In this document: one piece after another, positions 1-64,000 of the stretch | How positions within the stretch are numbered: position 1 is the stretch's first letter | Layout of the letters: the number at the start of each line of letters is the position of its first letter | Source of the DNA: Desulfurobacteriaceae bacterium | GTDB lineage: Bacteria; Aquificota; Aquificia; Desulfurobacteriales; Desulfurobacteriaceae | NCBI GenBank assembly: GCA_027068415.1 | Contig: JAMOTD010000009.1 | Span: 62,001 to 126,000 of the forward strand | Length of the DNA stretch: 64,000 bases | Direction of reading: 5' to 3' | Translations under genes and position numbers: made by a program | Notes under the pieces: generated by a model | Databases searched by the model: none | What the model was told of the DNA's origin: nothing | What the model saw: only the letters and a program-made list of their open reading frames with translations

Positions 1-843
1 GGAATCCACCCCAACGCCCTGATTAAGTTTGACGAAGTGGCCGAAAAAGAGCCCCTTCTGGCCCGGGAGATAGAGAAGAGAACAAAGGGCTACAAGAACA
101 AAAAGGCCTTTTACGTTGATAAACTTGCCTTCGGAATCGGGAAGATAGCGGCGGCCTTCTACCCGAAGCCGGTAATAGTGAGGTTCTCAGACTTCAAGTC
201 AAACGAGTACGCAAACCTCTTAGGTGGAAAGCTCTTTGAACCCAAGGAAGAGAACCCGATGCTCGGCTGGAGGGGAGCTTCAAGGTACTACTCCCCTCAG
301 TTCTCCGAGGCCTTCGGACTTGAGTGTACGGCGATAAAGAAGGTAAGAGAGGAGATGGGGCTTACCAACGTAATAGTTATGGTTCCCTTCTGCAGGACTC
401 CGGAAGAGGGTAGGAAAGTCCTTGAAATTATGGAAAAATACGGCCTAAAGAGAGGGGAAAAGGGACTTCAGGTTTACGTAATGTGTGAAATTCCCTCAAA
501 TGTCATTCTCTTTGAGGAGTTTGCAGAGTACTTTGACGGTTTCTCTATAGGCTCAAACGACCTTACCCAGCTAACGCTGGGAGTTGACAGGGACTCATCC
601 CTCGTTGCCCACATTTACGATGAGAGAAACGAAGCAGTCAAGTGGATGGTCTCAAGGGCAATTAAAGAGGGCAAAAGGGTTGGTAGAAAAGTGGGAATAT
701 GCGGACAGGCACCCTCCGACCATCCCGACTTTGCCCAGTTTATCGTTAAAGAGGGAATAGACTCAATCTCAATTAACCCAGACTCAATTCTTGAGGTGAT
801 AAGGGCGGTCTACGAGATAGAGAAAAAGTTGGGAATCCATTAA
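1..843 (+). CDS. ppsA: Phosphoenolpyruvate synthase, C-terminal part (5' end outside window)
   Basis: The reading frame is open from the first base and ends with TAA at 841-843, giving about 280 residues of the C-terminal TIM-barrel domain of PEP synthase (pyruvate, water dikinase), which makes PEP from pyruvate and ATP for gluconeogenesis. Seen: [11 protein letters not shown] at the start, [14 protein letters not shown], an RGASRYY segment, the [11 protein letters not shown] block with the substrate-binding Asn-Asp, and GICGQAPSD near the end carrying the catalytic Cys. The swivelling His domain and the ATP-grasp domain must lie upstream. The next gene starts 11 nt later on the same strand. 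Identification is confident; only the 5' end is missing. Confidence 0.95.
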
Positions 844-854
844 AGGGATTAAGG

Positions 855-1886
855 ATGAAAGTTGCCTTTTTTGAGCTTGAAGGATGGGAAGAGCCGATAA
901 TCAGGAAAGAGCTTGAAGGAAGAGGCTTTGAGATAGTAAAGCTCAGCCGGGAGCCCCTTAAAGAGAGCGACCTTGACCAGATAAAGGACGTTGAAGCCCT
1001 CTCTATTTTTATCTACTCAAGGATTGACAGGGAAGTTTTTGAAAAGCTCCCGAAGTTAAGAATTATAACCACCCGCTCAACGGGCTTTGACCACATAGAT
1101 TTAGAAGAGGCTAAAAAAAGAGGGATAGCAGTTTGCAACGTCCCCGACTACGGAATGGAGACCGTTGCCGAGTACACCTTAATGCTGATTTTGGCACTCC
1201 TGAGGAAGTTAAGGACGACAATAGATAGAACCTGCAGGGGAGTCTTTACGAGGGAAGGATTAAGGGGAAGGGAGCTTGAGGGGAAAACGGTAGGAGTAAT
1301 AGGAACGGGGAGAATCGGCTCAAGGTTGATTAAGCTCCTTTCGGGGTTTGATGTAAAAGTTTTAGCCTACGACGTTAAACCGAAGGAGGAGCTGGTTGAG
1401 AAGTACGCGGTTGAGTACACCTCTCTGGAGGAGCTCCTAAAAAACTCCGACATAGTTACACTCCACGTCCCTTACCTTCCCTCAACCCACCACCTGATTA
1501 ACAGGGAGAACATAAGGCTTATGAAGAGGGGGAGCTACCTTATTAACACCTCAAGGGGAAGCGTAGTAGAGACGGAAGCAGTAGTTGAAGCCCTGAGAGA
1601 GGGGATTTTAGAAGGGGTAGCTCTTGATACATTTGAAGGGGAAGAGGTCTGGACGGAGGAGGAGCTGATAATTTTCAGGGGCGAAAAGGACGTTTCCCCC
1701 GAGGTTCTGAGGAAAGCAATTGAGAGCTTTGCCCTTACCCAGTTTGAGAATGTAATATTAACACCCCACAACGCTTACAACACTCAGGAGGCAATAAGGA
1801 GGATTTTAATGAAAACCCTTCAGAACCTCGTTGAGTTTAAAGAGAGGGGAGAGTGCAGATACCCGGTAGTAAAAACAAAAACCTAA
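855..1886 (+). CDS. D-2-hydroxyacid dehydrogenase (D-lactate dehydrogenase-like)
   Basis: A 343-residue NAD-dependent 2-hydroxyacid dehydrogenase. Seen: N-terminal substrate-domain TRSTGFDHID, the Rossmann motif VIGTGRIGS near residue 148, INTSRGSVV with the catalytic Arg, and TPHNAYNT with the catalytic His near residue 303. Length is normal for the D-lactate dehydrogenase branch (about 330-345). Known enzymes of this branch interconvert pyruvate and D-lactate or related 2-oxoacids; the true substrate cannot be read from sequence. It follows ppsA by 11 nt and precedes pgi by 10 nt, so these central-carbon genes are probably one transcript. Confidence 0.9.
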   Translation: MKVAFFELEGWEEPIIRKELEGRGFEIVKLSREPLKESDLDQIKDVEALSIFIYSRIDREVFEKLPKLRIITTRSTGFDHIDLEEAKKRGIAVCNVPDYGMETVAEYTLMLILALLRKLRTTIDRTCRGVFTREGLRGRELEGKTVGVIGTGRIGSRLIKLLSGFDVKVLAYDVKPKEELVEKYAVEYTSLEELLKNSDIVTLHVPYLPSTHHLINRENIRLMKRGSYLINTSRGSVVETEAVVEALREGILEGVALDTFEGEEVWTEEELIIFRGEKDVSPEVLRKAIESFALTQFENVILTPHNAYNTQEAIRRILMKTLQNLVEFKERGECRYPVVKTKT

Positions 1887-1896
1887 GGGAGGGGAA

Positions 1897-3090
1897 ATGG
1901 AGGTAATCTTCTCCGACAGCCTCATCAAGGAGGAGAAGTTAGAGGAGCTGATAGAAGAGGAAGGGCTGAGAGAACTGGTTAATGAAAGGGAGATGCCCTT
2001 TATAAAGCTGATAGGGAGAAAGGAGCTCAAAAGGTTAAAGGAAGAGGTTGAGAGGCTAAAGGAGAGGAGCTCCACCTTGGTGGTAGTAGGAATGGGAGGC
2101 TCCTCAAGGGGCGTAAAAGCGGTAGACGAAGCGATAGGGAAGAGGAGAGGGGAGCTCCTCTTTATAGACAACATAGACCCGGATTTAATAGTTAAAGTCT
2201 TAGAGCAGATTAACTGGGAAGAGAGCTCCTTCGCCTTTATAAGCAAGTCAGGGAGAACACTTGAAACAGTTGCCGCGCTGAACCTCATACTGGAAGAGCT
2301 CAAAAAAAGGGGAATTGAAGCTGGAAAGAGGTGCCTCTTTATCGGAGACGGAGGAAACTCCTTTAATGAGCTCTCAAAAAGGTACGGAGCTCCCTTTTTC
2401 CCCATACCCGAAGAGGTTGGCGGAAGGTTTTCCGTCTTTACGGCGGTAGGGCTCGTTCCCCTTCTCTTTGCAGGTTACAGGGTTGAAGAGTTTTTGGAAG
2501 GGGCAAAGGGGGTAGTAGAAAACCCTCTGAAAGCTTTAAAGCTCGCAGCTGCAAAGTACCTCCATTACGAAAAAGGAAGGAAAATCTCCGTAGTAATGCC
2601 CTACTCTTCCTACATGGGAGAGTTTACCGAGTGGTACGTTCAGCTGTGGGGGGAGTCTTTGGGAAAGGACGGAAAAGGCCAAACTCCCCTTAAAGCTGTG
2701 GGAACGGCCTCCCAGCACGCAATCCTCCAGCTCTTTGTAGACGGCCCCGACGACAAACTCTACCAGCTCTTTTTTGTTGAAGGGTACAGGAGAGACCCGA
2801 AACTTCCGAAAGAGGTCGAAATCCTGCCCTACCTCTCGGGAAAGAGGATATCGGAAGTGATGGAGGCAGAATTTATCGGAACCCTCCACGCCTTAAAGAG
2901 CAAAAGCAGGCCGGTAATTACGTTCAAACTCAAGGAGCTGAGCGAGAGGGAGATGGGAGAGCTGATGATGAGCTACCTCATAGGAGTGGTCGCAGCCGGA
3001 AAGCTTATGGGAGTTAACCCTTACGGCCAACCGGCTGTTGAGATAGGGAAGAGAGTGGCAAGAGAAATCCTTTCAAGTAGAAGGGGCTGA
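1897..3090 (+). CDS. pgi: Glucose-6-phosphate isomerase
   Basis: A 397-residue phosphoglucose isomerase interconverting glucose-6-phosphate and fructose-6-phosphate in the cytoplasm. Seen: VVGMGGSSRG (first phosphate-binding loop), FISKSGRTLET (SIS-domain phosphate loop), the family signature VGGRFSVFTAVG, and GTASQHAILQLFVDGP with the catalytic His. The protein is at the short end of the family, as in other deep-branching bacteria. An AAGGGAGGGG ribosome binding site precedes the ATG. It lies in the ppsA-dehydrogenase-pgi-fabD run. Confidence 0.95.
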   Translation: MEVIFSDSLIKEEKLEELIEEEGLRELVNEREMPFIKLIGRKELKRLKEEVERLKERSSTLVVVGMGGSSRGVKAVDEAIGKRRGELLFIDNIDPDLIVKVLEQINWEESSFAFISKSGRTLETVAALNLILEELKKRGIEAGKRCLFIGDGGNSFNELSKRYGAPFFPIPEEVGGRFSVFTAVGLVPLLFAGYRVEEFLEGAKGVVENPLKALKLAAAKYLHYEKGRKISVVMPYSSYMGEFTEWYVQLWGESLGKDGKGQTPLKAVGTASQHAILQLFVDGPDDKLYQLFFVEGYRRDPKLPKEVEILPYLSGKRISEVMEAEFIGTLHALKSKSRPVITFKLKELSEREMGELMMSYLIGVVAAGKLMGVNPYGQPAVEIGKRVAREILSSRRG

Positions 3091-3121
3091 TAAAATTGGC
3101 AAAAAAATGAGGAGGTTGAAA

Positions 3122-4045
3122 GTGGCAGTTGCTTTTGTATTTCCCGGTCAGGGCTCCCAGTACAGCAGAATGGGGAGGGAGCTCTACGAAACATTCTCCG
3201 AAGCAAAGGAGGTATTTGAGGAGGCCAACGAAGGGGCAAAGGTGGACATAAAGAGGCTCTGCTTTGAAGCTTCCGAGGAGGAGTTAACTCTGACTTACAA
3301 CGCCCAGCCGGCAATATTCACGGTAAGCATGGCCGTTTTAAGGGTCTTGAGGGCAAACGGCTTTAAGGAGGAGCCCCTCCTTGTTGCAGGCCACTCCCTC
3401 GGGGAGTTCTCGGCGGCGGGGGCTGCGGGGGTCTTCTCGGTTTCAGAGGGAGCTTTCTTAGTAAGGAAAAGGGGAGAGTTCATGCAGGAGGCCGTTCCGG
3501 TAGGGAAAGGAGGAATGAGTGCCGTTATCGGCCTTGCTGCAGAAAAGGTTGATGAGATTTTAAAGGAAATAAAGAGCGGTTTCGTTCAGGTGGCCAACTA
3601 CAACACCCCCGAGCAGACCGTAATTTCCGGAGAGATAGGGGCCCTTGAGGAGGCCGAGAGGAAGTTAAAGGAGGCGGGAGCAAAAAGGGTAATAAGACTT
3701 GCAGTCTCCGCTCCCTTTCACTCAAAACTGATGAAGCCCGCAGCAGAGAGGTTAAGGGAGTTGATGGAGGGGATGGAGTTTAAGAGGGCGGAAGTGCCGA
3801 TTCTCAACAACGCCGACGTTAAGCTGATAAAAGAGCCTGAGGAGGTTAAAGATTCCTTCTACAGACAGGTCTTCTCGCCGGTCAGGTGGGTTGAGGACGT
3901 TTTAAAAATGAAGGAGTTAGGGGTAAAGAGGGTTTACGAAATCGGCCCCAAGAACGTCCTAAAAGGGCTGATTAGGAAGATAGACAGAGGAATTGAAGTA
4001 ATAAACGTTGAGAAGCCCAAGGATATAGAAAAGGTTTTGGGGTAG
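3122..4045 (+). CDS. fabD: Malonyl-CoA:ACP transacylase
   Basis: Transfers malonyl groups from CoA to acyl carrier protein for fatty acid synthesis. Seen: FVFPGQGSQ at the N-terminus, GHSLGEFSA with the nucleophilic Ser, SAPFHSKLM with the catalytic His, and IGPKNVLKGL near the C-terminus. I start it at GTG 3122 rather than ATG 3107. AGGAGG at 3110-3115 lies inside the longer version and is exactly 6 nt before the GTG, while ATG 3107 has only a run of A before it. The GTG start gives 307 residues beginning MAVAFVFPGQG, the usual family N-terminus. Confidence 0.93.
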   Translation: MAVAFVFPGQGSQYSRMGRELYETFSEAKEVFEEANEGAKVDIKRLCFEASEEELTLTYNAQPAIFTVSMAVLRVLRANGFKEEPLLVAGHSLGEFSAAGAAGVFSVSEGAFLVRKRGEFMQEAVPVGKGGMSAVIGLAAEKVDEILKEIKSGFVQVANYNTPEQTVISGEIGALEEAERKLKEAGAKRVIRLAVSAPFHSKLMKPAAERLRELMEGMEFKRAEVPILNNADVKLIKEPEEVKDSFYRQVFSPVRWVEDVLKMKELGVKRVYEIGPKNVLKGLIRKIDRGIEVINVEKPKDIEKVLG

Positions 4046-4061
4046 GGGAACTCCCTACCCC
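4039..4061 (+). terminator. Stem-loop over the fabD stop codon (possible terminator, no U tract)
   Basis: GGGGTAGGG (4039-4047) pairs perfectly with CCCTACCCC (4053-4061) around a GAACT loop. The stem includes the fabD stop codon. It is followed by GGAAAAATT, not a T run, so it would be a poor intrinsic terminator. It may instead be a 3'-end stabilising hairpin. Confidence 0.4.
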
Positions 4062-4110
4062 GGAAAAATTAAAAGGATAGGTAAAAAGGAACTCGGAACT
4101 CTGTCCCCAC

Positions 4111-4190
4111 CTCGTAGAATTCTTTAAGTTGAAACTCAATTAAGCACTGCCCAAATCATAGATAACCAGCCCTTGTAGAATAGCTCAAAC
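4111..4190. repeat. Two imperfect CRISPR-repeat-like elements in the fabD-nrdJ gap
   Basis: The fabD-nrdJ gap (4046-4287) holds no plausible gene. Inside it, an element at 4111-4135 begins CTCGTAGAAT and ends GTTGAAAC, and a shorter relative at 4171-4190 begins CCTTGTAGAAT and ends CTCAAAC. The GTAGAAT cores are 61 nt apart and 35 nt separate the elements, which is repeat-spacer geometry. GTTGAAAC is a typical CRISPR repeat end. The second copy is about 6 nt shorter and only two copies exist, so chance is not excluded. Confidence 0.25.
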
Positions 4191-4287
4191 CCCTAATCTC
4201 CATAAAGCTCTGCTATCCTACCCTGTTTCTCTAATTTTCTAAGGGGTAGGGGTAGAATTGAGAGAAAGCCGCATCAAGGAGAGAGCA

Positions 4288-6015
4288 ATGGAGCCAAAAA
4301 TTCCCGAAAATGCTTATCCGATTTTGAAAGCAAGGTATCTGAGGCCGGGAGAGAGCCCGGGGGAGATGTTTGAGAGGGTCGCAAGGGCCGTCTCACAGGC
4401 GGAGCTCCTCTACGGTCCGGCCTCAAAGGCAAGGGAATGGGAGGAGAGGTTCTATGAAGTAATGTTTAACCTTGAGTTCCTCCCAAACTCTCCTACTTTG
4501 ATGAATGCCGGAACTCCGCTGGGGCAGCTTGCGGCCTGTTTCGTTCTGCCGATTGAGGACTCAATTGAGGAGATTTTTGACTCCCTCTCCCTCATGGCCA
4601 AAATCCAGAAGACCGGAGGGGGAACGGGTTTCTCTTTCAGCCACTTAAGACCCAAAGGAGACGTCGTAAAAACAACAAACGGCAAAGCCTCCGGACCGGT
4701 TTCCTTTATGAGGGTCTTTGACTGCACAACAGACTCAATAAAGCAAGGAGGAAAAAGGCGGGGAGCCAATATGGGAGTTCTCTCCTTAAACCACCCGGAC
4801 GTTGAGGAGTTTATAACCTGCAAGCTGGATAAGGAGAGCTTCCAGAACTTTAACATTTCGGTAGCCTGCCCCAACCACTTTTTTGAGGAGGTTAAGAGGG
4901 ACGGAGAGGTTGAGCTTATAAACCCGAGGGACGGAAAGGTCTGGAGAAGGGTAAAGGCGAGGGAGCTCTTTAACCTAATGGCACGGTCGGCCTGGGAGTC
5001 CGGAGACCCGGGAATCCTCTATATAGACGAGATAAACCGCCACAACCCCACTCCGGAGCTGGGAAGGATAGAGGCAACAAACCCTTGCGGGGAGGTACCC
5101 CTGCTCCCCTATGAGGAGTGCAACCTCGGTTCGATAAACCTCTCAAAGCTGGTGGAAGGGGGGCAGATTAACTGGGATAAGTTAAAGGAGCTGGTTGAGG
5201 TAGGAGTAAGGTTCCTTGACTGTGTAATTGACGTTAACAAGTACCCCGATGAAAGAATAGAGCGAATGGCAAAGGGGAACAGGAAGATAGGTTTGGGGGT
5301 AATGGGCTGGGCGGAGCTCCTGATAGCCCTGAAAATCCCCTACGATTCGGAGGAGGCCTTAAAACTGGCAGACAGGCTGATGGGCTTTATAAACAAAGTG
5401 GCCTTTGAAACCTCGTGTAAGCTGGCAGAGGAAAAGGGAAGCTTCCCCAACATAAAAAGGAGCATCTATAGGGGAAAGAAAGTTAGGAACGCAACAAGAA
5501 CCAGCATAGCCCCTACGGGAACTATAAGCATGATAGCCGGAACAACCCCCAGTATTGAACCACTCTTCGCAATAGCCTACATTAAGAGGGTCCTTGACGG
5601 AAGGCCGGTAATTCAAGTTGACCCCTTCTTCTTAAAGTACGCAGGAAGAATGTTAACCGAGGAGGAGCTCCTTAAAGTAATAAAAACGGGAAGTATCCGG
5701 GACTTGAAGGGAATTCCGGAAGAGATAAAGAGAGTTTTCGCAACCGCCCTTGACATCTCACCCCAGTGGCATGTAAAGGTTCAGGCGGTCTTCCAGAAAC
5801 ACGTAGATAACTCGGTTTCAAAAACGGTAAACATGAAAAAGGAGACAACGGTTGAAGAGGTTAAAAAAGTATTCATGTTGGGCTACAAACTGAAGTTAAA
5901 GGGAATTACAATTTTCAGACAGGGCTCAAAGAATGGGGTAATTGAGTTTGGCATAAAGGAGGGAATAAAACCCGAAGACCTGATAAAGTTTGCCCCCTGT
6001 AGCTGTGAAAGGTAG
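4288..6015 (+). CDS. nrdJ: Adenosylcobalamin-dependent (class II) ribonucleotide reductase
   Basis: Reduces ribonucleotides to deoxyribonucleotides using adenosylcobalamin as radical source, independent of oxygen. Seen: NSPTLMNAGT, AACFVLPIEDS with the redox Cys, TGGGTGFSFS, NPCGEVPLLPYEECNLGSIN with the active-site Cys and Glu, PTGTISMIAGTT, and a C-terminal Cys-Ser-Cys tail that would re-reduce the active site. I start it at ATG 4288 because AAGGAG at 4276-4281 is 6 nt upstream; a TTG at 4258 gives a longer but unsupported form. The product is 575 residues, short for the family and without a zinc-ribbon tail. No B12 riboswitch was recognised upstream. Confidence 0.93.
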   Translation: MEPKIPENAYPILKARYLRPGESPGEMFERVARAVSQAELLYGPASKAREWEERFYEVMFNLEFLPNSPTLMNAGTPLGQLAACFVLPIEDSIEEIFDSLSLMAKIQKTGGGTGFSFSHLRPKGDVVKTTNGKASGPVSFMRVFDCTTDSIKQGGKRRGANMGVLSLNHPDVEEFITCKLDKESFQNFNISVACPNHFFEEVKRDGEVELINPRDGKVWRRVKARELFNLMARSAWESGDPGILYIDEINRHNPTPELGRIEATNPCGEVPLLPYEECNLGSINLSKLVEGGQINWDKLKELVEVGVRFLDCVIDVNKYPDERIERMAKGNRKIGLGVMGWAELLIALKIPYDSEEALKLADRLMGFINKVAFETSCKLAEEKGSFPNIKRSIYRGKKVRNATRTSIAPTGTISMIAGTTPSIEPLFAIAYIKRVLDGRPVIQVDPFFLKYAGRMLTEEELLKVIKTGSIRDLKGIPEEIKRVFATALDISPQWHVKVQAVFQKHVDNSVSKTVNMKKETTVEEVKKVFMLGYKLKLKGITIFRQGSKNGVIEFGIKEGIKPEDLIKFAPCSCER

Positions 6016-6027
6016 GAGGTAGTGTTA

Positions 6028-7683
6028 ATGAAGAAAATTATAGGAACTGCTCTCTTAGCTCTATCGGTTATTTCCTGTGGAGGAGGCGGGAGCTCTACAA
6101 CAACCTACACCGTAAGCGGGAAGTTTGTTTCAAGCTACGTTGAAGGTCTGAAGGTGTGCACTCAGGAAAACTACTGTACAAAAACCGACGCCTACGGTAA
6201 TTTCACGGTTGAGAGCTCTACTCCCAAACCTACGCTCCTCTTCTACGCCGGAGGAGTAGAGCTTGGGGAGTACACCTTAAAAGAAAACCGGGAAACCATA
6301 ACTCCCTTTAAACTTACGGAAGACCCTCAGGCCGGGGACGCCCTTGCAAAGGTAATCCATGCCCTCGGAAATGACCCCGACGGAACTGCTGAGAAGATTG
6401 ATTTAGGGGAAATAACGGCCAGCGTAAGCCCTCAGGTAGATGCAATCCTAACGGCAATTGAGAACCGGGAGCCCTTCACTATAACAGTAAACAACTCCAA
6501 AAACGGCTCCTACGAAGTAAAGGTCTCCTTTGACTCAAACCAGCCTCAGGTTGAGCTCTGCGACAGTAATGACAACTGTACCACCGTAAACTACAGACAG
6601 TGGCTCGTACTAATCCTGATGGCAGCAGACAACAACCTCAACGACTACGCCCTTGACGACCTTAACGAAATGGCTCAAGTCACCTACAACCCTCAGGTAA
6701 AAGTGGTAGTAATGGCCGACCTCCTTGAGCAGAACGGAACGGTAATTGCCGAATCCGACGACAGCACAGGAGAGCTGAAAATTTCCCAAACCCCCGATGA
6801 GCCCAACACGGGCTCAGGCTACACGGTTAAAACGTTTATACAGGAGTACGAGGATAAGTACCCGGCCTCTAAAGTCGCCCTAATCCTGTGGGACCACGGA
6901 GAGGGTTGGCGGAGCACAAAAGCTGCTGCAGTGGACGAAACAAACGACAGTTACCTCTACATGTACAGGCTCGTTGACGCCCTAAAGGAGCTCTCAGAAA
7001 ACGGTTACAGGGTAGACCTGATAGGCTTTGACGAGTGCTTAATGGGAATGGTAGAGGTCTTTTACGACGTAGGCCAATTTGCTAAGGCGGTAGTTGCCTC
7101 CGAAGCTCTTGAGCCGGGAACCGGCTGGAACTACACGAGCCTGCTGGAAAGTCTCGTTAAGAACCCCTCTTTAGACCCCTACCAACTGGGAAAGCTCGTA
7201 GTTGACACCTACAAAGAGGCCTACTTAAGCCAGAGCGGCAAAACAATGATGGTACTCAGCAATCAAGAGATTAAACAACTTACGGATGCCGTAAACGGCC
7301 TCTACACAGAGCTGAGTGCCGATACCTTCCCCGACTTCCAACAGGCACGGGAGAACTCGGTAATAGTTCCCGACGACCAGAACGAAAGCCTCTATCACGT
7401 AGACCTTTACTCCTTCGCAAGCCAGCTTAAGGACTCATATCCCAAAGCAGAAGAGATAGTCTCGGTAATTGAAAATGCATATAAATTCTCAAGTGACCCT
7501 CAGCTCAAGGGTATCTCCATTTACTTCCCTCCCGACTCACAATCTGACAGCTCCTACCCCTGCTACCTCCTTGAAAGCCCGTCGTTAACAATTACTTGCT
7601 TCGGCGACCCCAACTACTACAACCCGTTTGCCGTTAACCTCTGGGACGAATTCCTTGATGAATACTACAGACTGGGGAAATAG
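6028..7683 (+). CDS. Clostripain-like (family C11) cysteine peptidase lipoprotein
   Basis: A 551-residue exported protein. The N-terminus is a lipoprotein signal peptide with lipobox SVISC and Cys at residue 17, followed by a Gly/Ser linker, so it is probably membrane-anchored outside the cytoplasm. Seen in the C11 domain: WLVLILMAADNNL, the catalytic His in ILWDHGEGW, and the catalytic Cys in GFDECLMGM. Clostripain relatives cut after basic residues, but the specificity here is unknown. The ATG at 6028 has AGGAGGT 7 nt upstream, overlapping the nrdJ stop; GTG 6022 is too close to that site to be the start. Confidence 0.85.
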   Translation: MKKIIGTALLALSVISCGGGGSSTTTYTVSGKFVSSYVEGLKVCTQENYCTKTDAYGNFTVESSTPKPTLLFYAGGVELGEYTLKENRETITPFKLTEDPQAGDALAKVIHALGNDPDGTAEKIDLGEITASVSPQVDAILTAIENREPFTITVNNSKNGSYEVKVSFDSNQPQVELCDSNDNCTTVNYRQWLVLILMAADNNLNDYALDDLNEMAQVTYNPQVKVVVMADLLEQNGTVIAESDDSTGELKISQTPDEPNTGSGYTVKTFIQEYEDKYPASKVALILWDHGEGWRSTKAAAVDETNDSYLYMYRLVDALKELSENGYRVDLIGFDECLMGMVEVFYDVGQFAKAVVASEALEPGTGWNYTSLLESLVKNPSLDPYQLGKLVVDTYKEAYLSQSGKTMMVLSNQEIKQLTDAVNGLYTELSADTFPDFQQARENSVIVPDDQNESLYHVDLYSFASQLKDSYPKAEEIVSVIENAYKFSSDPQLKGISIYFPPDSQSDSSYPCYLLESPSLTITCFGDPNYYNPFAVNLWDEFLDEYYRLGK

Positions 7684-8061
7684 ATGAAAGAGGAATTAAT
7701 CGCTATTATGGGAATAGTGCTCGGTTTCTCCTCCTGCGCTTCAGTTCAAGTAAACGGTGAGGCTAAGCTGAGGCTCATGAAGATTGGAAGCATAGAGAAA
7801 GAGTGCAAAAAGCTTGAGGGAAAAAGGGTTGTCATAAAGGCAAAGTACATGGGGTGGAGTTGCCCTGAGGAGTGCAAAAACCCGGGAATCACCCGCTCCG
7901 ACACCTGTTTTGTTGACGATAGCGGGTGCATTTACGCTTACGGTCTGGCAGGCCTTGACCCGATAACAGACAGGGGAAAGGAGTACACCGTTGAGGCAGA
8001 GGTTTTAAGGAAGGGAGAGACTTGCTACCTGAAGGTTTTAAAGAGAAATGAGGTTAGGTGA
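7684..8061 (+). CDS. Small lipoprotein of unknown function
   Basis: 125 residues, starting directly after the peptidase stop codon. The first 18 residues (ending GFSSC) look like a lipoprotein signal peptide, though two Glu near the start are unusual. An internal ATG at 7708 would give a shorter leader but has no well-placed ribosome binding site. The mature part is a Cys-rich small beta domain with the spacing of an OB-like fold (GKRVVIKAKYMG, then YTVEAEVL). No family is recognised. Its 3' end overlaps thiL by 14 nt. Coupling to the C11 peptidase suggests a shared envelope role. Confidence 0.65.
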   Translation: MKEELIAIMGIVLGFSSCASVQVNGEAKLRLMKIGSIEKECKKLEGKRVVIKAKYMGWSCPEECKNPGITRSDTCFVDDSGCIYAYGLAGLDPITDRGKEYTVEAEVLRKGETCYLKVLKRNEVR

Positions 8062-8998
8062 GTTTGAGCTGATAAGAAGGCTAATCAAGGAGCTCCCCCC
8101 TCCCTCAGAAAAAGTAGTAGTAGGCGTCGGGGACGACACGGCAGTGGTAAAGGCCGGGAGGGGCTACCGGCTCCTGACTACCGACGCCCTCGTTGAGGGA
8201 AGCCACTTTAAGAGAGCTTGGAAAGAGACGGTGGAGGAATTCTTTTTCCTCTTGGGCAAAAAGTTAGTAAACGTATGTGCCAGCGATGTGGCATCTATGG
8301 GGGGAGAGCCGAAAGTCGGCCTCATTAACTTGGGAGTTCCGCCCGACGGGAAGGAGGTAGAGCTCATAGAGCTCTACAGAGGAGTAGGAGAGGCGGCGAT
8401 GGAGCTGAAAGTGGACATAGTAGGAGGGGATACGGTCAAGTCGGGAACCCTCTTCTTTGACATGACCCTAATCGGAGAGAGCCCCTCCTATATGTTAAGG
8501 AGCTCTGCGAAGCCGGGAGAGCTCGTAGGGATAACCGGAACCGCCGGGGACAGCAGAGGGGGGCTGGAGCTCCTTGAAAGGGGTAGGTCGGAGCCCAAGT
8601 ACCTGATAGAGAGGTTTTTGAGCCCCAAAGCGCGGGTAAGAGAGGGAAGGGAAGCTTTAAAACTGGGAGTTAAGTGCGGAACCGACGTAAGCGATGGGCT
8701 CCTCTTTAACCTCGGAACGATTGCAGAGAGCTCAAAAGTGAGAATTGAGGTTGAGAGCTCCCTCATTCCCCTCTCACAGGAGCTAACTGAAACCTTCGGA
8801 AAGGAGAAAGCACTTGAGTTTGCCCTCTACGGGGGAGAGGACTACGAGCTTATAATAACCTTCCCCGAAAGGCTGATAAAAAAAGTTGAGGAGATAGGCT
8901 TTAAGGTAATAGGCGAAGTAAAGGAAGGGAGCGGAGTCTTCCTTGACGGCAGAAAAGTCAGAACAAAAGGGTACGACCACTTCAAGGAGGAAGAATGA
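8048..8998 (+). CDS. thiL: Thiamine-monophosphate kinase
   Basis: Phosphorylates thiamine monophosphate to the cofactor thiamine diphosphate. Seen: the N-terminal GVGDDTAVV metal/nucleotide motif, LLTTDALVEGSHF, ASDVASMGG, IVGGDTVKS and CGTDVSDGL, all typical of the PurM/ThiL fold. The 316-residue length is normal. The ATG lies inside the preceding lipoprotein gene and the stop overlaps the uppP start (ATGA), so translation of the three is coupled. No other thiamine genes are in the neighbourhood, apart from a possible YjbQ-like gene start at the window's far end. Confidence 0.93.
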   Translation: MRLGEFELIRRLIKELPPPSEKVVVGVGDDTAVVKAGRGYRLLTTDALVEGSHFKRAWKETVEEFFFLLGKKLVNVCASDVASMGGEPKVGLINLGVPPDGKEVELIELYRGVGEAAMELKVDIVGGDTVKSGTLFFDMTLIGESPSYMLRSSAKPGELVGITGTAGDSRGGLELLERGRSEPKYLIERFLSPKARVREGREALKLGVKCGTDVSDGLLFNLGTIAESSKVRIEVESSLIPLSQELTETFGKEKALEFALYGGEDYELIITFPERLIKKVEEIGFKVIGEVKEGSGVFLDGRKVRTKGYDHFKEEE

Positions 8999-9759
8999 AC
9001 CTTTTTGACTCTCTCATTTTGGGAATCGTTGAGGGGATAACTGAGTTCCTTCCGATTTCATCAACGGGGCACATGATATTGGTAAGCCACCTGTTGGGGC
9101 TCAAGCAAAACGCTTTTGAGAAGACCTTTGAGATAGCGATTCAGCTGGGAGCGATAATGTCGGTAATCTTCATCTACCGGGATAGGCTAAAGGGAAACCT
9201 TGAGCTATGGAAAAAGTTAATAGCCGCCTTTATTCCCACCGGAATTCTCGGCCTGCTCCTTCACGGCTACATTGAAAAGCTCTTCAGCCCCTTCGTTGTA
9301 AGCGTAATGCTGATTGTCTGGGGGGTGATTTTTATAGTTGTGGAGCTCCTATATAAAGAGAAAGAGCACCACGTAGAGAGACCGGAGGAGATAAGCTACC
9401 TTAAGGCCGTGGGGATAGGCCTCTTCCAGTCCCTTGCAATGGTTCCAGGAACCTCCCGCTCCGGGGCAACCATAATCGGAGGAATGCTCTTGGGGATGAA
9501 GAGGGTTGCGGCAACCGAATTCTCCTTCCTCCTTGCAATACCGACTATGCTTGCTGCAACCGGATTTGAACTTTTAAAAAACTTTGACTCTATAGACTTT
9601 CATAACGGTATAATACTCTTGGTGGGCTTCCTAACAGCCTTTATATCGGCTTTCTTTGCTGTAAAGTGGCTCTTAAACTTTATAAAGAGCCACACCTTTA
9701 TACCTTTCGGGATTTATAGAATAGTAGTAGGAATTATTTTCCTGCTCTTAGTGTTATAG
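8995..9759 (+). CDS. uppP: Undecaprenyl-diphosphatase
   Basis: Integral membrane enzyme that dephosphorylates undecaprenyl diphosphate to recycle the lipid carrier for peptidoglycan and other surface polymers. Seen: GIVEGITEFLPISSTGHM near the N-terminus with the catalytic Glu, and MVPGTSRSGATI with the phosphate-binding Ser/Arg, plus about eight hydrophobic segments. The 254-residue length is normal. It starts on the ATGA overlap with thiL and is followed after 9 nt by pilT. Confidence 0.95.
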   Translation: MNLFDSLILGIVEGITEFLPISSTGHMILVSHLLGLKQNAFEKTFEIAIQLGAIMSVIFIYRDRLKGNLELWKKLIAAFIPTGILGLLLHGYIEKLFSPFVVSVMLIVWGVIFIVVELLYKEKEHHVERPEEISYLKAVGIGLFQSLAMVPGTSRSGATIIGGMLLGMKRVAATEFSFLLAIPTMLAATGFELLKNFDSIDFHNGIILLVGFLTAFISAFFAVKWLLNFIKSHTFIPFGIYRIVVGIIFLLLVL

Positions 9760-9768
9760 GGAGGAACG

Positions 9769-10845
9769 ATGGCCGTAACTATGCTTCAGCTTCTAAAAGA
9801 AGTTGTTGAAAGGGGAGGCTCCGACCTCCACATTGCTCCGGGGAGCCCTCCGAGGGTAAGGGTTTTGGGAGAGCTAATTCCCCTTACCGAATACGGAACT
9901 CTCAGTGCAACGGATACAAAAAACCTCATATACAGCGTCTTGACAGACGCACAGAAGAAGCGGCTTGAGGAGGAGCTTGAGCTTGACTTCTCTTTCGGAA
10001 TGAAGAACGTCGCAAGGTTCAGGGGAAACGCCTACTTCCAGAGGCAGAGCTTGGCCGCAGCGTTCAGGTTAATCCCCTTTGAGATTCCCGACTTTGACAG
10101 CCTCGGCCTTCCGTCGGTAATAAAGAGCTTTGCCCACAAGGATAAAGGACTCGTCCTGGTTACGGGACCCACCGGCTCGGGTAAGTCAACCACCCTTGCC
10201 TCCCTCATAAAAATCATAAACGACACCTACCCCTACCACATAATCACGATTGAAGACCCGATAGAGTTCATCTACGACCACAACAAATCCCTAATTACTC
10301 AAAGGGAGCTGGGCAACGATACAAAGAGCTTTGCAAGGGCTTTAAGGGCGGCTCTTCGTGAAGACCCGGATGTTATCCTGGTCGGCGAGATGAGGGACCC
10401 GGAAACGATTGAAGCAGCCTTAACCGCCGCCGAGACCGGACACCTTGTTTTCTCAACGCTCCACACAAACTCAACGATAGAGACAATCAACCGTATAGTT
10501 GACGTTTTTCCGGCCGAAAAACAGGCCCAAATCAGAACTCAACTCTCCTTCGTCTTAATCGGCGCAGTGGCCCAGAAACTCCTAAAGAGGAAAGACGGAA
10601 GGGGAAGAGTTGCGGCAACGGAGGTCTTTATCCCGACGCCGGCAATCAGGAACCTCATCAGGGAGAATAAACTCCACCAGATTTACTCAATGATGCAGAC
10701 GGGACAGGCCTCAACCGGAATGATTACGATGAATCAGAGCCTTGCAAAACTTTACGTTGAAGGTATAATAGAGATTGAGGAAGCCAAGAAAGTCTCTCCC
10801 GATACCAAAGAGCTTGAAACTCTAATTAGGGCTTACTCCGTTTAG
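9769..10845 (+). CDS. pilT: Type IV pilus retraction ATPase PilT
   Basis: Hexameric cytoplasmic ATPase that drives pilus retraction and twitching. Seen: GGSDLHIAPG at the N-terminus, Walker A GPTGSGKSTT near residue 138, the Asp box, the Walker B region VGEMRDPETIEAAL, and the AETGHLVFSTLHTNS His box characteristic of PilT as opposed to PilB. The 358-residue length is normal. GGGAGG precedes the ATG. pilC follows 11 nt downstream. No pilin or PilB gene is in the window. Confidence 0.94.
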   Translation: MAVTMLQLLKEVVERGGSDLHIAPGSPPRVRVLGELIPLTEYGTLSATDTKNLIYSVLTDAQKKRLEEELELDFSFGMKNVARFRGNAYFQRQSLAAAFRLIPFEIPDFDSLGLPSVIKSFAHKDKGLVLVTGPTGSGKSTTLASLIKIINDTYPYHIITIEDPIEFIYDHNKSLITQRELGNDTKSFARALRAALREDPDVILVGEMRDPETIEAALTAAETGHLVFSTLHTNSTIETINRIVDVFPAEKQAQIRTQLSFVLIGAVAQKLLKRKDGRGRVAATEVFIPTPAIRNLIRENKLHQIYSMMQTGQASTGMITMNQSLAKLYVEGIIEIEEAKKVSPDTKELETLIRAYSV

Positions 10846-10856
10846 GATAGAGGAAA

Positions 10857-12071
10857 ATGGCAATCTACAAGTACGTTGGAAGGGACGTCCTTGACAGGAG
10901 AAAGAGAGGGTTTATTGAGGCCGACAACATTGAGCTTGCAAGGGAGCTCCTCTTAGGCAAAGGAATTGTAGTAATTGAAAAGTTAACGGAAGATAAATCT
11001 ATCTTAAAGAAAAATATCTCCGTGCCCTTCCTTAACAAAATATCCCTCAAGGACATACTTATATTCACAAGGCAGCTTTACGCAATGGTTCACGCCGGAA
11101 TTCCCCTCATCCAGGCCCTAAGGGTAATAAAAGAGCAGATTCCCAACAGAATGTTCAAGAACATAATTGAGGAGATGGCATCCTTCATTGAGGAGGGAGG
11201 CAGATTTTCAACAGCCCTTTCAAAGTACAGGGACGTCTTTGGAGACCTCTACATCTCAATGATTAGGGCTGCAGAAGCGGCCGGTACGCTTGAAGAGACC
11301 TTAAAGCGGCTGGCCGAGTACCTTGAGAAGGTTGAGAAGCTAAGGGGTAAAGTTAAGAGCGCAATGTTCTACCCCGTCTTCGTTCTGATAGTTGCGACGG
11401 TGATAATAACCGGAATCCTCGTATTCATTATTCCCACTTTCCAACAGCTCTATGCAGACCTCGGAGGGGAACTCCCAGGCCTAACTCAAATGGTTATAAA
11501 CGCCAGCAACTGGCTCAGGGACTACATCGGCTGGTTAATCCTCTTTATCGTCCTCTTCGTCATAGTCTTCATTCAGGCAAGGAAGATAAAGAAGTTCAAG
11601 TACATCACCGACTACGCCCTTCTGAGAGTACCGATTTTCGGAGAGCTGGTATTAAAGAGCAGCGTTGCCAACTTTGCAAGGACTTTAGCTTCAATGGTTT
11701 CAAGCGGTATAAACATACTTGACGCCCTCCAAATCTCTGCAGAGACCTCAAACAATGAGGTGATAAGGGAAGCAATCCTTGACGTTAAGGCTCAAGTTGA
11801 GAAGGGTATCAATTTATCAACCGCCCTCTCAAAGCACATCATCTTCCCGCCGATGCTGGTCAACATGGTGGCAATAGGCGAGCAGGCAGGAAACCTTGAC
11901 GAGATGTTAAGCAAAGTCGCCGACTTCTACGAGGAAGAGGTTGACAGAACCGTTGACGGCCTTACATCCCTTATTGAGCCTTTAATGATTGTCTTCATCG
12001 GCGGGATAATCGGCGTAATTATCGTCGCAATGTACCTACCAATCTTTAAGATTGGAGAGCTCATAAGGTAG
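10857..12071 (+). CDS. pilC: Type IV pilus inner-membrane platform protein PilC (GspF family)
   Basis: A 404-residue polytopic platform protein that couples the pilus ATPases to the growing fibre. Seen: two T2SF/GspF repeats, the first starting at DILIFTRQLYAMVHAGIPL (about residue 65) and the second at ANFARTLASMVSSGINILDAL (about residue 270), with three membrane segments including the C-terminal MIVFIGGIIGVIIVAMYLPIF. The last 11 nt overlap the convergent acetyltransferase gene. Confidence 0.92.
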   Translation: MAIYKYVGRDVLDRRKRGFIEADNIELARELLLGKGIVVIEKLTEDKSILKKNISVPFLNKISLKDILIFTRQLYAMVHAGIPLIQALRVIKEQIPNRMFKNIIEEMASFIEEGGRFSTALSKYRDVFGDLYISMIRAAEAAGTLEETLKRLAEYLEKVEKLRGKVKSAMFYPVFVLIVATVIITGILVFIIPTFQQLYADLGGELPGLTQMVINASNWLRDYIGWLILFIVLFVIVFIQARKIKKFKYITDYALLRVPIFGELVLKSSVANFARTLASMVSSGINILDALQISAETSNNEVIREAILDVKAQVEKGINLSTALSKHIIFPPMLVNMVAIGEQAGNLDEMLSKVADFYEEEVDRTVDGLTSLIEPLMIVFIGGIIGVIIVAMYLPIFKIGELIR

Positions 12072-12549
12072 GGGCTTCAACAAGGTACCAGAAAACCCCG
12101 TCCTCGTAGTAGGAGAAGAGCTCTTTAAAGCCCCACCTTTTGAAGCTTTTAAGGGCTCCCCTGTGGACGTCTGCCCTATAAGGGGGAGGAGTTAAAGAGG
12201 CAAAGGCCTTCACGAGAGCCCTTCCCAGCCCCTTTCCCCTGTAAGGGGGCTTAACGAAGATGTCGTATATGTAGCTGTAATCCTTCAGCTTTCTTCCGTA
12301 GAGGAAACCCGCCGGCTCGTTTCCTTTTTTCAAAATGAGGAGGTAAGAGTTGGGCTTTGCCTTGTAGTTCCTGTAGTAGTCAATGGCCCTGTACTTTGAC
12401 TGGTAAACAGAGAGGCCTCTTTCGGGACTTCCGTAAACCTCTCCCAAAAACTCCTTCAGGAGCGGAAAGAAAGAGTCAAAGTCTTTCATATAATTCCACC
12501 TCTCAATCTCCATTCCTTCGGGGAGCGAAAAGGTGAACGTAGAGCTCAT
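12061..12549 (-). CDS. GNAT-family N-acetyltransferase
   Basis: A 162-residue GCN5-related acetyltransferase. Seen: the acetyl-CoA loop in VKPPYRGKGLGRALVKAF (Q/R-x-x-G-x-G/A type) and a preceding beta-strand YDIFV. The substrate is unknown. I start at ATG 12549 because AAAGGAG lies 6 nt upstream on the minus strand. That start overlaps, head to head, the first 17 nt of the divergent MATE gene, and its 3' end overlaps pilC by 11 nt. The gene is therefore embedded between two opposite-strand genes with no intergenic DNA. Confidence 0.85.
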   Translation of the reverse strand: MSSTFTFSLPEGMEIERWNYMKDFDSFFPLLKEFLGEVYGSPERGLSVYQSKYRAIDYYRNYKAKPNSYLLILKKGNEPAGFLYGRKLKDYSYIYDIFVKPPYRGKGLGRALVKAFASLTPPPYRADVHRGALKSFKRWGFKELFSYYEDGVFWYLVEAPTL

Positions 12550-13786
12550 CAAACTCTCCTTTCCAATTCTCCTGTCAAACTGGATTTACGCCTTCCAGAG
12601 CTTTGTAATTCTCCTATCGGTTTCAGGACTCGGCGATGAAGTTATTGCCGGAGTTGGTTTTGCGTCAACCCTGATATGGCTCCTCTACGGAATTGACGAG
12701 GCGGTCTATACGGGAATCGCAGTACTTACAACCTCAAGGTTGAGGGAGGAAGAGAGGGTGGGAAGGTTTATCGTCTACGGTTTTATCCTGTCGGTAGCCG
12801 TAGCGCTGCCCATCTACGCCTTCGGGCAGGAGCTCCTGTCCTCCTTCCTCTCCCTCTTCGGGGTTAAGGGAAGGAGCCTTGAAGCGGCGGTAAACTTTAC
12901 AGAGCCCGTAATTCTCCTCCTTCCGCTGGTCTTAACGACAAACGCACTGAACGCCCTCTTTAACGGAGCGGGAAGGACGAAGGAGATTTTCTACGGAACC
13001 CTCCTCGTCCTGATTTTCAACCTGATTCTCCTCCCACTTTTGGTTCCCCGGCTGGGGGAGGAGGGGGCAGGCTGGTCGGTCGCCCTCTCCGAGTCGCTGG
13101 CCTCACTCTACTACTTAGCAGTTGCCCTTAAAAGTAAGGAGCTAAATCCCTTAAACGATTTCAGAGTAGCCGTAAAGGAGCTCCTTGAGGTGGTAAGAGT
13201 AGGGCTTCCGGCTGGGGTTGAGGAGACGGTTTCCTCCCTCTCCTACAACGTCTTTACGGGCCTGGTTGCAGTCTGCGGAACGAAAGCCCTGGCGGCCTTT
13301 CAGGTGGGTTTAAGGGTTGAGGGGATTGCGGCGGCGGTCGGTTTCTCCCTCCTTGACGCGGCTCTGCCCTTCATAGGGCAGGTAAAGGGGGAGCTCTTAA
13401 GGAGGAGAATTAAAGAGCTGATAAAAACGGCGAGCCTGCTGGGAGCTCTGGTGGGAGCCCTTCTTCTGCTCTTTTCCTACCCGAGCCTCTACCTCTTTGA
13501 GCTTGACGAGGAGGTAAAAAGGTTAAGCCTCCTCTACCTGTCAATTGCCGCCCTCTCTCAGCCCTTTTTCACCCTAAGCTGTAGCTTAACGGGAGCCCTC
13601 AGGGCTTTAAGAAGGACGGAGGTTGAAGCCTTTATAAACCTGAGCAGTTTCTGGCTTTTACGGATTGCCCCATCCTGGCTGGCGTTAAAGTTTATCCACT
13701 CAGCCCTCATTCCTTGGGGAGCAATGGGGGTTGAGAGCGTAATAAGGAGCCTTCTTCTCTTAAGGGCCGTAAAGAGGTACGTTTAA
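12533..13786 (+). CDS. MATE-family multidrug/toxin efflux protein
   Basis: A 417-residue polytopic membrane protein with about twelve hydrophobic segments. The N-terminal ELIKLSFPILLSNW and the NALFNGAGRTK loop are typical of the MATE family, which exports cationic drugs or metabolites in exchange for H+ or Na+. The start is GTG 12533, with GGGGAG 7 nt upstream. It overlaps the divergent acetyltransferase at its 5' end (17 nt) and the convergent histidine kinase at its 3' end (4 nt). The substrate is unknown. Confidence 0.88.
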   Translation: MNVELIKLSFPILLSNWIYAFQSFVILLSVSGLGDEVIAGVGFASTLIWLLYGIDEAVYTGIAVLTTSRLREEERVGRFIVYGFILSVAVALPIYAFGQELLSSFLSLFGVKGRSLEAAVNFTEPVILLLPLVLTTNALNALFNGAGRTKEIFYGTLLVLIFNLILLPLLVPRLGEEGAGWSVALSESLASLYYLAVALKSKELNPLNDFRVAVKELLEVVRVGLPAGVEETVSSLSYNVFTGLVAVCGTKALAAFQVGLRVEGIAAAVGFSLLDAALPFIGQVKGELLRRRIKELIKTASLLGALVGALLLLFSYPSLYLFELDEEVKRLSLLYLSIAALSQPFFTLSCSLTGALRALRRTEVEAFINLSSFWLLRIAPSWLALKFIHSALIPWGAMGVESVIRSLLLLRAVKRYV

Positions 13787-15747
13787 AGGGGGAGCTCTAC
13801 AACGAAGGTGTTCCTATCAACGGTGTAGATTCTCCCTCCGTGGTCTTCTATTATCTTTTTAACTATTGAGAGGCCGAGCCCCCAGCCCTCCTCTTTGGTG
13901 GAGACGTACGGGCTAAAGAGCCTATCCATTATCTCCTCGGGAATTCCCGGACCGTTATCTCTAAAGACTACGAAGACCCTTCCGTCCTTATAGGTCGTTG
14001 AGACCTTTACCTCAGTAGCCCCGGCATCTATGCTGTTCTCAATCAGGTTTATCAAGACCTCTCTAAAGAGGCTCCTGTCAATTGGAATTTTGGGAATGTC
14101 TTCAAATTCAAAGGAGAGCTTTATTTTAGAGCTGTAAGGTTCAAGGGAGCTCTTTATCAGGGAGTTGAGGTCGGTTAACCTCTTCTCCGGCAGAGGAAGC
14201 CTTGAGAACTTCCTGAACTCGTCTATGAGGCGCTTTATTACCTCAACCTCCTCAAGGATTGAGTCAACGGCCTTGTCAACAATCTCCTCAAGCTTGGGGT
14301 TGCCTCTCTTTAACTGCCTCCTTATTCTCTCAGCGTTGAGCGTAATGGGAGTGAGGGGATTCTTTATTTCGTGGGCAATTCTCCTTGCAACCTCCCTCCA
14401 GGCCTCGGCCTTCTTCGCCCTTACAAGGTCTGAAACGTCTTCTATTATCAAAACCCTATCCTCTATTTCGGGAGGTGAGATAAGCTCTACCGTGAGGAAC
14501 TTCTCCCTTCCGTTAATCTCTTCTCTAACCTCCGTCCTCCCTTTACCCCTTTCAAGAAGCTCTCTTACGGCCTTTAAGAGGGATGGATAGCGGGATAGGA
14601 GCTCCCACAGAAGACACCCCTTACTTGAGTCGCTGAGGGAAAAGAGCTTTTTAGCCTCGCGGTTGCAGGAGATTACCCTACCGGAGTAGTCAAAAGTTAT
14701 TATCGCGGGAGAAATAGCGTTTAATATCTCCTCAAGATACCTCCTATTCTCTTCAAGGTCTTTATTCAGGCGCCTGAGTTGCTCAACCATTTCATTGAAG
14801 GCGTGGATTACGTGCTTGAGCTCGTCGGTTGCCTCCTCCTCGGGTATTTTTACAGAGAGCTCCCCCTTCCCTATCTTCTGGGTAGCCCTGTAGAGGGCCT
14901 CAATGGGTACTGAGATTCTCCTCTCAAAGTAGCGGGCAAACCAGAGAGCACCGAAGAGGACTGCAAGCCCCATAAAGCCGAAGGTAACGGTATAAACTGT
15001 TTTTATGGGAGTTTTGTAAGCCACGAGGGTCTGGTAGTTTGAGTGGAGCTCCCTGATCGTTGAGATTTCGGAGAAGAGCTTATCGGGTATCCTCTTTGAG
15101 ATGCAGACAAAGGCTTTCCCTTTCCTCTTACACAGGACGGCCTGCTTTGAGCGCTTCTCAAGGAAGAAGTACCTCTCCAACTTCTCTATGTGGGAAATAT
15201 CCTCTCCGGAAAGGGGAAAATTACCGACCCTATAAACCCTCCTGCCCTCCTTCCTGAAGAAACCGTCTATCCCGTAAGCCTTCAGGGTATAGGGGTAAAC
15301 CCTCTTCCTCGCCCAGAGCTGGTCAAGGCGCCTCTCAAGGTCTTTGGATATAAAGTTTAAAAAGTCGTTTACAGTATCGTTTGAGGTGTTGACTATCCGG
15401 CTTACCTGAATCCTGAGAAGCCTGTCAAGGCCTTTGTTAATAACGCCAGATGCCAAAAAAATTGAGAAGAGCGCCGGCCCAAGGATGAGGAGAAGGAAGG
15501 CAGTAAAGATTTTTACCTTTATATTTGTCTTAAACTGGGGGAAAAAGAAAAGGGCAAGGTTCCTGACGAAGAAGACAAAGAGAACGGTCAAAACGATAAG
15601 AATAAGGGCAAAGAGAACGTGAAAGATAGGGTTGTTAAGGTAGAACTCCCCCGCAAGGGAGGAGACAAAGGAGACCCCGAAGTAGCCGACCAAGAGTATA
15701 ACGAGCAGGAAAACAAGGGCTAAAAGGACTTTCCTCCTGCTATCCAC
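13783..15747 (-). CDS. Membrane sensor histidine kinase, NtrY-like
   Basis: 654 residues. Order: three N-terminal membrane segments (about 8-28, 39-70, 83-108), an extracytoplasmic sensor region, a fourth membrane segment (about 250-270), HAMP, a PAS domain from about residue 340, HisKA with the phosphoacceptor His in RRIAHEIKNPLTP, then HATPase with ENSIDAGA (N box), DNGPGIP (G1) and GWGLGLSIV (G2). This is the NtrY architecture, which senses nitrogen or redox status in relatives. No response regulator is nearby, so it is an orphan kinase. The GTG start overlaps the upstream NAD(P)HX repair gene by 8 nt. Confidence 0.88.
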   Translation of the reverse strand: MDSRRKVLLALVFLLVILLVGYFGVSFVSSLAGEFYLNNPIFHVLFALILIVLTVLFVFFVRNLALFFFPQFKTNIKVKIFTAFLLLILGPALFSIFLASGVINKGLDRLLRIQVSRIVNTSNDTVNDFLNFISKDLERRLDQLWARKRVYPYTLKAYGIDGFFRKEGRRVYRVGNFPLSGEDISHIEKLERYFFLEKRSKQAVLCKRKGKAFVCISKRIPDKLFSEISTIRELHSNYQTLVAYKTPIKTVYTVTFGFMGLAVLFGALWFARYFERRISVPIEALYRATQKIGKGELSVKIPEEEATDELKHVIHAFNEMVEQLRRLNKDLEENRRYLEEILNAISPAIITFDYSGRVISCNREAKKLFSLSDSSKGCLLWELLSRYPSLLKAVRELLERGKGRTEVREEINGREKFLTVELISPPEIEDRVLIIEDVSDLVRAKKAEAWREVARRIAHEIKNPLTPITLNAERIRRQLKRGNPKLEEIVDKAVDSILEEVEVIKRLIDEFRKFSRLPLPEKRLTDLNSLIKSSLEPYSSKIKLSFEFEDIPKIPIDRSLFREVLINLIENSIDAGATEVKVSTTYKDGRVFVVFRDNGPGIPEEIMDRLFSPYVSTKEEGWGLGLSIVKKIIEDHGGRIYTVDRNTFVVELPL

Positions 15748-17353
15748 CTACAATCTCTCTAAGGGAGGTTATAAAGGCAAACCTCTCTCTCTTTCCCTCT
15801 CTCTCAAACTTCTTTACTGTCTGGATGGCACGGGGAAGGTAGTCAATAAGGTCGGTAGCCACGAGGGCTTCCTCAGTAAGCTCCTGTGCGGCAATGTCGC
15901 CGGCAAGGGAGTGGATGTAAACCCCGAACTTGGCAGAGTCCTCCGGCTCTACTCCCATTGCAGAGAGAGCTCCGATAACACCGGCAAGAACGTCTCCCGT
16001 TCCGGCAGTCGCCATTCCCGGGTTTCCGATAACGTTAACGTAGCTCTTACCAGAGGGAGTTGCAATAACGGTTCTTCCGCTCTTTAAAACCAGAATAGCG
16101 CCAAAGTGTGAGGCAAAATCGGAGGCAACCTTGGTTAAGTCCTTAAGAATTTCCTCTTTAGTTAGACCCGAAATCCTTGAGAATTCACCTATGTGGGGGG
16201 TAAGGATAACAGGCTCCTCCTTTAGCTTCAAAATCTCGGTAGAGCCGGCAAGGGCGTTGATTCCGTCGGCATCTATGACCATGGGGAGCTTACACTCCTT
16301 AACGAACTCTCTTACGAGCTCGTAAGTTTCGGGGAAGCTCCCCAAACCCGGCCCGATTACAACGGCAGAGAACTTACCCTTCTCAATTACGGCCAAGAGC
16401 TCCTCAAGGGAGTCTATCCCGAGGAAGCCTTTCCCGTCGTCTTTAACGGGAATGCTCATAACCTCTGTAAGCTTGTTCTCAAATATGTCGTTAAGTGAGG
16501 CGGGAACTATAACGCTTACGAGCCCCGCGCCGCTCCTCAGGGCGGCCTGAGCGCTCATTGCGGGAGCTCCCGTCTTCCCCCTTGAGCCGCCGATAATAGC
16601 AACGTGGCCGTAGGTGTACTTGTGGCTCATAATCTCTCTAATAGGATAAGTAAAGGCAACCTCGTCAAGGGTTAAGAGGAACCTGTCGGGACCTATGAGG
16701 TTCGGAACGTCCTCAGGAATTGAGATGTCAACTACGAAGAGCTCCCCTACGCTGTAGCAGGCAGGGGGCATAACGTGGGCAACTTTGGGGAAGGCAAAAG
16801 TAACGGTATAGTCGGCTTTAACGTGGGGGCCGATGACCTCGCCGGTATCGGCACTTAAACCCGACGGTATGTCAACCGAGACAACCGTTTTATTGAGCTT
16901 ATTTATAAAGTCAACCAGTTCGGCGTAAAAGCCCGAAAGGGGCTTTGAGAGTCCAGTTCCGAAAAGAGCATCAACGATAAAGTCACACTCCTTTGCAAAG
17001 GTGTAGAGCTCAAAAAGCTTTTCGGTCGTATCTACAATGTGAATCGGAACGGGAAGAGTTGAGAGAATCTCGGCGTTCTTCCTCGCATCACCCTTGAGCT
17101 CCTCAACGGGAGCGGTAAGGATAACCTCAACGTCGTACCCCATGTTGTAGAGGTTCCTCGCAACTGCAAGGCCGTCTCCGCCGTTATTGCCCTTACCGCA
17201 GACGACGAGGGCGGAAGTACCCTCTACCCTGCCGTATATAACCTCACAGACTCCTCTTGCGGCGTTCTCCATCAGGACGATTCCCGGAATACCGAGAACC
17301 TCTATGGCGTGGTTATCTATCTCCCTCATCTCAGCCGACTTTACGAGCCTCAT
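15740..17353 (-). CDS. nnrD: Bifunctional NAD(P)HX epimerase / ADP-dependent NAD(P)HX dehydratase
   Basis: Repairs hydrated NADH and NADPH, damage that is more frequent at high temperature. The N-terminal epimerase domain (about residues 1-215) shows MREIDNHAI, VCGKGNNGGDGLAVARNL and SVDIPSGLSADTGEV. The C-terminal ribokinase-like dehydratase (about 225-510) shows GGSRGKTGAPAMSAQAALRSGAG, DADGINAL, TPHIGEF and GTGDVLAGVIGAL. Its ATG overlaps the def stop codon as ATGA. Fusion of both activities in 537 residues is usual in bacteria. Confidence 0.94.
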   Translation of the reverse strand: MRLVKSAEMREIDNHAIEVLGIPGIVLMENAARGVCEVIYGRVEGTSALVVCGKGNNGGDGLAVARNLYNMGYDVEVILTAPVEELKGDARKNAEILSTLPVPIHIVDTTEKLFELYTFAKECDFIVDALFGTGLSKPLSGFYAELVDFINKLNKTVVSVDIPSGLSADTGEVIGPHVKADYTVTFAFPKVAHVMPPACYSVGELFVVDISIPEDVPNLIGPDRFLLTLDEVAFTYPIREIMSHKYTYGHVAIIGGSRGKTGAPAMSAQAALRSGAGLVSVIVPASLNDIFENKLTEVMSIPVKDDGKGFLGIDSLEELLAVIEKGKFSAVVIGPGLGSFPETYELVREFVKECKLPMVIDADGINALAGSTEILKLKEEPVILTPHIGEFSRISGLTKEEILKDLTKVASDFASHFGAILVLKSGRTVIATPSGKSYVNVIGNPGMATAGTGDVLAGVIGALSAMGVEPEDSAKFGVYIHSLAGDIAAQELTEEALVATDLIDYLPRAIQTVKKFEREGKRERFAFITSLREIVGG

Positions 17354-17886
17354 CTCCTTCCCCCGGCAAGCTTCTTTTCGTACTTCTTCTTAAGCTTCTT
17401 GTACTTTTCAAGGGCAAGCCTTCTCTGTAAGGGAGAGAGCCTGTCTATGAAGATTATTCCGTTAAGGTGGTCAAGCTCGTGCTGAAGGGCCCTTGCAAGG
17501 AGGCCTTCGGCTTCCATTTGAAACTCTTTCCCCTCAAGGTCTTGAGCCCTTATAACTACCTTTGCAGCCCTCTTTACCTTCTTCCACAAGCCCGGTAGCG
17601 AAAGGCACCCCTCCTCTGCAACTACTTCGCCTTCGGAGTGGATAATCTCGGGGTTAACAAAGATTAACTTCTCCTCGCCCTGCCTCTCCTTACCGGAGTT
17701 GAGGTCAAGGATAAAAACCCTCTTTAAGACCCCCACCTGATTTGCCGCAAGGCCTACGCCGCCCCTCTTGTACATCGTGTCAAACATATCCTCAACAAGC
17801 TCTTTGAGCTCGGCGTTAAACTCCTCTACTCTCTGAGCCTCTTTCTTTAAAACTTCGTCGGGATAAATTCTAATCTCCCTTTCCAT
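17350..17886 (-). CDS. def: Peptide deformylase
   Basis: Removes the N-formyl group from nascent proteins; metal-dependent. Seen: motif I GVGLAANQVG, motif II EEGCLSLPG with the metal-binding Cys, motif III QHELDHLNG with two metal-binding His and the catalytic Glu. The 178-residue length is normal and includes a Lys-rich C-terminal helix. AGGAGGT lies a few nt before the ATG, fixing the start even though this places the first 40 nt inside the preceding TIM-barrel gene. Confidence 0.96.
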   Translation of the reverse strand: MEREIRIYPDEVLKKEAQRVEEFNAELKELVEDMFDTMYKRGGVGLAANQVGVLKRVFILDLNSGKERQGEEKLIFVNPEIIHSEGEVVAEEGCLSLPGLWKKVKRAAKVVIRAQDLEGKEFQMEAEGLLARALQHELDHLNGIIFIDRLSPLQRRLALEKYKKLKKKYEKKLAGGRR

Positions 17887-18635
17887 TTAAACCTCCTGAG
17901 GGCTTCAAGGCTCTTCTCAATATCGGAAGCCCTTTTGTTTTCAAGGTTAAATATATAGTCAGCTTCTACAGTTTCTAATAGGTCAAAGAACTCCCCGAAA
18001 TTAAAGGTTCCGCTACCCAAGGGAGCGTGCTCGTCGGAGCCACCGCAGTTATCGTGAACGTGGAATTCGTAGATTCTCCCTTTAAAGGCGCCAATCCAGT
18101 CGGAGAGGGGGACTTTTGAGAAGAGGTTAAGGTGTCCCGTATCTATACAAACGCCGACCGAAGGGGGGAGCTCCCTCATAAAGTTCATAAGGTTCTCGGG
18201 GGTGGGGTCAAAGACGTTCTCAAGGGCAATTCTGCCTCCGAACTCCTCAGAGACGAGCCTGAAGGTCTCTACGGCTCTCTTAAACCAGCTATTGTAAAAA
18301 GGGTCAACCTTCTGAGGGTGGTAGCCGGTGTGAAAAACTATAACCTTTGCCCCCAGTACTTTTGAAACAGAAACGGTTTCGGAAAAGCGGCGCCTCGTAG
18401 CCTCAAGAACGTAGGAATCGGAAGCTCCGGGGTTGAGGTCAAGGAAGGGAGCGTGAACAGTTATGGGCCTATCCCCCACCTTCTCCTTTAAGAGGCCGAA
18501 GTCTTTAAAAGTAAAGGTATCAAGGAGCTCGGAAGTAAGCTGGACTTCAACGCCCATTCCCAAAGAGACAATCTCCTCAACCGAGGAGATTTCCCTAAGG
18601 AGCTCCCTCCCGGGCAGGTGGCCGACAATCTCCAT
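17847..18635 (-). CDS. Sugar phosphate isomerase/epimerase-like TIM-barrel protein
   Basis: A 262-residue protein of the xylose isomerase-like/AP endonuclease 2 fold. Seen: ITVHAPFLDLNPG, VIFHTGYHP, ALENVFDPTPENLM, VGVCIDTGHLNL and EFHVHDN, carrying the His, Glu and Asp metal ligands expected of the fold. It could be a sugar isomerase/epimerase or an endonuclease-IV-like enzyme; the motifs favour a general isomerase-like member and no substrate can be assigned. It is the first gene of the minus-strand operon running to the histidine kinase. AGGAGA precedes the ATG. Confidence 0.75.
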   Translation of the reverse strand: MEIVGHLPGRELLREISSVEEIVSLGMGVEVQLTSELLDTFTFKDFGLLKEKVGDRPITVHAPFLDLNPGASDSYVLEATRRRFSETVSVSKVLGAKVIVFHTGYHPQKVDPFYNSWFKRAVETFRLVSEEFGGRIALENVFDPTPENLMNFMRELPPSVGVCIDTGHLNLFSKVPLSDWIGAFKGRIYEFHVHDNCGGSDEHAPLGSGTFNFGEFFDLLETVEADYIFNLENKRASDIEKSLEALRRFKWKGRLEFIPTKF

Positions 18636-18698
18636 ATTCTCTCCTGATAATCGTAAAATTGGAATATTTAACTCTGCTTAAAGTAGTTTGGAGGTAAA

Positions 18699-20732
18699 AT
18701 GAAATCAACTCCGCTTCTACTTTCCCTTCTGATTTTACCTGCTACGGCACCGGCAATGAACCTCTCCCTTGAGAGCTCCCTCTACAAGGTAAACCTGAAA
18801 GGAGACTACGCCAGAGAGACCGGCTACGAGCTCTGGAGGGGAAGAAAGAGCGGTTTTCTCTATAGGTTTCTTTTTGAGGAGGAGAGCCCGGTTAAGAGGG
18901 GTGCTTACTTTAAGCTATCAATAACCGGCGGAACAACCAAGGCACCCTACGTTAACCTGCTTACGGCCGACCCCGACAGGCTTTTCGCCTCAGGAGTAAA
19001 GAGTTTTACTGTCAGAGAGCTCTACTTCCACAAAGAGGGCTTCATCTTCAAGAACCTGAGCTTGACGGTAGGTAAACAGCCCTTCCAAATCGGGAACTTC
19101 CTAAACGACTACCTTTGGGGAGGGAAGTTTACCTACAGAACCGAAGGGGGAGTGAGAATTACGTGGAACCAGATTGCAGGGTACGAAGGTAAGTACCTCC
19201 TCTTCGGCGAAGAGGAGGAGGACGACGTAGACATCTTTAACCTGAAAGTTGAGAGGGGAGGAATTTCACTCGGTTTTTACTGGCTCTCTGACGCAAAGGG
19301 TAAAGAGCCGGCAGAGACTAAAAACGGGTTAACCCTCTCTCTCAAAGGGGAAAGGGGAAGGATAACGGCAACAACCCAGAACGGAGAACTCTCCTTCTAC
19401 GGAGAGCTCAAGGAAGGGGTTTTCACCCTCAGCGGCGGATATGCGGAAAGGGAATTTACCTCCTACGGCTTCAAGGAGGGGGTAAACGGAATCGGTCTAA
19501 TCTATAAACCCGCCTTCAGCAACTTGATGTTTTTAAAGAGTGAAGCGGAATTTCAAGCAGAAGGAGTTAACTGGAGGGTCTACGGCCTTCACGTTGAAAA
19601 GGCCTCAGGGAAACTTATCGGAAACGAGCTCGGAGTTGAGGGAGAAAAGCCTTTAGCAAAGGGATTTTCGCTCTTCGGGAAGGTTGCTCTCGGGAGCCGG
19701 GGCTCTTACGCACTCTTCGGCGGTTTAAGGTGGAGTCTTAAGAAAATTCCTGCAGGAGAAAAACTCCCTCAGGTGGAGGTTGAAAATTACTTAGCAATAA
19801 AAGGAGAGTACAGCGACTTCCCGAGGAGAGATTACAAAACCCAGAGCGAGTACGAAGGGTACGCCCTTGCAAAGCACTTGGGGTTCTGGCACACGACCTA
19901 CAAAGCGGCTTTAAAGGGGGAGGGCTTTAAAGTAAAGGTTTCAACAGGAAGGGATACGAAAGTTGACTACCTGATTTGGGGGAATACTGCAGACAACTTT
20001 AAGTACCAGAAGGGGCACGGGAAAGAGTGGCACTTTGAGGAGGCATGGGTAGGTAGAGAGGAGTTAAAGGTAGGGATGGTGGAGCTTTCCCTCAAAGGGT
20101 TTATAGATGAGAGCTTAACGGGAGTTAGAGGGAAGTGGAGAGAGGCAGAGCTCTACTGCCTCTTTGAAAGTGATAAAGAGAGGGCAAAGTACCTTACTCT
20201 TAAGTGGAGCAAAAAGGGTGTAGGGGCTTTCCTGCTGTACAGGAGGGGTGAGGGCTCAAACTCAACCCTCGGAGTTAACTATACCGAAGGAAGTATTGAG
20301 CTGGGAGGGCTGGTTCAGACAGAGGGAGGACGGGAGAGCTGGGGAGGTTTTGTTAAGTTAAAGGGGGAGCTCTTAAAGTGGAAGGGGAAAGCAGAGTACA
20401 GGCTCTACTCAAAGGAGTTTAAAACCTTCGGCCTAAAGGAATACTTCTGGAACGAGGGCTTCATCTACAGGCCCGGAGAGAGCAATTTAAGAGTACTGAA
20501 AGTTAGCGCCGGAAGGGGGCTAAGAACCGGCCTAAAGATGGTAGACAGGTTAAAACCCCAAGTTAACTTCTTCTACCTGAACCTCAGGAGGTTCTCAGGC
20601 AAATACGTCGGAGAAGAGGGAGGAGTTGCGCTCTCTTTAAAACCGGGTAGTAAGTGTAGCTTGGCCTTAATAGGTTCTATTGGTAATAATAACTCTTACT
20701 ATGAAGGGGTTGCCTTTAAGGTGAAGTGGTAG
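18699..20732 (+). CDS. Large outer-membrane beta-barrel protein (porin/export-type)
   Basis: 677 residues with a Sec signal peptide (Lys2, hydrophobic core, cleavage near APAMN) followed by alternating amphipathic strands rich in Tyr, Phe, Gly and Lys, ending in the aromatic FKVKW typical of proteins inserted by the Bam machinery. VGKQPFQIGNFLNDYLWGG resembles the strand-loop signature of alginate-export/OprD-like barrels. The transported substrate is unknown. TTTGGAGGT lies just before the ATG. A TAAAATTGG promoter-like element at 18654-18662 is 36 nt upstream of the start. The 63-nt gap separates it from a divergent operon. Confidence 0.75.
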   Translation: MKSTPLLLSLLILPATAPAMNLSLESSLYKVNLKGDYARETGYELWRGRKSGFLYRFLFEEESPVKRGAYFKLSITGGTTKAPYVNLLTADPDRLFASGVKSFTVRELYFHKEGFIFKNLSLTVGKQPFQIGNFLNDYLWGGKFTYRTEGGVRITWNQIAGYEGKYLLFGEEEEDDVDIFNLKVERGGISLGFYWLSDAKGKEPAETKNGLTLSLKGERGRITATTQNGELSFYGELKEGVFTLSGGYAEREFTSYGFKEGVNGIGLIYKPAFSNLMFLKSEAEFQAEGVNWRVYGLHVEKASGKLIGNELGVEGEKPLAKGFSLFGKVALGSRGSYALFGGLRWSLKKIPAGEKLPQVEVENYLAIKGEYSDFPRRDYKTQSEYEGYALAKHLGFWHTTYKAALKGEGFKVKVSTGRDTKVDYLIWGNTADNFKYQKGHGKEWHFEEAWVGREELKVGMVELSLKGFIDESLTGVRGKWREAELYCLFESDKERAKYLTLKWSKKGVGAFLLYRRGEGSNSTLGVNYTEGSIELGGLVQTEGGRESWGGFVKLKGELLKWKGKAEYRLYSKEFKTFGLKEYFWNEGFIYRPGESNLRVLKVSAGRGLRTGLKMVDRLKPQVNFFYLNLRRFSGKYVGEEGGVALSLKPGSKCSLALIGSIGNNNSYYEGVAFKVKW

Positions 20733-20739
20733 GTATAAT
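20710..20739 (+). promoter_or_regulatory. Sigma-70-type promoter for hisI inside the end of the barrel gene
   Basis: TTGCCT (20710-20715), an 18-nt spacer and a perfect TATAAT (20734-20739). The -35 box is in the last codons of the beta-barrel gene. Transcription would begin about 20 nt before hisI and uncouple histidine synthesis from porin expression. Confidence 0.55.
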
Positions 20740-20765
20740 TGGAGTTAAACTCAAAAGGAGCCCCT

Positions 20766-21113
20766 ATGCTGCAGGTCAAAGAAGAAAACCTGAAAGAAAT
20801 AGACTTTGAAAAGGGTGGAGGACTCGTTCCCGTAGTTGTTCAGGACGCCTCAACCAAAGAGGTCTTAATGGTAGCCTACGCAAACAGGGAGGCCCTTGAG
20901 AAAACCCTTAAAACCGGTTTCGCCCACTACTACTCCCGCTCAAGGAGAAAGCTCTGGAAAAAGGGCGAAATTTCGGGAAATACCCAGAAAGTAAAGAGAG
21001 TCCTCGTTGACTGCGACGGAGACACTCTCCTCTACATAGTTGAGCAGAAAGGGGTGGCCTGCCATACAGGAGAGTACTCCTGCTTTTTCAGAACCGTGGG
21101 GGAGGAGAAGTGA
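20766..21113 (+). CDS. hisI: Phosphoribosyl-AMP cyclohydrolase
   Basis: Third step of histidine synthesis, opening the adenine ring of phosphoribosyl-AMP. Seen: [45 protein letters not shown], and [12 protein letters not shown] with zinc-binding Cys residues. I start at ATG 20766 because AAGGAG lies 5 nt upstream (20755-20760). A TTG at 20739 falls in the promoter and has no ribosome binding site. The 115-residue monofunctional form is normal; HisE is encoded separately just downstream. Confidence 0.94.
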
Positions 21114-21403
21114 AGGGAGAAATTGGAGAGGTTTTAAATAACCTATACAGGATAATTGAAGAGAGGAAGAGGGAGCTCCCCGAAGGTTCCTACACGGCAG
21201 AGCTCTTTAAGAAGGGTCAGGATAGGATTCTTCAGAAGGTAGGCGAGGAGGCCATAGAGAGCATACTGGCTCTAAAGTCAAGAGAGAGGAAAGAAGCCGT
21301 CTACGAGGTTGCGGACCTCCTCTACCACCTACTGGTAGCCCTTGTAAACGAAGGAATTACCCTTGACGAGGTTGCAGAGGAACTAAAGAGAAGGATGAAG
21401 TAG
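21110..21403 (+). CDS. hisE: Phosphoribosyl-ATP pyrophosphohydrolase
   Basis: Second step of histidine synthesis; a 97-residue all-alpha MazG-like hydrolase. Seen: [34 protein letters not shown] with the Glu-rich metal site, and [15 protein letters not shown]. The GTG start overlaps the hisI stop (GTGA) and GGAGGAG lies just upstream. In many bacteria HisI and HisE are fused; here they are separate but translationally coupled. The PocR-type ORF begins 5 nt after its stop. Confidence 0.93.
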
Positions 21404-21408
21404 CGATT

Positions 21409-21738
21409 ATGGAGAAAGGAAGACTTGAGGACTTCTTCTCCCCCGAGGAGATTGGGGCCCTCCTGAGAAAGTATTCCCTTCCGGTAAACGCTTCGGCAAT
21501 GGTATGGAATGAATCGGGAAAGCTAGTTTACTACGACTTTATCACACCCTACTGCCGCGAAATCTACTCGGCCGCTCCCCAAAGGTGCGAGGAGGACAGG
21601 AAAAAGAGGTTTGAAAGGGCCCTAAAAGAAAAAAAGCCCTTCGTTCACAAGTGTTTTGCTCAAAAAATGAACTACGTAATTCCCCTAATAGTGAACACCA
21701 AACAGAGGGAGCTCTTCATCGGAATAGCCGGCGGCTGA
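21409..21738 (+). CDS. PocR-type sensor domain ORF, ending at TGA in frame with the GGDEF ORF
   Basis: As conventionally read, a 109-residue protein. It resembles the PocR ligand-sensing domain: a conserved Cys after Tyr (Cys49, in FITPYCREIY), a second Cys followed by acidic residues (Cys60), a third in KPFVHKCFAQ (Cys82), then hydrophobic strands VIPLIV and LFIGIAGG running straight into the TGA. PocR domains normally continue for a further 40-60 residues, so this ORF ends mid-domain. The next ORF is in the same frame with only Q-G between TGA and its ATG. The ATG here is 5 nt after the hisE stop. See the combined entry for the selenoprotein interpretation. Confidence 0.75.
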   Translation: MEKGRLEDFFSPEEIGALLRKYSLPVNASAMVWNESGKLVYYDFITPYCREIYSAAPQRCEEDRKKRFERALKEKKPFVHKCFAQKMNYVIPLIVNTKQRELFIGIAGG

Positions 21739-21769
21739 CAGGGAATGTACAGACTTTCCCGGCGGGAAA
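21736..21769 (+). promoter_or_regulatory. Candidate bacterial SECIS element (UGA plus hairpin)
   Basis: UGA at 21736-21738. TTTCCC (21755-21760) pairs perfectly with GGGAAA (21764-21769) around a GGC loop. The apical loop begins 22 nt after the UGA, and G is in its first two positions. This fits the published bacterial SECIS pattern as I recall it (loop of 3-14 nt, G in the first two loop bases, 16-37 nt from UGA). A competing pairing of GGGAA (21741-21745) with TTCCC (21756-21760) is also possible. The hairpin is entirely within coding sequence. Confidence 0.5.
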
Positions 21770-22620
21770 TTGAGAACATAAAGAGGCTCTCCAAAGAGCT
21801 AAACCTCAACTTTGACGAACTCCTCCTTCTGGCCGAAGAGGATCTGACCTTCGGCTGCCAAAGGGGATTTAACCCCAACCCGGTGGCGGTAAACAGGGAG
21901 AAACTCCTCCTCTTTCAGAGCTCCCTCTTCCTGAAAGCCTTTAAAAGACGCATTGAGCTAAAAAGAAGAAACGTTTCGTTAAAAACCCTTTTAATCCTTG
22001 ACAGAATAGAAGAGATTACCGGCGGCTGCTTTGAAGTGAAGGAAAAGCCGATAAATGACCGGGAAGTTAAAGCCCTCTTTGAGGCACTAAACGAGCTGGT
22101 AGAGTCGGTAAATTTGAGAATAAACTACGTAGTGCCGAGGAAGGTTAAGTACTTCGCATACAGAGACCCCCTTACAGACCTCTACAACCGCCACTACTTA
22201 AGGGAAGTAGTAAACAGGTTCTCGGGCGAGAGCAGGAACTTCCCGATAGGAGTAATCTTTATAGATATGGACAACCTTAAGGAGATAAATGATAACCTCG
22301 GCCACAAAACGGGAGACTTATACCTTAAAAGGTTAAGCGAGGTAATAAACGCCTCCGTAAGACACTCGGACTTCGTCTTCAGAATCGGAGGGGACGAGTT
22401 CCTCGTCTTGGTTCCCAAGTTAAAGGAGGGAGCGCTTGAGAAGATTGTCGGAAGAATAAAGAGAAACCTTGAAATTATAAACAGAAGCGAGAACCTGAAC
22501 CCTCCCCTTTCGGCCTCGGTGGGGGTGAGTATCTGGAAGAGCCCCGAAGAGCCCTTCCAGAGAGCCCTTGAATCTGCCGACTTCAGAATGTACAGGGAGA
22601 AGACTAACGGCAAACCATAG
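21745..22620 (+). CDS. GGDEF diguanylate cyclase ORF (probably the C-terminal part of a PocR-GGDEF protein)
   Basis: 291 residues if read from ATG 21745. The first 110 residues finish the PocR domain and form a helical linker. The GGDEF domain starts at DPLTDLYNRH (about 141), carries FIDMDNLKEINDNLGH and the intact catalytic motif RIGGDEF (about 213-219), and has an inhibitory-site RxxD (RHSD) exactly five residues before GGDEF, so it should be an active, product-inhibited cyclase making c-di-GMP. The ATG has CAGGGA directly abutting it and no ribosome binding site at normal distance, unlike most genes here, which suggests it is not an independent start. Its 3' end overlaps the convergent HIT gene by 17 nt. 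Confidence 0.85.
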   Translation: MYRLSRREIENIKRLSKELNLNFDELLLLAEEDLTFGCQRGFNPNPVAVNREKLLLFQSSLFLKAFKRRIELKRRNVSLKTLLILDRIEEITGGCFEVKEKPINDREVKALFEALNELVESVNLRINYVVPRKVKYFAYRDPLTDLYNRHYLREVVNRFSGESRNFPIGVIFIDMDNLKEINDNLGHKTGDLYLKRLSEVINASVRHSDFVFRIGGDEFLVLVPKLKEGALEKIVGRIKRNLEIINRSENLNPPLSASVGVSIWKSPEEPFQRALESADFRMYREKTNGKP

Positions 22621-22945
22621 GCCCTAAAGGTTTCCCTCCGAGCAGGTGGAAGTGGAGGTGGTAAACCTCCTGACCGCCGTCCCTATTGCAGTTGACCAGT
22701 ACCCTGTAGCCGCTCTGGTCTATTCCCTGCTCTTTGGCAATCTTCTTTATCACGAGGAAGATGTGGCCTATCAGCTCCCTGTGTCTCTCCTCAAGGTCGT
22801 TGAGGGTGGGTATGTGTTCCTTGGGAATTACGAGAATGTGAACCGGAGCCTGAGGGTTAATGTCGTGGAAGGCCATTACCAGCTCGTCCTCGTAAACTAC
22901 TTTGGCAGGGAGCTCCCCCTTAACTATCTTACAGAAGACGCACAT
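22604..22945 (-). CDS. HIT-family nucleotide hydrolase/transferase (HinT-like)
   Basis: A 113-residue histidine-triad protein of the HinT branch, which hydrolyses nucleoside phosphoramidates. Seen: CVFCKIVKGELPAKVVYEDE, HILVIPKEHI, and the triad HLHFHLLGG near residue 97. Start ATG with GGGAGGTG just upstream, inside the 3' end of the penicillin-binding protein gene (22-nt overlap). Its stop overlaps the convergent GGDEF gene by 17 nt. Confidence 0.93.
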   Translation of the reverse strand: MCVFCKIVKGELPAKVVYEDELVMAFHDINPQAPVHILVIPKEHIPTLNDLEERHRELIGHIFLVIKKIAKEQGIDQSGYRVLVNCNRDGGQEVYHLHFHLLGGKPLGPMVCR

Positions 22946-24189
22946 TTTACACCTCCCTTTTCCTTTTTCATAAGTTTAGCAAAGCTCTCAGCAGCAACAG
23001 CTCCGATTTCGTAGCCTGAGATGTAGTAGAGCCAGTTGTTGACCGCAACGCTTGAGAAGGCAACCTTCTTGCCGCCGTAGGAGAAGAACCCGGTAAACCA
23101 CTCACACCTTCCCTCGGGATAGCTCCTCTCGGTTAAAGTTCCCGACTTACCGCCGATAACCAGCTCCGGGAACTTTCTTTTAAGACGCCTGAAGTGCCTC
23201 TTATCGGAGACCGTTCCGATTTTAACCGTAAGGACCATCATCCTCTCAATCTCGGCGGCCGTTTGAGGAGAGATAACCCTCCTTAAGGGCTCGGGCTTAA
23301 AGGTATATACCTTACCGCTCTTTAAGTCAATAACTCTATCAACCAGAAGGGGCTTCATCATAACCCCGCCGTTTACAACAGTTTGGGAGATTAAAGCCTC
23401 GTGGAAGGGGCTTGCGGTAGTATCTCCCAGCCCGGCGGCCATAAGGGCAAGCTCGTAATCGTCAAGAGGCTCTCTGAGAACCCCCCAGGGGAAGTTGTAG
23501 GAGGTATCGTTAAAGCCGAAGAGCTTTGCATACTTTAAGAGGTTCTCCTCCCCTATCAGCCTCCCTAAATTGCCGAAGAAGGGGTTTGCAGAAGTTGCGA
23601 AAGACTGGCTGAAGCTCCTCTTTATCTGAAGCCTACTGTTGAGCCAGACAGAAGGGGAGCAGGAATCTCCGACGCCTCCGCAGGTTAAGGCAGTATCGGG
23701 CTTTGCAATTCCCAGCTCAAGGGCGGCAGCTGAGGTGATAATCTTGAAGGTTGAAGCCGTCGGATAGGAACGCTTAAGGGTAAGGTCGGGATGCTCAAGG
23801 CTTGAAACGGCAGCCAGAACTCTGCCCGTTTCGGGCTCCAAAGCCACGTAGGCGCCGTACTTCACCTTAAAGCGACTAAACTCCTTCTCAATTTCCCTCT
23901 GGAAGGTAGGATTAACAGTAAAGTAGATTTTGTAGCGGCCGTCGGCGTAAACTAAGGAGCTCCCCTCAAGGGAGGCCTTCTTGAAGAGGGAGTACTGGAA
24001 GAGAAAGTCGTTCTTTAAGGCCTTAACTATTGCAGGCTCTCCTTCAATTTTTATAGCCTCTTTTCCCTTTTCTTTCTGTGCAGAAATCTGCGCAGACTCC
24101 TCGTTGCCGAAAGTCTGGTTGATTAAAAGGGAAAATCCTCCTAAGAGGAGGATGGCTAAAAGGGGAAAAATCAAGAACTTCCTGTTCAA
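22924..24189 (-). CDS. Penicillin-binding protein (class B-like transpeptidase)
   Basis: Membrane-anchored D,D-transpeptidase that cross-links peptidoglycan. Seen: one N-terminal membrane segment (about residues 4-20), the catalytic STFK of the SxxK motif, SAN as the SxN motif, and KSGT as the KTG box. At 421 residues it is shorter than FtsI or PBP2 and has almost no pedestal domain. I start at TTG 24189, preceded by GGAGGT 7 nt upstream. The longer reading from GTG 24237 would run back through the promoter-like TATATTATAA. HIT follows with a 22-nt overlap. Confidence 0.85.
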   Translation of the reverse strand: MNRKFLIFPLLAILLLGGFSLLINQTFGNEESAQISAQKEKGKEAIKIEGEPAIVKALKNDFLFQYSLFKKASLEGSSLVYADGRYKIYFTVNPTFQREIEKEFSRFKVKYGAYVALEPETGRVLAAVSSLEHPDLTLKRSYPTASTFKIITSAAALELGIAKPDTALTCGGVGDSCSPSVWLNSRLQIKRSFSQSFATSANPFFGNLGRLIGEENLLKYAKLFGFNDTSYNFPWGVLREPLDDYELALMAAGLGDTTASPFHEALISQTVVNGGVMMKPLLVDRVIDLKSGKVYTFKPEPLRRVISPQTAAEIERMMVLTVKIGTVSDKRHFRRLKRKFPELVIGGKSGTLTERSYPEGRCEWFTGFFSYGGKKVAFSSVAVNNWLYYISGYEIGAVAAESFAKLMKKEKGGVKCASSVR

Positions 24190-24214
24190 CTCCTTAACCT
24201 CCGGAGCTTGTCGC

Positions 24215-24226
24215 CTTATAATATAA
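24215..24226. promoter_or_regulatory. Symmetric -10 region shared by divergent pbp and nurA
   Basis: CTTATAATATAA at 24215-24226 reads TATAAT (24218-24223) on the plus strand and TATATTATAAG on the minus strand. It lies 30 nt before nurA and about 28 nt before the pbp TTG start, so it can serve as -10 element in both directions. No strong -35 box is seen on either side. Confidence 0.4.
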
Positions 24227-24252
24227 ACCCCCGCCACAGGAGTAGAGGTAAA

Positions 24253-25299
24253 ATGAGGATAAGAAGTTTCCTGATTGAGGTCGCTCTAAGAAAGAGGAGC
24301 TCCTTTAAGTTAAGTCAAGTTCCCCTGAGGGAGATAAGGGAAAAGGTTAAAGAGCTCTGGATTGAGGAAATCCCCGAAGGGAAAGCGGTAGAGAGGCTGT
24401 CGGCAGTTGACGGTAGCAGGAACAAAAAAACTTACGCCGGCTACGTAGTTTACGCCGTCGGCGCCTGCTCTGTGGTCTTTGAGAAGGGCTCACTGAACGG
24501 TGAGAGCTACATTGCAGAGATTGACCTGCTAAAGCCTGAGGAGTACTCCGACTCAAGGCTTAGGATTTTAATGGGGATAGTTGAGGCAAAAAAGGCACTG
24601 AAGGAGGTGGGGAGCTCCACAGTAGTCCTACTTGACGGCTCAATAGTGGGAGACTTCCTAAGGCCCGTGGTTTTCAACCACGAGGTCAGCGAAAGGGGAA
24701 GGGAGTGGGCCCTGAGCTCTTTTGAAAAGCTAAAGGAAAACTTCAGCCTCAACAAAATAGACTCTAAGGAGTTCTATAGAGAAGCCGCGGAAAGGTTCCC
24801 CGGAAGGGAGTACCCGGTGGTAGTCGGCTTCCTTGAGTACCTTGAGTACCTCTACAGCTACTACAGGCTGATAGAAGAGGGAAAGGGGAAAATAATAGCC
24901 GTCTCAAAGCGCTCAAACTCCTGGAACCACGGCCTTGACCCGATACTTCCCGACATTGCGGTACTCAACTTAGTAGACCCTCCTCCCGGGTATACCGAGC
25001 CCTACAGCGTAAGCCTGAGCCAGAAGAAGTTTCACTTCCCGGCAGAGTTTGAGGAGCTCCTACCTCCCAAGGAGTTCACAACCTTCTACTTTAAGCTGAG
25101 CAAAGGAATTTACAAGTGTGAAACCGATATGGAGGCCGAGGAGGCATTAAAAATCTTCTCCTTCTACGAAGTAGAGGGGTACCCCTTCCCGCTGAGGGAG
25201 GTCCACAGGCGGGTGAAAATAACGAGAGAGGACATTGAGGAGATTGTGAAGATACTGCGCCACAGAGGAATAACTGGGAGGGAAGCCCTTGGGGAGTAA
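24253..25299 (+). CDS. nurA: NurA-domain nuclease
   Basis: A 348-residue protein with the NurA nuclease fold. Seen: SAVDGSRNKK (first metal-binding Asp), VVLLDGSIVGD (second Asp), VAVSKRSNSWN-like IIAVSKRSNSW and a C-terminal VHRRVKITRED segment. NurA normally acts with the HerA helicase on DNA ends during recombination; no herA is in this window. I start at ATG 24253, with AGGAG 10 nt upstream, rather than at an earlier in-frame codon inside the promoter. NurA is common in archaea and thermophilic bacteria. Confidence 0.8.
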   Translation: MRIRSFLIEVALRKRSSFKLSQVPLREIREKVKELWIEEIPEGKAVERLSAVDGSRNKKTYAGYVVYAVGACSVVFEKGSLNGESYIAEIDLLKPEEYSDSRLRILMGIVEAKKALKEVGSSTVVLLDGSIVGDFLRPVVFNHEVSERGREWALSSFEKLKENFSLNKIDSKEFYREAAERFPGREYPVVVGFLEYLEYLYSYYRLIEEGKGKIIAVSKRSNSWNHGLDPILPDIAVLNLVDPPPGYTEPYSVSLSQKKFHFPAEFEELLPPKEFTTFYFKLSKGIYKCETDMEAEEALKIFSFYEVEGYPFPLREVHRRVKITREDIEEIVKILRHRGITGREALGE

Positions 25300-26002
25300 T
25301 CCCTTCTACGGAGAGAGAGCCCTTAAGTACGACCTATTCTTTAAAACTGCCTTCGGAAGGGCAGTAAAGGAGCTTGAAGGGGAGCTCTTAGTAGAGGCGC
25401 TGAAGGAGTTTAAGGGAAGGGAGCTCCTTGAAGTGGGCTGCGGAACGGGAGTCTGGCTTGAATACCTTAAGGAGCAGGGTTTCAAAGAGCCGGTAGGCCT
25501 TGACATATCAAGGGATATGCTAAAAGTAGCGAAAGCAAAGGGGCTCAGAAAACTGGTTGAGGGGAGCGGAGCTCACCTCCCTTTTAGGAAGAGCTCCTTT
25601 GACGCCGTCTACTTTATGACCAGTCTTGAGTTCATGGTTGAGAAGAGAGAGGCCCTCCTTGAGGCGGCAAGAGTCTCAAGGAAGGCTGTCGTAGTGGGGT
25701 TTCTCAACTCCTTCTCCCTGCTAAACCTCTACAGGAAGGTTAAAGGGCTCTTCAAGGAGAGCGTCTACTCGGCCGGAAGTTTCCTGAGCAGAGAGGAGAT
25801 TTTAAAGATGGCAAGGTGGGTGGGAGAGGTAAGCAGGTACTCCCTGAGGGTGGAAAGTTTTAAGACAACCCTTAATTTTTCCGTTGACGGTTTTGTAAAC
25901 CCGAAAGTTGAGAGACTGGTGGGGCAGGAGCTCCCTACAGGAGGGTTCGGAATAATCAAGTTCAGGGTGATTAAGAGAGATGGAGCTGGTAAAGGAGATT
26001 GA
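25289..26002 (+). CDS. Class I SAM-dependent methyltransferase
   Basis: 237 residues, with the SAM-binding motif I LLEVGCGTGVWLEYL, motif II acidic VGLDISRDML, and DAVYFMTSLEFM as motif IV (Methyltransf_11 type). The substrate is unknown. It begins at TTG 25289, overlapping nurA by 11 nt, with GGGAGG upstream, and its end overlaps mnmH by 23 nt. The three genes are evidently co-translated, but no functional link can be shown. Confidence 0.8.
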   Translation: MGSNPFYGERALKYDLFFKTAFGRAVKELEGELLVEALKEFKGRELLEVGCGTGVWLEYLKEQGFKEPVGLDISRDMLKVAKAKGLRKLVEGSGAHLPFRKSSFDAVYFMTSLEFMVEKREALLEAARVSRKAVVVGFLNSFSLLNLYRKVKGLFKESVYSAGSFLSREEILKMARWVGEVSRYSLRVESFKTTLNFSVDGFVNPKVERLVGQELPTGGFGIIKFRVIKRDGAGKGD

Positions 26003-27020
26003 GTTTGAAGAGGCCTATAAGAGAGGGTTTGCCTTCGTTGACGTAAGGACTAAGGAGGAGTTTGAGGAGTTCAGGATTCCCGGAGCCTACAACGTTCCCC
26101 TCTTCACAAAAGAGGAAAGGGAAAAGGTTTCAAAGGTTTACTACGAAAAGGGGGAGAAGGAGGCAAGGCTCTACGCCCTTGAAATAGTTAGCCCGAAACT
26201 CCCCCGGATAGTCAAGGAAATAAAGAAAATCAAGGAAAAGGAGAAGAACGTTGCCGTATACTGCTGGAGGGGAGGTTTAAGGAGCTTAGCAGTTGCGACA
26301 ATCTGCAACCTGACGGGAGTACACGTCTTCAGGCTAAAAGGAGGCTACAGGGCATTCAGAAATTACATCTTAAGGCGAATAGGGGAAATTCTGAAGGATA
26401 AAAAGGTAATCGTCCTCTACGGCCCTACGGGTGTTGGGAAGACGAGAATTTTAAGGGAGTTAAAAGAGGAAGGCTTCCCGGTTATTGACCTTGAAGGCCT
26501 TGCAGGGCACAGGGGCTCGGTCTTCGGGGGAATAGGACTTACCCAGCCCAGCCAGAAGATGTTTGACGCCCTCGTCTGGCAGGAGCTTGAGAGGTTAAAG
26601 GAGAGCCCGATAGTGGTGGTGGAGGGGGAGAGCAGGAAAATCGGAAAGCTCTTTATACCAGAACCCCTGTGGAAAAAGATGGGCGAGGGAGTTAAGGTTC
26701 TACTGGAGCTCCCCTTAAGCCAGAGGGTAAAGATTTCCATGGAGGACTACGGAGTGGGACAATTTCCCAAAGAGACCTACCTTGAAGCCCTCTTGCGGAT
26801 AAGAAAGATACTGGGAGACGAGAAGTACAGGCAGATAAAGGAGCTGATAGAGAAAGAGGAGTACCCTGAAGCGGTAAAGGAGCTCATGGTCAACTACTAC
26901 GATAAGCTCTACAGCCGCTCAATTCCCCAAACTCAGGTAAAACTGCAGGCAAAGGACTACGAGGAGGGGAAGGAGAAGTTTAGGGAGCTCCTAAAGGGCT
27001 ACCTTTCTCCCTCTGAGTAG
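25980..27020 (+). CDS. mnmH: tRNA 2-selenouridine synthase
   Basis: MnmH (SelU, YbbB) converts 2-thiouridine at the wobble position of some tRNAs to 2-selenouridine, using selenophosphate. Seen: an N-terminal rhodanese domain with FVDVRTKEEF and catalytic Cys in VYCWRGGLRS (about residue 95), the P-loop GPTGVGKT (about 146-153), and the family block DLEGLAGHRGSVFGG followed by PSQKMFD. The 346-residue length is normal. Its presence implies that the cell makes selenophosphate, which matters for the selenoprotein proposal about 3.4 kb upstream. The 3' end overlaps a convergent gene by 22 nt. Confidence 0.93.
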   Translation: MELVKEIEFEEAYKRGFAFVDVRTKEEFEEFRIPGAYNVPLFTKEEREKVSKVYYEKGEKEARLYALEIVSPKLPRIVKEIKKIKEKEKNVAVYCWRGGLRSLAVATICNLTGVHVFRLKGGYRAFRNYILRRIGEILKDKKVIVLYGPTGVGKTRILRELKEEGFPVIDLEGLAGHRGSVFGGIGLTQPSQKMFDALVWQELERLKESPIVVVEGESRKIGKLFIPEPLWKKMGEGVKVLLELPLSQRVKISMEDYGVGQFPKETYLEALLRIRKILGDEKYRQIKELIEKEEYPEAVKELMVNYYDKLYSRSIPQTQVKLQAKDYEEGKEKFRELLKGYLSPSE

Positions 27021-28096
27021 ACCCACCTTTCGGGCTTATAGGCACAGGTTCTCCAGAAGGCTCCCCTCTCCTTCCTCTTAATCAGCTTCAGGTACCTCTT
27101 GGCCTCATTTCTGTCCTCCCAGAAACCTATCCTCAGGGTGTAAACTTTGCCTATCTTCTCAACCCTGACGTAGGGAAGGGATGAGAACTCCTCGGCCTCC
27201 TTTATCAGACCTTCCGGCTTAAAGTCGCTGGCAACCTGAACGCAGTAGTAGGTCTTTGTCCGGTTGAGGGAAGAGGTCTTTTCCTCCTTTTCTGCCTTCC
27301 TCTCATTAGAGGAAATATCTCCTTCAGGCACTGAGTTTTCGTAAGAAACTTTAACTGCAGGGATTATTTTTCCGGAGGGGACTGAAAGACCCACTGCCAC
27401 GGGCTTAACCTCTTTCTTCTCAATCTCATTCGGCTTCTGAGGGAGGTTGCTTTCAACTTTTTTAACTTTCGGCTCCTGGGAGGTAAGGGGTAGGTTCAAA
27501 TCGGAATTTTTTTCGGCCTTTCCGGAGCTCCCTCCCTTTTCCTCTCTGTATTTTACGGTTATCGTTGCCCTCTTTTCAAATAAAAATTTGGTAATGGCCG
27601 GGGTGAAAAAGGCAAAAAGGAGAACTCCTAAAGCTCCCCCCACAAAAGCCAACTTCTTGAGCTTTTTCTTAAGCTCAATCTTCTTCTGAAGGGCAAGGAG
27701 CTCTCTCCTAACCTCCTCGTCCTGAGTATAGTTCATAAACTCGCTGGGAATGGAGACAATTCGCCTCCACAGGTAGTCCCTGACTAAAAGTCTAAAAAAT
27801 TCCTCTTGCTCTTTAGTAAGGTCAACAAACTTACAGTAAACCTCTTCGGGAGGCTCCTTCCCCTCCTCAACTCCGTCAAGCTGACACTGAAGGTTAACCT
27901 CTTTTAAGACAATTTCGCTGTAGCCGTCGTAGGGAAAGATAAAGTTAACTTTTACCTTTCCTCCTTCACTTTGAGACTGAAAGTAGGCAGACCACTCTGC
28001 AACCAGTCCCTTTACCCCTAACTTTAAAACCCTTACTCTACTTCCCCCCAGCTCCAAATAGGCAGGGATAGGGAGGAGTTGTTTTTCGTCCCCCAT
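26999..28096 (-). CDS. PilZ-like domain / membrane anchor / SPOR domain protein
   Basis: 365 residues. N-terminal part (about 1-115) resembles a PilZ barrel (LPIPAYLELGGSRVRVLKLGVKGLVAE, later CKFVDLTKEQEEFFR) but lacks the RxxxR c-di-GMP motif, so binding is doubtful. A membrane segment follows (about 150-170), then a low-complexity Lys/Glu/Ser linker, and a C-terminal SPOR domain (about 280-365, YYCVQVASD to TLRIGFWEDRNEAKRYL) that binds denuded peptidoglycan at division septa in characterised proteins. I start at ATG 28096, with GGAG 5 nt upstream; a TTG at 28135 overlaps a TAAAATTGG promoter-like element. A cell-envelope or division role is inferred. Confidence 0.7.
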   Translation of the reverse strand: MGDEKQLLPIPAYLELGGSRVRVLKLGVKGLVAEWSAYFQSQSEGGKVKVNFIFPYDGYSEIVLKEVNLQCQLDGVEEGKEPPEEVYCKFVDLTKEQEEFFRLLVRDYLWRRIVSIPSEFMNYTQDEEVRRELLALQKKIELKKKLKKLAFVGGALGVLLFAFFTPAITKFLFEKRATITVKYREEKGGSSGKAEKNSDLNLPLTSQEPKVKKVESNLPQKPNEIEKKEVKPVAVGLSVPSGKIIPAVKVSYENSVPEGDISSNERKAEKEEKTSSLNRTKTYYCVQVASDFKPEGLIKEAEEFSSLPYVRVEKIGKVYTLRIGFWEDRNEAKRYLKLIKRKERGAFWRTCAYKPERWVYSEGER

Positions 28097-28223
28097 TTTA
28101 TCTCCGGCTAAAACCTGAGCATTTTTATTCCCCAATTTTACTTAATAGTTCTTTGGCCATCTACAGGATTAGCGTTAAATTGAATTAAGAGAGACGGACA
28201 AACAAAAGAGTAAGGAGGGAGAG

Positions 28224-29231
28224 ATGCCGGTAGCTATCGCACAGTACTGGAAGCCCCTTGAAGGGGGTAAGGTAAAGTGTACACTCTGCCCGAGGGAGTG
28301 TACGATACCCCCGGGAGGGAAGGGTTTCTGCTTGGTAAGGCAGAACAGGGACGGTAAGTTAGTAACCACCGTCTACTCGGAAATAACATCGGCCAACTAC
28401 GACCCCGTTGAGAAGAAGCCCCTCTACCACTTCTACCCGGGAAGGATAATCTTCTCAATCGGAACAAACGGCTGCAACCTTGACTGTAAGTCGTGTCAGA
28501 ACTGGGAGATTGCAAGGCAGGATACACCCCACCTGAGGCAGATTTTTACCCCCGAAATGGCCGCCGACTACGCCGGAAGGTACGACTCAATAGGAATAGC
28601 CTACACCTACAACGACCCGATAATCTGGTTTGAGTTTGTAAAAGACGCTGCAGAGAAAGTTAAAGAGACCGGCCTAAAGAACGTCCTGGTAACGAACGGG
28701 AATATTAGCCTTGAGGCCCTCAGGGAGCTCCTTCCCCTAATTGACGCCTTTAACGTTGACCTGAAGGGAATTGATAAGGAGTACTACCTGAAGTTCTCCT
28801 CTTTCCCCAACCCAAACGTCTGGAAAGTGTGCGAGGAGATTAAGAAGGCGGGAAAACACCTTGAGCTCACAAAACTAATCGTCCCCGGCTTTGACCAGTT
28901 CACGCCAGAGTACTTTGAGAGGTTTGCAAGGTGGGTTGCGGAGAACCTGGGAAAAGAGGTTCCGATGCACTACTCAAGGTTCTTCCCCGCCTACAAGCTC
29001 CTGAATACCCCTCCGACGCCGGTTGAAGTTATAGACACGGCATACGACGTAAGTAAGGAGTACCTCTACTACGTTTACGTAGGCAACGTTATTGAGCCTG
29101 AGAGGGAGTCTACCTACTGCCCTCAGTGTGGAGCTCTCTTAGTCAGAAGGGTCGGCTACAACACAGAGGTCCTCTTTACACCTGACGGGAAGTGTCCTAA
29201 GTGTGGCAGACCTGTAGATTTTATCTTTTAA
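28224..29231 (+). CDS. amrS: AmmeMemoRadiSam-type radical SAM enzyme (AmrS-like)
   Basis: 335 residues. Seen: an N-terminal CTLCPRECTIPPGGKGFC Cys motif, the radical SAM CX3CX2C cluster in NGCNLDCKSCQNWE, AYTYNDP, LVTNGNI and VDLKG, and C-terminal zinc-ribbon-like Cys pairs (CPQCG, CPKCG). This is the pyruvate formate-lyase-activase-like family that often accompanies Memo and AMMECR1 proteins; neither partner is in this window. The actual substrate of the family is not settled to my knowledge. AAGGAGG precedes the ATG. A promoter-like TAAATTGAA is at 28176-28184. Confidence 0.88.
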   Translation: MPVAIAQYWKPLEGGKVKCTLCPRECTIPPGGKGFCLVRQNRDGKLVTTVYSEITSANYDPVEKKPLYHFYPGRIIFSIGTNGCNLDCKSCQNWEIARQDTPHLRQIFTPEMAADYAGRYDSIGIAYTYNDPIIWFEFVKDAAEKVKETGLKNVLVTNGNISLEALRELLPLIDAFNVDLKGIDKEYYLKFSSFPNPNVWKVCEEIKKAGKHLELTKLIVPGFDQFTPEYFERFARWVAENLGKEVPMHYSRFFPAYKLLNTPPTPVEVIDTAYDVSKEYLYYVYVGNVIEPERESTYCPQCGALLVRRVGYNTEVLFTPDGKCPKCGRPVDFIF

Positions 29232-29273
29232 AGTGGTAAACTGGAGAAAGAACCACAATAAGAGGAAAGAGAG

Positions 29274-29732
29274 ATGAGAATATTTAGCCCTGCATTCGGA
29301 AACGGAGAGTACATTCCGATTAAGTACACCTGTGACGGAGAGGATATTTCCCCGCCCCTCCTTTTCCTTGACCCTCCTGAGGAGACCCAGAGCTTCGCGG
29401 TTCTGGTTGACGACCCCGACGCTCCCGTAGGAGTCTTTACCCACTGGATTATCTACGACGTACCGGGAAGCTTTGAGGGACTGCCCGAGGACGTTCCCCC
29501 CGTTCCCGAGCTTGAGTACGGAATAAAACAGGGGTTAAACGACTTTAAGAGGATAGGCTACGGAGGACCCTGCCCTCCGCCGGGAAGACCCCACAGGTAC
29601 TTCTTTATCCTCTTCGCCCTTGACCTTCCCTCAATAGGGCTTCCGCCGGGAGCTACAAAGGAGGAGTTTCTGAGGGCAATTGACGGTCACGTAATAGCCC
29701 AAGACGAAATGGTTGGACTTTACGGCAGGTAA
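29274..29732 (+). CDS. YbhB/YbcL family (PEBP) protein
   Basis: A 152-residue phosphatidylethanolamine-binding-protein fold member. Seen: YTCDGEDISPPL, LVDDPDAPVGVFTHWI with the conserved DPDAP and HW, and GGPCPPPGRPHRYFF. The bacterial function is unknown. It lies 42 nt after the AmrS-like gene on the same strand. Confidence 0.92.
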   Translation: MRIFSPAFGNGEYIPIKYTCDGEDISPPLLFLDPPEETQSFAVLVDDPDAPVGVFTHWIIYDVPGSFEGLPEDVPPVPELEYGIKQGLNDFKRIGYGGPCPPPGRPHRYFFILFALDLPSIGLPPGATKEEFLRAIDGHVIAQDEMVGLYGR

Positions 29733-29742
29733 GGTTTAAATT
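29713..29742 (+). promoter_or_regulatory. Promoter giving a probable leaderless transcript for the beta-CASP gene
   Basis: TTGGAC (29713-29718), 18 nt, then TAAATT (29737-29742). The ATG of the nuclease gene follows after 8 nt at 29751, so transcription would begin at or next to the start codon. No ribosome binding site precedes this ATG. Confidence 0.45.
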
Positions 29743-29750
29743 TCCTGCCC

Positions 29751-31016
29751 ATGGAAAACCTCTTTATACCCGTAGGCGGCGGAAACGAGATAGGGGCGAG
29801 TTGCTACTTCTACCAGGTCGGGAAGGTTAAGCTCCTGGTTGATTCGGGAATACGGTTCTCAAGGAGGGAACCCTTCCCCGACTTTGAGTTTTTAAAGGCT
29901 TTAGCCCCCGAGCTTGACGCCATCGTAATAACCCACGCCCACGTTGATCACTGCGGGAGCATTCACATTCTGTCGGAGCTCTACCCGGAAACCCCCATCT
30001 ACACGACCCACGAGACGGCCCAGCTACTGGCACTAATGGTTGAGGACGCCATAAAGGTAAGGTACATAAACGACAGGAATTCCCCCGAGCTCTGGGAGGA
30101 GTACAAACTCCTTGACAAAGCCCTCTCAAGGATAGAGAGGAGGGACTTCTTTGACAGGATAGAGATTAGAGACGTTGAGCTCGTCTTATACCCTGCCGGC
30201 CACATTCTCGGGGCCGCCTCGGTGGGAATTTTCTACGGAGAGGGGAGCTGTGCATTCCACACCGGAGACATCTCTCTGAGCCCGCAGGAGACTGTGGGAG
30301 GAGCGGTTCTTCCGAAAGGGGAAAGGGTGGAACTCCTTGTAAGCGAGAGTACATACCTCTACGCAAAGAAGAGGTTTAACAGGGAAAAAAGCGTAGAGGA
30401 GTTCTTTAAGAGCGTAAGGGAAACGATAGAGAGGGGAGGAAAAGTTTTAATTCCCGCCTTTGCCCTCGGAAGGGCTCAGGAGATAATCCTTCTCCTTTCC
30501 GAGGGAATGAGGATAGGAGAGGTTCCTCCGATAACTGTTTACGTTGACGGCCTTGCAAGGGAAGTTACGAACATCTACGAGAGCCTCCTTGAGAGGGAGA
30601 TTTTCAACTACTACGTCCAGCCGGCACCCTCCTACCCCGGATTGGGCTTTGAGGAGGCCTGCAGGGAAAACCTGAGGGAGGCCGACTGCATTTTATCAAC
30701 CTCGGGAATGCTCATGGAGGGAACTCCCTCGTTCGTTTACGGGAAGCTCCTTTCAAAGAGGAGAAAGAGCTCCATAATCTTAAGCGGCTACATGGTTGAG
30801 GAGAGCTTCGGCTATAAACTCCTTCACGACAAAGAGGTGTTAAAAGAGTTTAAGTGCGAAATAAAGAGACACCACTTCTCGGCCCACTCGGGGGGAGACG
30901 AGATAGAGAAGTTGAGGCAGGAGCTCTCCCCCAAGAAGTACACCTTCGTCCACGGCTACCCAGGGAAGAGAGAGTTTAAAGAGCACGCCCACAACAGGGA
31001 GGTGGTAAGGTTTTGA
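29751..31016 (+). CDS. Metallo-beta-lactamase/beta-CASP ribonuclease-like protein
   Basis: A 421-residue zinc-dependent nuclease of the CPSF/RNase J superfamily. Seen: VITHAHVDHCGS (HxHxDH zinc motif), GHILGAASV, FHTGDIS, the beta-CASP region with VLIPAFALGRAQE, STSGMLMEG, and C-terminal HHFSAHSGGDE with HGYPGKREF. It lacks an N-terminal KH domain. Members process or degrade RNA; the target here is unknown. It is followed without a gap by a gene of unknown function (TTGA overlap), suggesting a functional pair. Confidence 0.85.
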   Translation: MENLFIPVGGGNEIGASCYFYQVGKVKLLVDSGIRFSRREPFPDFEFLKALAPELDAIVITHAHVDHCGSIHILSELYPETPIYTTHETAQLLALMVEDAIKVRYINDRNSPELWEEYKLLDKALSRIERRDFFDRIEIRDVELVLYPAGHILGAASVGIFYGEGSCAFHTGDISLSPQETVGGAVLPKGERVELLVSESTYLYAKKRFNREKSVEEFFKSVRETIERGGKVLIPAFALGRAQEIILLLSEGMRIGEVPPITVYVDGLAREVTNIYESLLEREIFNYYVQPAPSYPGLGFEEACRENLREADCILSTSGMLMEGTPSFVYGKLLSKRRKSSIILSGYMVEESFGYKLLHDKEVLKEFKCEIKRHHFSAHSGGDEIEKLRQELSPKKYTFVHGYPGKREFKEHAHNREVVRF

Positions 31017-32452
31017 GGCTCTACCTGGGCTACCCCGACTCCGCTACGGCCATAGAGAAGTTCAGGCTCAAAGACCGCTTTCTAAGTGAGGTCTCCGTTG
31101 ACTATTCCTCGGTTCCCGTTGAGGTAAAGAAGAAGCTCCTCTCAATGCTTGACAACGTTGATAGGAAGGACTACCTCTTCATAGGAGAGGTCTTCTACGA
31201 CGGTATTGACCTCCTTGAGTTTGCACTCTTCAGCGTAAACGTCAGGGATTACGACGAACTTCTCTTGCCCGGCTACCTCTACGGAAAGCCGACCCACCTG
31301 ATTAGAAACCTTCTGAAAGGGACTTTCGGAAAGCGTCTCTCGGTAATCTACGACTTTAACCTCTTTAACGGCCAAACTGTAGTCGTAAACGTCGGCTATA
31401 CAAAGAGCTCCCTCTCCCTCGGAGGAAAGCTCCTTACGGTAATTCCCTTAGGGGAGTTTCACTTTGTTGACTTCTTCGGGAACTACCTCTTTAACAGGTT
31501 CGTAGGCCAGACGGGAATCTCAAACGCAAAGCTGAGAAAGGAAGGTTTAAGGGGCGAGCTCCTTGACCGGTGCAGGAGTCAGGCGGCGAGAATTCTTTTT
31601 AAAAGGAGCACCACTCTCTCCATTCCCCAATTCAACTACTCAAGAGAGGTTCCTGGGGAGGAGGTTGAGCTTGCCCTTTCTCCCTTAACGGGCTCTTCAA
31701 ACTACGGAGAGCTGGTAGAGGAGGTCTCGGACTTCTCAAGTGCAGTTGTAAACTCCCTCTACCGCTACGAGGAGCTCTTCAGGGAGAGGCCGAAAGTAAA
31801 AGAGGTAGTGGTAATAGGAAGGTTAACTGAGCCCTTTGAGAGGAGTTTAAGGCGCATCTTCCCGGTAAAGGTTAGGAGGGTAAGCGAGGAGGAGCTCCTT
31901 AAGAGGGAGGTTGAGAGCCCCAACTTTAAGGTTGCAGTTGAGAAGCCCCACTTTAAGGGTGAAGTCCTGAGGGCAAAACCGCTGAATGTTAAGAAGGTTG
32001 AGGGGGGATTAAGGGAGCTCCGCCACCTCTTTAACAGAAGAGACCTAAAGGGACTCTCAATAATAGAGAGGCTGACCGAGAAGGCCGAAGGGAAAGAGCT
32101 TGAGGATTTCGTTTACGAGCTGATAACGATTATAAGGAGGAGCTCCTTCAGAACAAAGGAGGAGGTTGCCTACCTTAACCACTCAATCGCCGCCTTAACG
32201 AAGTTAGAGCTAACGGAGAGTCTCTTTGAGAAGGCCGTAAAGGAGATTGAGAAGCAGGCCTTAAACTGGCAGCTTCCCTTTGAGACAAAGGTAAACATAC
32301 TCTACTTCTGCCATAGGAACAGTAAAAGGTTAAGGGGAAGCGCCCTTGAGGCCTTCCCCTTCCTGATGCTGACCTACATAAGGGATAAAAAGGTAAGCGA
32401 GGGAGAGAAGAACTTCGTCAGAACCGTCTGCGAGAAGTTCTATCAGAGCTGA
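31013..32452 (+). CDS. Unknown protein with possible actin/Hsp70-like (ASKHA) fold
   Basis: 479 residues, no family recognised. Residues about 120-180 (VVVNVGYTKSSLSLGG, then GNYLFNRFV) have the spacing of the phosphate-2 loop of actin-like ATPases, with Asn where DxG is expected. VKEVVVIGRLTEPFERSLRRIFP (about 260-282) resembles an adenosine-motif strand-helix. No N-terminal phosphate-1 loop is visible and the C-terminal 130 residues look purely helical. It may be a degenerate ASKHA protein without ATPase activity, which is inference. The TTG start overlaps the nuclease stop, so the two are co-translated. The 3' end overlaps a convergent gene by 35 nt. Confidence 0.75.
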   Translation: MRLYLGYPDSATAIEKFRLKDRFLSEVSVDYSSVPVEVKKKLLSMLDNVDRKDYLFIGEVFYDGIDLLEFALFSVNVRDYDELLLPGYLYGKPTHLIRNLLKGTFGKRLSVIYDFNLFNGQTVVVNVGYTKSSLSLGGKLLTVIPLGEFHFVDFFGNYLFNRFVGQTGISNAKLRKEGLRGELLDRCRSQAARILFKRSTTLSIPQFNYSREVPGEEVELALSPLTGSSNYGELVEEVSDFSSAVVNSLYRYEELFRERPKVKEVVVIGRLTEPFERSLRRIFPVKVRRVSEEELLKREVESPNFKVAVEKPHFKGEVLRAKPLNVKKVEGGLRELRHLFNRRDLKGLSIIERLTEKAEGKELEDFVYELITIIRRSSFRTKEEVAYLNHSIAALTKLELTESLFEKAVKEIEKQALNWQLPFETKVNILYFCHRNSKRLRGSALEAFPFLMLTYIRDKKVSEGEKNFVRTVCEKFYQS

Positions 32453-32795
32453 GGTAGTGGTAGGCAACGAGGGAGACCATCATTACCGAAGAGACTGTCA
32501 GGGCAAGACAGGGGGAAAGGAGGAGGGTTTTCTGGAACTTGGCAGAGAGGAGGGAGGAGAGAGCTCCGCCTATAGAAAAGGTTAAAAGGCTTCTGAACCT
32601 GCCCTCTTCAACCAGGTAAAAGACGAGGCTTGAGGCAAGGTCAAGGAAGAAACACCTAAAGGAGAGGGCTTCGTACCTGAGGTTAAAGGAGAGGGGGTAG
32701 TAGAGGATGGGAACGGTAAGGGCTATAACTGTGAAGGTTATAGTAAGGGCTATCTGGAAGTAATAGCTCTCAATCAGTTTCGCAAAATCCCTCAT
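32418..32795 (-). CDS. Small integral membrane protein, unknown
   Basis: 125 residues with three or four hydrophobic segments (about residues 14-34, 48-62, 70-84 and 88-108), then a basic tail DRTSRRRF. No family is recognised. It starts inside the end of lpxC (26-nt overlap) and its own end overlaps a convergent gene by 35 nt. Hydrophobicity and position fit a real gene coupled to lpxC, but no clear ribosome binding site is seen. Confidence 0.6.
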   Translation of the reverse strand: MRDFAKLIESYYFQIALTITFTVIALTVPILYYPLSFNLRYEALSFRCFFLDLASSLVFYLVEEGRFRSLLTFSIGGALSSLLSAKFQKTLLLSPCLALTVSSVMMVSLVAYHYLSSDRTSRRRF

Positions 32796-33693
32796 CTGTA
32801 AGGAAGTCTAAGCCGTCGCTCTCGGAAGAGGAAGCCGGGAGCTCCACCAGTTTATAGAGTTTTTCTGCGTAAATCCTCTTTACGAGGGAGGCGTTTAGGG
32901 CGTGTCCGGTCTTGTATGCCGTAATCTTTGCAAGGATGGGGTATCCTAAAACGTAGAGGTCGCCAATCAGGTCAAGGGTCTTGTGGGCAACGAATTCGTT
33001 TTCAAGCCTCAGGCCGCCCTCGTTTAAAATTCCGCAATCGTCTATAACTATGGCGTTTTCTAAGCTTCCGCCCCTTGCAAGGCCTGCAGCCCTTAAGGCC
33101 TCAACCTCCTGATAGAAGCAGAAAGTCCTTGCCTTTGAGATTTCCTTGAAATTCTCTAAGGTGTGGGTATAGACGAGCCTCTGAAACCTTACCTTCTTGT
33201 AAGGATGGTTAAAAGAGATTGTGTTGTCTATAACCAAGGAGATGTGGGGCTCGGCAACTATCCTCTTATCCTCAAACTCAACGGCCACTTCCCTCTTTAA
33301 GAGGGCGTACTTCCTCTTCTTTGCCTGCTCCCTTACGCCGGCCTCCTCAAAGAGGTAGACGTAGGGGGCCGAGCTACCGTCAAGAATGGGGAGCTCTTCG
33401 GAGTTGAGGTAAACGAAAAGGTTGTCTATTCCGAAGGCCGAAAGGGCGGCCATCAGGTGCTCAATGGTCTGAACGGAGACGGTTCCGTCTGAGAGGTTCG
33501 TGGCGTAGAAGAGCCTTGAGAGGTAGCGGGGAGACGCCTTTATTGAGGGAGCTCCCGCCAAATCCGTCCTTACGAAAACTATTCCCGTATCGGCCGGAGC
33601 GGGAACGAGCCTGACGGAGACCTTTTTGCCGGTATGAAGGCCTATTCCGCTGAACTCAACTTCCCTTGCTATCGTTCTCTGGTAAACCTGCAT
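32770..33693 (-). CDS. lpxC: UDP-3-O-acyl-N-acetylglucosamine deacetylase
   Basis: Zinc deacetylase, committed step of lipid A synthesis, so the organism has a lipopolysaccharide outer membrane. Seen: FSGIGLHTGKKV, EHLMAALSAFGIDN with the first zinc His, HKTLDLIGDL with zinc His and Asp, and KTGHALN with the catalytic His. The 307-residue length is normal. The ribosome binding site appears to be the GGAG of the GGAGCTCC palindrome at 33695-33702, just before the ATG. Confidence 0.96.
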   Translation of the reverse strand: MQVYQRTIAREVEFSGIGLHTGKKVSVRLVPAPADTGIVFVRTDLAGAPSIKASPRYLSRLFYATNLSDGTVSVQTIEHLMAALSAFGIDNLFVYLNSEELPILDGSSAPYVYLFEEAGVREQAKKRKYALLKREVAVEFEDKRIVAEPHISLVIDNTISFNHPYKKVRFQRLVYTHTLENFKEISKARTFCFYQEVEALRAAGLARGGSLENAIVIDDCGILNEGGLRLENEFVAHKTLDLIGDLYVLGYPILAKITAYKTGHALNASLVKRIYAEKLYKLVELPASSSESDGLDFLTDEGFCETD

Positions 33694-33749
33694 CGGAGCT
33701 CCCTACAAAAGTTTGCCTCGGCTAATTATAGCCCCGGTATAAACCCACC

Positions 33750-35360
33750 TTATACCTTCTGGAGCTCCCCCTTTTGCAAATTTGCACCCGGCGGACAGAG
33801 ACCGCAGACAGAACACCCGGGGAAGCAGGTAGGTGTGGCCTTCTTCTCGTAGATGTTCCTGTACTCCCTCCAGAGGTACTCCCTCTTTATTCCGCTCTCA
33901 ACAACCTCCCACGGGAAGAGCTCCTCCTTCTCCCTCTCCCTCGTGTAGAGCTCCTCAAAGGGAAGTCCAATCTCCTTTAAGGCCCTCCTCAGGTTCATCC
34001 TCTCCTTAACAACCTTTACGGCGGCAAGACCGAGCCTGTCGTCTCCCCTTGAGACGATTGCCTGAAGAACGGCCTCCTTAACCCCCTCGTGGGTCAGCTT
34101 AACTCCGGGGATTTTCCTGATTAACTTTGAGAGCTTCCTCAACTTCTTCTCAATTACAGATTTAGGGTTTAAGCCGTACCACTGAAGGGGAGTAAAGGGC
34201 TTGGCTATAACGGGGTTTACGGAAAGGTGAATCTCTCCCCTCACGCTCCTTTCCCTCCAGTAGGGGAGGGCAATTTCTCTGAACCTCTCGCTCATGTGGG
34301 CTATGGCCTCAAGGTCGGAGTCCGTTTCTCCCGGAAGGCCAATCAGGAAGTAGAGCTTTATGTCCTGAGCCCCGGCCTCAAGGGCCTTTTCGGCAAACGA
34401 GTAGTAGGTTTCATCCTCAACTTTCTTGTTTATCGCAAAGCGTAGCTCCCTGCTCCCGGCCTCGGGGGCGAGGGTAATTGTCTTCTGTCCCGACTCCCTG
34501 ATAATCTCAAATATGTAGGGAGAGGTTGAAGATGCCTTGAGGGAGGAGAAGGAGGCCTTCATGTTGTACTTCTTCAAAATCCGATAGAGCTCCTCCATCT
34601 TTGAGTAGTCGCTCACCCCTGCCCCGATAAGGCCTACCCTGTCAACATAGCGGGAGGCAAGCTCAATCTCCCTCTCAACAACCCCTATATCTTTCTCCCG
34701 ATAGGGTAGTCCCATGTAGGTTGCAACGCAGAAGCGACACTTCTCAATACAGCCCCTGTTGAGCTCAATGAGGAACATGTCCTTAAAGGCGGCATCTCCG
34801 GAGAGGAAACAGGAATGGCAGGGGGTTTTGGGGAAGAGGTGAGAGCGGAAAATCCTCTTCCTCGGCCCCTCAAAGGAGGAGATTTTAAAGCCGTCGTAGG
34901 TAAAGGAGTAGTCTCGGGAAAGCATCACGTTTTTAAAGCCTGAAAGGGCTTCAAGAGAGGGATTATCCCTAAAGGCCGAGATTACCTCCTCAAGCCTACC
35001 CTCGGCCTCGCCCAGGTAAACTGCGTCAAAAATCGGGAAAAAGGGGGCAGGGTTGTAAAAGAGGCCTATTCCTCCCCCCAAAATCGGGGGAGCTCCCTCT
35101 CTCTTTTCCCTCAATGGCTCAATTCCCCAGGAGTTAAGGAGTTTTACAGCCTCAAAGAGGTGGTTCTCGTAGGTTATTGAGAAGGCTATGAGGTCAAACT
35201 GTGCCGGGTGGAGGTTTAAGAAGAGGGAGCTCTCAGAGTCTGAGAAGATAAGGTCGCAGGAGACCCCCTCAACCGAGTTTAAAAGGGTATAAACCCTGTG
35301 GATTGCGAGGCTTGAAAGCCCCACCCTCTCGGGGCCGGGATAGACAAGGAGGACCTTCAA
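33750..35360 (-). CDS. B12-binding-type radical SAM protein (TIGR03960-like)
   Basis: 536 residues. The N-terminal part (MKVLLVYPGPERVGLSS, FDLIAFSITYEN, PILGGGI) has the fold seen in cobalamin-binding radical SAM proteins. The radical SAM cluster is NRGCIEKCRFCVATYMG (CX3CX2C, about residue 205). The C-terminus carries CFPGCSVCGLC. The layout matches the rSAM family I know as TIGR03960, whose usual partner (DUF2344) is not adjacent here. The biochemical role is not known to me. A terminator separates it from hsp20 upstream. Confidence 0.75.
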   Translation of the reverse strand: MKVLLVYPGPERVGLSSLAIHRVYTLLNSVEGVSCDLIFSDSESSLFLNLHPAQFDLIAFSITYENHLFEAVKLLNSWGIEPLREKREGAPPILGGGIGLFYNPAPFFPIFDAVYLGEAEGRLEEVISAFRDNPSLEALSGFKNVMLSRDYSFTYDGFKISSFEGPRKRIFRSHLFPKTPCHSCFLSGDAAFKDMFLIELNRGCIEKCRFCVATYMGLPYREKDIGVVEREIELASRYVDRVGLIGAGVSDYSKMEELYRILKKYNMKASFSSLKASSTSPYIFEIIRESGQKTITLAPEAGSRELRFAINKKVEDETYYSFAEKALEAGAQDIKLYFLIGLPGETDSDLEAIAHMSERFREIALPYWRERSVRGEIHLSVNPVIAKPFTPLQWYGLNPKSVIEKKLRKLSKLIRKIPGVKLTHEGVKEAVLQAIVSRGDDRLGLAAVKVVKERMNLRRALKEIGLPFEELYTREREKEELFPWEVVESGIKREYLWREYRNIYEKKATPTCFPGCSVCGLCPPGANLQKGELQKV

Positions 35361-35457
35361 ATCTCCCGACCTATAGGCTAAATGGGAGCACTCATTGATT
35401 ATTACCAGCTAAGACCTCCTTCTTAAAAACGGTTCTCAATAAATTTAGCTTTAACCA

Positions 35458-35488
35458 ATAAAAAGAAAAGGCCCGCACACGGCGGGCC
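35458..35488 (-). terminator. Intrinsic terminator of hsp20
   Basis: On the minus strand GGCCCGC (complement of 35482-35488) and GCGGGCC (complement of 35470-35476) form a 7-bp GC stem around a 5-nt loop, followed by TTTTCTTTTT. It lies 26 nt past the hsp20 stop and is one of only two convincing intrinsic terminators in the window. Confidence 0.85.
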
Positions 35489-35513
35489 CGGAGGCGGCTT
35501 CAAAGCGGGTAAA

Positions 35514-36020
35514 CTACTTCTCTTCCTTATCCTCTTTTCCTTTACCCTTACCCTCTTCGGGCTCCTTAACGATAATCTTAACCTCCTTCCTTGCGGCCTC
35601 AGCCTTGGGAAGGCGGATTTCAAGAACTCCCTTGTCGTAGTAGGCCTCAATCCCCTCCTCTTTAACCTCTACCGGCAAGGGAATTACCCTCTGGAACTCT
35701 CCGTAGAAGGTCTCGCTGAAGAAGACGTTATCTTTCTCCTCCTTCTGCTCCTGCTTTTTAACTCCCCTGATAATCAGGTAGTTTCCGCGAACCTTAACAT
35801 CAATACTGTCCTTATCAAGGCCGGGCATCTCTGCCCTTACGACGATTTCGTCGGGAGTCTCGTACATCTCAACTCTGGGCTCAAATCCCATCTCAAAGCC
35901 CGGGAGTTCCCTTCCGAACCCCCTCATCATCTGCTCCATCATGCGCTCCATCTCGCGCATGTAGCGGAACATATCCTCAAAGGGGTCAAACCCTCTTCTT
36001 CCGAAAAATCCTCCGAACAT
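35514..36020 (-). CDS. Small heat shock protein, Hsp20/alpha-crystallin family
   Basis: A 168-residue ATP-independent holdase. Seen: Gly/Arg/Met-rich N-terminus (MFGGFFGRRGF), alpha-crystallin domain from about residue 50 (VEMYETPDEIVVRAEMPGL), the conserved AYYDKGVLEIRLPK near the end, and a Lys/Glu-rich tail in place of a clear I-x-I motif. It is monocistronic: its own promoter (36062-36090) and terminator (35458-35488) flank it. AAGGAGGG precedes the ATG. Confidence 0.94.
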   Translation of the reverse strand: MFGGFFGRRGFDPFEDMFRYMREMERMMEQMMRGFGRELPGFEMGFEPRVEMYETPDEIVVRAEMPGLDKDSIDVKVRGNYLIIRGVKKQEQKEEKDNVFFSETFYGEFQRVIPLPVEVKEEGIEAYYDKGVLEIRLPKAEAARKEVKIIVKEPEEGKGKGKEDKEEK

Positions 36021-36061
36021 CTCTCCCTCCTTAAAATGGTTTTGAGATTTTCTCTAACTTT

Positions 36062-36090
36062 ATTTTAGCTCTTAAAACCCATCCTTGCAA
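36062..36090 (-). promoter_or_regulatory. Sigma-70-type promoter of hsp20
   Basis: On the minus strand: TTGCAA (complement of 36085-36090), 17-nt spacer, TAAAAT (complement of 36062-36067). The -35 box abuts the polX stop codon. No CIRCE-like inverted repeat is seen in the gap. Confidence 0.65.
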
Positions 36091-37818
36091 CTACTTTACG
36101 CCGAACTTCCTTCTCTTATCCCTGACAAACTTCTGAAGGCTCCTTAAGGGAAGGGTGTTTATGACCTCCTTACCCTCAACCCAGCCCCTTCGGGCCGTTC
36201 CCACCCCTAATTTAATCATCCACATGTGGTCAACGTGGTGGGAGTCGGTGCTGATTACCAGCTTAACGCCGAACCTCTTTGCCATACGGCAGTGGGCGTC
36301 CCTCAAGTCAAGGCGGTTGTAGTAGGAGTTAACCTCAAGTGCGGTTCCGATCTCGGCGGCGGCCTTCATAATCCTTTCAAGGTCAAGGGGGTAACCCTCC
36401 CTCTGACCTATTACCCTCCCGGTAGGGTGGGCTATTGCGTTAACGTAGGGGTTGTTTATGGCCTTTAAAATCCTCTCGGTGTTGTCCTGGCTGAACCTTG
36501 AGTGGATTGCCGCAACTACGAAGTCAAGCTGGGCAAGGATTTCATCGGGGTAGTCAAGGCTCCCGTCGGGAAGAATGTCAACCTCTGTTCCCTTGAGGAT
36601 TTTTATCTTCCCCGAGTACTTCTCGTTGAGCCTGTCTATCTCGTAGTTTCGCTTTAGGAGCTCCTCCTCGGTAAGCCCCCCCGCAACCTTTAAGCTCTTT
36701 GAGTGGTCGGTTATTGCAATGTACCTGTAGCCCATCTCAAGGGCTTTCTTAACGTAGTCCTCAATAGTTGAGGCACCGTCGGACCAGTTTGAGTGAATGT
36801 GGAGGTCCCCCTTAATCTCATCGTAGCCCACAAGGTTGGGGAGCCTGTGCTCAAGTGCCGCCTCAATCTCTCCCGTATCCTCCCTGATTTCCGGAGGAGG
36901 CGTATCCATCCCGAGGGCAGAGTAAATCTCCTCCTCCGTCCGTCCGGCAATCTTCTCATCACCCTTAAAGAGGCCGTACTCGTTGAGCTTGTAGCCCAGT
37001 TTAAGGCAGATAGTCCTCAGGTGAATGTTGTGGGCCTTTGAGCCGGTAAAGTACTGGAGGGCGGCACCGTAGGAGTCGGGCTCAATAACTCTAAGGTCAA
37101 CCTGCTCCCCCTCCTCAACTATTACGGTGGCCTTCTTCGTTCCCTTCCAGAGGACTTCCTTGACGTTGGGGAGGCTGACGAAGGCCTCAATTATCTCAAG
37201 GTTGTTCTTCCCGCTTGCCAAGATGTCAATGTCCCCTACGGTCTCCTTCATTCTCCTTGTTGAGCCGCATACCGAAATCCTCTCAACGGCCGAGTGCTCT
37301 TTGAGTTGGTTAACAATCCTGTCGGCGATGAAGACAGCAACTCCCAGCAGAATCCTTCCGCCGCTCTTTTCAAAGAGCTCTATTCCCTTCTTTATCTTCT
37401 CAACCTTCTTGGGGCCGAAACCCGGCAGGCGCAGGAGTTCCCCCCTCTCAATAGCCCTCTTTAAGTCCTCAATACTCCTTATTCCCAGCTCCTCGTAAAG
37501 GAGCTTAACCGTTTTTGGGCCAACGCCGGGAATGTCAAGGAGGGTGAAGATTGTATCGGGAACCTGCTGCTTTAACCTCTCAAACTCCTCAATCTTCCCC
37601 GTCCTCAAGAACTCAAGGATTTTGGCCTGAAGCCTCTGGCCTATTCCGGGGAGTTTTGAGAGTTTCCCCTCTTTCGCAAGGACCTCTATATCCTCGGAAA
37701 GGTCCCTAATCAAACGGGCGGCATTCCTGTAAGCCCTTATGTGGTAGGGATTATCTCCCATAAACTCAAGAATGTCGGCCCACTTGTCAAAGATGTCCGC
37801 AAGCTCCTTGTTTTTCAT
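36091..37818 (-). CDS. polX: DNA polymerase X with PHP exonuclease domain
   Basis: 575-residue repair polymerase/3'-5' exonuclease. Seen: N-terminal helix-hairpin-helix segments (LSKLPGIGQRLQAKI, LLDIPGVGPKTVKLL, LLRLPGFGPKKVEKI), the nucleotidyltransferase motif VCGSTRRMKETVGDIDIL with catalytic Asp, and the C-terminal PHP domain with GDLHIHSNWSDG, AITDHSKS and a final STDSHHVDHM carrying metal ligands. Length and order match bacterial family X enzymes. AGGAGGG precedes the ATG. Confidence 0.95.
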   Translation of the reverse strand: MKNKELADIFDKWADILEFMGDNPYHIRAYRNAARLIRDLSEDIEVLAKEGKLSKLPGIGQRLQAKILEFLRTGKIEEFERLKQQVPDTIFTLLDIPGVGPKTVKLLYEELGIRSIEDLKRAIERGELLRLPGFGPKKVEKIKKGIELFEKSGGRILLGVAVFIADRIVNQLKEHSAVERISVCGSTRRMKETVGDIDILASGKNNLEIIEAFVSLPNVKEVLWKGTKKATVIVEEGEQVDLRVIEPDSYGAALQYFTGSKAHNIHLRTICLKLGYKLNEYGLFKGDEKIAGRTEEEIYSALGMDTPPPEIREDTGEIEAALEHRLPNLVGYDEIKGDLHIHSNWSDGASTIEDYVKKALEMGYRYIAITDHSKSLKVAGGLTEEELLKRNYEIDRLNEKYSGKIKILKGTEVDILPDGSLDYPDEILAQLDFVVAAIHSRFSQDNTERILKAINNPYVNAIAHPTGRVIGQREGYPLDLERIMKAAAEIGTALEVNSYYNRLDLRDAHCRMAKRFGVKLVISTDSHHVDHMWMIKLGVGTARRGWVEGKEVINTLPLRSLQKFVRDKRRKFGVK

Positions 37819-37846
37819 CTCTCCCTCCTTGGCCTATAAACTATTT

Positions 37847-37852
37847 TATAAT
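37847..37852 (+). promoter_or_regulatory. -10 element 9 nt before the thioesterase ATG
   Basis: A perfect TATAAT ends 9 nt before ATG 37862. With normal spacing the transcript would begin only 2-3 nt before the start codon, and no ribosome binding site is present, so the mRNA is probably leaderless. No convincing -35 box is seen. The same AT-rich stretch may serve the divergent polX. Confidence 0.45.
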
Positions 37853-37861
37853 CAAACCGCC

Positions 37862-38272
37862 ATGAAGGGAGAAGAGTTACTGAGGGATAACTACTGTTTC
37901 GTCTGCGGTAAGGAGAACCCTAAAGGAATGCACCTCTCCTTTGAAAGGGGAGAGGGAAAGGTATACGCAAGGTTCTCACTGCCCGAATACTATCAGGGCT
38001 ACAACCGGATAATCCACGGAGGGATTATCTCCCTTATCCTTGATGAGGCGATGGCCCACCTCCAAACCCTTAAAGAGCGCTTCTTAACCGGCAAACTGAC
38101 AGTAAAGTTCCACAGCCCCCTCATGGCCGATGAGGAGGTTGAGGTAGAGGCCTGGATAGAGGAGGAGAGGAGGAGGTTTAAGATAACCAGAGCCGTAATG
38201 AGGAAAGTTAAGGACGGCAAAAAGGTTGCAGAAGCAGAGGCAGTAATGTTCGTGGTAAGGGAGAAGGAATGA
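37862..38272 (+). CDS. Hotdog-fold thioesterase (PaaI/YigI-like)
   Basis: 136 residues starting MKGEELLRDNYCFVCGKENPKG, with the hotdog signature HGGIISLILDEAMA (about 57-70) typical of acyl-CoA thioesterases. The Cys pair CFVCG near the N-terminus is common in this subgroup. I start at ATG 37862; in-frame sequence upstream runs into the divergent polX gene. The stop overlaps the next start (ATGA). Confidence 0.82.
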   Translation: MKGEELLRDNYCFVCGKENPKGMHLSFERGEGKVYARFSLPEYYQGYNRIIHGGIISLILDEAMAHLQTLKERFLTGKLTVKFHSPLMADEEVEVEAWIEEERRRFKITRAVMRKVKDGKKVAEAEAVMFVVREKE

Positions 38273-39351
38273 AGAAGTTTTTTAGCGCCTTAGCCCTCCT
38301 CCTTTTAACTGGGGCAAACGCTTACGGGGAAGGGAGTTTGAATGTTTTGAGTCAGGCACTTTCTGTAAGGGAAACTCCCGGCGGAAAGTTCGTTGAGACT
38401 GTTAATGAGGGGCAGGAGCTCCCCCTCTTAAACCTTTTAGGCTACTGGGGAAGGAGCGAGAGGGGATGGGTAAACTGCGACTTTACAGATTACGAACTCC
38501 CGCTCTTTAAGGTAACCGGAAGGATTGAGCTGGAGGTAGCAAGGGTAGTTGAGCCCGAAGGGGAATTAAAGGAGAAAGACGCAGTTATAGTTTACAGGGA
38601 GTTCCCCGACACCGTAATCGGCCTCTTTAAGGGCAGGCCCGTTGAGGTGGGCAAGGAAAGGGTGGCAGTTGAGAAGGAGGAGTTTGAGGTAGCCGTTGCA
38701 AACTACCCCCTGCTCCTGTTTGACAGCTCGGGGAAGAGGATAAAGGTAAAGGCCGGAACACCGCTACTTAAAGGGCTTTCCAACTACCTCTACGGCGGCC
38801 ACCTCTGGGATAGGGCAGAGAGGCTAAAGGAGGAGAGCCAGCTTAACAGGGAGGAGCTTTTAAAAGAGGTAAACCGGCTGATAGACATCTTTAACAGCGT
38901 CAAGCTCTCCTCTCCCTTAAGCGAGAGGCTCGGCTACTACGCCAAAACCCTTCCCGTAAAGAGCGAGGACCTAATAGTAGTAAAGACTCCTACGGGAGTA
39001 GGAGTCTTCGTAAAGCTCAAATACCGGTTCATAACAAAGGATGGCAGGGTAATAACCGGAAGGAAGACGAGGCTCTTTCTAAAGCGCTCAAACTTTGAGT
39101 TCTGGAGGAAGTTAACAAACGAGCTATTTAACTCGGGGGTAAACAAGTTCGTTGAGATAGACGTTTACAGGTTTGACGGTGAGGGAGGCTTTGAGGAAGG
39201 GGGATTTGTCGCCTCAAGCTACCACCTTTTTAAAGAGGGTAAACTTAAAGACTACGAGAGCTTCGTTGAGAGCTCCGAATCAAACCTAAGCGAAGACCTC
39301 TGGTTCTTTGCAGACCAGGTTTACGAGAGGTTGGAAAGTGGGGAGAATTAA
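38269..39351 (+). CDS. Exported protein of unknown function
   Basis: 360 residues with a Sec signal peptide (MKKFF, hydrophobic core, cleavage near ANAYG). The first 60 mature residues (LNVLSQALSVRETPGGKFVETV to GWVNCDF) look like a bacterial SH3-like domain that may bind cell wall. The remainder has no recognised family. It is translationally coupled to the thioesterase and its end overlaps the yggS start by 14 nt. Confidence 0.7.
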   Translation: MKKFFSALALLLLTGANAYGEGSLNVLSQALSVRETPGGKFVETVNEGQELPLLNLLGYWGRSERGWVNCDFTDYELPLFKVTGRIELEVARVVEPEGELKEKDAVIVYREFPDTVIGLFKGRPVEVGKERVAVEKEEFEVAVANYPLLLFDSSGKRIKVKAGTPLLKGLSNYLYGGHLWDRAERLKEESQLNREELLKEVNRLIDIFNSVKLSSPLSERLGYYAKTLPVKSEDLIVVKTPTGVGVFVKLKYRFITKDGRVITGRKTRLFLKRSNFEFWRKLTNELFNSGVNKFVEIDVYRFDGEGGFEEGGFVASSYHLFKEGKLKDYESFVESSESNLSEDLWFFADQVYERLESGEN

Positions 39352-40036
39352 GGAGAACCTTGAGAGGATAAGAGAGGAGATAGAGAAGGCCTGTGCAAGG
39401 GCAGGAAGGAAGAGCGAAGAGGTGAAAATCTTAGCGGCAACGAAGACGAGAACACCCGAAGAAATCTTAGAGGCCTACGAGGCCGGAATTAGGCTCTTCG
39501 GTGAAAACAGGGTTCAGGAGGCAAGGGAAAAAATTCCTCTCTTAAAGGAGAAAATGGAGAAAGCTCAGTGGCACATGATTGGCCACCTTCAGACAAACAA
39601 GGTAAAGTACGCGGTAAACCTCTTTGACTGGATAGAGACTTTAGACAGAAAAGCCCTCGCCGACGAGCTGGTAAAGAGGGCCGAAAAGGCAGGCAGGGAG
39701 AGAATTCCGGTTCTCGTAGAGGTAAAGCTCTCCCCTGAGGAGAGTAAGCATGGTTGCCCGCCCGAGGAGCTTGAGGAGCTCCTATCCTACGCCCTTCAAC
39801 TCCCCCGGCTTGAGGTAAAGGGTTTTATGACCGTTCCTCCCTACTACGAGGAGGTTGAGCTTGTAAGACCCTTCTTCATGAGGCTGAGGGAGATAAGGGA
39901 CAGGATGGAGGAGCAGTTCGGCAGGGAGTTTCCCGAGCTCTCAATGGGAATGAGCCACGACTTTACAGTAGCAGTTGAGGAAGGAGCTACAATAGTTAGG
40001 ATAGGAACGGCACTTTTCGGCCCCAGGAAATATTAA
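39338..40036 (+). CDS. yggS: YggS-family pyridoxal phosphate homeostasis protein
   Basis: 232-residue PLP-binding TIM-barrel protein. Seen: ILAATKTRTPEEI with the PLP Lys, LFGENRVQEA, WHMIGHLQTNK, ELSMGMSHDFTVAVEEG and VRIGTALFG. It buffers free PLP and shows no known catalysis. I start at GTG 39338, with GAGAGG 7 nt upstream, giving the usual N-terminus; an earlier in-frame TTG is unsupported. Confidence 0.93.
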   Translation: MGRIKENLERIREEIEKACARAGRKSEEVKILAATKTRTPEEILEAYEAGIRLFGENRVQEAREKIPLLKEKMEKAQWHMIGHLQTNKVKYAVNLFDWIETLDRKALADELVKRAEKAGRERIPVLVEVKLSPEESKHGCPPEELEELLSYALQLPRLEVKGFMTVPPYYEEVELVRPFFMRLREIRDRMEEQFGREFPELSMGMSHDFTVAVEEGATIVRIGTALFGPRKY

Positions 40037-40049
40037 GGGAGGTTAAGAG

Positions 40050-41057
40050 ATGAAGAAGGAGCTAATCGTTGCAATAGAGAACCCCAAAGAAAAGAACGTA
40101 ATAACAGCCGCTCTTGAGAGCGGAGTTTCAGCAATCCTAACAACGAAAGAGGGGGTGAGCGAGAGGGTCAAAAAGCTTGCAAGGGTAAAGACAATCGCCC
40201 CCGACGGAGACTTTAAGCTCGGCCAGGAGTTCGTAATAGTTGAGATAAAGGGCAAGGAGGACGAGGAGAGGGCGGCACAGCTCCTAAAACAGGGTAAGAA
40301 GGTAATAGTAAAAACAACAGACTGGACGATTATCCCCTTAGAGAACCTCCTTGCTCAGGGAGACGAGGTTTACGCCTGGGTCAGGAACGCAGAGGAGGCC
40401 AAAACGGCCATAACAATCCTTGAAAAGGGCGTTAAGGGGGTGGTTCTTGAGACGAAAGACGTAAACGAGATTAAGGAGGCCGGCAGGGCAATAAGTCAGG
40501 CAGGGGAGAAGGTAAAACTTGAAGTGGCAAAAATAAAGAGAGTTAAGCCCATTGGAATGTGCGACAGGGTCTGCATAGACACCTGCTCAAACATGGTAAG
40601 GGGCGAGGGAGCACTGGTAGGAAACTCCTCTGCCGGAATGTTCCTCGTCCACGCAGAAACCGAGAGCAACCCCTACGTTGCCGCAAGGCCTTTCAGGGTA
40701 AACGCCGGAGCAGTCCACATGTACGTAAGGCTCCCCGGAGGGAGAACAAAGTACCTTGCAGAGATTGAGAGCGGCGACGAAATCATGATTTACAACTACA
40801 AAGGCGAGGGGAGAATAGCCTACGTAGGAAGGGCAAAGATAGAGAAGAGGCCTATGCTCCTGATTGAGGCCGAGACAAAAGAGGGTAAGAAAGTTAGCGG
40901 AATTCTCCAGAACGCCGAAACCATTAGACTAACAAAGCCCGACGGAACGCCTATTTCGGTTGTTGAGCTTAAAGAGGGAGACGAGGTTCTGGTCTACACC
41001 GAAGAGCCGGGAAGGCACTTCGGAATGAAAGTTAAGGAGAGCATTGTTGAAAAGTAG
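40050..41057 (+). CDS. 3-Dehydroquinate synthase II (archaeal type)
   Basis: 335-residue PF01959-type enzyme. In methanogens it forms 3-dehydroquinate by oxidative deamination of an aminoheptulosonate, bypassing DAHP and classical AroB. Seen: Lys-rich N-terminus, [37 protein letters not shown], which is the most conserved block, and [10 protein letters not shown] near the end. Its presence in a bacterium suggests the alternative start of the shikimate pathway and possible ancient exchange with archaea. The partner aldolase (ADH synthase) is not in this window. Confidence 0.9.
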
Positions 41058-41066
41058 AGGTGGAGG

Positions 41067-41378
41067 ATGAGTGACGAGTTCTTCAGAGAGCTGATGGCAG
41101 ACGCCTTAGGGAAAAACCCCGAGGAGCTCGGTGAAATTCTGGGAGAGCCCCAGAAAATATGCGACGTCTTCGTCCAGAGGGTTTACCTTGACGAGGATTT
41201 AAAGAGGTTTGAGTGGGGAGTTTCGGTAGTAAGGTTTAACGGAGACGAGCTTGAGGAGGCGACTACCTACGGAGTTTTCCACAGCTGGAACTTGGCAAAG
41301 AAGTACGGAAGGGCTTTAAAGGAGTTTTTCCAGAGCAGGGGGTATGAAACCCACCTGAAAGGTGAGCTGGGAGACTAA
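41067..41378 (+). CDS. Hypothetical protein
   Basis: 103 residues, acidic, soluble, no recognised family. A mixed alpha/beta pattern is visible: a helical N-terminus (SDEFFRELMADALG), a central strand pair (WGVSVVRFNGD), and a helix AKKYGRALKEFF. It starts 9 nt after the DHQ synthase stop with GGTGGAGG upstream and ends 11 nt before the epimerase gene, so it is clearly within the operon. Confidence 0.65.
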   Translation: MSDEFFRELMADALGKNPEELGEILGEPQKICDVFVQRVYLDEDLKRFEWGVSVVRFNGDELEEATTYGVFHSWNLAKKYGRALKEFFQSRGYETHLKGELGD

Positions 41379-41389
41379 GGAGGAGTTAG

Positions 41390-42334
41390 ATGAAAGTACT
41401 CATTACCGGCGGTGCCGGTTTTATAGGCTCAAACCTTACCTTAGAGCTCCAGAGGAGGTTTCCCGACTGGGAGTTCTTCGTCCTTGACGACTTTTCAAGC
41501 GGGAGCTTTAAAAACCTCATAGACTTTAAAGGGGAAGTAATAACCGGCTCAATTACAGAGCCTGAGACTATAGAGAAGCTCAGAAAAATAGGCCTTAACG
41601 CAATCTTCCACCAGGCGGCAAATGTCAATACAACAGACACAGACCAGAGAAGAATGATGGAGGTAAACTGCGAGGCCTTTAAGGAGATTTTGAAGGTAGG
41701 GAAGGAGGCGGGAGCTCCCGTTATCTACGCCTCGTCTGCAGCAGTTTACGGAAACACCCCTGCGCCCATGAGAGTGAGCGAGGGTCTCAAGCCAGAAAAC
41801 GTTTACGGCTACTCAAAGCTGGCAATGGACAGAGTCGCCCTCAAGTTCATGAGGGAGAACCCCCAAATTCCAGTAGTTGGCCTGAGGTACTTCAACGTCT
41901 ACGGCCCCAGGGAAGAGCACAAGGGGAAGATGGCAAGCATGGTTCTGCAGTTAACCGTGCAGATACTAAAGGGCAAGAGGCCGAGGCTCTTTAAGTGGGG
42001 TGAGCAGAGAAGGGACTTTATTTATGTGGAAGATTGTGTTGAAGCAAACATAAAAGCATTTGAAAGCGGAAAAAGCGGGATAGTAAACGTCGGAACCGGA
42101 AGGGCAAGGAGCTTTAACGAGGTTGTTGAAATAATAAAAAAGAGCTTGGAAGTAAATGTAGAAACTGAGTACTTTGACAACCCCTACGACTTCTACCAAA
42201 ACTACACTGAGGCAGACCTTACCGAAACCGAAAAAATCTTAGGCTGGATTCCCAAAACGCAGATAGAGGAGGGAATACCGAAGTACGTTGATTGGATTAA
42301 GAAGAACGTTAAATGGGAAAAGCTCCCGTACTGA
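41390..42334 (+). CDS. NAD-dependent sugar epimerase (RfaD/HldD-like)
   Basis: 314-residue extended short-chain dehydrogenase. Seen: ITGGAGFIGSNL (NAD-binding), YASSAAVYG, YGYSKLAMD (YxxxK catalytic pair) and NVYGPREEHKGKMASMV, a segment characteristic of ADP-L-glycero-D-manno-heptose 6-epimerase, followed by QRRDFIYVEDCV. With lpxC it fits lipopolysaccharide core synthesis, but a related UDP-sugar epimerase cannot be excluded. AAGGAGGAG precedes the ATG. Confidence 0.82.
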   Translation: MKVLITGGAGFIGSNLTLELQRRFPDWEFFVLDDFSSGSFKNLIDFKGEVITGSITEPETIEKLRKIGLNAIFHQAANVNTTDTDQRRMMEVNCEAFKEILKVGKEAGAPVIYASSAAVYGNTPAPMRVSEGLKPENVYGYSKLAMDRVALKFMRENPQIPVVGLRYFNVYGPREEHKGKMASMVLQLTVQILKGKRPRLFKWGEQRRDFIYVEDCVEANIKAFESGKSGIVNVGTGRARSFNEVVEIIKKSLEVNVETEYFDNPYDFYQNYTEADLTETEKILGWIPKTQIEEGIPKYVDWIKKNVKWEKLPY

Positions 42335-42372
42335 AGTATGCGTCCACTCCTTAAAAGGATATTTTAAGTTAG

Positions 42373-42401
42373 TTGACAAAATTCTTTAACAAAGATAAAT
42401 T
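42373..42401 (+). promoter_or_regulatory. hspR-clpC promoter with candidate operator in the spacer
   Basis: Consensus TTGACA (42373-42378), 17-nt spacer, TAAATT (42396-42401). Inside the spacer TCTTT (42383-42387) and AAAGA (42391-42395) form a dyad separated by AAC, a position used by MerR-family operators. A second pair of arms, CCACTCCTT upstream near 42342 and AAGGAGTGG at 42419-42427 (covering the hspR ribosome binding site), flanks the promoter. No canonical HAIR sequence was found. Confidence 0.65.
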
Positions 42402-42430
42402 GATAGTAAAGACTCTGGAAGGAGTGGGCG

Positions 42431-42802
42431 GTGATTGACAAGGACACTCCGGTATACATGATAAGTATAGTTGCAAAGATAGCCGGGGTTCACCCCCAGA
42501 CCCTCAGGTTCTACGAGAACGAGGGTTTGATTAAACCCTCAAGGACTCAGGGCAAGACGAGGCTTTACTCCGAGCGGGACTTAATCAGAATTAAGAGGAT
42601 AGTTTCCCTGACAAGGGAAAGGGGCGTTAACGTCGCCGGAACTCACCTGATTTTAAAACTTGAGGAAGACCTTGAGAGACTCTTTAACGCAATAGCCGAG
42701 CAGCTTGACGCCGAGGCGAGGGAGACAATCCTCGCCCTCTTAAAAGAGCTTGAGTTTGAAGAGCTTGATAGGGATAAATTGATAGAGATATTAAACAAAT
42801 AA
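42431..42802 (+). CDS. hspR: MerR-family heat-shock regulator (HspR-like)
   Basis: 123 residues. Seen: [41 protein letters not shown], a MerR winged-helix DNA-binding domain with the HspR-type PQTLR-YE pattern, then a helical dimerisation region. HspR proteins repress chaperone and protease genes and are relieved on heat shock. The GTG start has AAGGAG 6 nt upstream. It lies 23 nt before clpC, so the repressor probably controls its own operon. Confidence 0.88.
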
Positions 42803-42825
42803 ACCTTAAAAAGAGGAGGAGAGAG

Positions 42826-45357
42826 ATGAACATCTGGGACGTTTTAAGTGGAAGGGCGAAGGACGCCATTCTCCTTTCACAGGAAATCGCAAGGCAACTT
42901 GGCGAAAGATACGTTGATACCGAGCACCTTTTACTTGCAATGGTGGAGCTCCCGGGCTCACCGATTTTGGACATCTTAACGATAGCCGGCTTTGACCCCG
43001 TAAGGTCAAAGAAGTTCATTAGGGAGCAGGTTGGCAGAGTAGGGATTCCCGGAAGCTACATGAGCTATGAAGAGATTTACATTACCCCTACCCTTAAAAA
43101 GGTCTTTGACGCCGCTTTTGACATAGCCCGCCAGATGAAAGCAAGGAGCGTTGACCTTGAGCACCTTCTCCTTGCCTTCTACGAAGTTCCCGAGAGTATG
43201 GCCTACAGGATTCTCCTTAAGCTCGGTCTTGAGAAAGAGGACGCCCTCAAGGCCGTTAAGAAGTACAGGGAAGGCAGGGCAAAAGTTTCAAGGGAAATCG
43301 GAGCAAAGGCCAAGAGGGCAGGAAAGCAGCTTCCCGAAGTCCTCAGGAAGTACGGTATTGACCTTACCGGCCTTGCCGAAGAGGGCAAACTTGACCCCGT
43401 TATTGACAGGGAGACCGAAATCAAGAGGGTTATCCAAATCCTCTCAAGGAGGACCAAGAACAACCCGGTTCTCGTCGGACCTGCGGGAGTCGGTAAAACC
43501 GCAATCGTTGAGGGCGTTGCCCAGAGAATTGCAAACGGAGAAGTTCCCGAGAACTTAAGGGATAAGAGAATAGTTGCCCTTGACATGGCGGCACTGGTTG
43601 CCGGAACTAAGTACAGGGGTGAGTTTGAGGAGAGGTTAAAACAGGTTCTTGACGCAGTTAAGGAAGAGGGCAACATCATCCTCTTCATTGACGAGCTCCA
43701 CACCGTTATAGGTGCAGGTGCGGCAGAAGGGAGCATGGATGCCGCAAACATCATGAAGCCCGCACTTGCAAGGGGTGAAATCAGAGTAATTGGTGCAACA
43801 ACTACCGACGAGTTCAGGAAGTACATTGAGAAAGACCCGGCACTTGAGAGGAGGTTTGCTCCCGTATGGGTTGACGAGCCTGACATTGAAACCGCAATTG
43901 AGATGCTCAAGGGCCTAAGGCCCAAGCTTGAAGAGCACCACAAGGTTAAGATTACTGACGACGCTATTGAAGCAGCAGTCAAGCTCTCCAAGAAGTACAT
44001 TCAGGGAAGGTACCTGCCCGACAAGGCAATTGACGTCCTTGACGAGGCCTGTGCAAGGAAGAAGATAGAGGCAACCTATAGCTCCCCCGAGCTCAGCGAG
44101 CTTAAAGAAAAACTCCACCAGCTCAGGGCCGAGCTTGACGAGGCCGTTAAGAAAGAGGAGTTTGACAAGGCCGCCAAGCTCAAGAAGGAGATTAAGCAGA
44201 TTGAGGAGAGGATTAAGGAGCTTGAGGAGAAGATTGAGAAGAGTAAGGAGAGCGGAGAGGAGAGGCCTGTAGTAACTGCAGAGGACGTTGCAGAGGTTAT
44301 CTCCGAAATGACCGGAATCCCCGCCTCCAAGCTTCAGGAAGAGGAAATCCAGAAGCTCCTCAGGATGGAGGAGGAGCTCCACAAGAGGGTAATCGGCCAG
44401 GAGCGGGCCATAAAGGCAATCTCAGAGGCCATAAGGCGCGCAAGGGCAGGACTACAGCCTCCCAACAGGCCGCTGGGTAGCTTCCTCTTCCTCGGACCGA
44501 CCGGAGTGGGTAAGACCGAGCTTGCCAAAGCGCTGGCAGAGTACCTCTTCGGCGACGAGACCGCAATGATTAGGCTTGACATGTCAGAGTACATGGAGAA
44601 ACACGCAGTCTCCAAGCTAATAGGTGCACCTCCGGGCTACGTCGGCTACGAGGAGGGCGGACAGCTTACCGAGGCCGTAAGGCGTAAGCCCTACTCCGTA
44701 ATCCTCCTTGACGAGATTGAGAAAGCTCACCCTGACGTATTTAACATTCTCCTGCAAATCCTTGACGACGGAAGGTTAACCGACGCCAAGGGGAGGACTG
44801 TTGACTTCAGCAACACGGTCATAATCATGACCAGCAACGTAGGTTCCGAGTACCTTATGAACCTCTCCAAGGAGGAGTTTGAGAAGAACTACGACAAGAT
44901 TAAAGAGCAGATTATGGAACAGCTCAAAATGAGGTTCAGGCCCGAGTTCCTCAACAGGATTGACGAGATTATCATCTTCCATCCCCTTGCAGAGGAAGAG
45001 ATTAAGAGGATTGTTGACCTTCTCATCAGCAAGCTCAACAAGAGGCTTGAGGAGAGGGGCATCAAGATTAAGCTCACCGAAGAGGCCAAGACTGAGCTTG
45101 CAAAGAGGGGCTACGTTCCCGAATTCGGAGCAAGGCCTTTAAGGAGAACAATCCAGAGGGAGATTGAAACTCCCCTCTCTGTCAAAATCCTTGAGGGCAG
45201 CGTAAAAGAGGGCGACACGGTAGTGGTTGACTACGACAAAGAGAAGGGAGAGTTTACCTTCACAGTTGAGAAGGAGGAACTCCCTCCCAAAGAGGCCAAG
45301 ATAAAGACAGAAGGTGAAGAAGAGGAAAATAAGGAAGGAAACAGCGATAAAGAGTAA
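42826..45357 (+). CDS. clpC: ClpC-type AAA+ ATPase of the Clp protease
   Basis: 843 residues. Order: two N-terminal Clp repeats (residues about 5-140), AAA+ domain 1 with Walker [12 protein letters not shown] and Walker [10 protein letters not shown], a coiled UVR/M-like segment (about 415-480, [27 protein letters not shown]), AAA+ domain 2 with [13 protein letters not shown] and [13 protein letters not shown], then the D2-small domain. It unfolds substrates for ClpP; the M region is short, favouring ClpC over ClpB. Paired with hspR, it is heat-regulated. AGGAGGAG precedes the ATG. Confidence 0.94.
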
Positions 45358-45391
45358 ACTCCCCGGGGGCGTTCTGCCCCCTTTACTCTTT
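45349..45391. terminator. Bidirectional terminator between clpC and the LuxR gene
   Basis: Core stem GGGGGC (45365-45370) and GCCCCC (45376-45381) around GTTCT. Outer arms AAAGAGTAAA (45349-45358) and TTTACTCTTT (45382-45391) are exact complements, so the hairpin functions on both strands. Both genes end inside it with identical final codons, AAA GAG TAA. Confidence 0.8.
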
Positions 45392-46633
45392 CAACTTCCT
45401 AATTAATTCCTTCTTTGAGCCGACACCCAACTTACTGTAAACCCTAAAAGAGTAAGTTCTAACCGTTGACTGGGAAATTCCCAGCTCCTGGGAAATCTCT
45501 TTAAAACTCTTACCTTCAAGAATCCCCGTTAAAACTTCCCACTCCCTCTTTGAAAAACTCTCCTTAAAAACTCCCTTCCTCCTTAAAAGCTCCTCAATTC
45601 CTTTCTTCTCCTCTTTCCTGCCATCAAGGATACCGGAAAAGTAAAGGGCTACAAAAATTAAGGCCATTATGAAGAAAAGAATCTTTGAAGCTCCCTTAAC
45701 CCACCAGTCGGAGAAGACCATGGGAAGACCGGCAAAAGCTCCCAGAAGGGAAACTCCCATAAATAGGGAAAAACTCCTCAAGACGTTAATGCTCCTAAAG
45801 GCAAGGGAGAGCGCGTAGATATCGTTAAAGCCCGCAACAAGCTGAACAAGGGCAAGGAGGAAGGGAGCTACCGAGCCCTTAAAGAGGGTAAAGAGGAATC
45901 CGATAAGAGCGATGAGGCTCAAAATAGCAGTAATGAGAGCCCCCTCCTGCCACTTTCTGTAGAGGAGAAAGGCCAGGATAACTCCGAGGACGTACAAGAG
46001 GGCATCAAAACCGCCTGCGGAGAACCAAGAGTAGTACTTTGAAAGCTGTATGTAAGAGGTGGCAATGAAGAAGTAGAGGAGAAAAACGAGGGGGACTCTT
46101 AAAAGGAGCTCCCTGCTTAACACGCCCTTACCGTACCCGCCCCCGGGAATCAGGAGGGCCGAGGCAAGAGAGAGCCCCAAGAGGGGGAGAATAAATGAGG
46201 AACTTTCAACCGTAAAAAGGTGGAATAAGAGGAGAACTAAAAGGTTTGCTATAGAGAGGGAAACTGCCGAGAGGAGGAGGGGAGAGGAACTCCTTGCAAG
46301 GGCGAGGGCAATTCTGCTCAGGATAAAAGATGAGGAAAATCCTAAAAGGGCGAAGAGGAAAAGGCGAAGAGAAAAATGGGTGATAAAGGGGAAAAGGGTA
46401 GTAATAAATGCCGAAACCGAGGTGAAAAACCTGCTAATAGAATCAAAATGCCCGCCGGGAAGCGAGGAAAAGATAAAAAAGTAGCCGAAAGCGTGAAAAA
46501 CTATAAAGACTGCAGTGAGGGATGTTCTCAAATCGGGAGGGAGGAGAAAACCCTCAAAGGGGAAGACCAGTAGCCAAAGGTCAAAGAGAGAAAAAGACAG
46601 AACGGGGAATAGCCAATCCTCCCTACTCTCCAT
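45383..46633 (-). CDS. Membrane-integrated LuxR-family regulator
   Basis: 416 residues: about ten to twelve hydrophobic segments fill residues 1-335, followed by a cytoplasmic LuxR HTH domain (about 350-416) with FSKREWEVLTGILEGKSFKEISQELGISQSTVRTY. A membrane-bound one-component regulator is implied; the ligand is unknown. The ATG has no ribosome binding site, but TAAAAT on the minus strand (complement of 46640-46645) ends 6 nt before it, which suggests a leaderless transcript. Confidence 0.8.
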   Translation of the reverse strand: MESREDWLFPVLSFSLFDLWLLVFPFEGFLLPPDLRTSLTAVFIVFHAFGYFFIFSSLPGGHFDSISRFFTSVSAFITTLFPFITHFSLRLFLFALLGFSSSFILSRIALALARSSSPLLLSAVSLSIANLLVLLLFHLFTVESSSFILPLLGLSLASALLIPGGGYGKGVLSRELLLRVPLVFLLYFFIATSYIQLSKYYSWFSAGGFDALLYVLGVILAFLLYRKWQEGALITAILSLIALIGFLFTLFKGSVAPFLLALVQLVAGFNDIYALSLAFRSINVLRSFSLFMGVSLLGAFAGLPMVFSDWWVKGASKILFFIMALIFVALYFSGILDGRKEEKKGIEELLRRKGVFKESFSKREWEVLTGILEGKSFKEISQELGISQSTVRTYSFRVYSKLGVGSKKELIRKLKE

Positions 46634-46649
46634 AAATCAATTTTAACAC

Positions 46650-47867
46650 TTAAATTTCTATTTTAACCTCGCGGGGCTCCGGCTCGGGTTTCCCTATAAA
46701 GTAGCCCTGTCCGAGGGAAACCCCCACTCCCTTCATAAGCCTATAGGTCTCCTCGTCTTCTATAAACTCGGCCAAAGTCCTGATTTTAAAGACCCTGGCA
46801 ACTTCAACTATTGACTTAACAATCGTCAAGTCTTTCAAGTCCTCAACGGCATCCCTGACAAAAGCTCCGTCTATCTTTATAACGTCGGCAGGGAACTTCT
46901 TAAGGTACATAAAGTTTGAGTAGCCGGCTCCGAAGTCGTCAATTGCAATACCGGCACTAAACTCCTTAAAGAGCCTGAAGATGCTTATTGCGGCCCCCTC
47001 CTGCATCAACTTCTGAGATTCGGTAATCTCAAAAATTACGTTTGAAAGGTCAAGGGAGTAATGTTTGGCTATGTGGAAAATCGTGGTGAGCTCCCTGAAA
47101 AAGTACTTCATAGATAGGTTAAAAAAGAGCTTGTAAGGGCCGAAGTACTTTATGGTATTGAGGAAGAGGAGCTTATCAATTTCGGGGGTCAGGGCAAGGG
47201 AATCTGCAACCGAGAAGACGTAATCGCCTTTAAGGATTTCATCTTTATAGAAAATCCGGGAGAGAACCTCATACCCGTAAATCTCACCCGTTCTTAAGGA
47301 GACTATGGGCTGGAAGTAAGGATGGACGCTCTTACTCCTTATGGCTTCAATTAACTTCTGCCTTACCTCTCTGAAGCGTGTAGTATCGTACAGGCTGAAG
47401 CTCTGGTAGAAGACAATGGTATTTTTCCCCTGCCTTTTGGCAGTGTAAAGGGCATCTTCGGCCTGAGAGTAGATTTCAACGTGCTTCTCGTCGCCGCTGC
47501 TTACCCCTCCGCTTATCGTAACCCTTATAAATTCGTTCTTCAGCCTGAACTCAATCAAGTGAATGTGTTTGTTGAAAACCTCCTCCATCCTTAATATGGG
47601 AACATCATCGTAGAGGATGACGGAGAACTGGTTAGCGCCGGTCCTGCCGATAAAAAAGTTGGTAAAGTACTTGGAAAAGACCTTTTTCAGGTGATTGCCG
47701 GTTGCCTTTATTACCGTATCCCCTATCTGATAGCCGTGGGTAAAGTTGACAAATCGGAAGTCGTCTATGTCAAATATGGCTAAGATTACTTTAGTACCCG
47801 GCTTTATAGCTTTAAGCTGAGAGAAGAAGGCCTTTCTTGAAGGCAGTCCGGTTGTCTCATCTACCAT
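46650..47867 (-). CDS. Cyclic-di-GMP phosphodiesterase (degenerate GGDEF plus EAL)
   Basis: 405 residues. The GGDEF domain (about 1-150) reads RTGANQF where GGDEF should be, so it is not a cyclase. The EAL domain (about 165-400) keeps the catalytic set: EVLSR (EAL motif), [32 protein letters not shown] with Lys, AEFIED and GQGYFIGKP. It should hydrolyse c-di-GMP. There is no N-terminal sensor or membrane segment. It overlaps the end of trpB by 7 nt and is expressed with it, an unexplained pairing. Confidence 0.88.
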
Positions 47868-49069
47868 AGACGCAGTTCCCTGTTCTCCTCAAGGATGTCT
47901 CTAATCTGGCTTACGTCCTTATCGCCCCTGCCGGAAAGGTTCAGGATAACCGTCTTGCCCTTTAACCTATCTTTGTTCTTCATAACCCAGGCTACCGCGT
48001 GGGAGCTCTCAAGGGCGGGAATGATTCCCTCAGTCCTTGAGAGGATTTGAAAGGCCTTTATGGCCTCCTCGTCTGTAACGGCATTGTACTCGGCGCGGCC
48101 GATTTCCTTTAAAAGGGAGTGCTCGGGGCCGACTCCGGGGTAGTCAAGGCCTGCAGAGACAGAGTGGGTGGGAGTAACTTGACCGTCCTCGTTTTGGAGG
48201 AGGTAGGACTTTGCACCGTGGAAGACCCCGACGCTACCTGCACAGAGGGTTGCTGCATGTTTACCGGTCTCTATACCGTAGCCTGCGGCCTCAACGCCGA
48301 TGAGCTCCACCTCCTCGTCTTCAATAAAGGGGTAGAAGATGCCCATAGCGTTGCTTCCGCCTCCGACGCAGGCGACTATAACGTCGGGAAGCCTCCCCTC
48401 GGCCTCCAAAATCTGCTCCTTTGCCTCACGGCCGATTACGGACTGAAAGTCCCGAACAATCATCGGGTAGGGGTGAGGACCCACAACAGAGCCGATTATG
48501 TAGTGGGTGGTTCTGACGTTTGTTACCCAGTCCCTTATTGCTTCATTTACCGCATCTTTAAGGGTTCGGCTCCCGCTCTTAACTACTTCAACCTTTGCTC
48601 CAAGGAGCTCCATCCTGAAGACGTTTAAAGCCTGTCTCTGAACGTCCTCTTCACCCATATAGACTATACACTCAAGGCCCAAAAAAGCACAGGCGGTTGC
48701 GGTAGCAACACCGTGCTGGCCGGCACCCGTTTCGGCAATAATCCTCCTTTTACCCATCCTCTTTGCCAAAAGTGCCTGACCGAGGGCGTTGTTGATTTTG
48801 TGAGCTCCGGTGTGGTTGAGGTCTTCCCTCTTCAGGTAGACCTTAATGTCGTTTCCTAAGTAGCGGGAGAAGCCCTCGGCAAACTGCAGGGGAGTAGGGC
48901 GGCCTACGTAGGTTTTGAGGAGCTCCCTAAACTCCCTCTGAAACCCTTCATCCTCTTTTATCTCAAGGTACTTCTCTTCAAGCTCAGAAAGGGCCGCCAT
49001 AAGGGTTTCGGGAACGTACTTGCCCCCGAAAATTCCGTACTTTCCCTTCTCGTCGGGGTAGCTGTACAA
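47861..49069 (-). CDS. trpB: Tryptophan synthase beta chain
   Basis: 402-residue PLP enzyme joining indole and serine. Seen: [16 protein letters not shown], the PLP Lys in [30 protein letters not shown], the phosphate loop [10 protein letters not shown] and the C-terminal LSGRGDKD. I start at TTG 49069 with AGGAGG 8 nt upstream; the TTG at 49090 has no such site and the shorter form begins at the family's usual N-terminus. trpA and the other trp genes are not nearby, as in other Aquificota where the operon is dispersed. Confidence 0.94.
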
Positions 49070-49105
49070 AACTCCTTCCTCCTGGCTCAAACCTTTGCTA
49101 CGGCA

Positions 49106-49134
49106 AATTTAACCACATTTTTAAACTAAAGCAA
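49106..49134 (-). promoter_or_regulatory. Promoter of the trpB-EAL transcript
   Basis: On the minus strand: TTGCTT (complement of 49129-49134), 17 nt, TAAATT (complement of 49106-49111). On the plus strand GCAAATTT occurs twice, at 49104-49111 and 49131-49138, as a direct repeat over both promoter boxes that could bind a regulator. No leader peptide or attenuator is seen. Confidence 0.6.
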
Positions 49135-49156
49135 ATTTCCGAAAGAGTAAAAGAGG

Positions 49157-49951
49157 TTACTTAATCAAACCTGCAGCGATTCCCCAGCGGTGGGCGTACA
49201 TACGGCCGTAGGGTCTTGCACTGACGGGAACGATTTTCGTAAAGGGCTCGCTTAAAATCTCCTCAACGGGAATGTTGAAGACCTCAGAAAAGCCCTTAAG
49301 CTCATTTGTCAGGAGCTTCATGTCCTCTAAGGTGGGCTCAAATACTTTAACCTCTTTACCTAAATATCTCTTCGGAACCTCTCCCCTTACGAACATCACT
49401 CCGCCGTGCATTCCGGTAGCACAGTAGTCTCCCACTATATCCTCTCCAGGCTTTTTGTTAAGCCCTAAGAGAATCAGAATCCCCCCGGCCATGTACTCAC
49501 CGAAAAAGTTTCCGGCCTTACCGCCGACTATAAAAGTAGGAACGAGGTTTTTGTACCCCTTCATGTGAATTCCGACCCGGTAGCCGACGTCTCCCTCTAC
49601 GTAAACCTTTCCTCCCCTCATTCCGTAGCCGCAGACGTCCCCTGCGTGGCCCCTGACAACTATCTTCCCTTCCCTCATAGTATTGCCGACGCCGTCCTGA
49701 GCGTTGCCGAAAACCTCAATTTCGGGGCCGTAGAGAAAAATTCCGAGGTCGTTTCCGGCAGTTCCATAAATCTCAATCTTTACATTTCCCCTTATTCCCG
49801 TTCCGATGTAGCGCTGACCGTAAACCTCTTTAAGAATTACTTTTTCGGCACCTTTAGAGACAAGCTCCTTAACCTTGGCGTTAACTTCCCTGTAGTGGGT
49901 AGTTCCGCAGACTATCTCGTAAACCTTTTCGTCTATCTGCCTCACTTCCAT
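49157..49951 (-). CDS. Glutamate synthase, GXGXG-domain subunit
   Basis: 264 residues corresponding to the C-terminal structural domain of large-chain glutamate synthase. Seen: repeating right-handed beta-helix turns with GxxGNDLG, FGNAQDGVGNTM, GHAGDVCGYGMRGG, VEGDVGYRVGIHMKG and DYCATGMHGG. In bacterial GltB this domain links glutaminase and synthase sites; here it is an independent subunit, as in archaea. Last gene of the operon. Confidence 0.88.
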   Translation of the reverse strand: MEVRQIDEKVYEIVCGTTHYREVNAKVKELVSKGAEKVILKEVYGQRYIGTGIRGNVKIEIYGTAGNDLGIFLYGPEIEVFGNAQDGVGNTMREGKIVVRGHAGDVCGYGMRGGKVYVEGDVGYRVGIHMKGYKNLVPTFIVGGKAGNFFGEYMAGGILILLGLNKKPGEDIVGDYCATGMHGGVMFVRGEVPKRYLGKEVKVFEPTLEDMKLLTNELKGFSEVFNIPVEEILSEPFTKIVPVSARPYGRMYAHRWGIAAGLIK

Positions 49952-49962
49952 TTTTTACCCCT

Positions 49963-51087
49963 TTAAGCAGGATAGCAAACGTCTTCCTCTTTACAGTGGT
50001 TGAGGAGAGCTGTAACCGGCTCTCCGGCCTTGGGCATCCAGACCCTATCGGGCTTGGGGCAAATTACCCTGATTGCAGACTCCTCACTTGCCATGTAAAC
50101 GGTATCTCCCTTCTCTGCAGCAACGAAGGGGCGGAGCTTAATCCTGTCGTTAAACCCGATTACCCCGTCTTTAAACGCAAAGAGCATTGCGAAGGGGCCG
50201 TTGAGCATCGCCGAGGCGTAAACTGTCCTAATCATCTTTGCCATCTTGTAGACCTTGTCCATTCCGAGCTCTTTATAGTGCTCAATGTCCTTCCAGAAGG
50301 GGGAAGCCATTGCCATAAAGACTGCCCTTATAGGCAGGCGGTGTTTCCTGAATAGGAGGTCAAAGAGGTAGGCAGCAACCTCCGTATCGGTAAGGAGGGT
50401 ACACTTGTAGCCGTACATCTCTACGTAGCGTTTGTTCGTTCCGTAGGAGGTTATTTCCCCGTTGTGGACAATTGCCCAGTCAAGGAGAGTGAAGGGGTGA
50501 GCTCCCCCCCACCAGCCGGGAGTATTCGTGGGGAATCGGGTGTGGGCAAGCCAGATGTAGCCCTTATACTCTTTTATTTCAAAGAAGTCGCCGATTTCGT
50601 CAGGGTGCCCCACCCCTTTAAAAGCTCCCATGTTCTTACCGCTTGAGATAACGTAAGCGCCCTTAACCTTCTCGTTTATAGTCATTACAACCCTTACAAC
50701 AAGGTCCTCCTCTGTCTCCATCGGGAGCTTTGCATCTTCCTTGGGCTCAACGAAGTAGCGGTAGAAAATCGGGGGCTTGGTCTTCTTGTAGAGGGAGGGA
50801 ACGCTCTTTGTCGGTATCATCTCGCTCTTTACAATCCTGAAGGAGCGGGAGAGGACTGCATTTACTTCGGACTCGTAGTCTATCTCGTCAAGCATAACGT
50901 GAAAGGCATAGTAGTCCTTCATCTCCGGGTAGATTCCGTAGGCGGCGTAGCCCGCCCCCATTCCGTTTCCCCTTTCCTTCATGGCGGTAATTGAGTCGTA
51001 TATAAACTTACCGGAAATCGGCTCTCCGTTCCTGTTGACTATCCCGGCAAGGCCACAGCCGGACATCTCAGAGTAGTAGCAAGCCAT
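49963..51087 (-). CDS. Glutamate synthase, class II glutaminase subunit
   Basis: 374 residues of the Ntn-hydrolase amidotransferase type, releasing ammonia from glutamine. The nucleophile is in CGLAGIVNRNG, at residue 11 of the predicted protein. GGAGGG 7 nt before the ATG fixes the start, so ten residues must be removed to expose the Cys. Also seen: WLAHTRFPTNTPG, HNGEITSYGTNKRY and LTDTEVAAYLFD. It overlaps the oxidoreductase gene by 1 nt and lies 11 nt before the GXGXG subunit. Confidence 0.88.
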   Translation of the reverse strand: MACYYSEMSGCGLAGIVNRNGEPISGKFIYDSITAMKERGNGMGAGYAAYGIYPEMKDYYAFHVMLDEIDYESEVNAVLSRSFRIVKSEMIPTKSVPSLYKKTKPPIFYRYFVEPKEDAKLPMETEEDLVVRVVMTINEKVKGAYVISSGKNMGAFKGVGHPDEIGDFFEIKEYKGYIWLAHTRFPTNTPGWWGGAHPFTLLDWAIVHNGEITSYGTNKRYVEMYGYKCTLLTDTEVAAYLFDLLFRKHRLPIRAVFMAMASPFWKDIEHYKELGMDKVYKMAKMIRTVYASAMLNGPFAMLFAFKDGVIGFNDRIKLRPFVAAEKGDTVYMASEESAIRVICPKPDRVWMPKAGEPVTALLNHCKEEDVCYPA

Positions 51088-52376
51088 TACACAGCCCTCC
51101 AGTCTTTGTAGGCGGTTTTATCCTGCTTTAACTTCTCCTCCCGCCACCACTGGGGAAGGTCAACAAGACCAAAGTCAAGCTCTACCAGCCTCTCCTTTAC
51201 GGGGCTGACGTCTATCTTCTGTCTAATCAAGTTCGTAAGGATTCCGACCCTGTCTATCTGGCCGACGGCAACGAAGCCTACGAGCTTTCCGTCCTTGAGT
51301 ATTGCCTTCCTGTAAAAGCCCTTCTCCTCAAACCTGTCGTTTACGAAAACTTCATAAGAGGAGTCGGGAGGGGTGACAATTCCGGCATTCAGAACCGGAA
51401 CAGGAAGGAACTTGAGGGAGTTTAAGGGTAAACCGCCCAGGTACTCCATCTCCTTGCCGGCCATGTTTAAGCCGGCGACAAAACCCTGCTCAAAGGCAAG
51501 AGGAAAGAGGGGAAGGGGCTTTACCTTTCCGTCTGTTATGTCAAGACACTCTATACAGTCACCGGCGGCGTAGATGTCCTTAACGGAGGTCTCCATGTGG
51601 CCGTCGGTCTCTATACCAGCGTTTACTTTGACTCCGGCAGTCTGGGCAAGTTCGGTGTTGGGGCGGACGCCGACGGCAATAACGACGGCACCTGCCTTTA
51701 AAACTTTGCCGCTGCCGAGCTTGACGCTTGAAACTTTCTCGTCGCCGAGAATCTCGGCAACGCTGTCTTTGAATATAAACTCAACCCCCTCTTCTTTCAT
51801 TAGGGTTTCAACTATCTGGGAGCTCCTCTCATCAAGGGCTTTCGCAAGGGCTCTTTCAAGGAGCTCCACAACCGTAACCTTCACCCCTATTTTGGCCAGG
51901 AAGTAGGCAACCTCAAGGCCTATAAATCCCGAGCCTACTACTACAACCTCCTCAACCCCATTCTTTTTTATGTAGTCTTTAAAGGCAAGGGCGGAGGAGA
52001 GCTCGGTGAAGGTGAAAACTCCTTTCCTGTCTGCACCGGGTATGGGGGGAATAAAGGGCTTTGCACCGGTTGATATAAGGAGCTTGTCGTAGGGAACGAG
52101 TTCGTTTGAGTCAAGGACGACCACTTTTGAGTCGGTGTTTACTTTTACTGCCCTGTGGCCCAAAATCAGCTCAACTTTATTCTCCTCAAAGAACTTCTCA
52201 TCCCGGTAGATTAACTTCTCCTGGGGAATGTCAATAAGAACGTCAGCAATCATCGGTTTTGAGTAGCAGGAGCTCTCATAGGAAATCACCGTTATCGGAG
52301 ATTCCTTATCAACCTTCCTTATTCCGGTTATACAACCTACCGCCGCAGCGCTGTTTCCGACTATGACGTACTTCAT
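51087..52376 (-). CDS. FAD-dependent NAD(P)H oxidoreductase of the glutamate synthase operon
   Basis: 429 residues of the pyridine nucleotide-disulfide oxidoreductase superfamily (rubredoxin/nitrite reductase-like). Seen: N-terminal VIVGNSAAAVGCITGI FAD loop (third Gly replaced by Ala), STGAKPFIPP, the NAD(P)H loop VVGSGFIGLEVAYFL (about residue 147), and IYAAGDCIE. It probably passes electrons from NAD(P)H to the ferredoxin-like subunit and FMN subunit, replacing GltD. This role is inferred from context. Confidence 0.85.
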   Translation of the reverse strand: MKYVIVGNSAAAVGCITGIRKVDKESPITVISYESSCYSKPMIADVLIDIPQEKLIYRDEKFFEENKVELILGHRAVKVNTDSKVVVLDSNELVPYDKLLISTGAKPFIPPIPGADRKGVFTFTELSSALAFKDYIKKNGVEEVVVVGSGFIGLEVAYFLAKIGVKVTVVELLERALAKALDERSSQIVETLMKEEGVEFIFKDSVAEILGDEKVSSVKLGSGKVLKAGAVVIAVGVRPNTELAQTAGVKVNAGIETDGHMETSVKDIYAAGDCIECLDITDGKVKPLPLFPLAFEQGFVAGLNMAGKEMEYLGGLPLNSLKFLPVPVLNAGIVTPPDSSYEVFVNDRFEEKGFYRKAILKDGKLVGFVAVGQIDRVGILTNLIRQKIDVSPVKERLVELDFGLVDLPQWWREEKLKQDKTAYKDWRAV

Positions 52377-52762
52377 AAATCACCCCTCGCCCTATCTTCT
52401 GTAATCTTCTTACGAATAAAAGAAAGAAAACTATCAAAGTCTTTCAGAAAATCTCCCTCAACTTCAAAAGGATGTTCTACTACAGAATCCTCAACACCTT
52501 TCTCCAGAACTTCCAGAAGACGAACGAGTTTTCGCCTCAGGTATTCAAGGTTTTGAGCGACAAAGTAATCGTCAAGACCATCTTCCTCAGGAACTCCATC
52601 AAAAACGAAAATGAGTTTCGGGTACGAAGAAACTCCGTACTTGTCAAAAAGTTTCTTCAGCTCACTATCTACCTCAGCCAATCTGTCCAAGAGGGAACCT
52701 TTAAGGCTATCTTCAATCTCCCTTATCCGCATGAACTCCTCAAAATCAGCGTTCATAATCAT
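52373..52762 (-). CDS. Unknown protein within the glutamate synthase operon
   Basis: 129 residues from ATG 52762 (ATG 52756 is also possible). Mostly helical, with an amphipathic N-terminal half (EEFMRIREIEDSLKGSLLDRLAEVDSELKKLFDKYG), one strand KLIFVFDGVPEEDG, and helical remainder. No family is recognised. It overlaps the ferredoxin gene upstream and the oxidoreductase downstream (4 nt), so it is co-translated with the complex and may be an accessory subunit. Confidence 0.65.
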   Translation of the reverse strand: MIMNADFEEFMRIREIEDSLKGSLLDRLAEVDSELKKLFDKYGVSSYPKLIFVFDGVPEEDGLDDYFVAQNLEYLRRKLVRLLEVLEKGVEDSVVEHPFEVEGDFLKDFDSFLSFIRKKITEDRARGDL

Positions 52763-53201
52763 AAACGAGAGCTCTGTTGGGGCACGCCTCAACGCAGGCG
52801 GGGAAGCCCCTGTCTCCGCAGAGGTCGCACTTAAAGGAGTGCCTCTTCTCCTCACTTACGTAAGGGTGTGCAGCCCCGAAGGGGCACACCAGAACGCAGT
52901 TCCAACAGCCTACGCACTTCTCTTCATCAAGGTGAACCTGCCCATTTTCGTCAACCTGAATTGCTCCGGATATGCACGAGTCAAAACAAAAGGGGTGCTT
53001 ACAGTGGCGGCACATAAGAGAGAGGGAAACGGCACCCTTAACCTCAACCGTTGCGCGGGGAAGGAGGTTCTCAAGTTTGTAGGCCTTAACGGGGTCTTTA
53101 CTTTTGCTGTGAACCATCGTACACGCCACTTCACAGTAGCGACAGGAGACGCAGTTCTCCTCTATCGGGTAAACCTTCATTAACTTCCTCTTCTTTCCCA
53201 T
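52746..53201 (-). CDS. Four-cluster ferredoxin-like electron transfer subunit
   Basis: 151 residues of the HycB/DmsB type. Seen: ENCVSCRYCEVAC, MCRHCKHPFCFDSC, EEKCVGCWNCVLVCP and FKCDLCGDRGFPACVEACP, four Cys sets for up to four 4Fe-4S clusters. It probably carries electrons between the FAD oxidoreductase and the FMN subunit. A second start at residue 8 (ATG 53180, with AGAGGAAG upstream) is equally plausible. Confidence 0.88.
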   Translation of the reverse strand: MGKKRKLMKVYPIEENCVSCRYCEVACTMVHSKSKDPVKAYKLENLLPRATVEVKGAVSLSLMCRHCKHPFCFDSCISGAIQVDENGQVHLDEEKCVGCWNCVLVCPFGAAHPYVSEEKRHSFKCDLCGDRGFPACVEACPNRALVYDYER

Positions 53202-53212
53202 CTCACCAACCC

Positions 53213-54730
53213 CTACATTCCTGCCGGCAGAACGCCGAGGATTTTATTCTCCTGCTCGGTTAAGCCCCAGCTCCTGAGCCTGAGCCTGTTGCCCCTAATT
53301 GACTCAATGGCGTTTATTCCCATGGCTCCTAAGAGCTCCTTAATGTCGTGAGCCCAAGCTCTGAGGAGGTTGTAAAGGTTCTCCGCTACTATCTCGGGAT
53401 TTAGCCTTTTTGCAAGTTTAGGGTCGTTTGTCGTAATTCCCCAAGCACACCTACCGGTGTGGCACTGCTGGCACTGGGTACAGCCTGCGGCAATCTTTGC
53501 AACGGTTCCGATGTAAACTGCATCAGCGCCGAGGGCTATAGCCTTTAAGACGTCAACGGCACTCCTGAAGCCTCCAGCGGCAATGAGGGAGACCTCGTTC
53601 CTGAGTCCCTCTTTCCTTAAGCGGTCGTCAACAGCGGCAATTGCAAGCTCTATCGGAATCCCGACGTGGTCTCTTAAAGACTTGGGGGTAGCTCCCGTTC
53701 CACCCCTCACTCCGTCTATAACGACTGCGTCGGCACCGGCGTGGGCTATACCGCAGGCAATTGCGGCAACGTTGTGGACTGCGGCAATCTTTACAAATAC
53801 AGGTTTTTTATAGTTTGTTGCCTCTTTAAGGGCGTAAATCAGCTGGCGGAGGTCCTCAATTGAGTAGATGTCGTGGTGAGGAGCGGGAGAGATTGCGTCG
53901 GAGCCTACCGGTATCATACGGGTCTGGGCAATCCCTTCGTTTACCTTCTCTCCGGGGAGGTGTCCGCCTATACCCGGCTTTGCACCCTGTCCTATTTTGA
54001 TTTCTATGGCAGCGGAAGTCTCAAGGTAGTCAAGGTCAACTCCGAAGCGGCCTGAAGCAACCTGAACGATTGTGCAGTCCTTAAACTCCCTTAGGGATTT
54101 GTGAAGGCCTCCTTCACCGGTGTTCCAGTAGGTTCCGAACTCTCTTGAGGCAATCGCCATAGCCTTCTGAAGGTTGAGGTTGATTGAGCCGTAGCTCATT
54201 GCAGAGAAAAGAACAGGTATCTCAAGCTCAAGCTGTTTGCCTATTGTGGTTTTAATTGAAACGCCGTCGGAGTCAAACTGAAGCTGGTCGGTTTTACGGC
54301 CTATAAATGTTTTGAGCTCCATAGGCTCCCTTAACGGGTCAATGGGAGGGTTTGTAACCTGACAGGCGTCAAGGAGGAGGTGGTCAAAGTAGTTCCTGAT
54401 GGGCTTGTCGTTTCCGGTTGAAGTAAGGATGATGGCTCCAGTTAGCATCTGAACGTGAATGTCCCTGATTGCTTCAGCAGTCCAGTTGGCGTCGGGGTGG
54501 AAGGTTGAGGGGTTTTTGACCACTTTAATTGCATCGGTTGGACAGAAGGCCTCACACCTTTTACAGTTTACGCAGTTTTCGTTCCTGTTCACTATCATGT
54601 TGAGGTCTTCGTCAAAATAGGTGGCGTCAAAGGAGCACTGGTCGACGCAGGACTTACACCTCACGCACTTATAGTCGTCTCTCAAGACCATAAAAGGGTA
54701 AAAAGCTACTTGAGGCTTCTTAAAGAGCAT
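53213..54730 (-). CDS. gltB: Glutamate synthase, FMN-binding central subunit with N-terminal ferredoxin domain
   Basis: 505 residues. N-terminal ferredoxin domain with CVRCKSCVDQC and CVNCKRCEAFCP (two 4Fe-4S clusters), then the FMN-binding synthase barrel: FSAMSYGSINLNLQKAMA, GEGGLHKSL, QGAKPGIGGHLPGEKV, VFVKIAAVHNVAAIACGIAHAGADAVVIDG, and CTQCQQCHTGRCAWG for the 3Fe-4S cluster. It makes glutamate from 2-oxoglutarate and ammonia. This is the archaeal-type arrangement, with glutaminase and GXGXG domains as separate proteins downstream. Confidence 0.92.
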   Translation of the reverse strand: MLFKKPQVAFYPFMVLRDDYKCVRCKSCVDQCSFDATYFDEDLNMIVNRNENCVNCKRCEAFCPTDAIKVVKNPSTFHPDANWTAEAIRDIHVQMLTGAIILTSTGNDKPIRNYFDHLLLDACQVTNPPIDPLREPMELKTFIGRKTDQLQFDSDGVSIKTTIGKQLELEIPVLFSAMSYGSINLNLQKAMAIASREFGTYWNTGEGGLHKSLREFKDCTIVQVASGRFGVDLDYLETSAAIEIKIGQGAKPGIGGHLPGEKVNEGIAQTRMIPVGSDAISPAPHHDIYSIEDLRQLIYALKEATNYKKPVFVKIAAVHNVAAIACGIAHAGADAVVIDGVRGGTGATPKSLRDHVGIPIELAIAAVDDRLRKEGLRNEVSLIAAGGFRSAVDVLKAIALGADAVYIGTVAKIAAGCTQCQQCHTGRCAWGITTNDPKLAKRLNPEIVAENLYNLLRAWAHDIKELLGAMGINAIESIRGNRLRLRSWGLTEQENKILGVLPAGM

Positions 54731-54757
54731 CTCACACCCCCGGAAGTGGTAGAGAAA

Positions 54758-54787
54758 ATTCTACTACACCTCAGAGCTTTAAGGTAA
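54758..54787 (-). promoter_or_regulatory. Promoter of the glutamate synthase operon
   Basis: On the minus strand: TTACCT (complement of 54782-54787, inside the end of the ClC gene), 18 nt, TAGAAT (complement of 54758-54763), about 27 nt before the first gene. A small GTAGA/TCTAC hairpin overlaps the start of the transcript. Confidence 0.4.
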
Positions 54788-56450
54788 GAGTTTTCAGGAA
54801 ATCATCACAGCTGAACATTCCGACGTAGGTGCGGTCCTCCTTAACTACGGGCAGTTTCCCCCGCTCAAGGAGGGCAATGGCTTTGATTAGCTCAGTAAGA
54901 GGCGAATCAAGGTAGATGAAGAAGGGCTCACTGGTCATAACGTCCTTTACCTTTAGTTCTTCTCCGAAAATGGCCGTAAGCCGAAGGTCTCTGAGAGAAA
55001 CAATACCCACAAGACGGTTTTTTTCGTCAACAACCGGAAGATATCTCTCCTTCTCTCTCAGGAAACGCTTCTTCAGAAGGGAAACGGGGAGCTCCTCTTT
55101 AACAGGCTCAACGTAGGTTATAAACTTCTCAACAGAGAGCTCGGTAAGGGGCGGGAGTTTCTCAACGTCAAGCCCCCTGTGAAATAGGGTTCTCTTAAAG
55201 AACTTGGTCTGGGAGAGGGCTCCCATAAAGTAGTTTGTAAGGGCGCTTGTAAAGAGAACGGGAACGATGAGCTGGTAAGAGTGGGTAAGTTCAACTATTA
55301 TGAGGGAGGAGCGAAGGGGAGCTCCCGAAATTCCGGTCAAAAAGGCAGAAGCTCCGGCAAGGGCAAAGGCTCCCGGGTCGGAGGTTAAGAGAGCTCCCAC
55401 CGAGTAGCCGCCGAAGGCACCGATGAAGATTGAGGGGGCCATAAACCCTCCGAAAATACCGCTTCCGAAAGTAAGAACAACGGCCAAGGCCTTAACGAAG
55501 GCAATCTCACCGGCCTTTTCTGGAGAAAAAGCACCCTTGAAGAGGAGCGTTATCTGCTCGTAGCCGACCCCCGCCGTTTGAGGAAAGAGCCAAAGGAGAA
55601 AGCCCACAAGGAGGCCGCAGACGAGAACGGCAAAGTGCCAGTAATCCCTTAACGAGGAGCGGAGAAACTCAAAGAGCTTTAAAAGGCGGGAGATTGAGAG
55701 GACTGAAAGGGCGGCAAAGAGGGAAATCAGGGGGAAGAGGGGGAGCTCCGCCGTAGAGTAGCTCAAGTGCGGAACGACAAAGGCTCTGAAGTCTCCAAGG
55801 AAGTAGCGGGCAATTACCGTGGCAGTTGCTGAGGAGACTATAAGGGGAATGAGAACGTAGCTGTTAACCTTCCCTAAAACAACCTCGGCCCCAAAGAGAA
55901 CTGCGGCGACCGGAGCGTTAAAGGTTGCAGAAAGGGCAGAGGAGACTCCGCAGGTCAGGTAAATGGGAAAGTGGAGACCGTCAACCTTAAAAAGCTTGTT
56001 GAGGAGCTCGGCAAAGACTCCGCCCAGTTTGGCAATGGGACCTTCTCGGCCGACGGGAGCTCCGAAACCTATGTTAAATGAAGTCAATGAAAGTATCAAA
56101 AGCCCTTTTTTCGGGTCAAAACCTCCCCTTTCAAGGGCTATTTTCCTTGCAATCTCATCAACCGTAACGTTCTCGGGAGAGACGAGAAGTTTCCTTGAAA
56201 TAAAGAAGGTAATGAGAAAAATAGCCGGAATCAGAAAAGGGTAGTAGTGGGGAAGACCAAAGAAGTGTTTAAACAGGAAGTTTGAATAGGAAATTAAACG
56301 CCTGAAAAGAAGGGCAGAAAGACCTCCCAAAACCCCCAGAATTACCGGAATAACGAAGAAGTGCCTGAGATTTCTATAAGCCTGTCTAAGCAAAGTAAAA
56401 ATATTATACTTCAATTTTCGCCAGTCCTCAAACTTGTAAACAGTTCTCAT
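54771..56450 (-). CDS. ClC-family chloride channel/antiporter with CBS domains
   Basis: About 559 residues from ATG 56450. Membrane part with GREGPIAKLGG, GSGIFGGFMAPSIFIGA and repeated hydrophobic helices; two C-terminal CBS domains (about 430-559; YLPVVDEKNRLVGIVSLRDL, KLPVVKEDRTYVGMFSCDDF). CBS pairs usually sense adenine nucleotides. Whether it is a channel or an exchanger cannot be told. The start is uncertain: TTG 56465 and TTG 56393 are alternatives. The latter is 9 nt after a perfect minus-strand TATAAT and gives a more typical N-terminus. Confidence 0.88.
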   Translation of the reverse strand: MRTVYKFEDWRKLKYNIFTLLRQAYRNLRHFFVIPVILGVLGGLSALLFRRLISYSNFLFKHFFGLPHYYPFLIPAIFLITFFISRKLLVSPENVTVDEIARKIALERGGFDPKKGLLILSLTSFNIGFGAPVGREGPIAKLGGVFAELLNKLFKVDGLHFPIYLTCGVSSALSATFNAPVAAVLFGAEVVLGKVNSYVLIPLIVSSATATVIARYFLGDFRAFVVPHLSYSTAELPLFPLISLFAALSVLSISRLLKLFEFLRSSLRDYWHFAVLVCGLLVGFLLWLFPQTAGVGYEQITLLFKGAFSPEKAGEIAFVKALAVVLTFGSGIFGGFMAPSIFIGAFGGYSVGALLTSDPGAFALAGASAFLTGISGAPLRSSLIIVELTHSYQLIVPVLFTSALTNYFMGALSQTKFFKRTLFHRGLDVEKLPPLTELSVEKFITYVEPVKEELPVSLLKKRFLREKERYLPVVDEKNRLVGIVSLRDLRLTAIFGEELKVKDVMTSEPFFIYLDSPLTELIKAIALLERGKLPVVKEDRTYVGMFSCDDFLKTLTLKL

Positions 56451-56520
56451 TATCAATAAGTTCAACCAAAAGCAGGTTAGGAAAATAAAATCGGTAAGCC
56501 TGTGGATTGACCGGTTTGAA

Positions 56521-56676
56521 GTGGTAAGCGCAAGGTTTAAGCCGGTTCAGGGAGCTCCTAAAGCCCTCTTTACGGTAAGGGTAGAAAAAACAGGTAAGGC
56601 CGTTTTAAGGGGCTTTGGCTACTGCAACCTTCACGGCCTATGGGTAAGCCTGCCGGTTGAAGTAGAGGTAGTTTAG
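56521..56676 (+). CDS. Small SpoVG-like protein (start uncertain)
   Basis: An open frame runs from at least 56461 to TAG 56674-56676. From GTG 56521 it encodes 51 residues (MVSARFKPVQGAPKALFTVRV... ending VEVEVV). The pattern, an N-terminal V-x-A-R-F strand, K-A-L-F-T-V strand, then GLWVSLP, resembles SpoVG (which ends its conserved core in GLFVAMP), a small nucleic-acid-binding regulator. The stop overlaps rlmB convergently by 4 nt, the typical packing here. There is no clear ribosome binding site, and translation could begin up to 12 codons earlier at a rare start. The family call is tentative. Confidence 0.45.
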   Translation: MVSARFKPVQGAPKALFTVRVEKTGKAVLRGFGYCNLHGLWVSLPVEVEVV

Positions 56677-57383
56677 CGCCTGAAGAGCTCCCAAACGGCT
56701 ATTGCGCAGGAGACCGAGACGTTGAGGGAGGGAGTCTTCCCTACCGTCGGAATCGTGGTAACCTCGTCGGAGAGGGATAGGAGCTCTTTCCCTATTCCTC
56801 TCCCTTCAGAGCCCATTACGAGGCAGAGGGGCTTTTTAAACTCAACCTCTCTGATATCCTTCCCTCCGGTCTCAACTGCGTAGAGCCGTCCTCCCATACT
56901 TTTAAAGTCTTTCAGGGCTTTTTGAAGGGAATCAACCCTTGAGACTTTAAGGTGGAAAAGAGCTCCCGAGGAGGCTTTAAGGGCTACCTCGTTAAGGGGG
57001 GCTCCTCCCTTCTTCGGTAGAAGAAGACCGATACCGCCAAAGCTCTCAACGGTTCTTGCAACAGTTCCCAGGTTCTGAGGCTCGGTAATTCCGTCAAGGG
57101 CCACAAAGAAGGAGTTTCTCTCTATAACCTCGCTAAAGAGCTCTTTCGGTGAAGAGTACTCTATAGGTGAAAGGAGGGCTACTATTCCCTGATGTTTCGT
57201 AGTTCCGGCAAGTTTTTTAAGCTGCTCCTTCTTCGCCCACTGCCACTTTACTCCCTTTTTCTCAAGAAGGGAGAGAAATTCGGGCTCAAAGAACTTTCCG
57301 TACTGAAGGTAAACTTTCTCAAAAGACTTGCCGGCCCTTAGGGCCTCAATAACGGCGTTCTTTCCGTAAACTCTAAGCTCCAA
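56673..57383 (-). CDS. rlmB: SpoU/TrmH-family RNA 2'-O-methyltransferase (RlmB-like)
   Basis: 236 residues. Seen: N-terminal substrate-binding domain (VYGKNAVIEALRAGKSFEKVYL), then the trefoil-knot catalytic domain with DGITEPQNLGTVARTVESFGG, LKASSGALFHL, LVMGSEGRGIGKEL and LNVSVSCAIAVWE. The domain order fits RlmB, which methylates G2251 of 23S rRNA, or a TrmH-family relative. The 3' end overlaps the small SpoVG-like ORF. Confidence 0.88.
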   Translation of the reverse strand: MELRVYGKNAVIEALRAGKSFEKVYLQYGKFFEPEFLSLLEKKGVKWQWAKKEQLKKLAGTTKHQGIVALLSPIEYSSPKELFSEVIERNSFFVALDGITEPQNLGTVARTVESFGGIGLLLPKKGGAPLNEVALKASSGALFHLKVSRVDSLQKALKDFKSMGGRLYAVETGGKDIREVEFKKPLCLVMGSEGRGIGKELLSLSDEVTTIPTVGKTPSLNVSVSCAIAVWELFRR

Positions 57384-57450
57384 AAATTCCTCCCGTCAGC
57401 CAAAGTTTAAAAGCTATTCTAAATCAACTTTTTCGTGTAAAATTGAGCCC

Positions 57451-57588
57451 ATGAGAGAGATGATAAAGGAAATAAGAGAAAAAGTTAAAAGAATCCCAAA
57501 GCGGAAGTTAATAGCCATCTCGGTCTCCGTTAAAGTGATTCAAGTTGCGATTTCAACCTACTTAATCAAGAAGTTCCTCCTTAACTGA
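57451..57588 (+). CDS. 45-residue single-membrane-segment peptide
   Basis: A short ORF: a basic amphipathic start (MREMIKEIREKVKRIPKRK), then one hydrophobic stretch (LIAISVSVKVIQVAISTYLI) and a KK tail. No family is recognised. TAAAATTGA at 57438-57446 places a -10 box 7 nt before the ATG, consistent with a leaderless start. It ends 8 nt before the next membrane protein gene, so the two probably form an operon. Confidence 0.5.
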   Translation: MREMIKEIREKVKRIPKRKLIAISVSVKVIQVAISTYLIKKFLLN

Positions 57589-57596
57589 GAGGAGAG

Positions 57597-57947
57597 ATGG
57601 AGCTGGCAAAAATCTGGGGCTGGTGGCTCGTCCTCATCTGCGGTGTTTACCTCGTAAGGCCGTCGGTCTGCGATATGGTCCTTGAAATGATGGAGAGGAA
57701 GGAGTTTGTTTTAATATCTGCCTGGCTTTCTATCTTCCTCGGAGTTCCGACGGTAATTTTCAGTTCAGGGATTAAGGAGCTCACGGCCCTCGGAATCCTC
57801 TTTACACTCAACGGTTTAATCAGACTGGCCTATCCCGAGTTAATGGTAAAGAAAGCGCCCCTTTTGAGGAAGTATAAGCAGATTCCACTCTCAATATCGG
57901 CCTTGGGGCTTATTTACGGCCTCTGGCTTCTTGTGAATTACCGATAA
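57597..57947 (+). CDS. Small integral membrane protein, unknown
   Basis: 116 residues with four hydrophobic segments (about 5-23, 38-56, 61-78 and 92-112). No family is recognised with confidence. GAGAGGAGAG precedes the ATG. The 3' end overlaps the convergent ABC solute-binding protein gene by 38 nt. Confidence 0.7.
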   Translation: MELAKIWGWWLVLICGVYLVRPSVCDMVLEMMERKEFVLISAWLSIFLGVPTVIFSSGIKELTALGILFTLNGLIRLAYPELMVKKAPLLRKYKQIPLSISALGLIYGLWLLVNYR

Positions 57948-59682
57948 AAATCCTCTCGGGTTTATAGGTCCCCCAGACAGTCGGGTAGTAGTTCTTAAGC
58001 CTATTTCTGGCAGCCTCTAAAACCAGCGGAGCGGCAACGTAAATCAGAGGTTGCTCGTAGGCGATTATGTAGTAGGCCTTCTTATAGAGCTCCACCCTCT
58101 TTTTAAAGTCCAGTGTTCTTGCGGCCTCCTCAAAGAGCCTGTCAATCTCGGCCTCCCATTTAGTTGCGGGCTTTTTCTGGCCGGGGTTCCACATGTGGAG
58201 CTGGCCGCTGCTCATCCAGACGTTCCTGCCGCCGTTGGGGTCAACTGAGCCGGTTAGACCGATTATCACGGCGTCAAAGTCGTGGGTGTGGAGGAGCTTT
58301 TCTACGAGAGTGTTAAAGTCAAGGGGCTGGAAGTTAACCTTTATCCCTAACTTTTTCAAATCGTATTTTAGGATTGCTCCAATCTGAACGCGGGCGGGAT
58401 TATTGGAGTTAGTCAGAAGGTTTATCTCAACCCTGTGGCCGTCGGGAGTCTCAAGCCAGCCGTCGCCGTTCCTGTCTTTAAGACCGATTTCTGTCAAGAG
58501 CTCCTTAGCCTTTTTAAGGTCGTAGGGGAATTTAGGGTAGTCGGGGCTCCAGTAGAGCTTGTTGGCCGGAGTAACGGGGGCGTAAACCGGGTAGCCCAGG
58601 CCGTTATAGACGGTAAGGATTATTCCCTTACGGTCAACGGCGCGGGAGATTGCCCAGCGGAACTTCCTGTTTGAAAAGAGCTCCCACTTCCACTTCGGCA
58701 GAGCCTTCGGGTTCTGGTTAAAGCAGATAAAGTCGGCGGTTAAAGAAGGGCCGAGGTTGTAGATTGTGTAGTCTCCATTCCTTTCTCCCTTTTTGAGCTC
58801 GGGGTAGTCGTCTCCCCTGATTGAGTAAAAGTCAAGCTCTCCGGCCTTAAACTTTAAGAGCTGAGTGTTTGCGTCGGGGAGGATAAACTTGATTTTTCTG
58901 TCAACGTAGGGAAGTGTGTTTCCCCACTCGTCCTTTTTCCAGTAGTTCTTGTTCCTCTCGTAAACAAGGTACTGGCCTGGGGCGTACTTAACCAGCCTGT
59001 AGGGGCCGGTTCCGATTAGCTTTTCGGGGGGAGCTGAAACGGTCCAGAACTCCATGAACCTGCCCTCTTTTACGGGCTTTTCAACGACGTGTTTGGGGAA
59101 TATCGGAGCTCCCAGAGAGTATAGAAGGGGAGCAAAGGGCTGAGGAAGGAGAAACTCAACGGTATACCTATCTATCTTCCTGACTTTGGGGAGCTCCCCG
59201 TCAATGAGGAAGGTATCCTTCGTTGAGTTGGGAATTTTCGGGTTAAAGTAGATGTTGTTGTAGGTGAAAACCACGTCGTCGGCCGTAAACTCCCTGCCGT
59301 CAAACCAATTTACCCCCTTGCGAAGGTGGAAAATCCACCTCAGCCCGCCGTCTTTGAACTCCCAGCTCTCGGCAAGGGCAGGGGCGGGTTTTAAAGTTTT
59401 AACGTCAATCTCGGTCAGCCCCTCAAAGAGCTCCCCCACAGCCTCGGTTGAAGAGGTCTCGTGAGCAACCACAAGGTTAAAGGTTTTCGGGTCGGAGGAA
59501 GTGGCGGTGTAAAGAGTTCTCCCGTACTTTCCCTCTACAAAAACGGCCTTGTCAAGGTCAACTTTCTTACCGATGGGGGAGCTCCCCTTCTCGGCCTTTG
59601 GCTCGGGGTATAAGAGAGCCGCAATAAAGGGGGAGGTAGCAACGCCGGTAAGGAAGAGGAGAAACCTTCTTCTAAGGTTCAT
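57910..59682 (-). CDS. ABC transporter substrate-binding protein, family 5 (peptide/nickel type)
   Basis: 590 residues. The N-terminus NLRRRFLLFLTGVATSPFIAALL fits a twin-arginine export signal (RRRFL). Mature protein: EGLTEIDVKTLKPAPALAESWEF, LRKGVNWFDGREFTADDVVFTY and GTGPYRLVKYAPGQYL, the SBP family 5 signature. Ligands in this family include oligopeptides, nickel chelates and glycosides. No permease or ATPase genes are adjacent, so it is an orphan binding protein here. Confidence 0.88.
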   Translation of the reverse strand: MNLRRRFLLFLTGVATSPFIAALLYPEPKAEKGSSPIGKKVDLDKAVFVEGKYGRTLYTATSSDPKTFNLVVAHETSSTEAVGELFEGLTEIDVKTLKPAPALAESWEFKDGGLRWIFHLRKGVNWFDGREFTADDVVFTYNNIYFNPKIPNSTKDTFLIDGELPKVRKIDRYTVEFLLPQPFAPLLYSLGAPIFPKHVVEKPVKEGRFMEFWTVSAPPEKLIGTGPYRLVKYAPGQYLVYERNKNYWKKDEWGNTLPYVDRKIKFILPDANTQLLKFKAGELDFYSIRGDDYPELKKGERNGDYTIYNLGPSLTADFICFNQNPKALPKWKWELFSNRKFRWAISRAVDRKGIILTVYNGLGYPVYAPVTPANKLYWSPDYPKFPYDLKKAKELLTEIGLKDRNGDGWLETPDGHRVEINLLTNSNNPARVQIGAILKYDLKKLGIKVNFQPLDFNTLVEKLLHTHDFDAVIIGLTGSVDPNGGRNVWMSSGQLHMWNPGQKKPATKWEAEIDRLFEEAARTLDFKKRVELYKKAYYIIAYEQPLIYVAAPLVLEAARNRLKNYYPTVWGTYKPERIFIGNSQEARGRK

Positions 59683-59700
59683 AAAACCTCCGAAGCCGTT

Positions 59701-59746
59701 GAAATTCTATAAATTTCACCTATATTTCGTGATAGAAATTTTCTAT
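59701..59746. promoter_or_regulatory. Two palindromes between the binding-protein and Rad52-like genes
   Basis: GAAATT-CTATA-AATTTC at 59701-59717 and ATAGAA-ATT-TTCTAT at 59732-59746, both perfect dyads. Together they fill the AT-rich half of the 126-nt divergent gap. The first is 19 nt before the binding-protein start. They look like operator sites; no regulator is identified. Confidence 0.45.
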
Positions 59747-59808
59747 TCAGGAGAGCCCGCCGGAGCTCCCGCCTGCAAAAACCCAAACCCCTATTTAAGA
59801 GGTCTGAA

Positions 59809-60405
59809 ATGGCTCAAACCTACTGGAAGGATATTGTAGAAAAAGTTGACAAAATCTTAGAAAAAGAGGGAGCTTCAGCAGTTCAGGAAGTTCCCGGAAG
59901 GGAAAGAAACCTTTACGGCTACAAGCCCCAGTCAGTAATTGACGCCCTAAACAGCGTAATAGGGGCAAACAGCTGGGGCTACAAAATAGTTGAGCATTCA
60001 ATAAACAAGGTTGAGAGCAAAAAGGGAGAGACCCGCTACCTTGCCTGGGTAAAAATCAGGCTCTGGGTAGGGGATACAGAGTCCTTTAAAGAGGCCTTCG
60101 GGGGAAGCGAGAACTACACTCCCGGAGATGCCCTCAAAGGCGCAACAACAGATGCAATTCAAAAGGCACTCTCCCTCTTCTCAATCGGAAGGAAGGCTTA
60201 CAGGGGAGAGCTGGCGGAGCTCCTGCTGAAAGAGGAAAAGGAGAAGAGGCTGGAGCTTAAAGCGACCACAAAACAGATTGAGTTTATTAAAAAGCTGGCA
60301 GAGGAAACCGGAACCGACATCTCAAACCTCAACTTCAACATCCTGACACAGGAGAGAGCCTCAAAAATCATTGAGCAGTTAATAGCAAAAAGAAAAGCAA
60401 GCTAA
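59809..60405 (+). CDS. Rad52/Rad22-like single-strand annealing protein
   Basis: 198 residues. Seen: NLYGYKPQSVIDALNSVIGANSWGYKI and TPGDALKGATTDAIQKALSLFSIGRKAYRG, the conserved core of the bacterial and phage Rad52 annealing family, then a separate C-terminal helical domain (about 145-198, TTKQIEFIKKLAEETG to ASKIIEQL). Such proteins anneal ssDNA in recombination. AAGAGGT precedes the ATG. No phage genes surround it; gyrB follows. The usual home of this family is phage or plasmid DNA, so it may be a domesticated gene. Confidence 0.78.
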   Translation: MAQTYWKDIVEKVDKILEKEGASAVQEVPGRERNLYGYKPQSVIDALNSVIGANSWGYKIVEHSINKVESKKGETRYLAWVKIRLWVGDTESFKEAFGGSENYTPGDALKGATTDAIQKALSLFSIGRKAYRGELAELLLKEEKEKRLELKATTKQIEFIKKLAEETGTDISNLNFNILTQERASKIIEQLIAKRKAS

Positions 60406-60470
60406 TAGAAAAAGCGGGCGGGAGCTCCGTTTCCATTAAACCATATTAACTGAGGAAAGTTTAAAATTAA

Positions 60471-63305
<2,835 letters not shown>

Positions 63306-63309
<4 letters not shown>

Positions 63310-63887
63310 CCTATTGAATCGTGGGGAACGACAACCTTACCGACCCACCTTGAGAGGATGTCACAGGCAACCGAAACTCCGCTCCCGGCGGCCGTTGCGA
63401 CCATAGTAATTTCACCGGCGGCATTTCCGCAGACAAAAACCCCTTCGGCCTTCGGCTTAAGGGCGATTTTCCCGGGGCGGGGAGATTTAGGGTGAGGGAC
63501 AACCTCAACGAGCTCCGTCTTTACGGGAAAAGAGTGAAAACCGGTTGCAAAGACGACAAGCTCAGCTTCAAACTCCCTTCCGTCGGAGAGAATTACTTTA
63601 AACCTCTCCCCCTCTTTAACAACCTCACAGACCTCCCCCTCAACAAGGTTAACATCCTCAAACTCCTCAACCTGAGCCCTTAAAAAGGAAAGGTACTCCT
63701 CGCCGGTAGTTCCCCTCTTTACGCCGGGAACGTTGTTCAGAACGGCCTTGAGGGCGTCCGACGAGCCCGAGTCAACAACTAAGAACTTCTTACCTTTGGC
63801 AAAGTCAAACCTCTTAGCCCCGTCTGCAAGGGTAAGGGCGCAGGAAAGTCCCGAAACTCCTCCTCCGATAACTGCAACCGCGTACAT
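63306..63887 (-). CDS. Short FAD-binding oxidoreductase, thioredoxin-reductase-like
   Basis: 193 residues. Seen: VAVIGGGVSGLSCAL (FAD loop), VVFATGFHSFPV, and the C-terminal GVFVCGNAAGEITMVATAAGSGV, matching the FAD-domain ends of thioredoxin reductase. The NADPH-binding domain and CxxC are absent; residues go directly from the first FAD half through a short linker to the second. It is therefore a single-domain FAD protein, not a simple truncation, since both FAD halves are present. Partner and role are unknown. Confidence 0.75.
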
Positions 63888-63970
63888 TCTCCACCTCCTT
63901 CCTTTTTATAGTCAATTTAGCCGATTGTGAGATAATTTCACTCCCCGAAAAGCCTTTAAAAGGAGAGAAG

Positions 63971-64000
63971 ATGAAGGCCTACACCGAGTACCTCCTCTTC
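63971..64000 (+). CDS. Start of a YjbQ/UPF0047-like gene (truncated by window end)
   Basis: Only ten codons are visible (MKAYTEYLLF). AAAGGAG lies 5-7 nt upstream. The N-terminus matches the usual start of the YjbQ (secondary thiamine-phosphate synthase-like) family, but this is too short to be certain. Confidence 0.4.
   Translation, partial: MKAYTEYLLF

Follow-up and report, generated by a model that had tools for sequence, protein, structure and literature searches.

Does the TGA in the middle of locus 21409–22620 separate two genes, or does it encode an amino acid of a single protein? The locus lies on the forward strand of the window, as we call the whole 64-kb stretch of DNA analysed here, from a thermophilic vent bacterium of the Desulfurobacteriaceae, in which Rfam annotates no RNA. 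Under the standard code the locus splits into one ORF of 109 residues and another of 291. When TGA is translated as a residue, the frame contains one internal TGA, at 21736–21738 (codon 110), and gives a read-through product of 403 residues ending at a TAG terminator. Internal stops are usually a sign of gene decay or of sequencing error. Here, from comparison of sequences, we think it very probable that the locus is one selenoprotein gene, belonging to a new selenoprotein family, and that its UGA would be translated as selenocysteine (Sec). We favor this reading because the two ORFs share a frame, the UGA is conserved, Sec exchanges with Cys among relatives, a hairpin follows the UGA, and sel genes are present.

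The extent of the whole gene is supported by Pfam matches and by orthologues that share its UGA in 10 other genomes. Residues 8–139 of the product (21430–21825) match the PocR sensory domain (PF10114) with 29.9 bits, above the curated cut-off of 23.9, and retain the domain cysteines 49, 60 and 82; a confident AlphaFold model also supports this assignment. Residues 250–402 (22156–22614) match the GGDEF diguanylate cyclase domain (PF00990) with 126.6 bits against a cut-off of 23.8. As in known GGDEF diguanylate cyclases, the catalytic GGDEF motif (residues 327–331) and the RxxD inhibitory site (R318 and D321) are intact, and both are invariant among the family homologues; the T. maritima GGDEF structure resembles the domain closely (TM-score by target length, 0.8). 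The predicted activity of this PocR-GGDEF protein is synthesis of c-di-GMP. Neither ORF is complete by itself. The first alone matches positions 1–93 of the PF10114 profile, and the read-through product positions 1–129; the second alone has GGDEF as its sole Pfam match. An earlier note on this DNA had described a PocR-type ORF and a GGDEF ORF in one frame, split by this TGA and each incomplete alone, with the GGDEF and RxxD motifs intact, and our analysis bears out all of this.

The gene and its UGA occur in 11 of the 22 Desulfurobacteriaceae genomes, from three genera (3 of 4 genomes in g1, the window's genus, all six in g2 and both in g5), the proteins being 47–70% identical to the window copy. 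Each of the 11 carriers has exactly one in-frame stop, which is invariably a TGA in this position and is flanked by homologous sequence, more than chance would give; TAA or TAG at codon 110 was found in none of them. No such PocR-GGDEF gene was found in G021, g3 or g6, and no relatives of the protein were found in viral contigs. Across 136 genomes of the phylum, PF10114 matched only this family. In a scan of 84,980 species, the matches retained besides Thermovibrio sp. S141_83 and a Desulfurobacteriaceae MAG were essentially to the GGDEF part.

Both genomes of another genus, g7, encode an uninterrupted homologue (L017 and L018) in which Cys occupies the site (GIASGCQG). In one of these, G018, the gene order is hisI-hisE-gene-HIT-PBP-nurA-methyltransferase-mnmH, the same as around the Sec gene. 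In the window, mnmH (selU, tRNA 2-selenouridine synthase) occupies 25980–27020, 3.4 kb downstream, and the order is shared by the Sec carriers compared and by one Cys genome. The TGA/Cys alternation that the earlier note had proposed to seek in relatives does exist, then, with TGA in 11 genomes and Cys in both of g7, these two orthologues from a single genus being the only ones with Cys opposite the UGA. The gene tree leaves undecided whether Sec or Cys came first, including whether the g7 Cys is derived. The Cys form has lost Cys49, Cys60, Cys150 and some 35 residues after the site, and has extra Cys near position 82. The homologue encoded by the four genomes of genus g4 is distant, and its residue in this position is Ser or Ala; the hisI-to-mnmH neighbors are missing in both g4 genomes compared.

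Canonical PocR domains are different. We aligned 23 from other genomes, 22 of which align at the Sec110 column; the residue there is Gly in 22/22, in 21 of them within a GQ motif, so that Sec110 stands in place of the Gly of this motif. Cys at this site in PocR generally is rejected by this column, and the Gly-Gly-Cys-Gly that the earlier note ascribed to PocR homologues was wrong, given Gly in the canonical domains and Ser or Ala in those of g4. It follows that the Sec/Cys exchange is peculiar to the PocR-GGDEF family of Desulfurobacteriaceae. The note's selenoprotein call stands all the same, on a basis other than a PocR cysteine: the UGA in 11 genomes, the two Cys orthologues, the sel genes, and a SECIS-like hairpin with silent covariation.

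This hairpin, UUUCCC-GGC-GGGAAA, is found at 21755–21769 (forward strand), with its apical loop at 21761–21763; it emerges from folding and alignment, fits the bSECIS rule and resembles the selD hairpin. It begins 17 and ends 31 nt past the UGA (nt 20–34, counted from the U of UGA). The 13-codon segment that starts five codons after the UGA is more stable than codon-preserving shuffles (mean z –2.11 over the 11 genes); 82 other segments of the same genes, shuffled likewise, average –0.12 (sd 0.40, minimum –1.12). By dinucleotide shuffling, the window's own hairpin is unexceptional (z –1.0). Given the alignment and no structure, RNAalifold places UYUCCC-GNN-GGGARA after the UGA, and 97% of the hairpin cells across the alignment are paired. 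Pair 21:33 is C-G in seven sequences and U-A in four, a compensatory change in which both bases are silent third positions; the covariation is confined to this one base pair, which may have changed just once or twice in evolution. The bSECIS rule (PMC13188914) calls for G in the first two loop positions, 16–37 nt from the UGA, a stem of ≥4 bp, and an energy of ≤ –7.5 kcal/mol. All 11 sequences have the loop and spacing of this rule, with an apical C-G[G/U]N-G and a spacing of 22 nt; the energies are borderline, at –7.8 kcal/mol for the window (48 nt) and –7.28 for the consensus. Similar hairpins follow the UGA codons of selD in the same genomes (CCC-GGUC-GGG) and of FdhA in two relatives (GGCC-GGUCU-GGCC).

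Of the sel genes that the earlier note wished to see confirmed, the window's genome carries selA, selB and a selD with its own TGA; selC, encoding tRNA-Sec, was found in 20 of the 22 family genomes, and not in the window's draft assembly. The selC region of a congener, G020, matched nothing when searched against the entire draft. In that congener, selC has a PHP gene on one side and radA on the other, and adjoins a cluster comprising tRNA-Thr, Tyr, Met and Gly and leuD; radA and the PHP gene were absent from the 90% of the window's draft examined by tblastn. Contig C33 of the window's genome (L046) starts inside the tRNA-Met of this cluster and continues with tRNA-Gly and leuD in the same order; read most simply, this means that both selC and radA probably fall in the assembly gap. 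One carrier, G006, has an incomplete assembly in which neither selB nor selC was seen. The selD gene contains a UGA both in the window's genome (L360, contig C31:2171–3097) and in 20 other family genomes, and its hairpin is strongly conserved. In a non-exhaustive search, selD was the sole other UGA-containing selenoprotein gene found in the window's genome; a screen for others against some 400 kb of G019 and two loci returned mostly antisense shadows and nothing else convincing. Formate dehydrogenases with an in-frame UGA (L170 and L171) were confined to G015 and G009; their nearest counterparts in the window's genome have no UGA.

How do other explanations of the locus fare? That it is a decaying gene or a sequencing error is what an internal stop would ordinarily suggest, and conservation has already refuted it. 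An error at 21736 is excluded because the same TGA codon recurs in 11 genomes with homology on either side, and decay is contradicted by the lack of a further stop in any of them, by catalytic motifs that do not vary, and by the comparison of G000 with G020, in which many silent codon differences flank the UGA on both sides and 70% protein identity is kept. The earlier note had likewise argued that the gene is not decaying. Could the locus instead encode two proteins, the TGA terminating a PocR fragment of 109 residues and a GGDEF protein being re-initiated at the in-frame ATG 21745–21747? The standard code does give two ORFs, and an AGGG does precede this ATG. It does so by only ~2 nt, and the note was right that the second ORF has no well-spaced ribosome binding site. 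The codon concerned is ATG in two of the ten relatives and TTG in two others, making ATG in just 3 of 11 genomes with the window included. PocR homology and invariant residues run across the UGA, the break would fall inside a strand, and the Cys orthologues are one uninterrupted protein. We reject this ATG as the start of a second gene, and regard the two-protein explanation as very improbable.

Nor do we give much more than passing credence to the idea that the UGA is read through in some other way, by a near-cognate tRNA or by leaky termination, and specifies a residue that is not selenocysteine. The missing selC in the assembly is the point in its favor. Against it stand the bSECIS-type hairpin after the UGA, resembling that of selD, the Cys aligned with it in orthologues, and the presence of selA, selB and a UGA-containing selD. 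With SelB/SECIS selenoproteins such as SelD and FdhA of Desulfurobacteriaceae, the gene has in common an in-frame UGA, Cys orthologues, a similarly spaced hairpin of the same loop type, and sel genes.

If the locus is indeed a selenoprotein gene, it would work as follows. SelB would deliver Sec-tRNA(Sec) to the ribosome, and the hairpin just 3' of the UGA would direct decoding of 21736–21738 as selenocysteine, residue 110, in a core strand of the PocR domain. This assignment draws on TGA in 11/11 clade orthologues and Cys in two syntenic-family orthologues. The product would be a sensor diguanylate cyclase composed of PocR, a long coupling helix, and a GGDEF domain with an intact product-inhibition site. 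AlphaFold models it confidently (mean pLDDT 91.2 for the whole protein and 92.8 for residues 1–150), and places residue 110 within strand 101–113, so that a protein ending there would have a truncated sensor fold. Cys82 (codon 21652–21654) is at a turn before strand 86–96, which precedes strand 101–113; from this order, Cys82 and Sec110 may be close together. A search of the PDB for folds like the PocR part gave weak PAS-like matches, the best with E 0.014.

Cys82 is invariant in 17/17 aligned homologues. Cys49 (21553–21555), Cys60 (21586–21588) and Cys150 (21856–21858) are each invariant in the 11 Sec proteins and missing from the Cys orthologues. Among the five positions with a thiol or selenol, 82 and 110 are the only two that all 13 proteins, Sec and Cys forms together, retain, and a Sec110–Cys82 pair or shared metal centre is therefore favored. 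Sec110 and Cys82, perhaps with Cys49, Cys60 and Cys150, could form a selenenyl-sulfide or a metal centre and so report on redox or chemical state. Either would switch c-di-GMP synthesis by controlling the GGDEF domain through helix 218–250 (22060–22158), which links it to the sensor part in the AlphaFold secondary structure and whose coupling role is putative. We suggest tentatively that Sec110 acts with Cys82 in redox or metal sensing, the role that the earlier note had proposed for Cys49, Cys60, Cys82 and Sec110; the nature of the signal and the enzyme activity are equally tentative. With similar reserve, at somewhat less than even confidence, we propose that the protein may sense redox, metal or selenium state by means of its Sec and exert direct control over c-di-GMP synthesis, which would make it the first selenoprotein second-messenger enzyme; it might also be gated by selenium supply, as the UGA precedes the output domain.

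A variant of this proposal makes the last feature the main one: the UGA would chiefly tie GGDEF output to selenium supply, and c-di-GMP would report selenium status. The UGA does lie upstream of the entire output domain, and mnmH, a selenium-using tRNA enzyme, is nearby in the carriers compared. But in G018 the same gene order is found around the Cys form, which cannot act as such a switch, and the position of the UGA alone is weak evidence because many selenoproteins lose their C-terminal part when selenium is lacking. We consider the variant unlikely, and continue to prefer a Sec-based sensor.

The earlier note knew of no described selenoprotein of this type, and the lists available agree. 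None of the 119 families or subfamilies of prokaryotic selenoproteins in a 2026 inventory includes a PocR or GGDEF protein, nor does the deep-Sep list, and no NCBIfam selenoprotein model matches the protein. In the literature searched, no paper brings the PocR domain and selenocysteine together, and no diguanylate cyclase with selenocysteine was found. The sole suggestion of one concerns Shigella dgcQ and dgcN, genes with internal stops from which full-length product was seen, and for which selenocysteine was raised as one possibility (PMC11327459). There it was speculation on mutated genes, whereas here the UGA is conserved across genera, is followed by a hairpin, and has Cys orthologues.

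Most of the bacterial selenoproteins on current lists are metabolic enzymes or thiol-redox proteins. If Sec is indeed conserved in the sensor domain of an enzyme of c-di-GMP synthesis, the use of selenium would extend to intracellular signaling. The Sec site would also offer a direct way to learn what PocR domains sense, while the gene would illustrate how standard annotation splits such a UGA gene in two. Elsewhere in the window, the protein encoded at 17847–18635 shows a weak match, below cut-off, to the cobamide-remodelling phosphodiesterase CbiR.

Follow-up and report, generated by a model that had tools for sequence, protein, structure and literature searches.

A predicted selenocysteine codon and candidate SECIS hairpin in a PocR–GGDEF gene of Desulfurobacteriaceae

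Bacterial SECIS elements include that of E. coli fdhF. Known selenoproteins are mostly redox enzymes or proteins of metal handling, and cysteine is the usual stand-in for selenocysteine (Sec). In the available part of a recent survey, the model of the bacterial SECIS element consists of rules on loop size, stem length, loop G, spacing and minimum free energy (MFE), the last set at −7.5 kcal/mol or below (PMC13188914). The 2026 table of 119 selenoprotein families in that part of the survey holds no PocR or GGDEF entry, its one GUxG entry is Hypothetical protein DG (NF049953), and the terms GGDEF, diguanylate, PocR and sensor are absent from the accompanying text (PMC13188914). A literature search by title and start of abstract, in which few subscription journals were covered, found no PocR or diguanylate cyclase selenoprotein. 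The element described here is therefore presented as a SECIS element of known kind, in a protein family not found described in the literature searched.

We analysed 64,000 nucleotides of DNA from a Desulfurobacteriaceae bacterium (contig JAMOTD010000009.1, positions 62,001 to 126,000), referred to below as the window. A single frame on the + strand runs from ATG at 21409 to TAG at 22620, and its sole interruption is a TGA at 21736. The features of the locus are the following.

20739..21403, +: hisI and hisE, conserved neighbours directly upstream (5 nt before the gene), from synteny
21409..22620, +: PocR–GGDEF gene read through the UGA, 403 aa, Sec as residue 110, stop codon TAG
21430..21825, +: PocR sensory domain PF10114, residues 8–139, predicted PAS-like fold (E 5.5e-7)
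21736..21738, +: in-frame UGA, predicted selenocysteine codon in the motif GGUQG, inside the PocR domain; from orthologue TGA and Cys forms
21739..21754, +: 16-nt spacer between UGA and stem, gap-free in an 11-row alignment
21741..21745, +: GGGAA, alternative partner of 21756–21760 from folding, expected to lie within the ribosome at UGA decoding
21755..21760, +: TTTCCC, 5′ arm of the candidate SECIS element, from sequence and conserved pairing
21761..21763, +: apical loop GGC; in orthologues GTC, GGA or an opened 5-nt loop, CGTGT or CGTGA
21764..21769, +: GGGAAA, 3′ arm of the candidate SECIS element, from sequence and conserved pairing
22156..22614, +: GGDEF (diguanylate cyclase) domain PF00990, residues 250–402 (E 1e-36, 126.6 bits)

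Because gene callers end genes of this kind at the UGA, they would report this PocR domain as two short genes.

The initial annotation had proposed a stem starting at the 17th base after the UGA, with the loop 22 nt away and G at its first two positions, and the coordinates agree with this. It had also described the hairpin as passing through codons for Leu-Ser-Arg-Arg-Glu-Ile; the first five are covered, but the hairpin stops before Ile. Its suggestion that the geometry is that of a bacterial SECIS element holds for loop size and stem length (3 nt and 6 bp, against limits of 3–9 nt and 4–16 bp for the upper stem), for the loop G (GG in the window, where at least one G at positions 1 and 2 is expected) and for spacing (22 nt from UGA to loop, both in the window and across the ungapped alignment, and shorter by one nucleotide in orthologues with a five-base loop, within the range of 16–37 nt). 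The MFE rule is borderline, the hairpin alone giving −5.7 kcal/mol and the 41-nt stretch after the UGA −7.8 kcal/mol; the same stretch in the orthologues gave −5.9 to −11.8 kcal/mol. Two orthologues, L019 and L024, have hairpins of 5 bp with a 5-nt loop. The element thus resembles bacterial SECIS elements in its small apical loop with a G in the first two positions, its 6-bp upper stem, its distance from the UGA and its location within the coding region. It differs from them in having a stem of only 5–6 bp, a 3-nt loop, a weak free energy and no conserved lower stem.

A comparison is also available within the same genome. The selD gene (L094, G000:C31:2171–3097, minus strand) contains one TGA, in the motif VRASGUGAK, followed by the hairpin GAGCCC-GGTC-GGGCTC, and SelD is itself a predicted selenoprotein. 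Both genes have an in-frame TGA followed by a CCC-GG..-GGG hairpin. Unlike the element in the window, that of selD has a 4-nt loop, GGTC, lies 17 nt from the UGA and reaches −11.6 kcal/mol, compared with −5.7 kcal/mol here. A TGA with such a hairpin was present in selD of all four genus genomes searched.

The read-through protein matched PF10114 with 29.9 bits, above the cut-off of 23.9, and is in this respect a PocR-domain protein. In an alignment of 14 protein rows (A3, from which the g4 paralogue L031 and the Cys genes L028 and L029 are left out), G327, G328, D329, E330 and F331 together with R318 and D321 are invariant in 14 of 14 rows. The GGDEF signature is therefore intact, with RxxD upstream, as in a diguanylate cyclase. 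With PF10114 and PF00990 both above their cut-offs and a PAS-like predicted fold, the protein is like PocR/PAS-like sensors and GGDEF diguanylate cyclases; unlike the known PocR and GGDEF proteins, it has a predicted selenocysteine in the sensor domain and is absent from the 119-family table in the available part of the survey (PMC13188914). Its GGUQG motif is similar to the GUxG motif of Hypothetical protein DG, but the NF049953 model was not among the NCBIfam matches of the window protein (E up to 10).

In a single genome the hairpin is only mildly unusual, because about 2% of positions carry such geometry. Counting perfect 6-bp stems with loops of 3–9 nt, spacing of 16–37 nt and a G in the first two loop positions, hairpins were found after 2.2% of window positions on the + strand and 1.9% on the − strand. 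For TGAs regardless of frame, the counts were 24 of 1042 on one strand and 17 of 963 on the other. Folding energies (for 37 °C unless stated) were no better than those of shuffled sequences in five stretches (z 0.00 to −0.90), and single-genome folding was set aside as an uninformative test in favour of comparative analysis. The hairpin by itself has marginal stability at 75 °C, with −1.1 kcal/mol in the window and 0.0 kcal/mol in L019. No Rfam family matched the window at gathering thresholds.

The initial annotation had named dominance of an alternative pairing with 21741–21745 as evidence against the SECIS element. In folds that start at the UGA, 21741–21745 does pair predominantly with 21756–21760, and the SECIS core pairs have a mean probability of 0.22. 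This alternative disappears when the first 9 or 12 nt are omitted, which raises the mean probability of the core pairs to 0.97, and it is not general across the orthologues. While a UGA is being decoded, the nucleotides just after it are enclosed by the ribosome. In such folds the hairpin is likewise not favoured in L018, L019, L024 and L027 when the RNA begins at the UGA (0.00–0.35). The window hairpin alone is weak, and comparison across genomes decides the SECIS reading.

We searched 136 genomes of the phylum with the protein and obtained 11 matches of nearly full length, each containing a single internal TGA. All 11 belong to the window's own family, Desulfurobacteriaceae (22 genomes), they represent three genera, and the other ten proteins are 47–70% identical to that of the window. 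The TGA occupies the same alignment column in all 11, so the in-frame UGA is conserved. A search of the same 136 genomes with the PocR family matched 15 genomes, all from this family: 11 with one TGA and four, of genus g4, with none. The named records of the family are Thermovibrio, Desulfurobacterium and Desulfurobacteriaceae MAGs. A PocR scan of genome contigs gave seven loci among the matches listed, all Desulfurobacteriaceae, and no plasmid match was obtained by tblastn with the PocR domain of one orthologue. All 11 Sec genes, like the two Cys genes described below, sit between hisI–hisE and an opposing HIT gene. HisI and HisE are direct neighbours in 10 of 10 further Sec loci and in both Cys loci.

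The initial annotation had proposed comparing the stem across related genomes for compensatory changes, and had held that loss of the stem in orthologues keeping the TGA would count against it. The 11 Sec-gene sequences were aligned (A4). RNAalifold found this hairpin alone, with no conserved lower stem. Five of the stem pairs are kept in 11 of 11 sequences and the sixth in 9 of 11, so that 97.0% of the 66 stem cells are paired; the unpaired cells all belong to the top C-G pair, which is broken in L019 and L024 and leaves them with a five-base loop. Loss of the stem is thus clearly not what is seen, as 11 genomes keep it. Compensatory change was also found, as a switch between U-A and C-G at one pair: pair 21-33 of the alignment is C-G in seven rows and U-A in four. 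Pair 20-34 is U-A in nine rows and U-G in two, and both-sided change is confined to the one pair. The drawn tree requires two both-sided switches, and its well-supported branches force one. The switch exchanges CTT or TTT with GAA for CTC or TTC with GAG, and is a third-base, synonymous change on both sides. Among 500 shuffles, one reached the pairing score and one the covariation score; this control takes no account of relatedness. When the 3′ arm was slid along, pairing fell to 36–77%.

The strongest sign of selection on the RNA is codon choice in the stem. The stem Ser codon is TCC in 11 of 11 sequences, and is the sole fully codon-invariant column among 46 Leu, Ser and Arg columns (those in which at least 9 of 11 rows agree; codon counts exclude the g4 paralogue L031). 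The first stem Arg codon is CGG or CGT in all 11, and the second is CGG in eight of the nine rows that have Arg; elsewhere in these genes CGG makes up 6% and CGT 3% of Arg codons (n = 364). At the corresponding Ser-Arg codons two of three g4 paralogues have TCA AGA, and L033 has TCC CGG. The UGAC context is invariant in 11 of 11.

Two g7 genomes contain a syntenic gene with Cys at the Sec site, encoded by TGC in L028 and TGT in L029. Cys therefore replaces Sec in both of the two syntenic orthologues. The codons that follow differ, and the hairpin sequence is absent. In the loci of the four PocR–GGDEF genes of genus g4 (L030–L033) none of the hisIE and HIT neighbours is present, and we regard these genes as probable paralogues or transfers. 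In the three of these that were aligned, the Sec site is occupied by Ser (L030 and L032) or Ala (L033). The Ser codon of L030 and L032 is TCA, one base from TGA.

These comparisons bear on whether the locus might instead be two coupled genes, a 109-aa PocR protein that stops at the UGA and a GGDEF protein that restarts at ATG 21745. The window itself offers such a start, an ATG 6 nt past the UGA with an open frame of 291 aa. Among the 11 sequences, however, the restart codon is ATG in three and TTG in two, the remaining six having CTT, ATT or TTA; the PocR domain runs past the UGA (PF10114 to residue 139, with a strand at 101–113 spanning the site), and the Cys orthologues read straight through it. 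We consider two genes very improbable.

The genome encodes the proteins expected of a selenocysteine pathway. SelB was found on contig C9 (437.5 bits, cut-off 242.25) and SelA on contig C7 (622.8 bits), in addition to SelD. A tRNA-Sec scored above the Rfam cut-off in 20 of the 22 family genomes, the exceptions being the window's genome and G120. In the window's assembly no tRNA-Sec was found among the 150 and 120 of 157 first-look candidates that were scored; a DNA search with the tRNA-Sec of G134, run without a positive control, gave no match in this genome. ARAGORN likewise detected no tRNAs, whether in the window or in the region surrounding selB. In G134 and G135 the tRNA-Sec gene lies beside a Thr-Tyr-Met-Gly tRNA cluster, and in G134 it also adjoins a RadA-like gene (named from sequence). 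Contig C33 of the window's genome (L012) starts inside that cluster, just before tRNA-Gly. The tRNA-Sec/radA flank gave only a 149-base match elsewhere in the window's genome, and no RadA was found there above cut-off. On these grounds the tRNA-Sec block looks to be missing from the draft assembly, whose estimated completeness is 99.98%. According to the available part of a published report on Aquificales, tRNA-Sec occurs in both T. ammonificans and D. thermolithotrophum (PMC4227106). In G134 we noted a gene resembling formate dehydrogenase that carries one TGA (L108, G134:C1:295039–295806, minus strand); no TGA-bearing match of its family was among the matches listed for the window's genome.

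The missing tRNA-Sec, together with the UGAC context shared by all 11 genes, would suit a UGA that is read by another tRNA or by leaky termination, with a hairpin that merely stalls the ribosome. Set against this are the Cys found at the site in syntenic relatives, the presence of SelA, SelB and SelD, and the fit of the hairpin to the published SECIS model, and we give this explanation very little weight. Although a hairpin of this geometry follows about 2% of positions by chance, a nonsense mutation, sequencing error or decaying gene is barely credible when the same TGA is found in 11 genomes of three genera at the divergence given above, the GGDEF residues downstream are intact and codon choice in the stem is fixed.

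We thus predict with high confidence that the hairpin at 21755–21769 is a true bacterial SECIS element and that the gene encodes a selenoprotein. What can be read directly from the sequences is one gene, a conserved TGA and hairpin, a compensatory change, replacement by Cys, and SelA, SelB and SelD; from these we infer Sec insertion and SelB binding. In the predicted mechanism, the ribosome would halt at the UGA at 21736, and the hairpin, lying just beyond the mRNA channel, would be bound by SelB with its Sec-tRNA; selenocysteine would then enter as residue 110 to give the full-length PocR–GGDEF protein. If so, hairpins of 5–6 bp show how small the SECIS element of a thermophile may be.

The PocR domain model has a mean pLDDT of 94.2 and places residue 110 in the last strand (101–113). 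VIA-align matched the PocR model best with PAS-like chains (Z 8.5 to 4ew7 and 7.3 to the SrrB heme PAS domain), although Z near 8 may reflect a common arrangement. The PAS-like reading rests on VIA-align, Foldseek with the PocR model having given no match at E ≤ 0.001. A PDB sequence search with the PocR alignment returned no sensible relative, the best rows being designed repeat proteins, and most matches to the whole model in VIA-align were GGDEF structures. Because Sec110 lies in the last strand of a PAS-like PocR domain, selenium would most likely act in signal sensing, as a redox switch or as a ligand for a metal or small molecule, perhaps with Cys82. The sensed signal would then set synthesis of c-di-GMP through the GGDEF domain.

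All 14 rows of A3 share Cys49, Cys60 and Cys82. A redox pair of Sec110 and Cys82, or a metal site, are guesses from the model. The two Cys orthologues lack the PocR stretch that carries Cys49 and Cys60 and keep Cys82; because of this a fixed four-ligand site is disfavoured and any guess at the active site is unsure. We give about an even chance to the reading that this is a new selenoprotein family whose Sec residue does the sensing in a diguanylate cyclase of PocR type. Selenium chemistry would in that case directly control c-di-GMP signalling in deep-branching anaerobic thermophiles, whether through redox state, through a metal, or through selenium supply itself acting via UGA read-through. 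Such a protein would bring selenocysteine into a sensory domain of second-messenger signalling. The occurrence of syntenic Sec and Cys forms within one family allows a direct test of what selenium adds to the sensor. The family is also a candidate addition to the catalogue checked, as far as the available part of that survey extends (PMC13188914).

Upstream of hisI, the window encodes a 677-aa protein (18699–20732) with a signal-peptide-like start; an outer-membrane barrel is our guess from its sequence. A fragment match to this protein was seen in 6 of the 10 other Sec loci.
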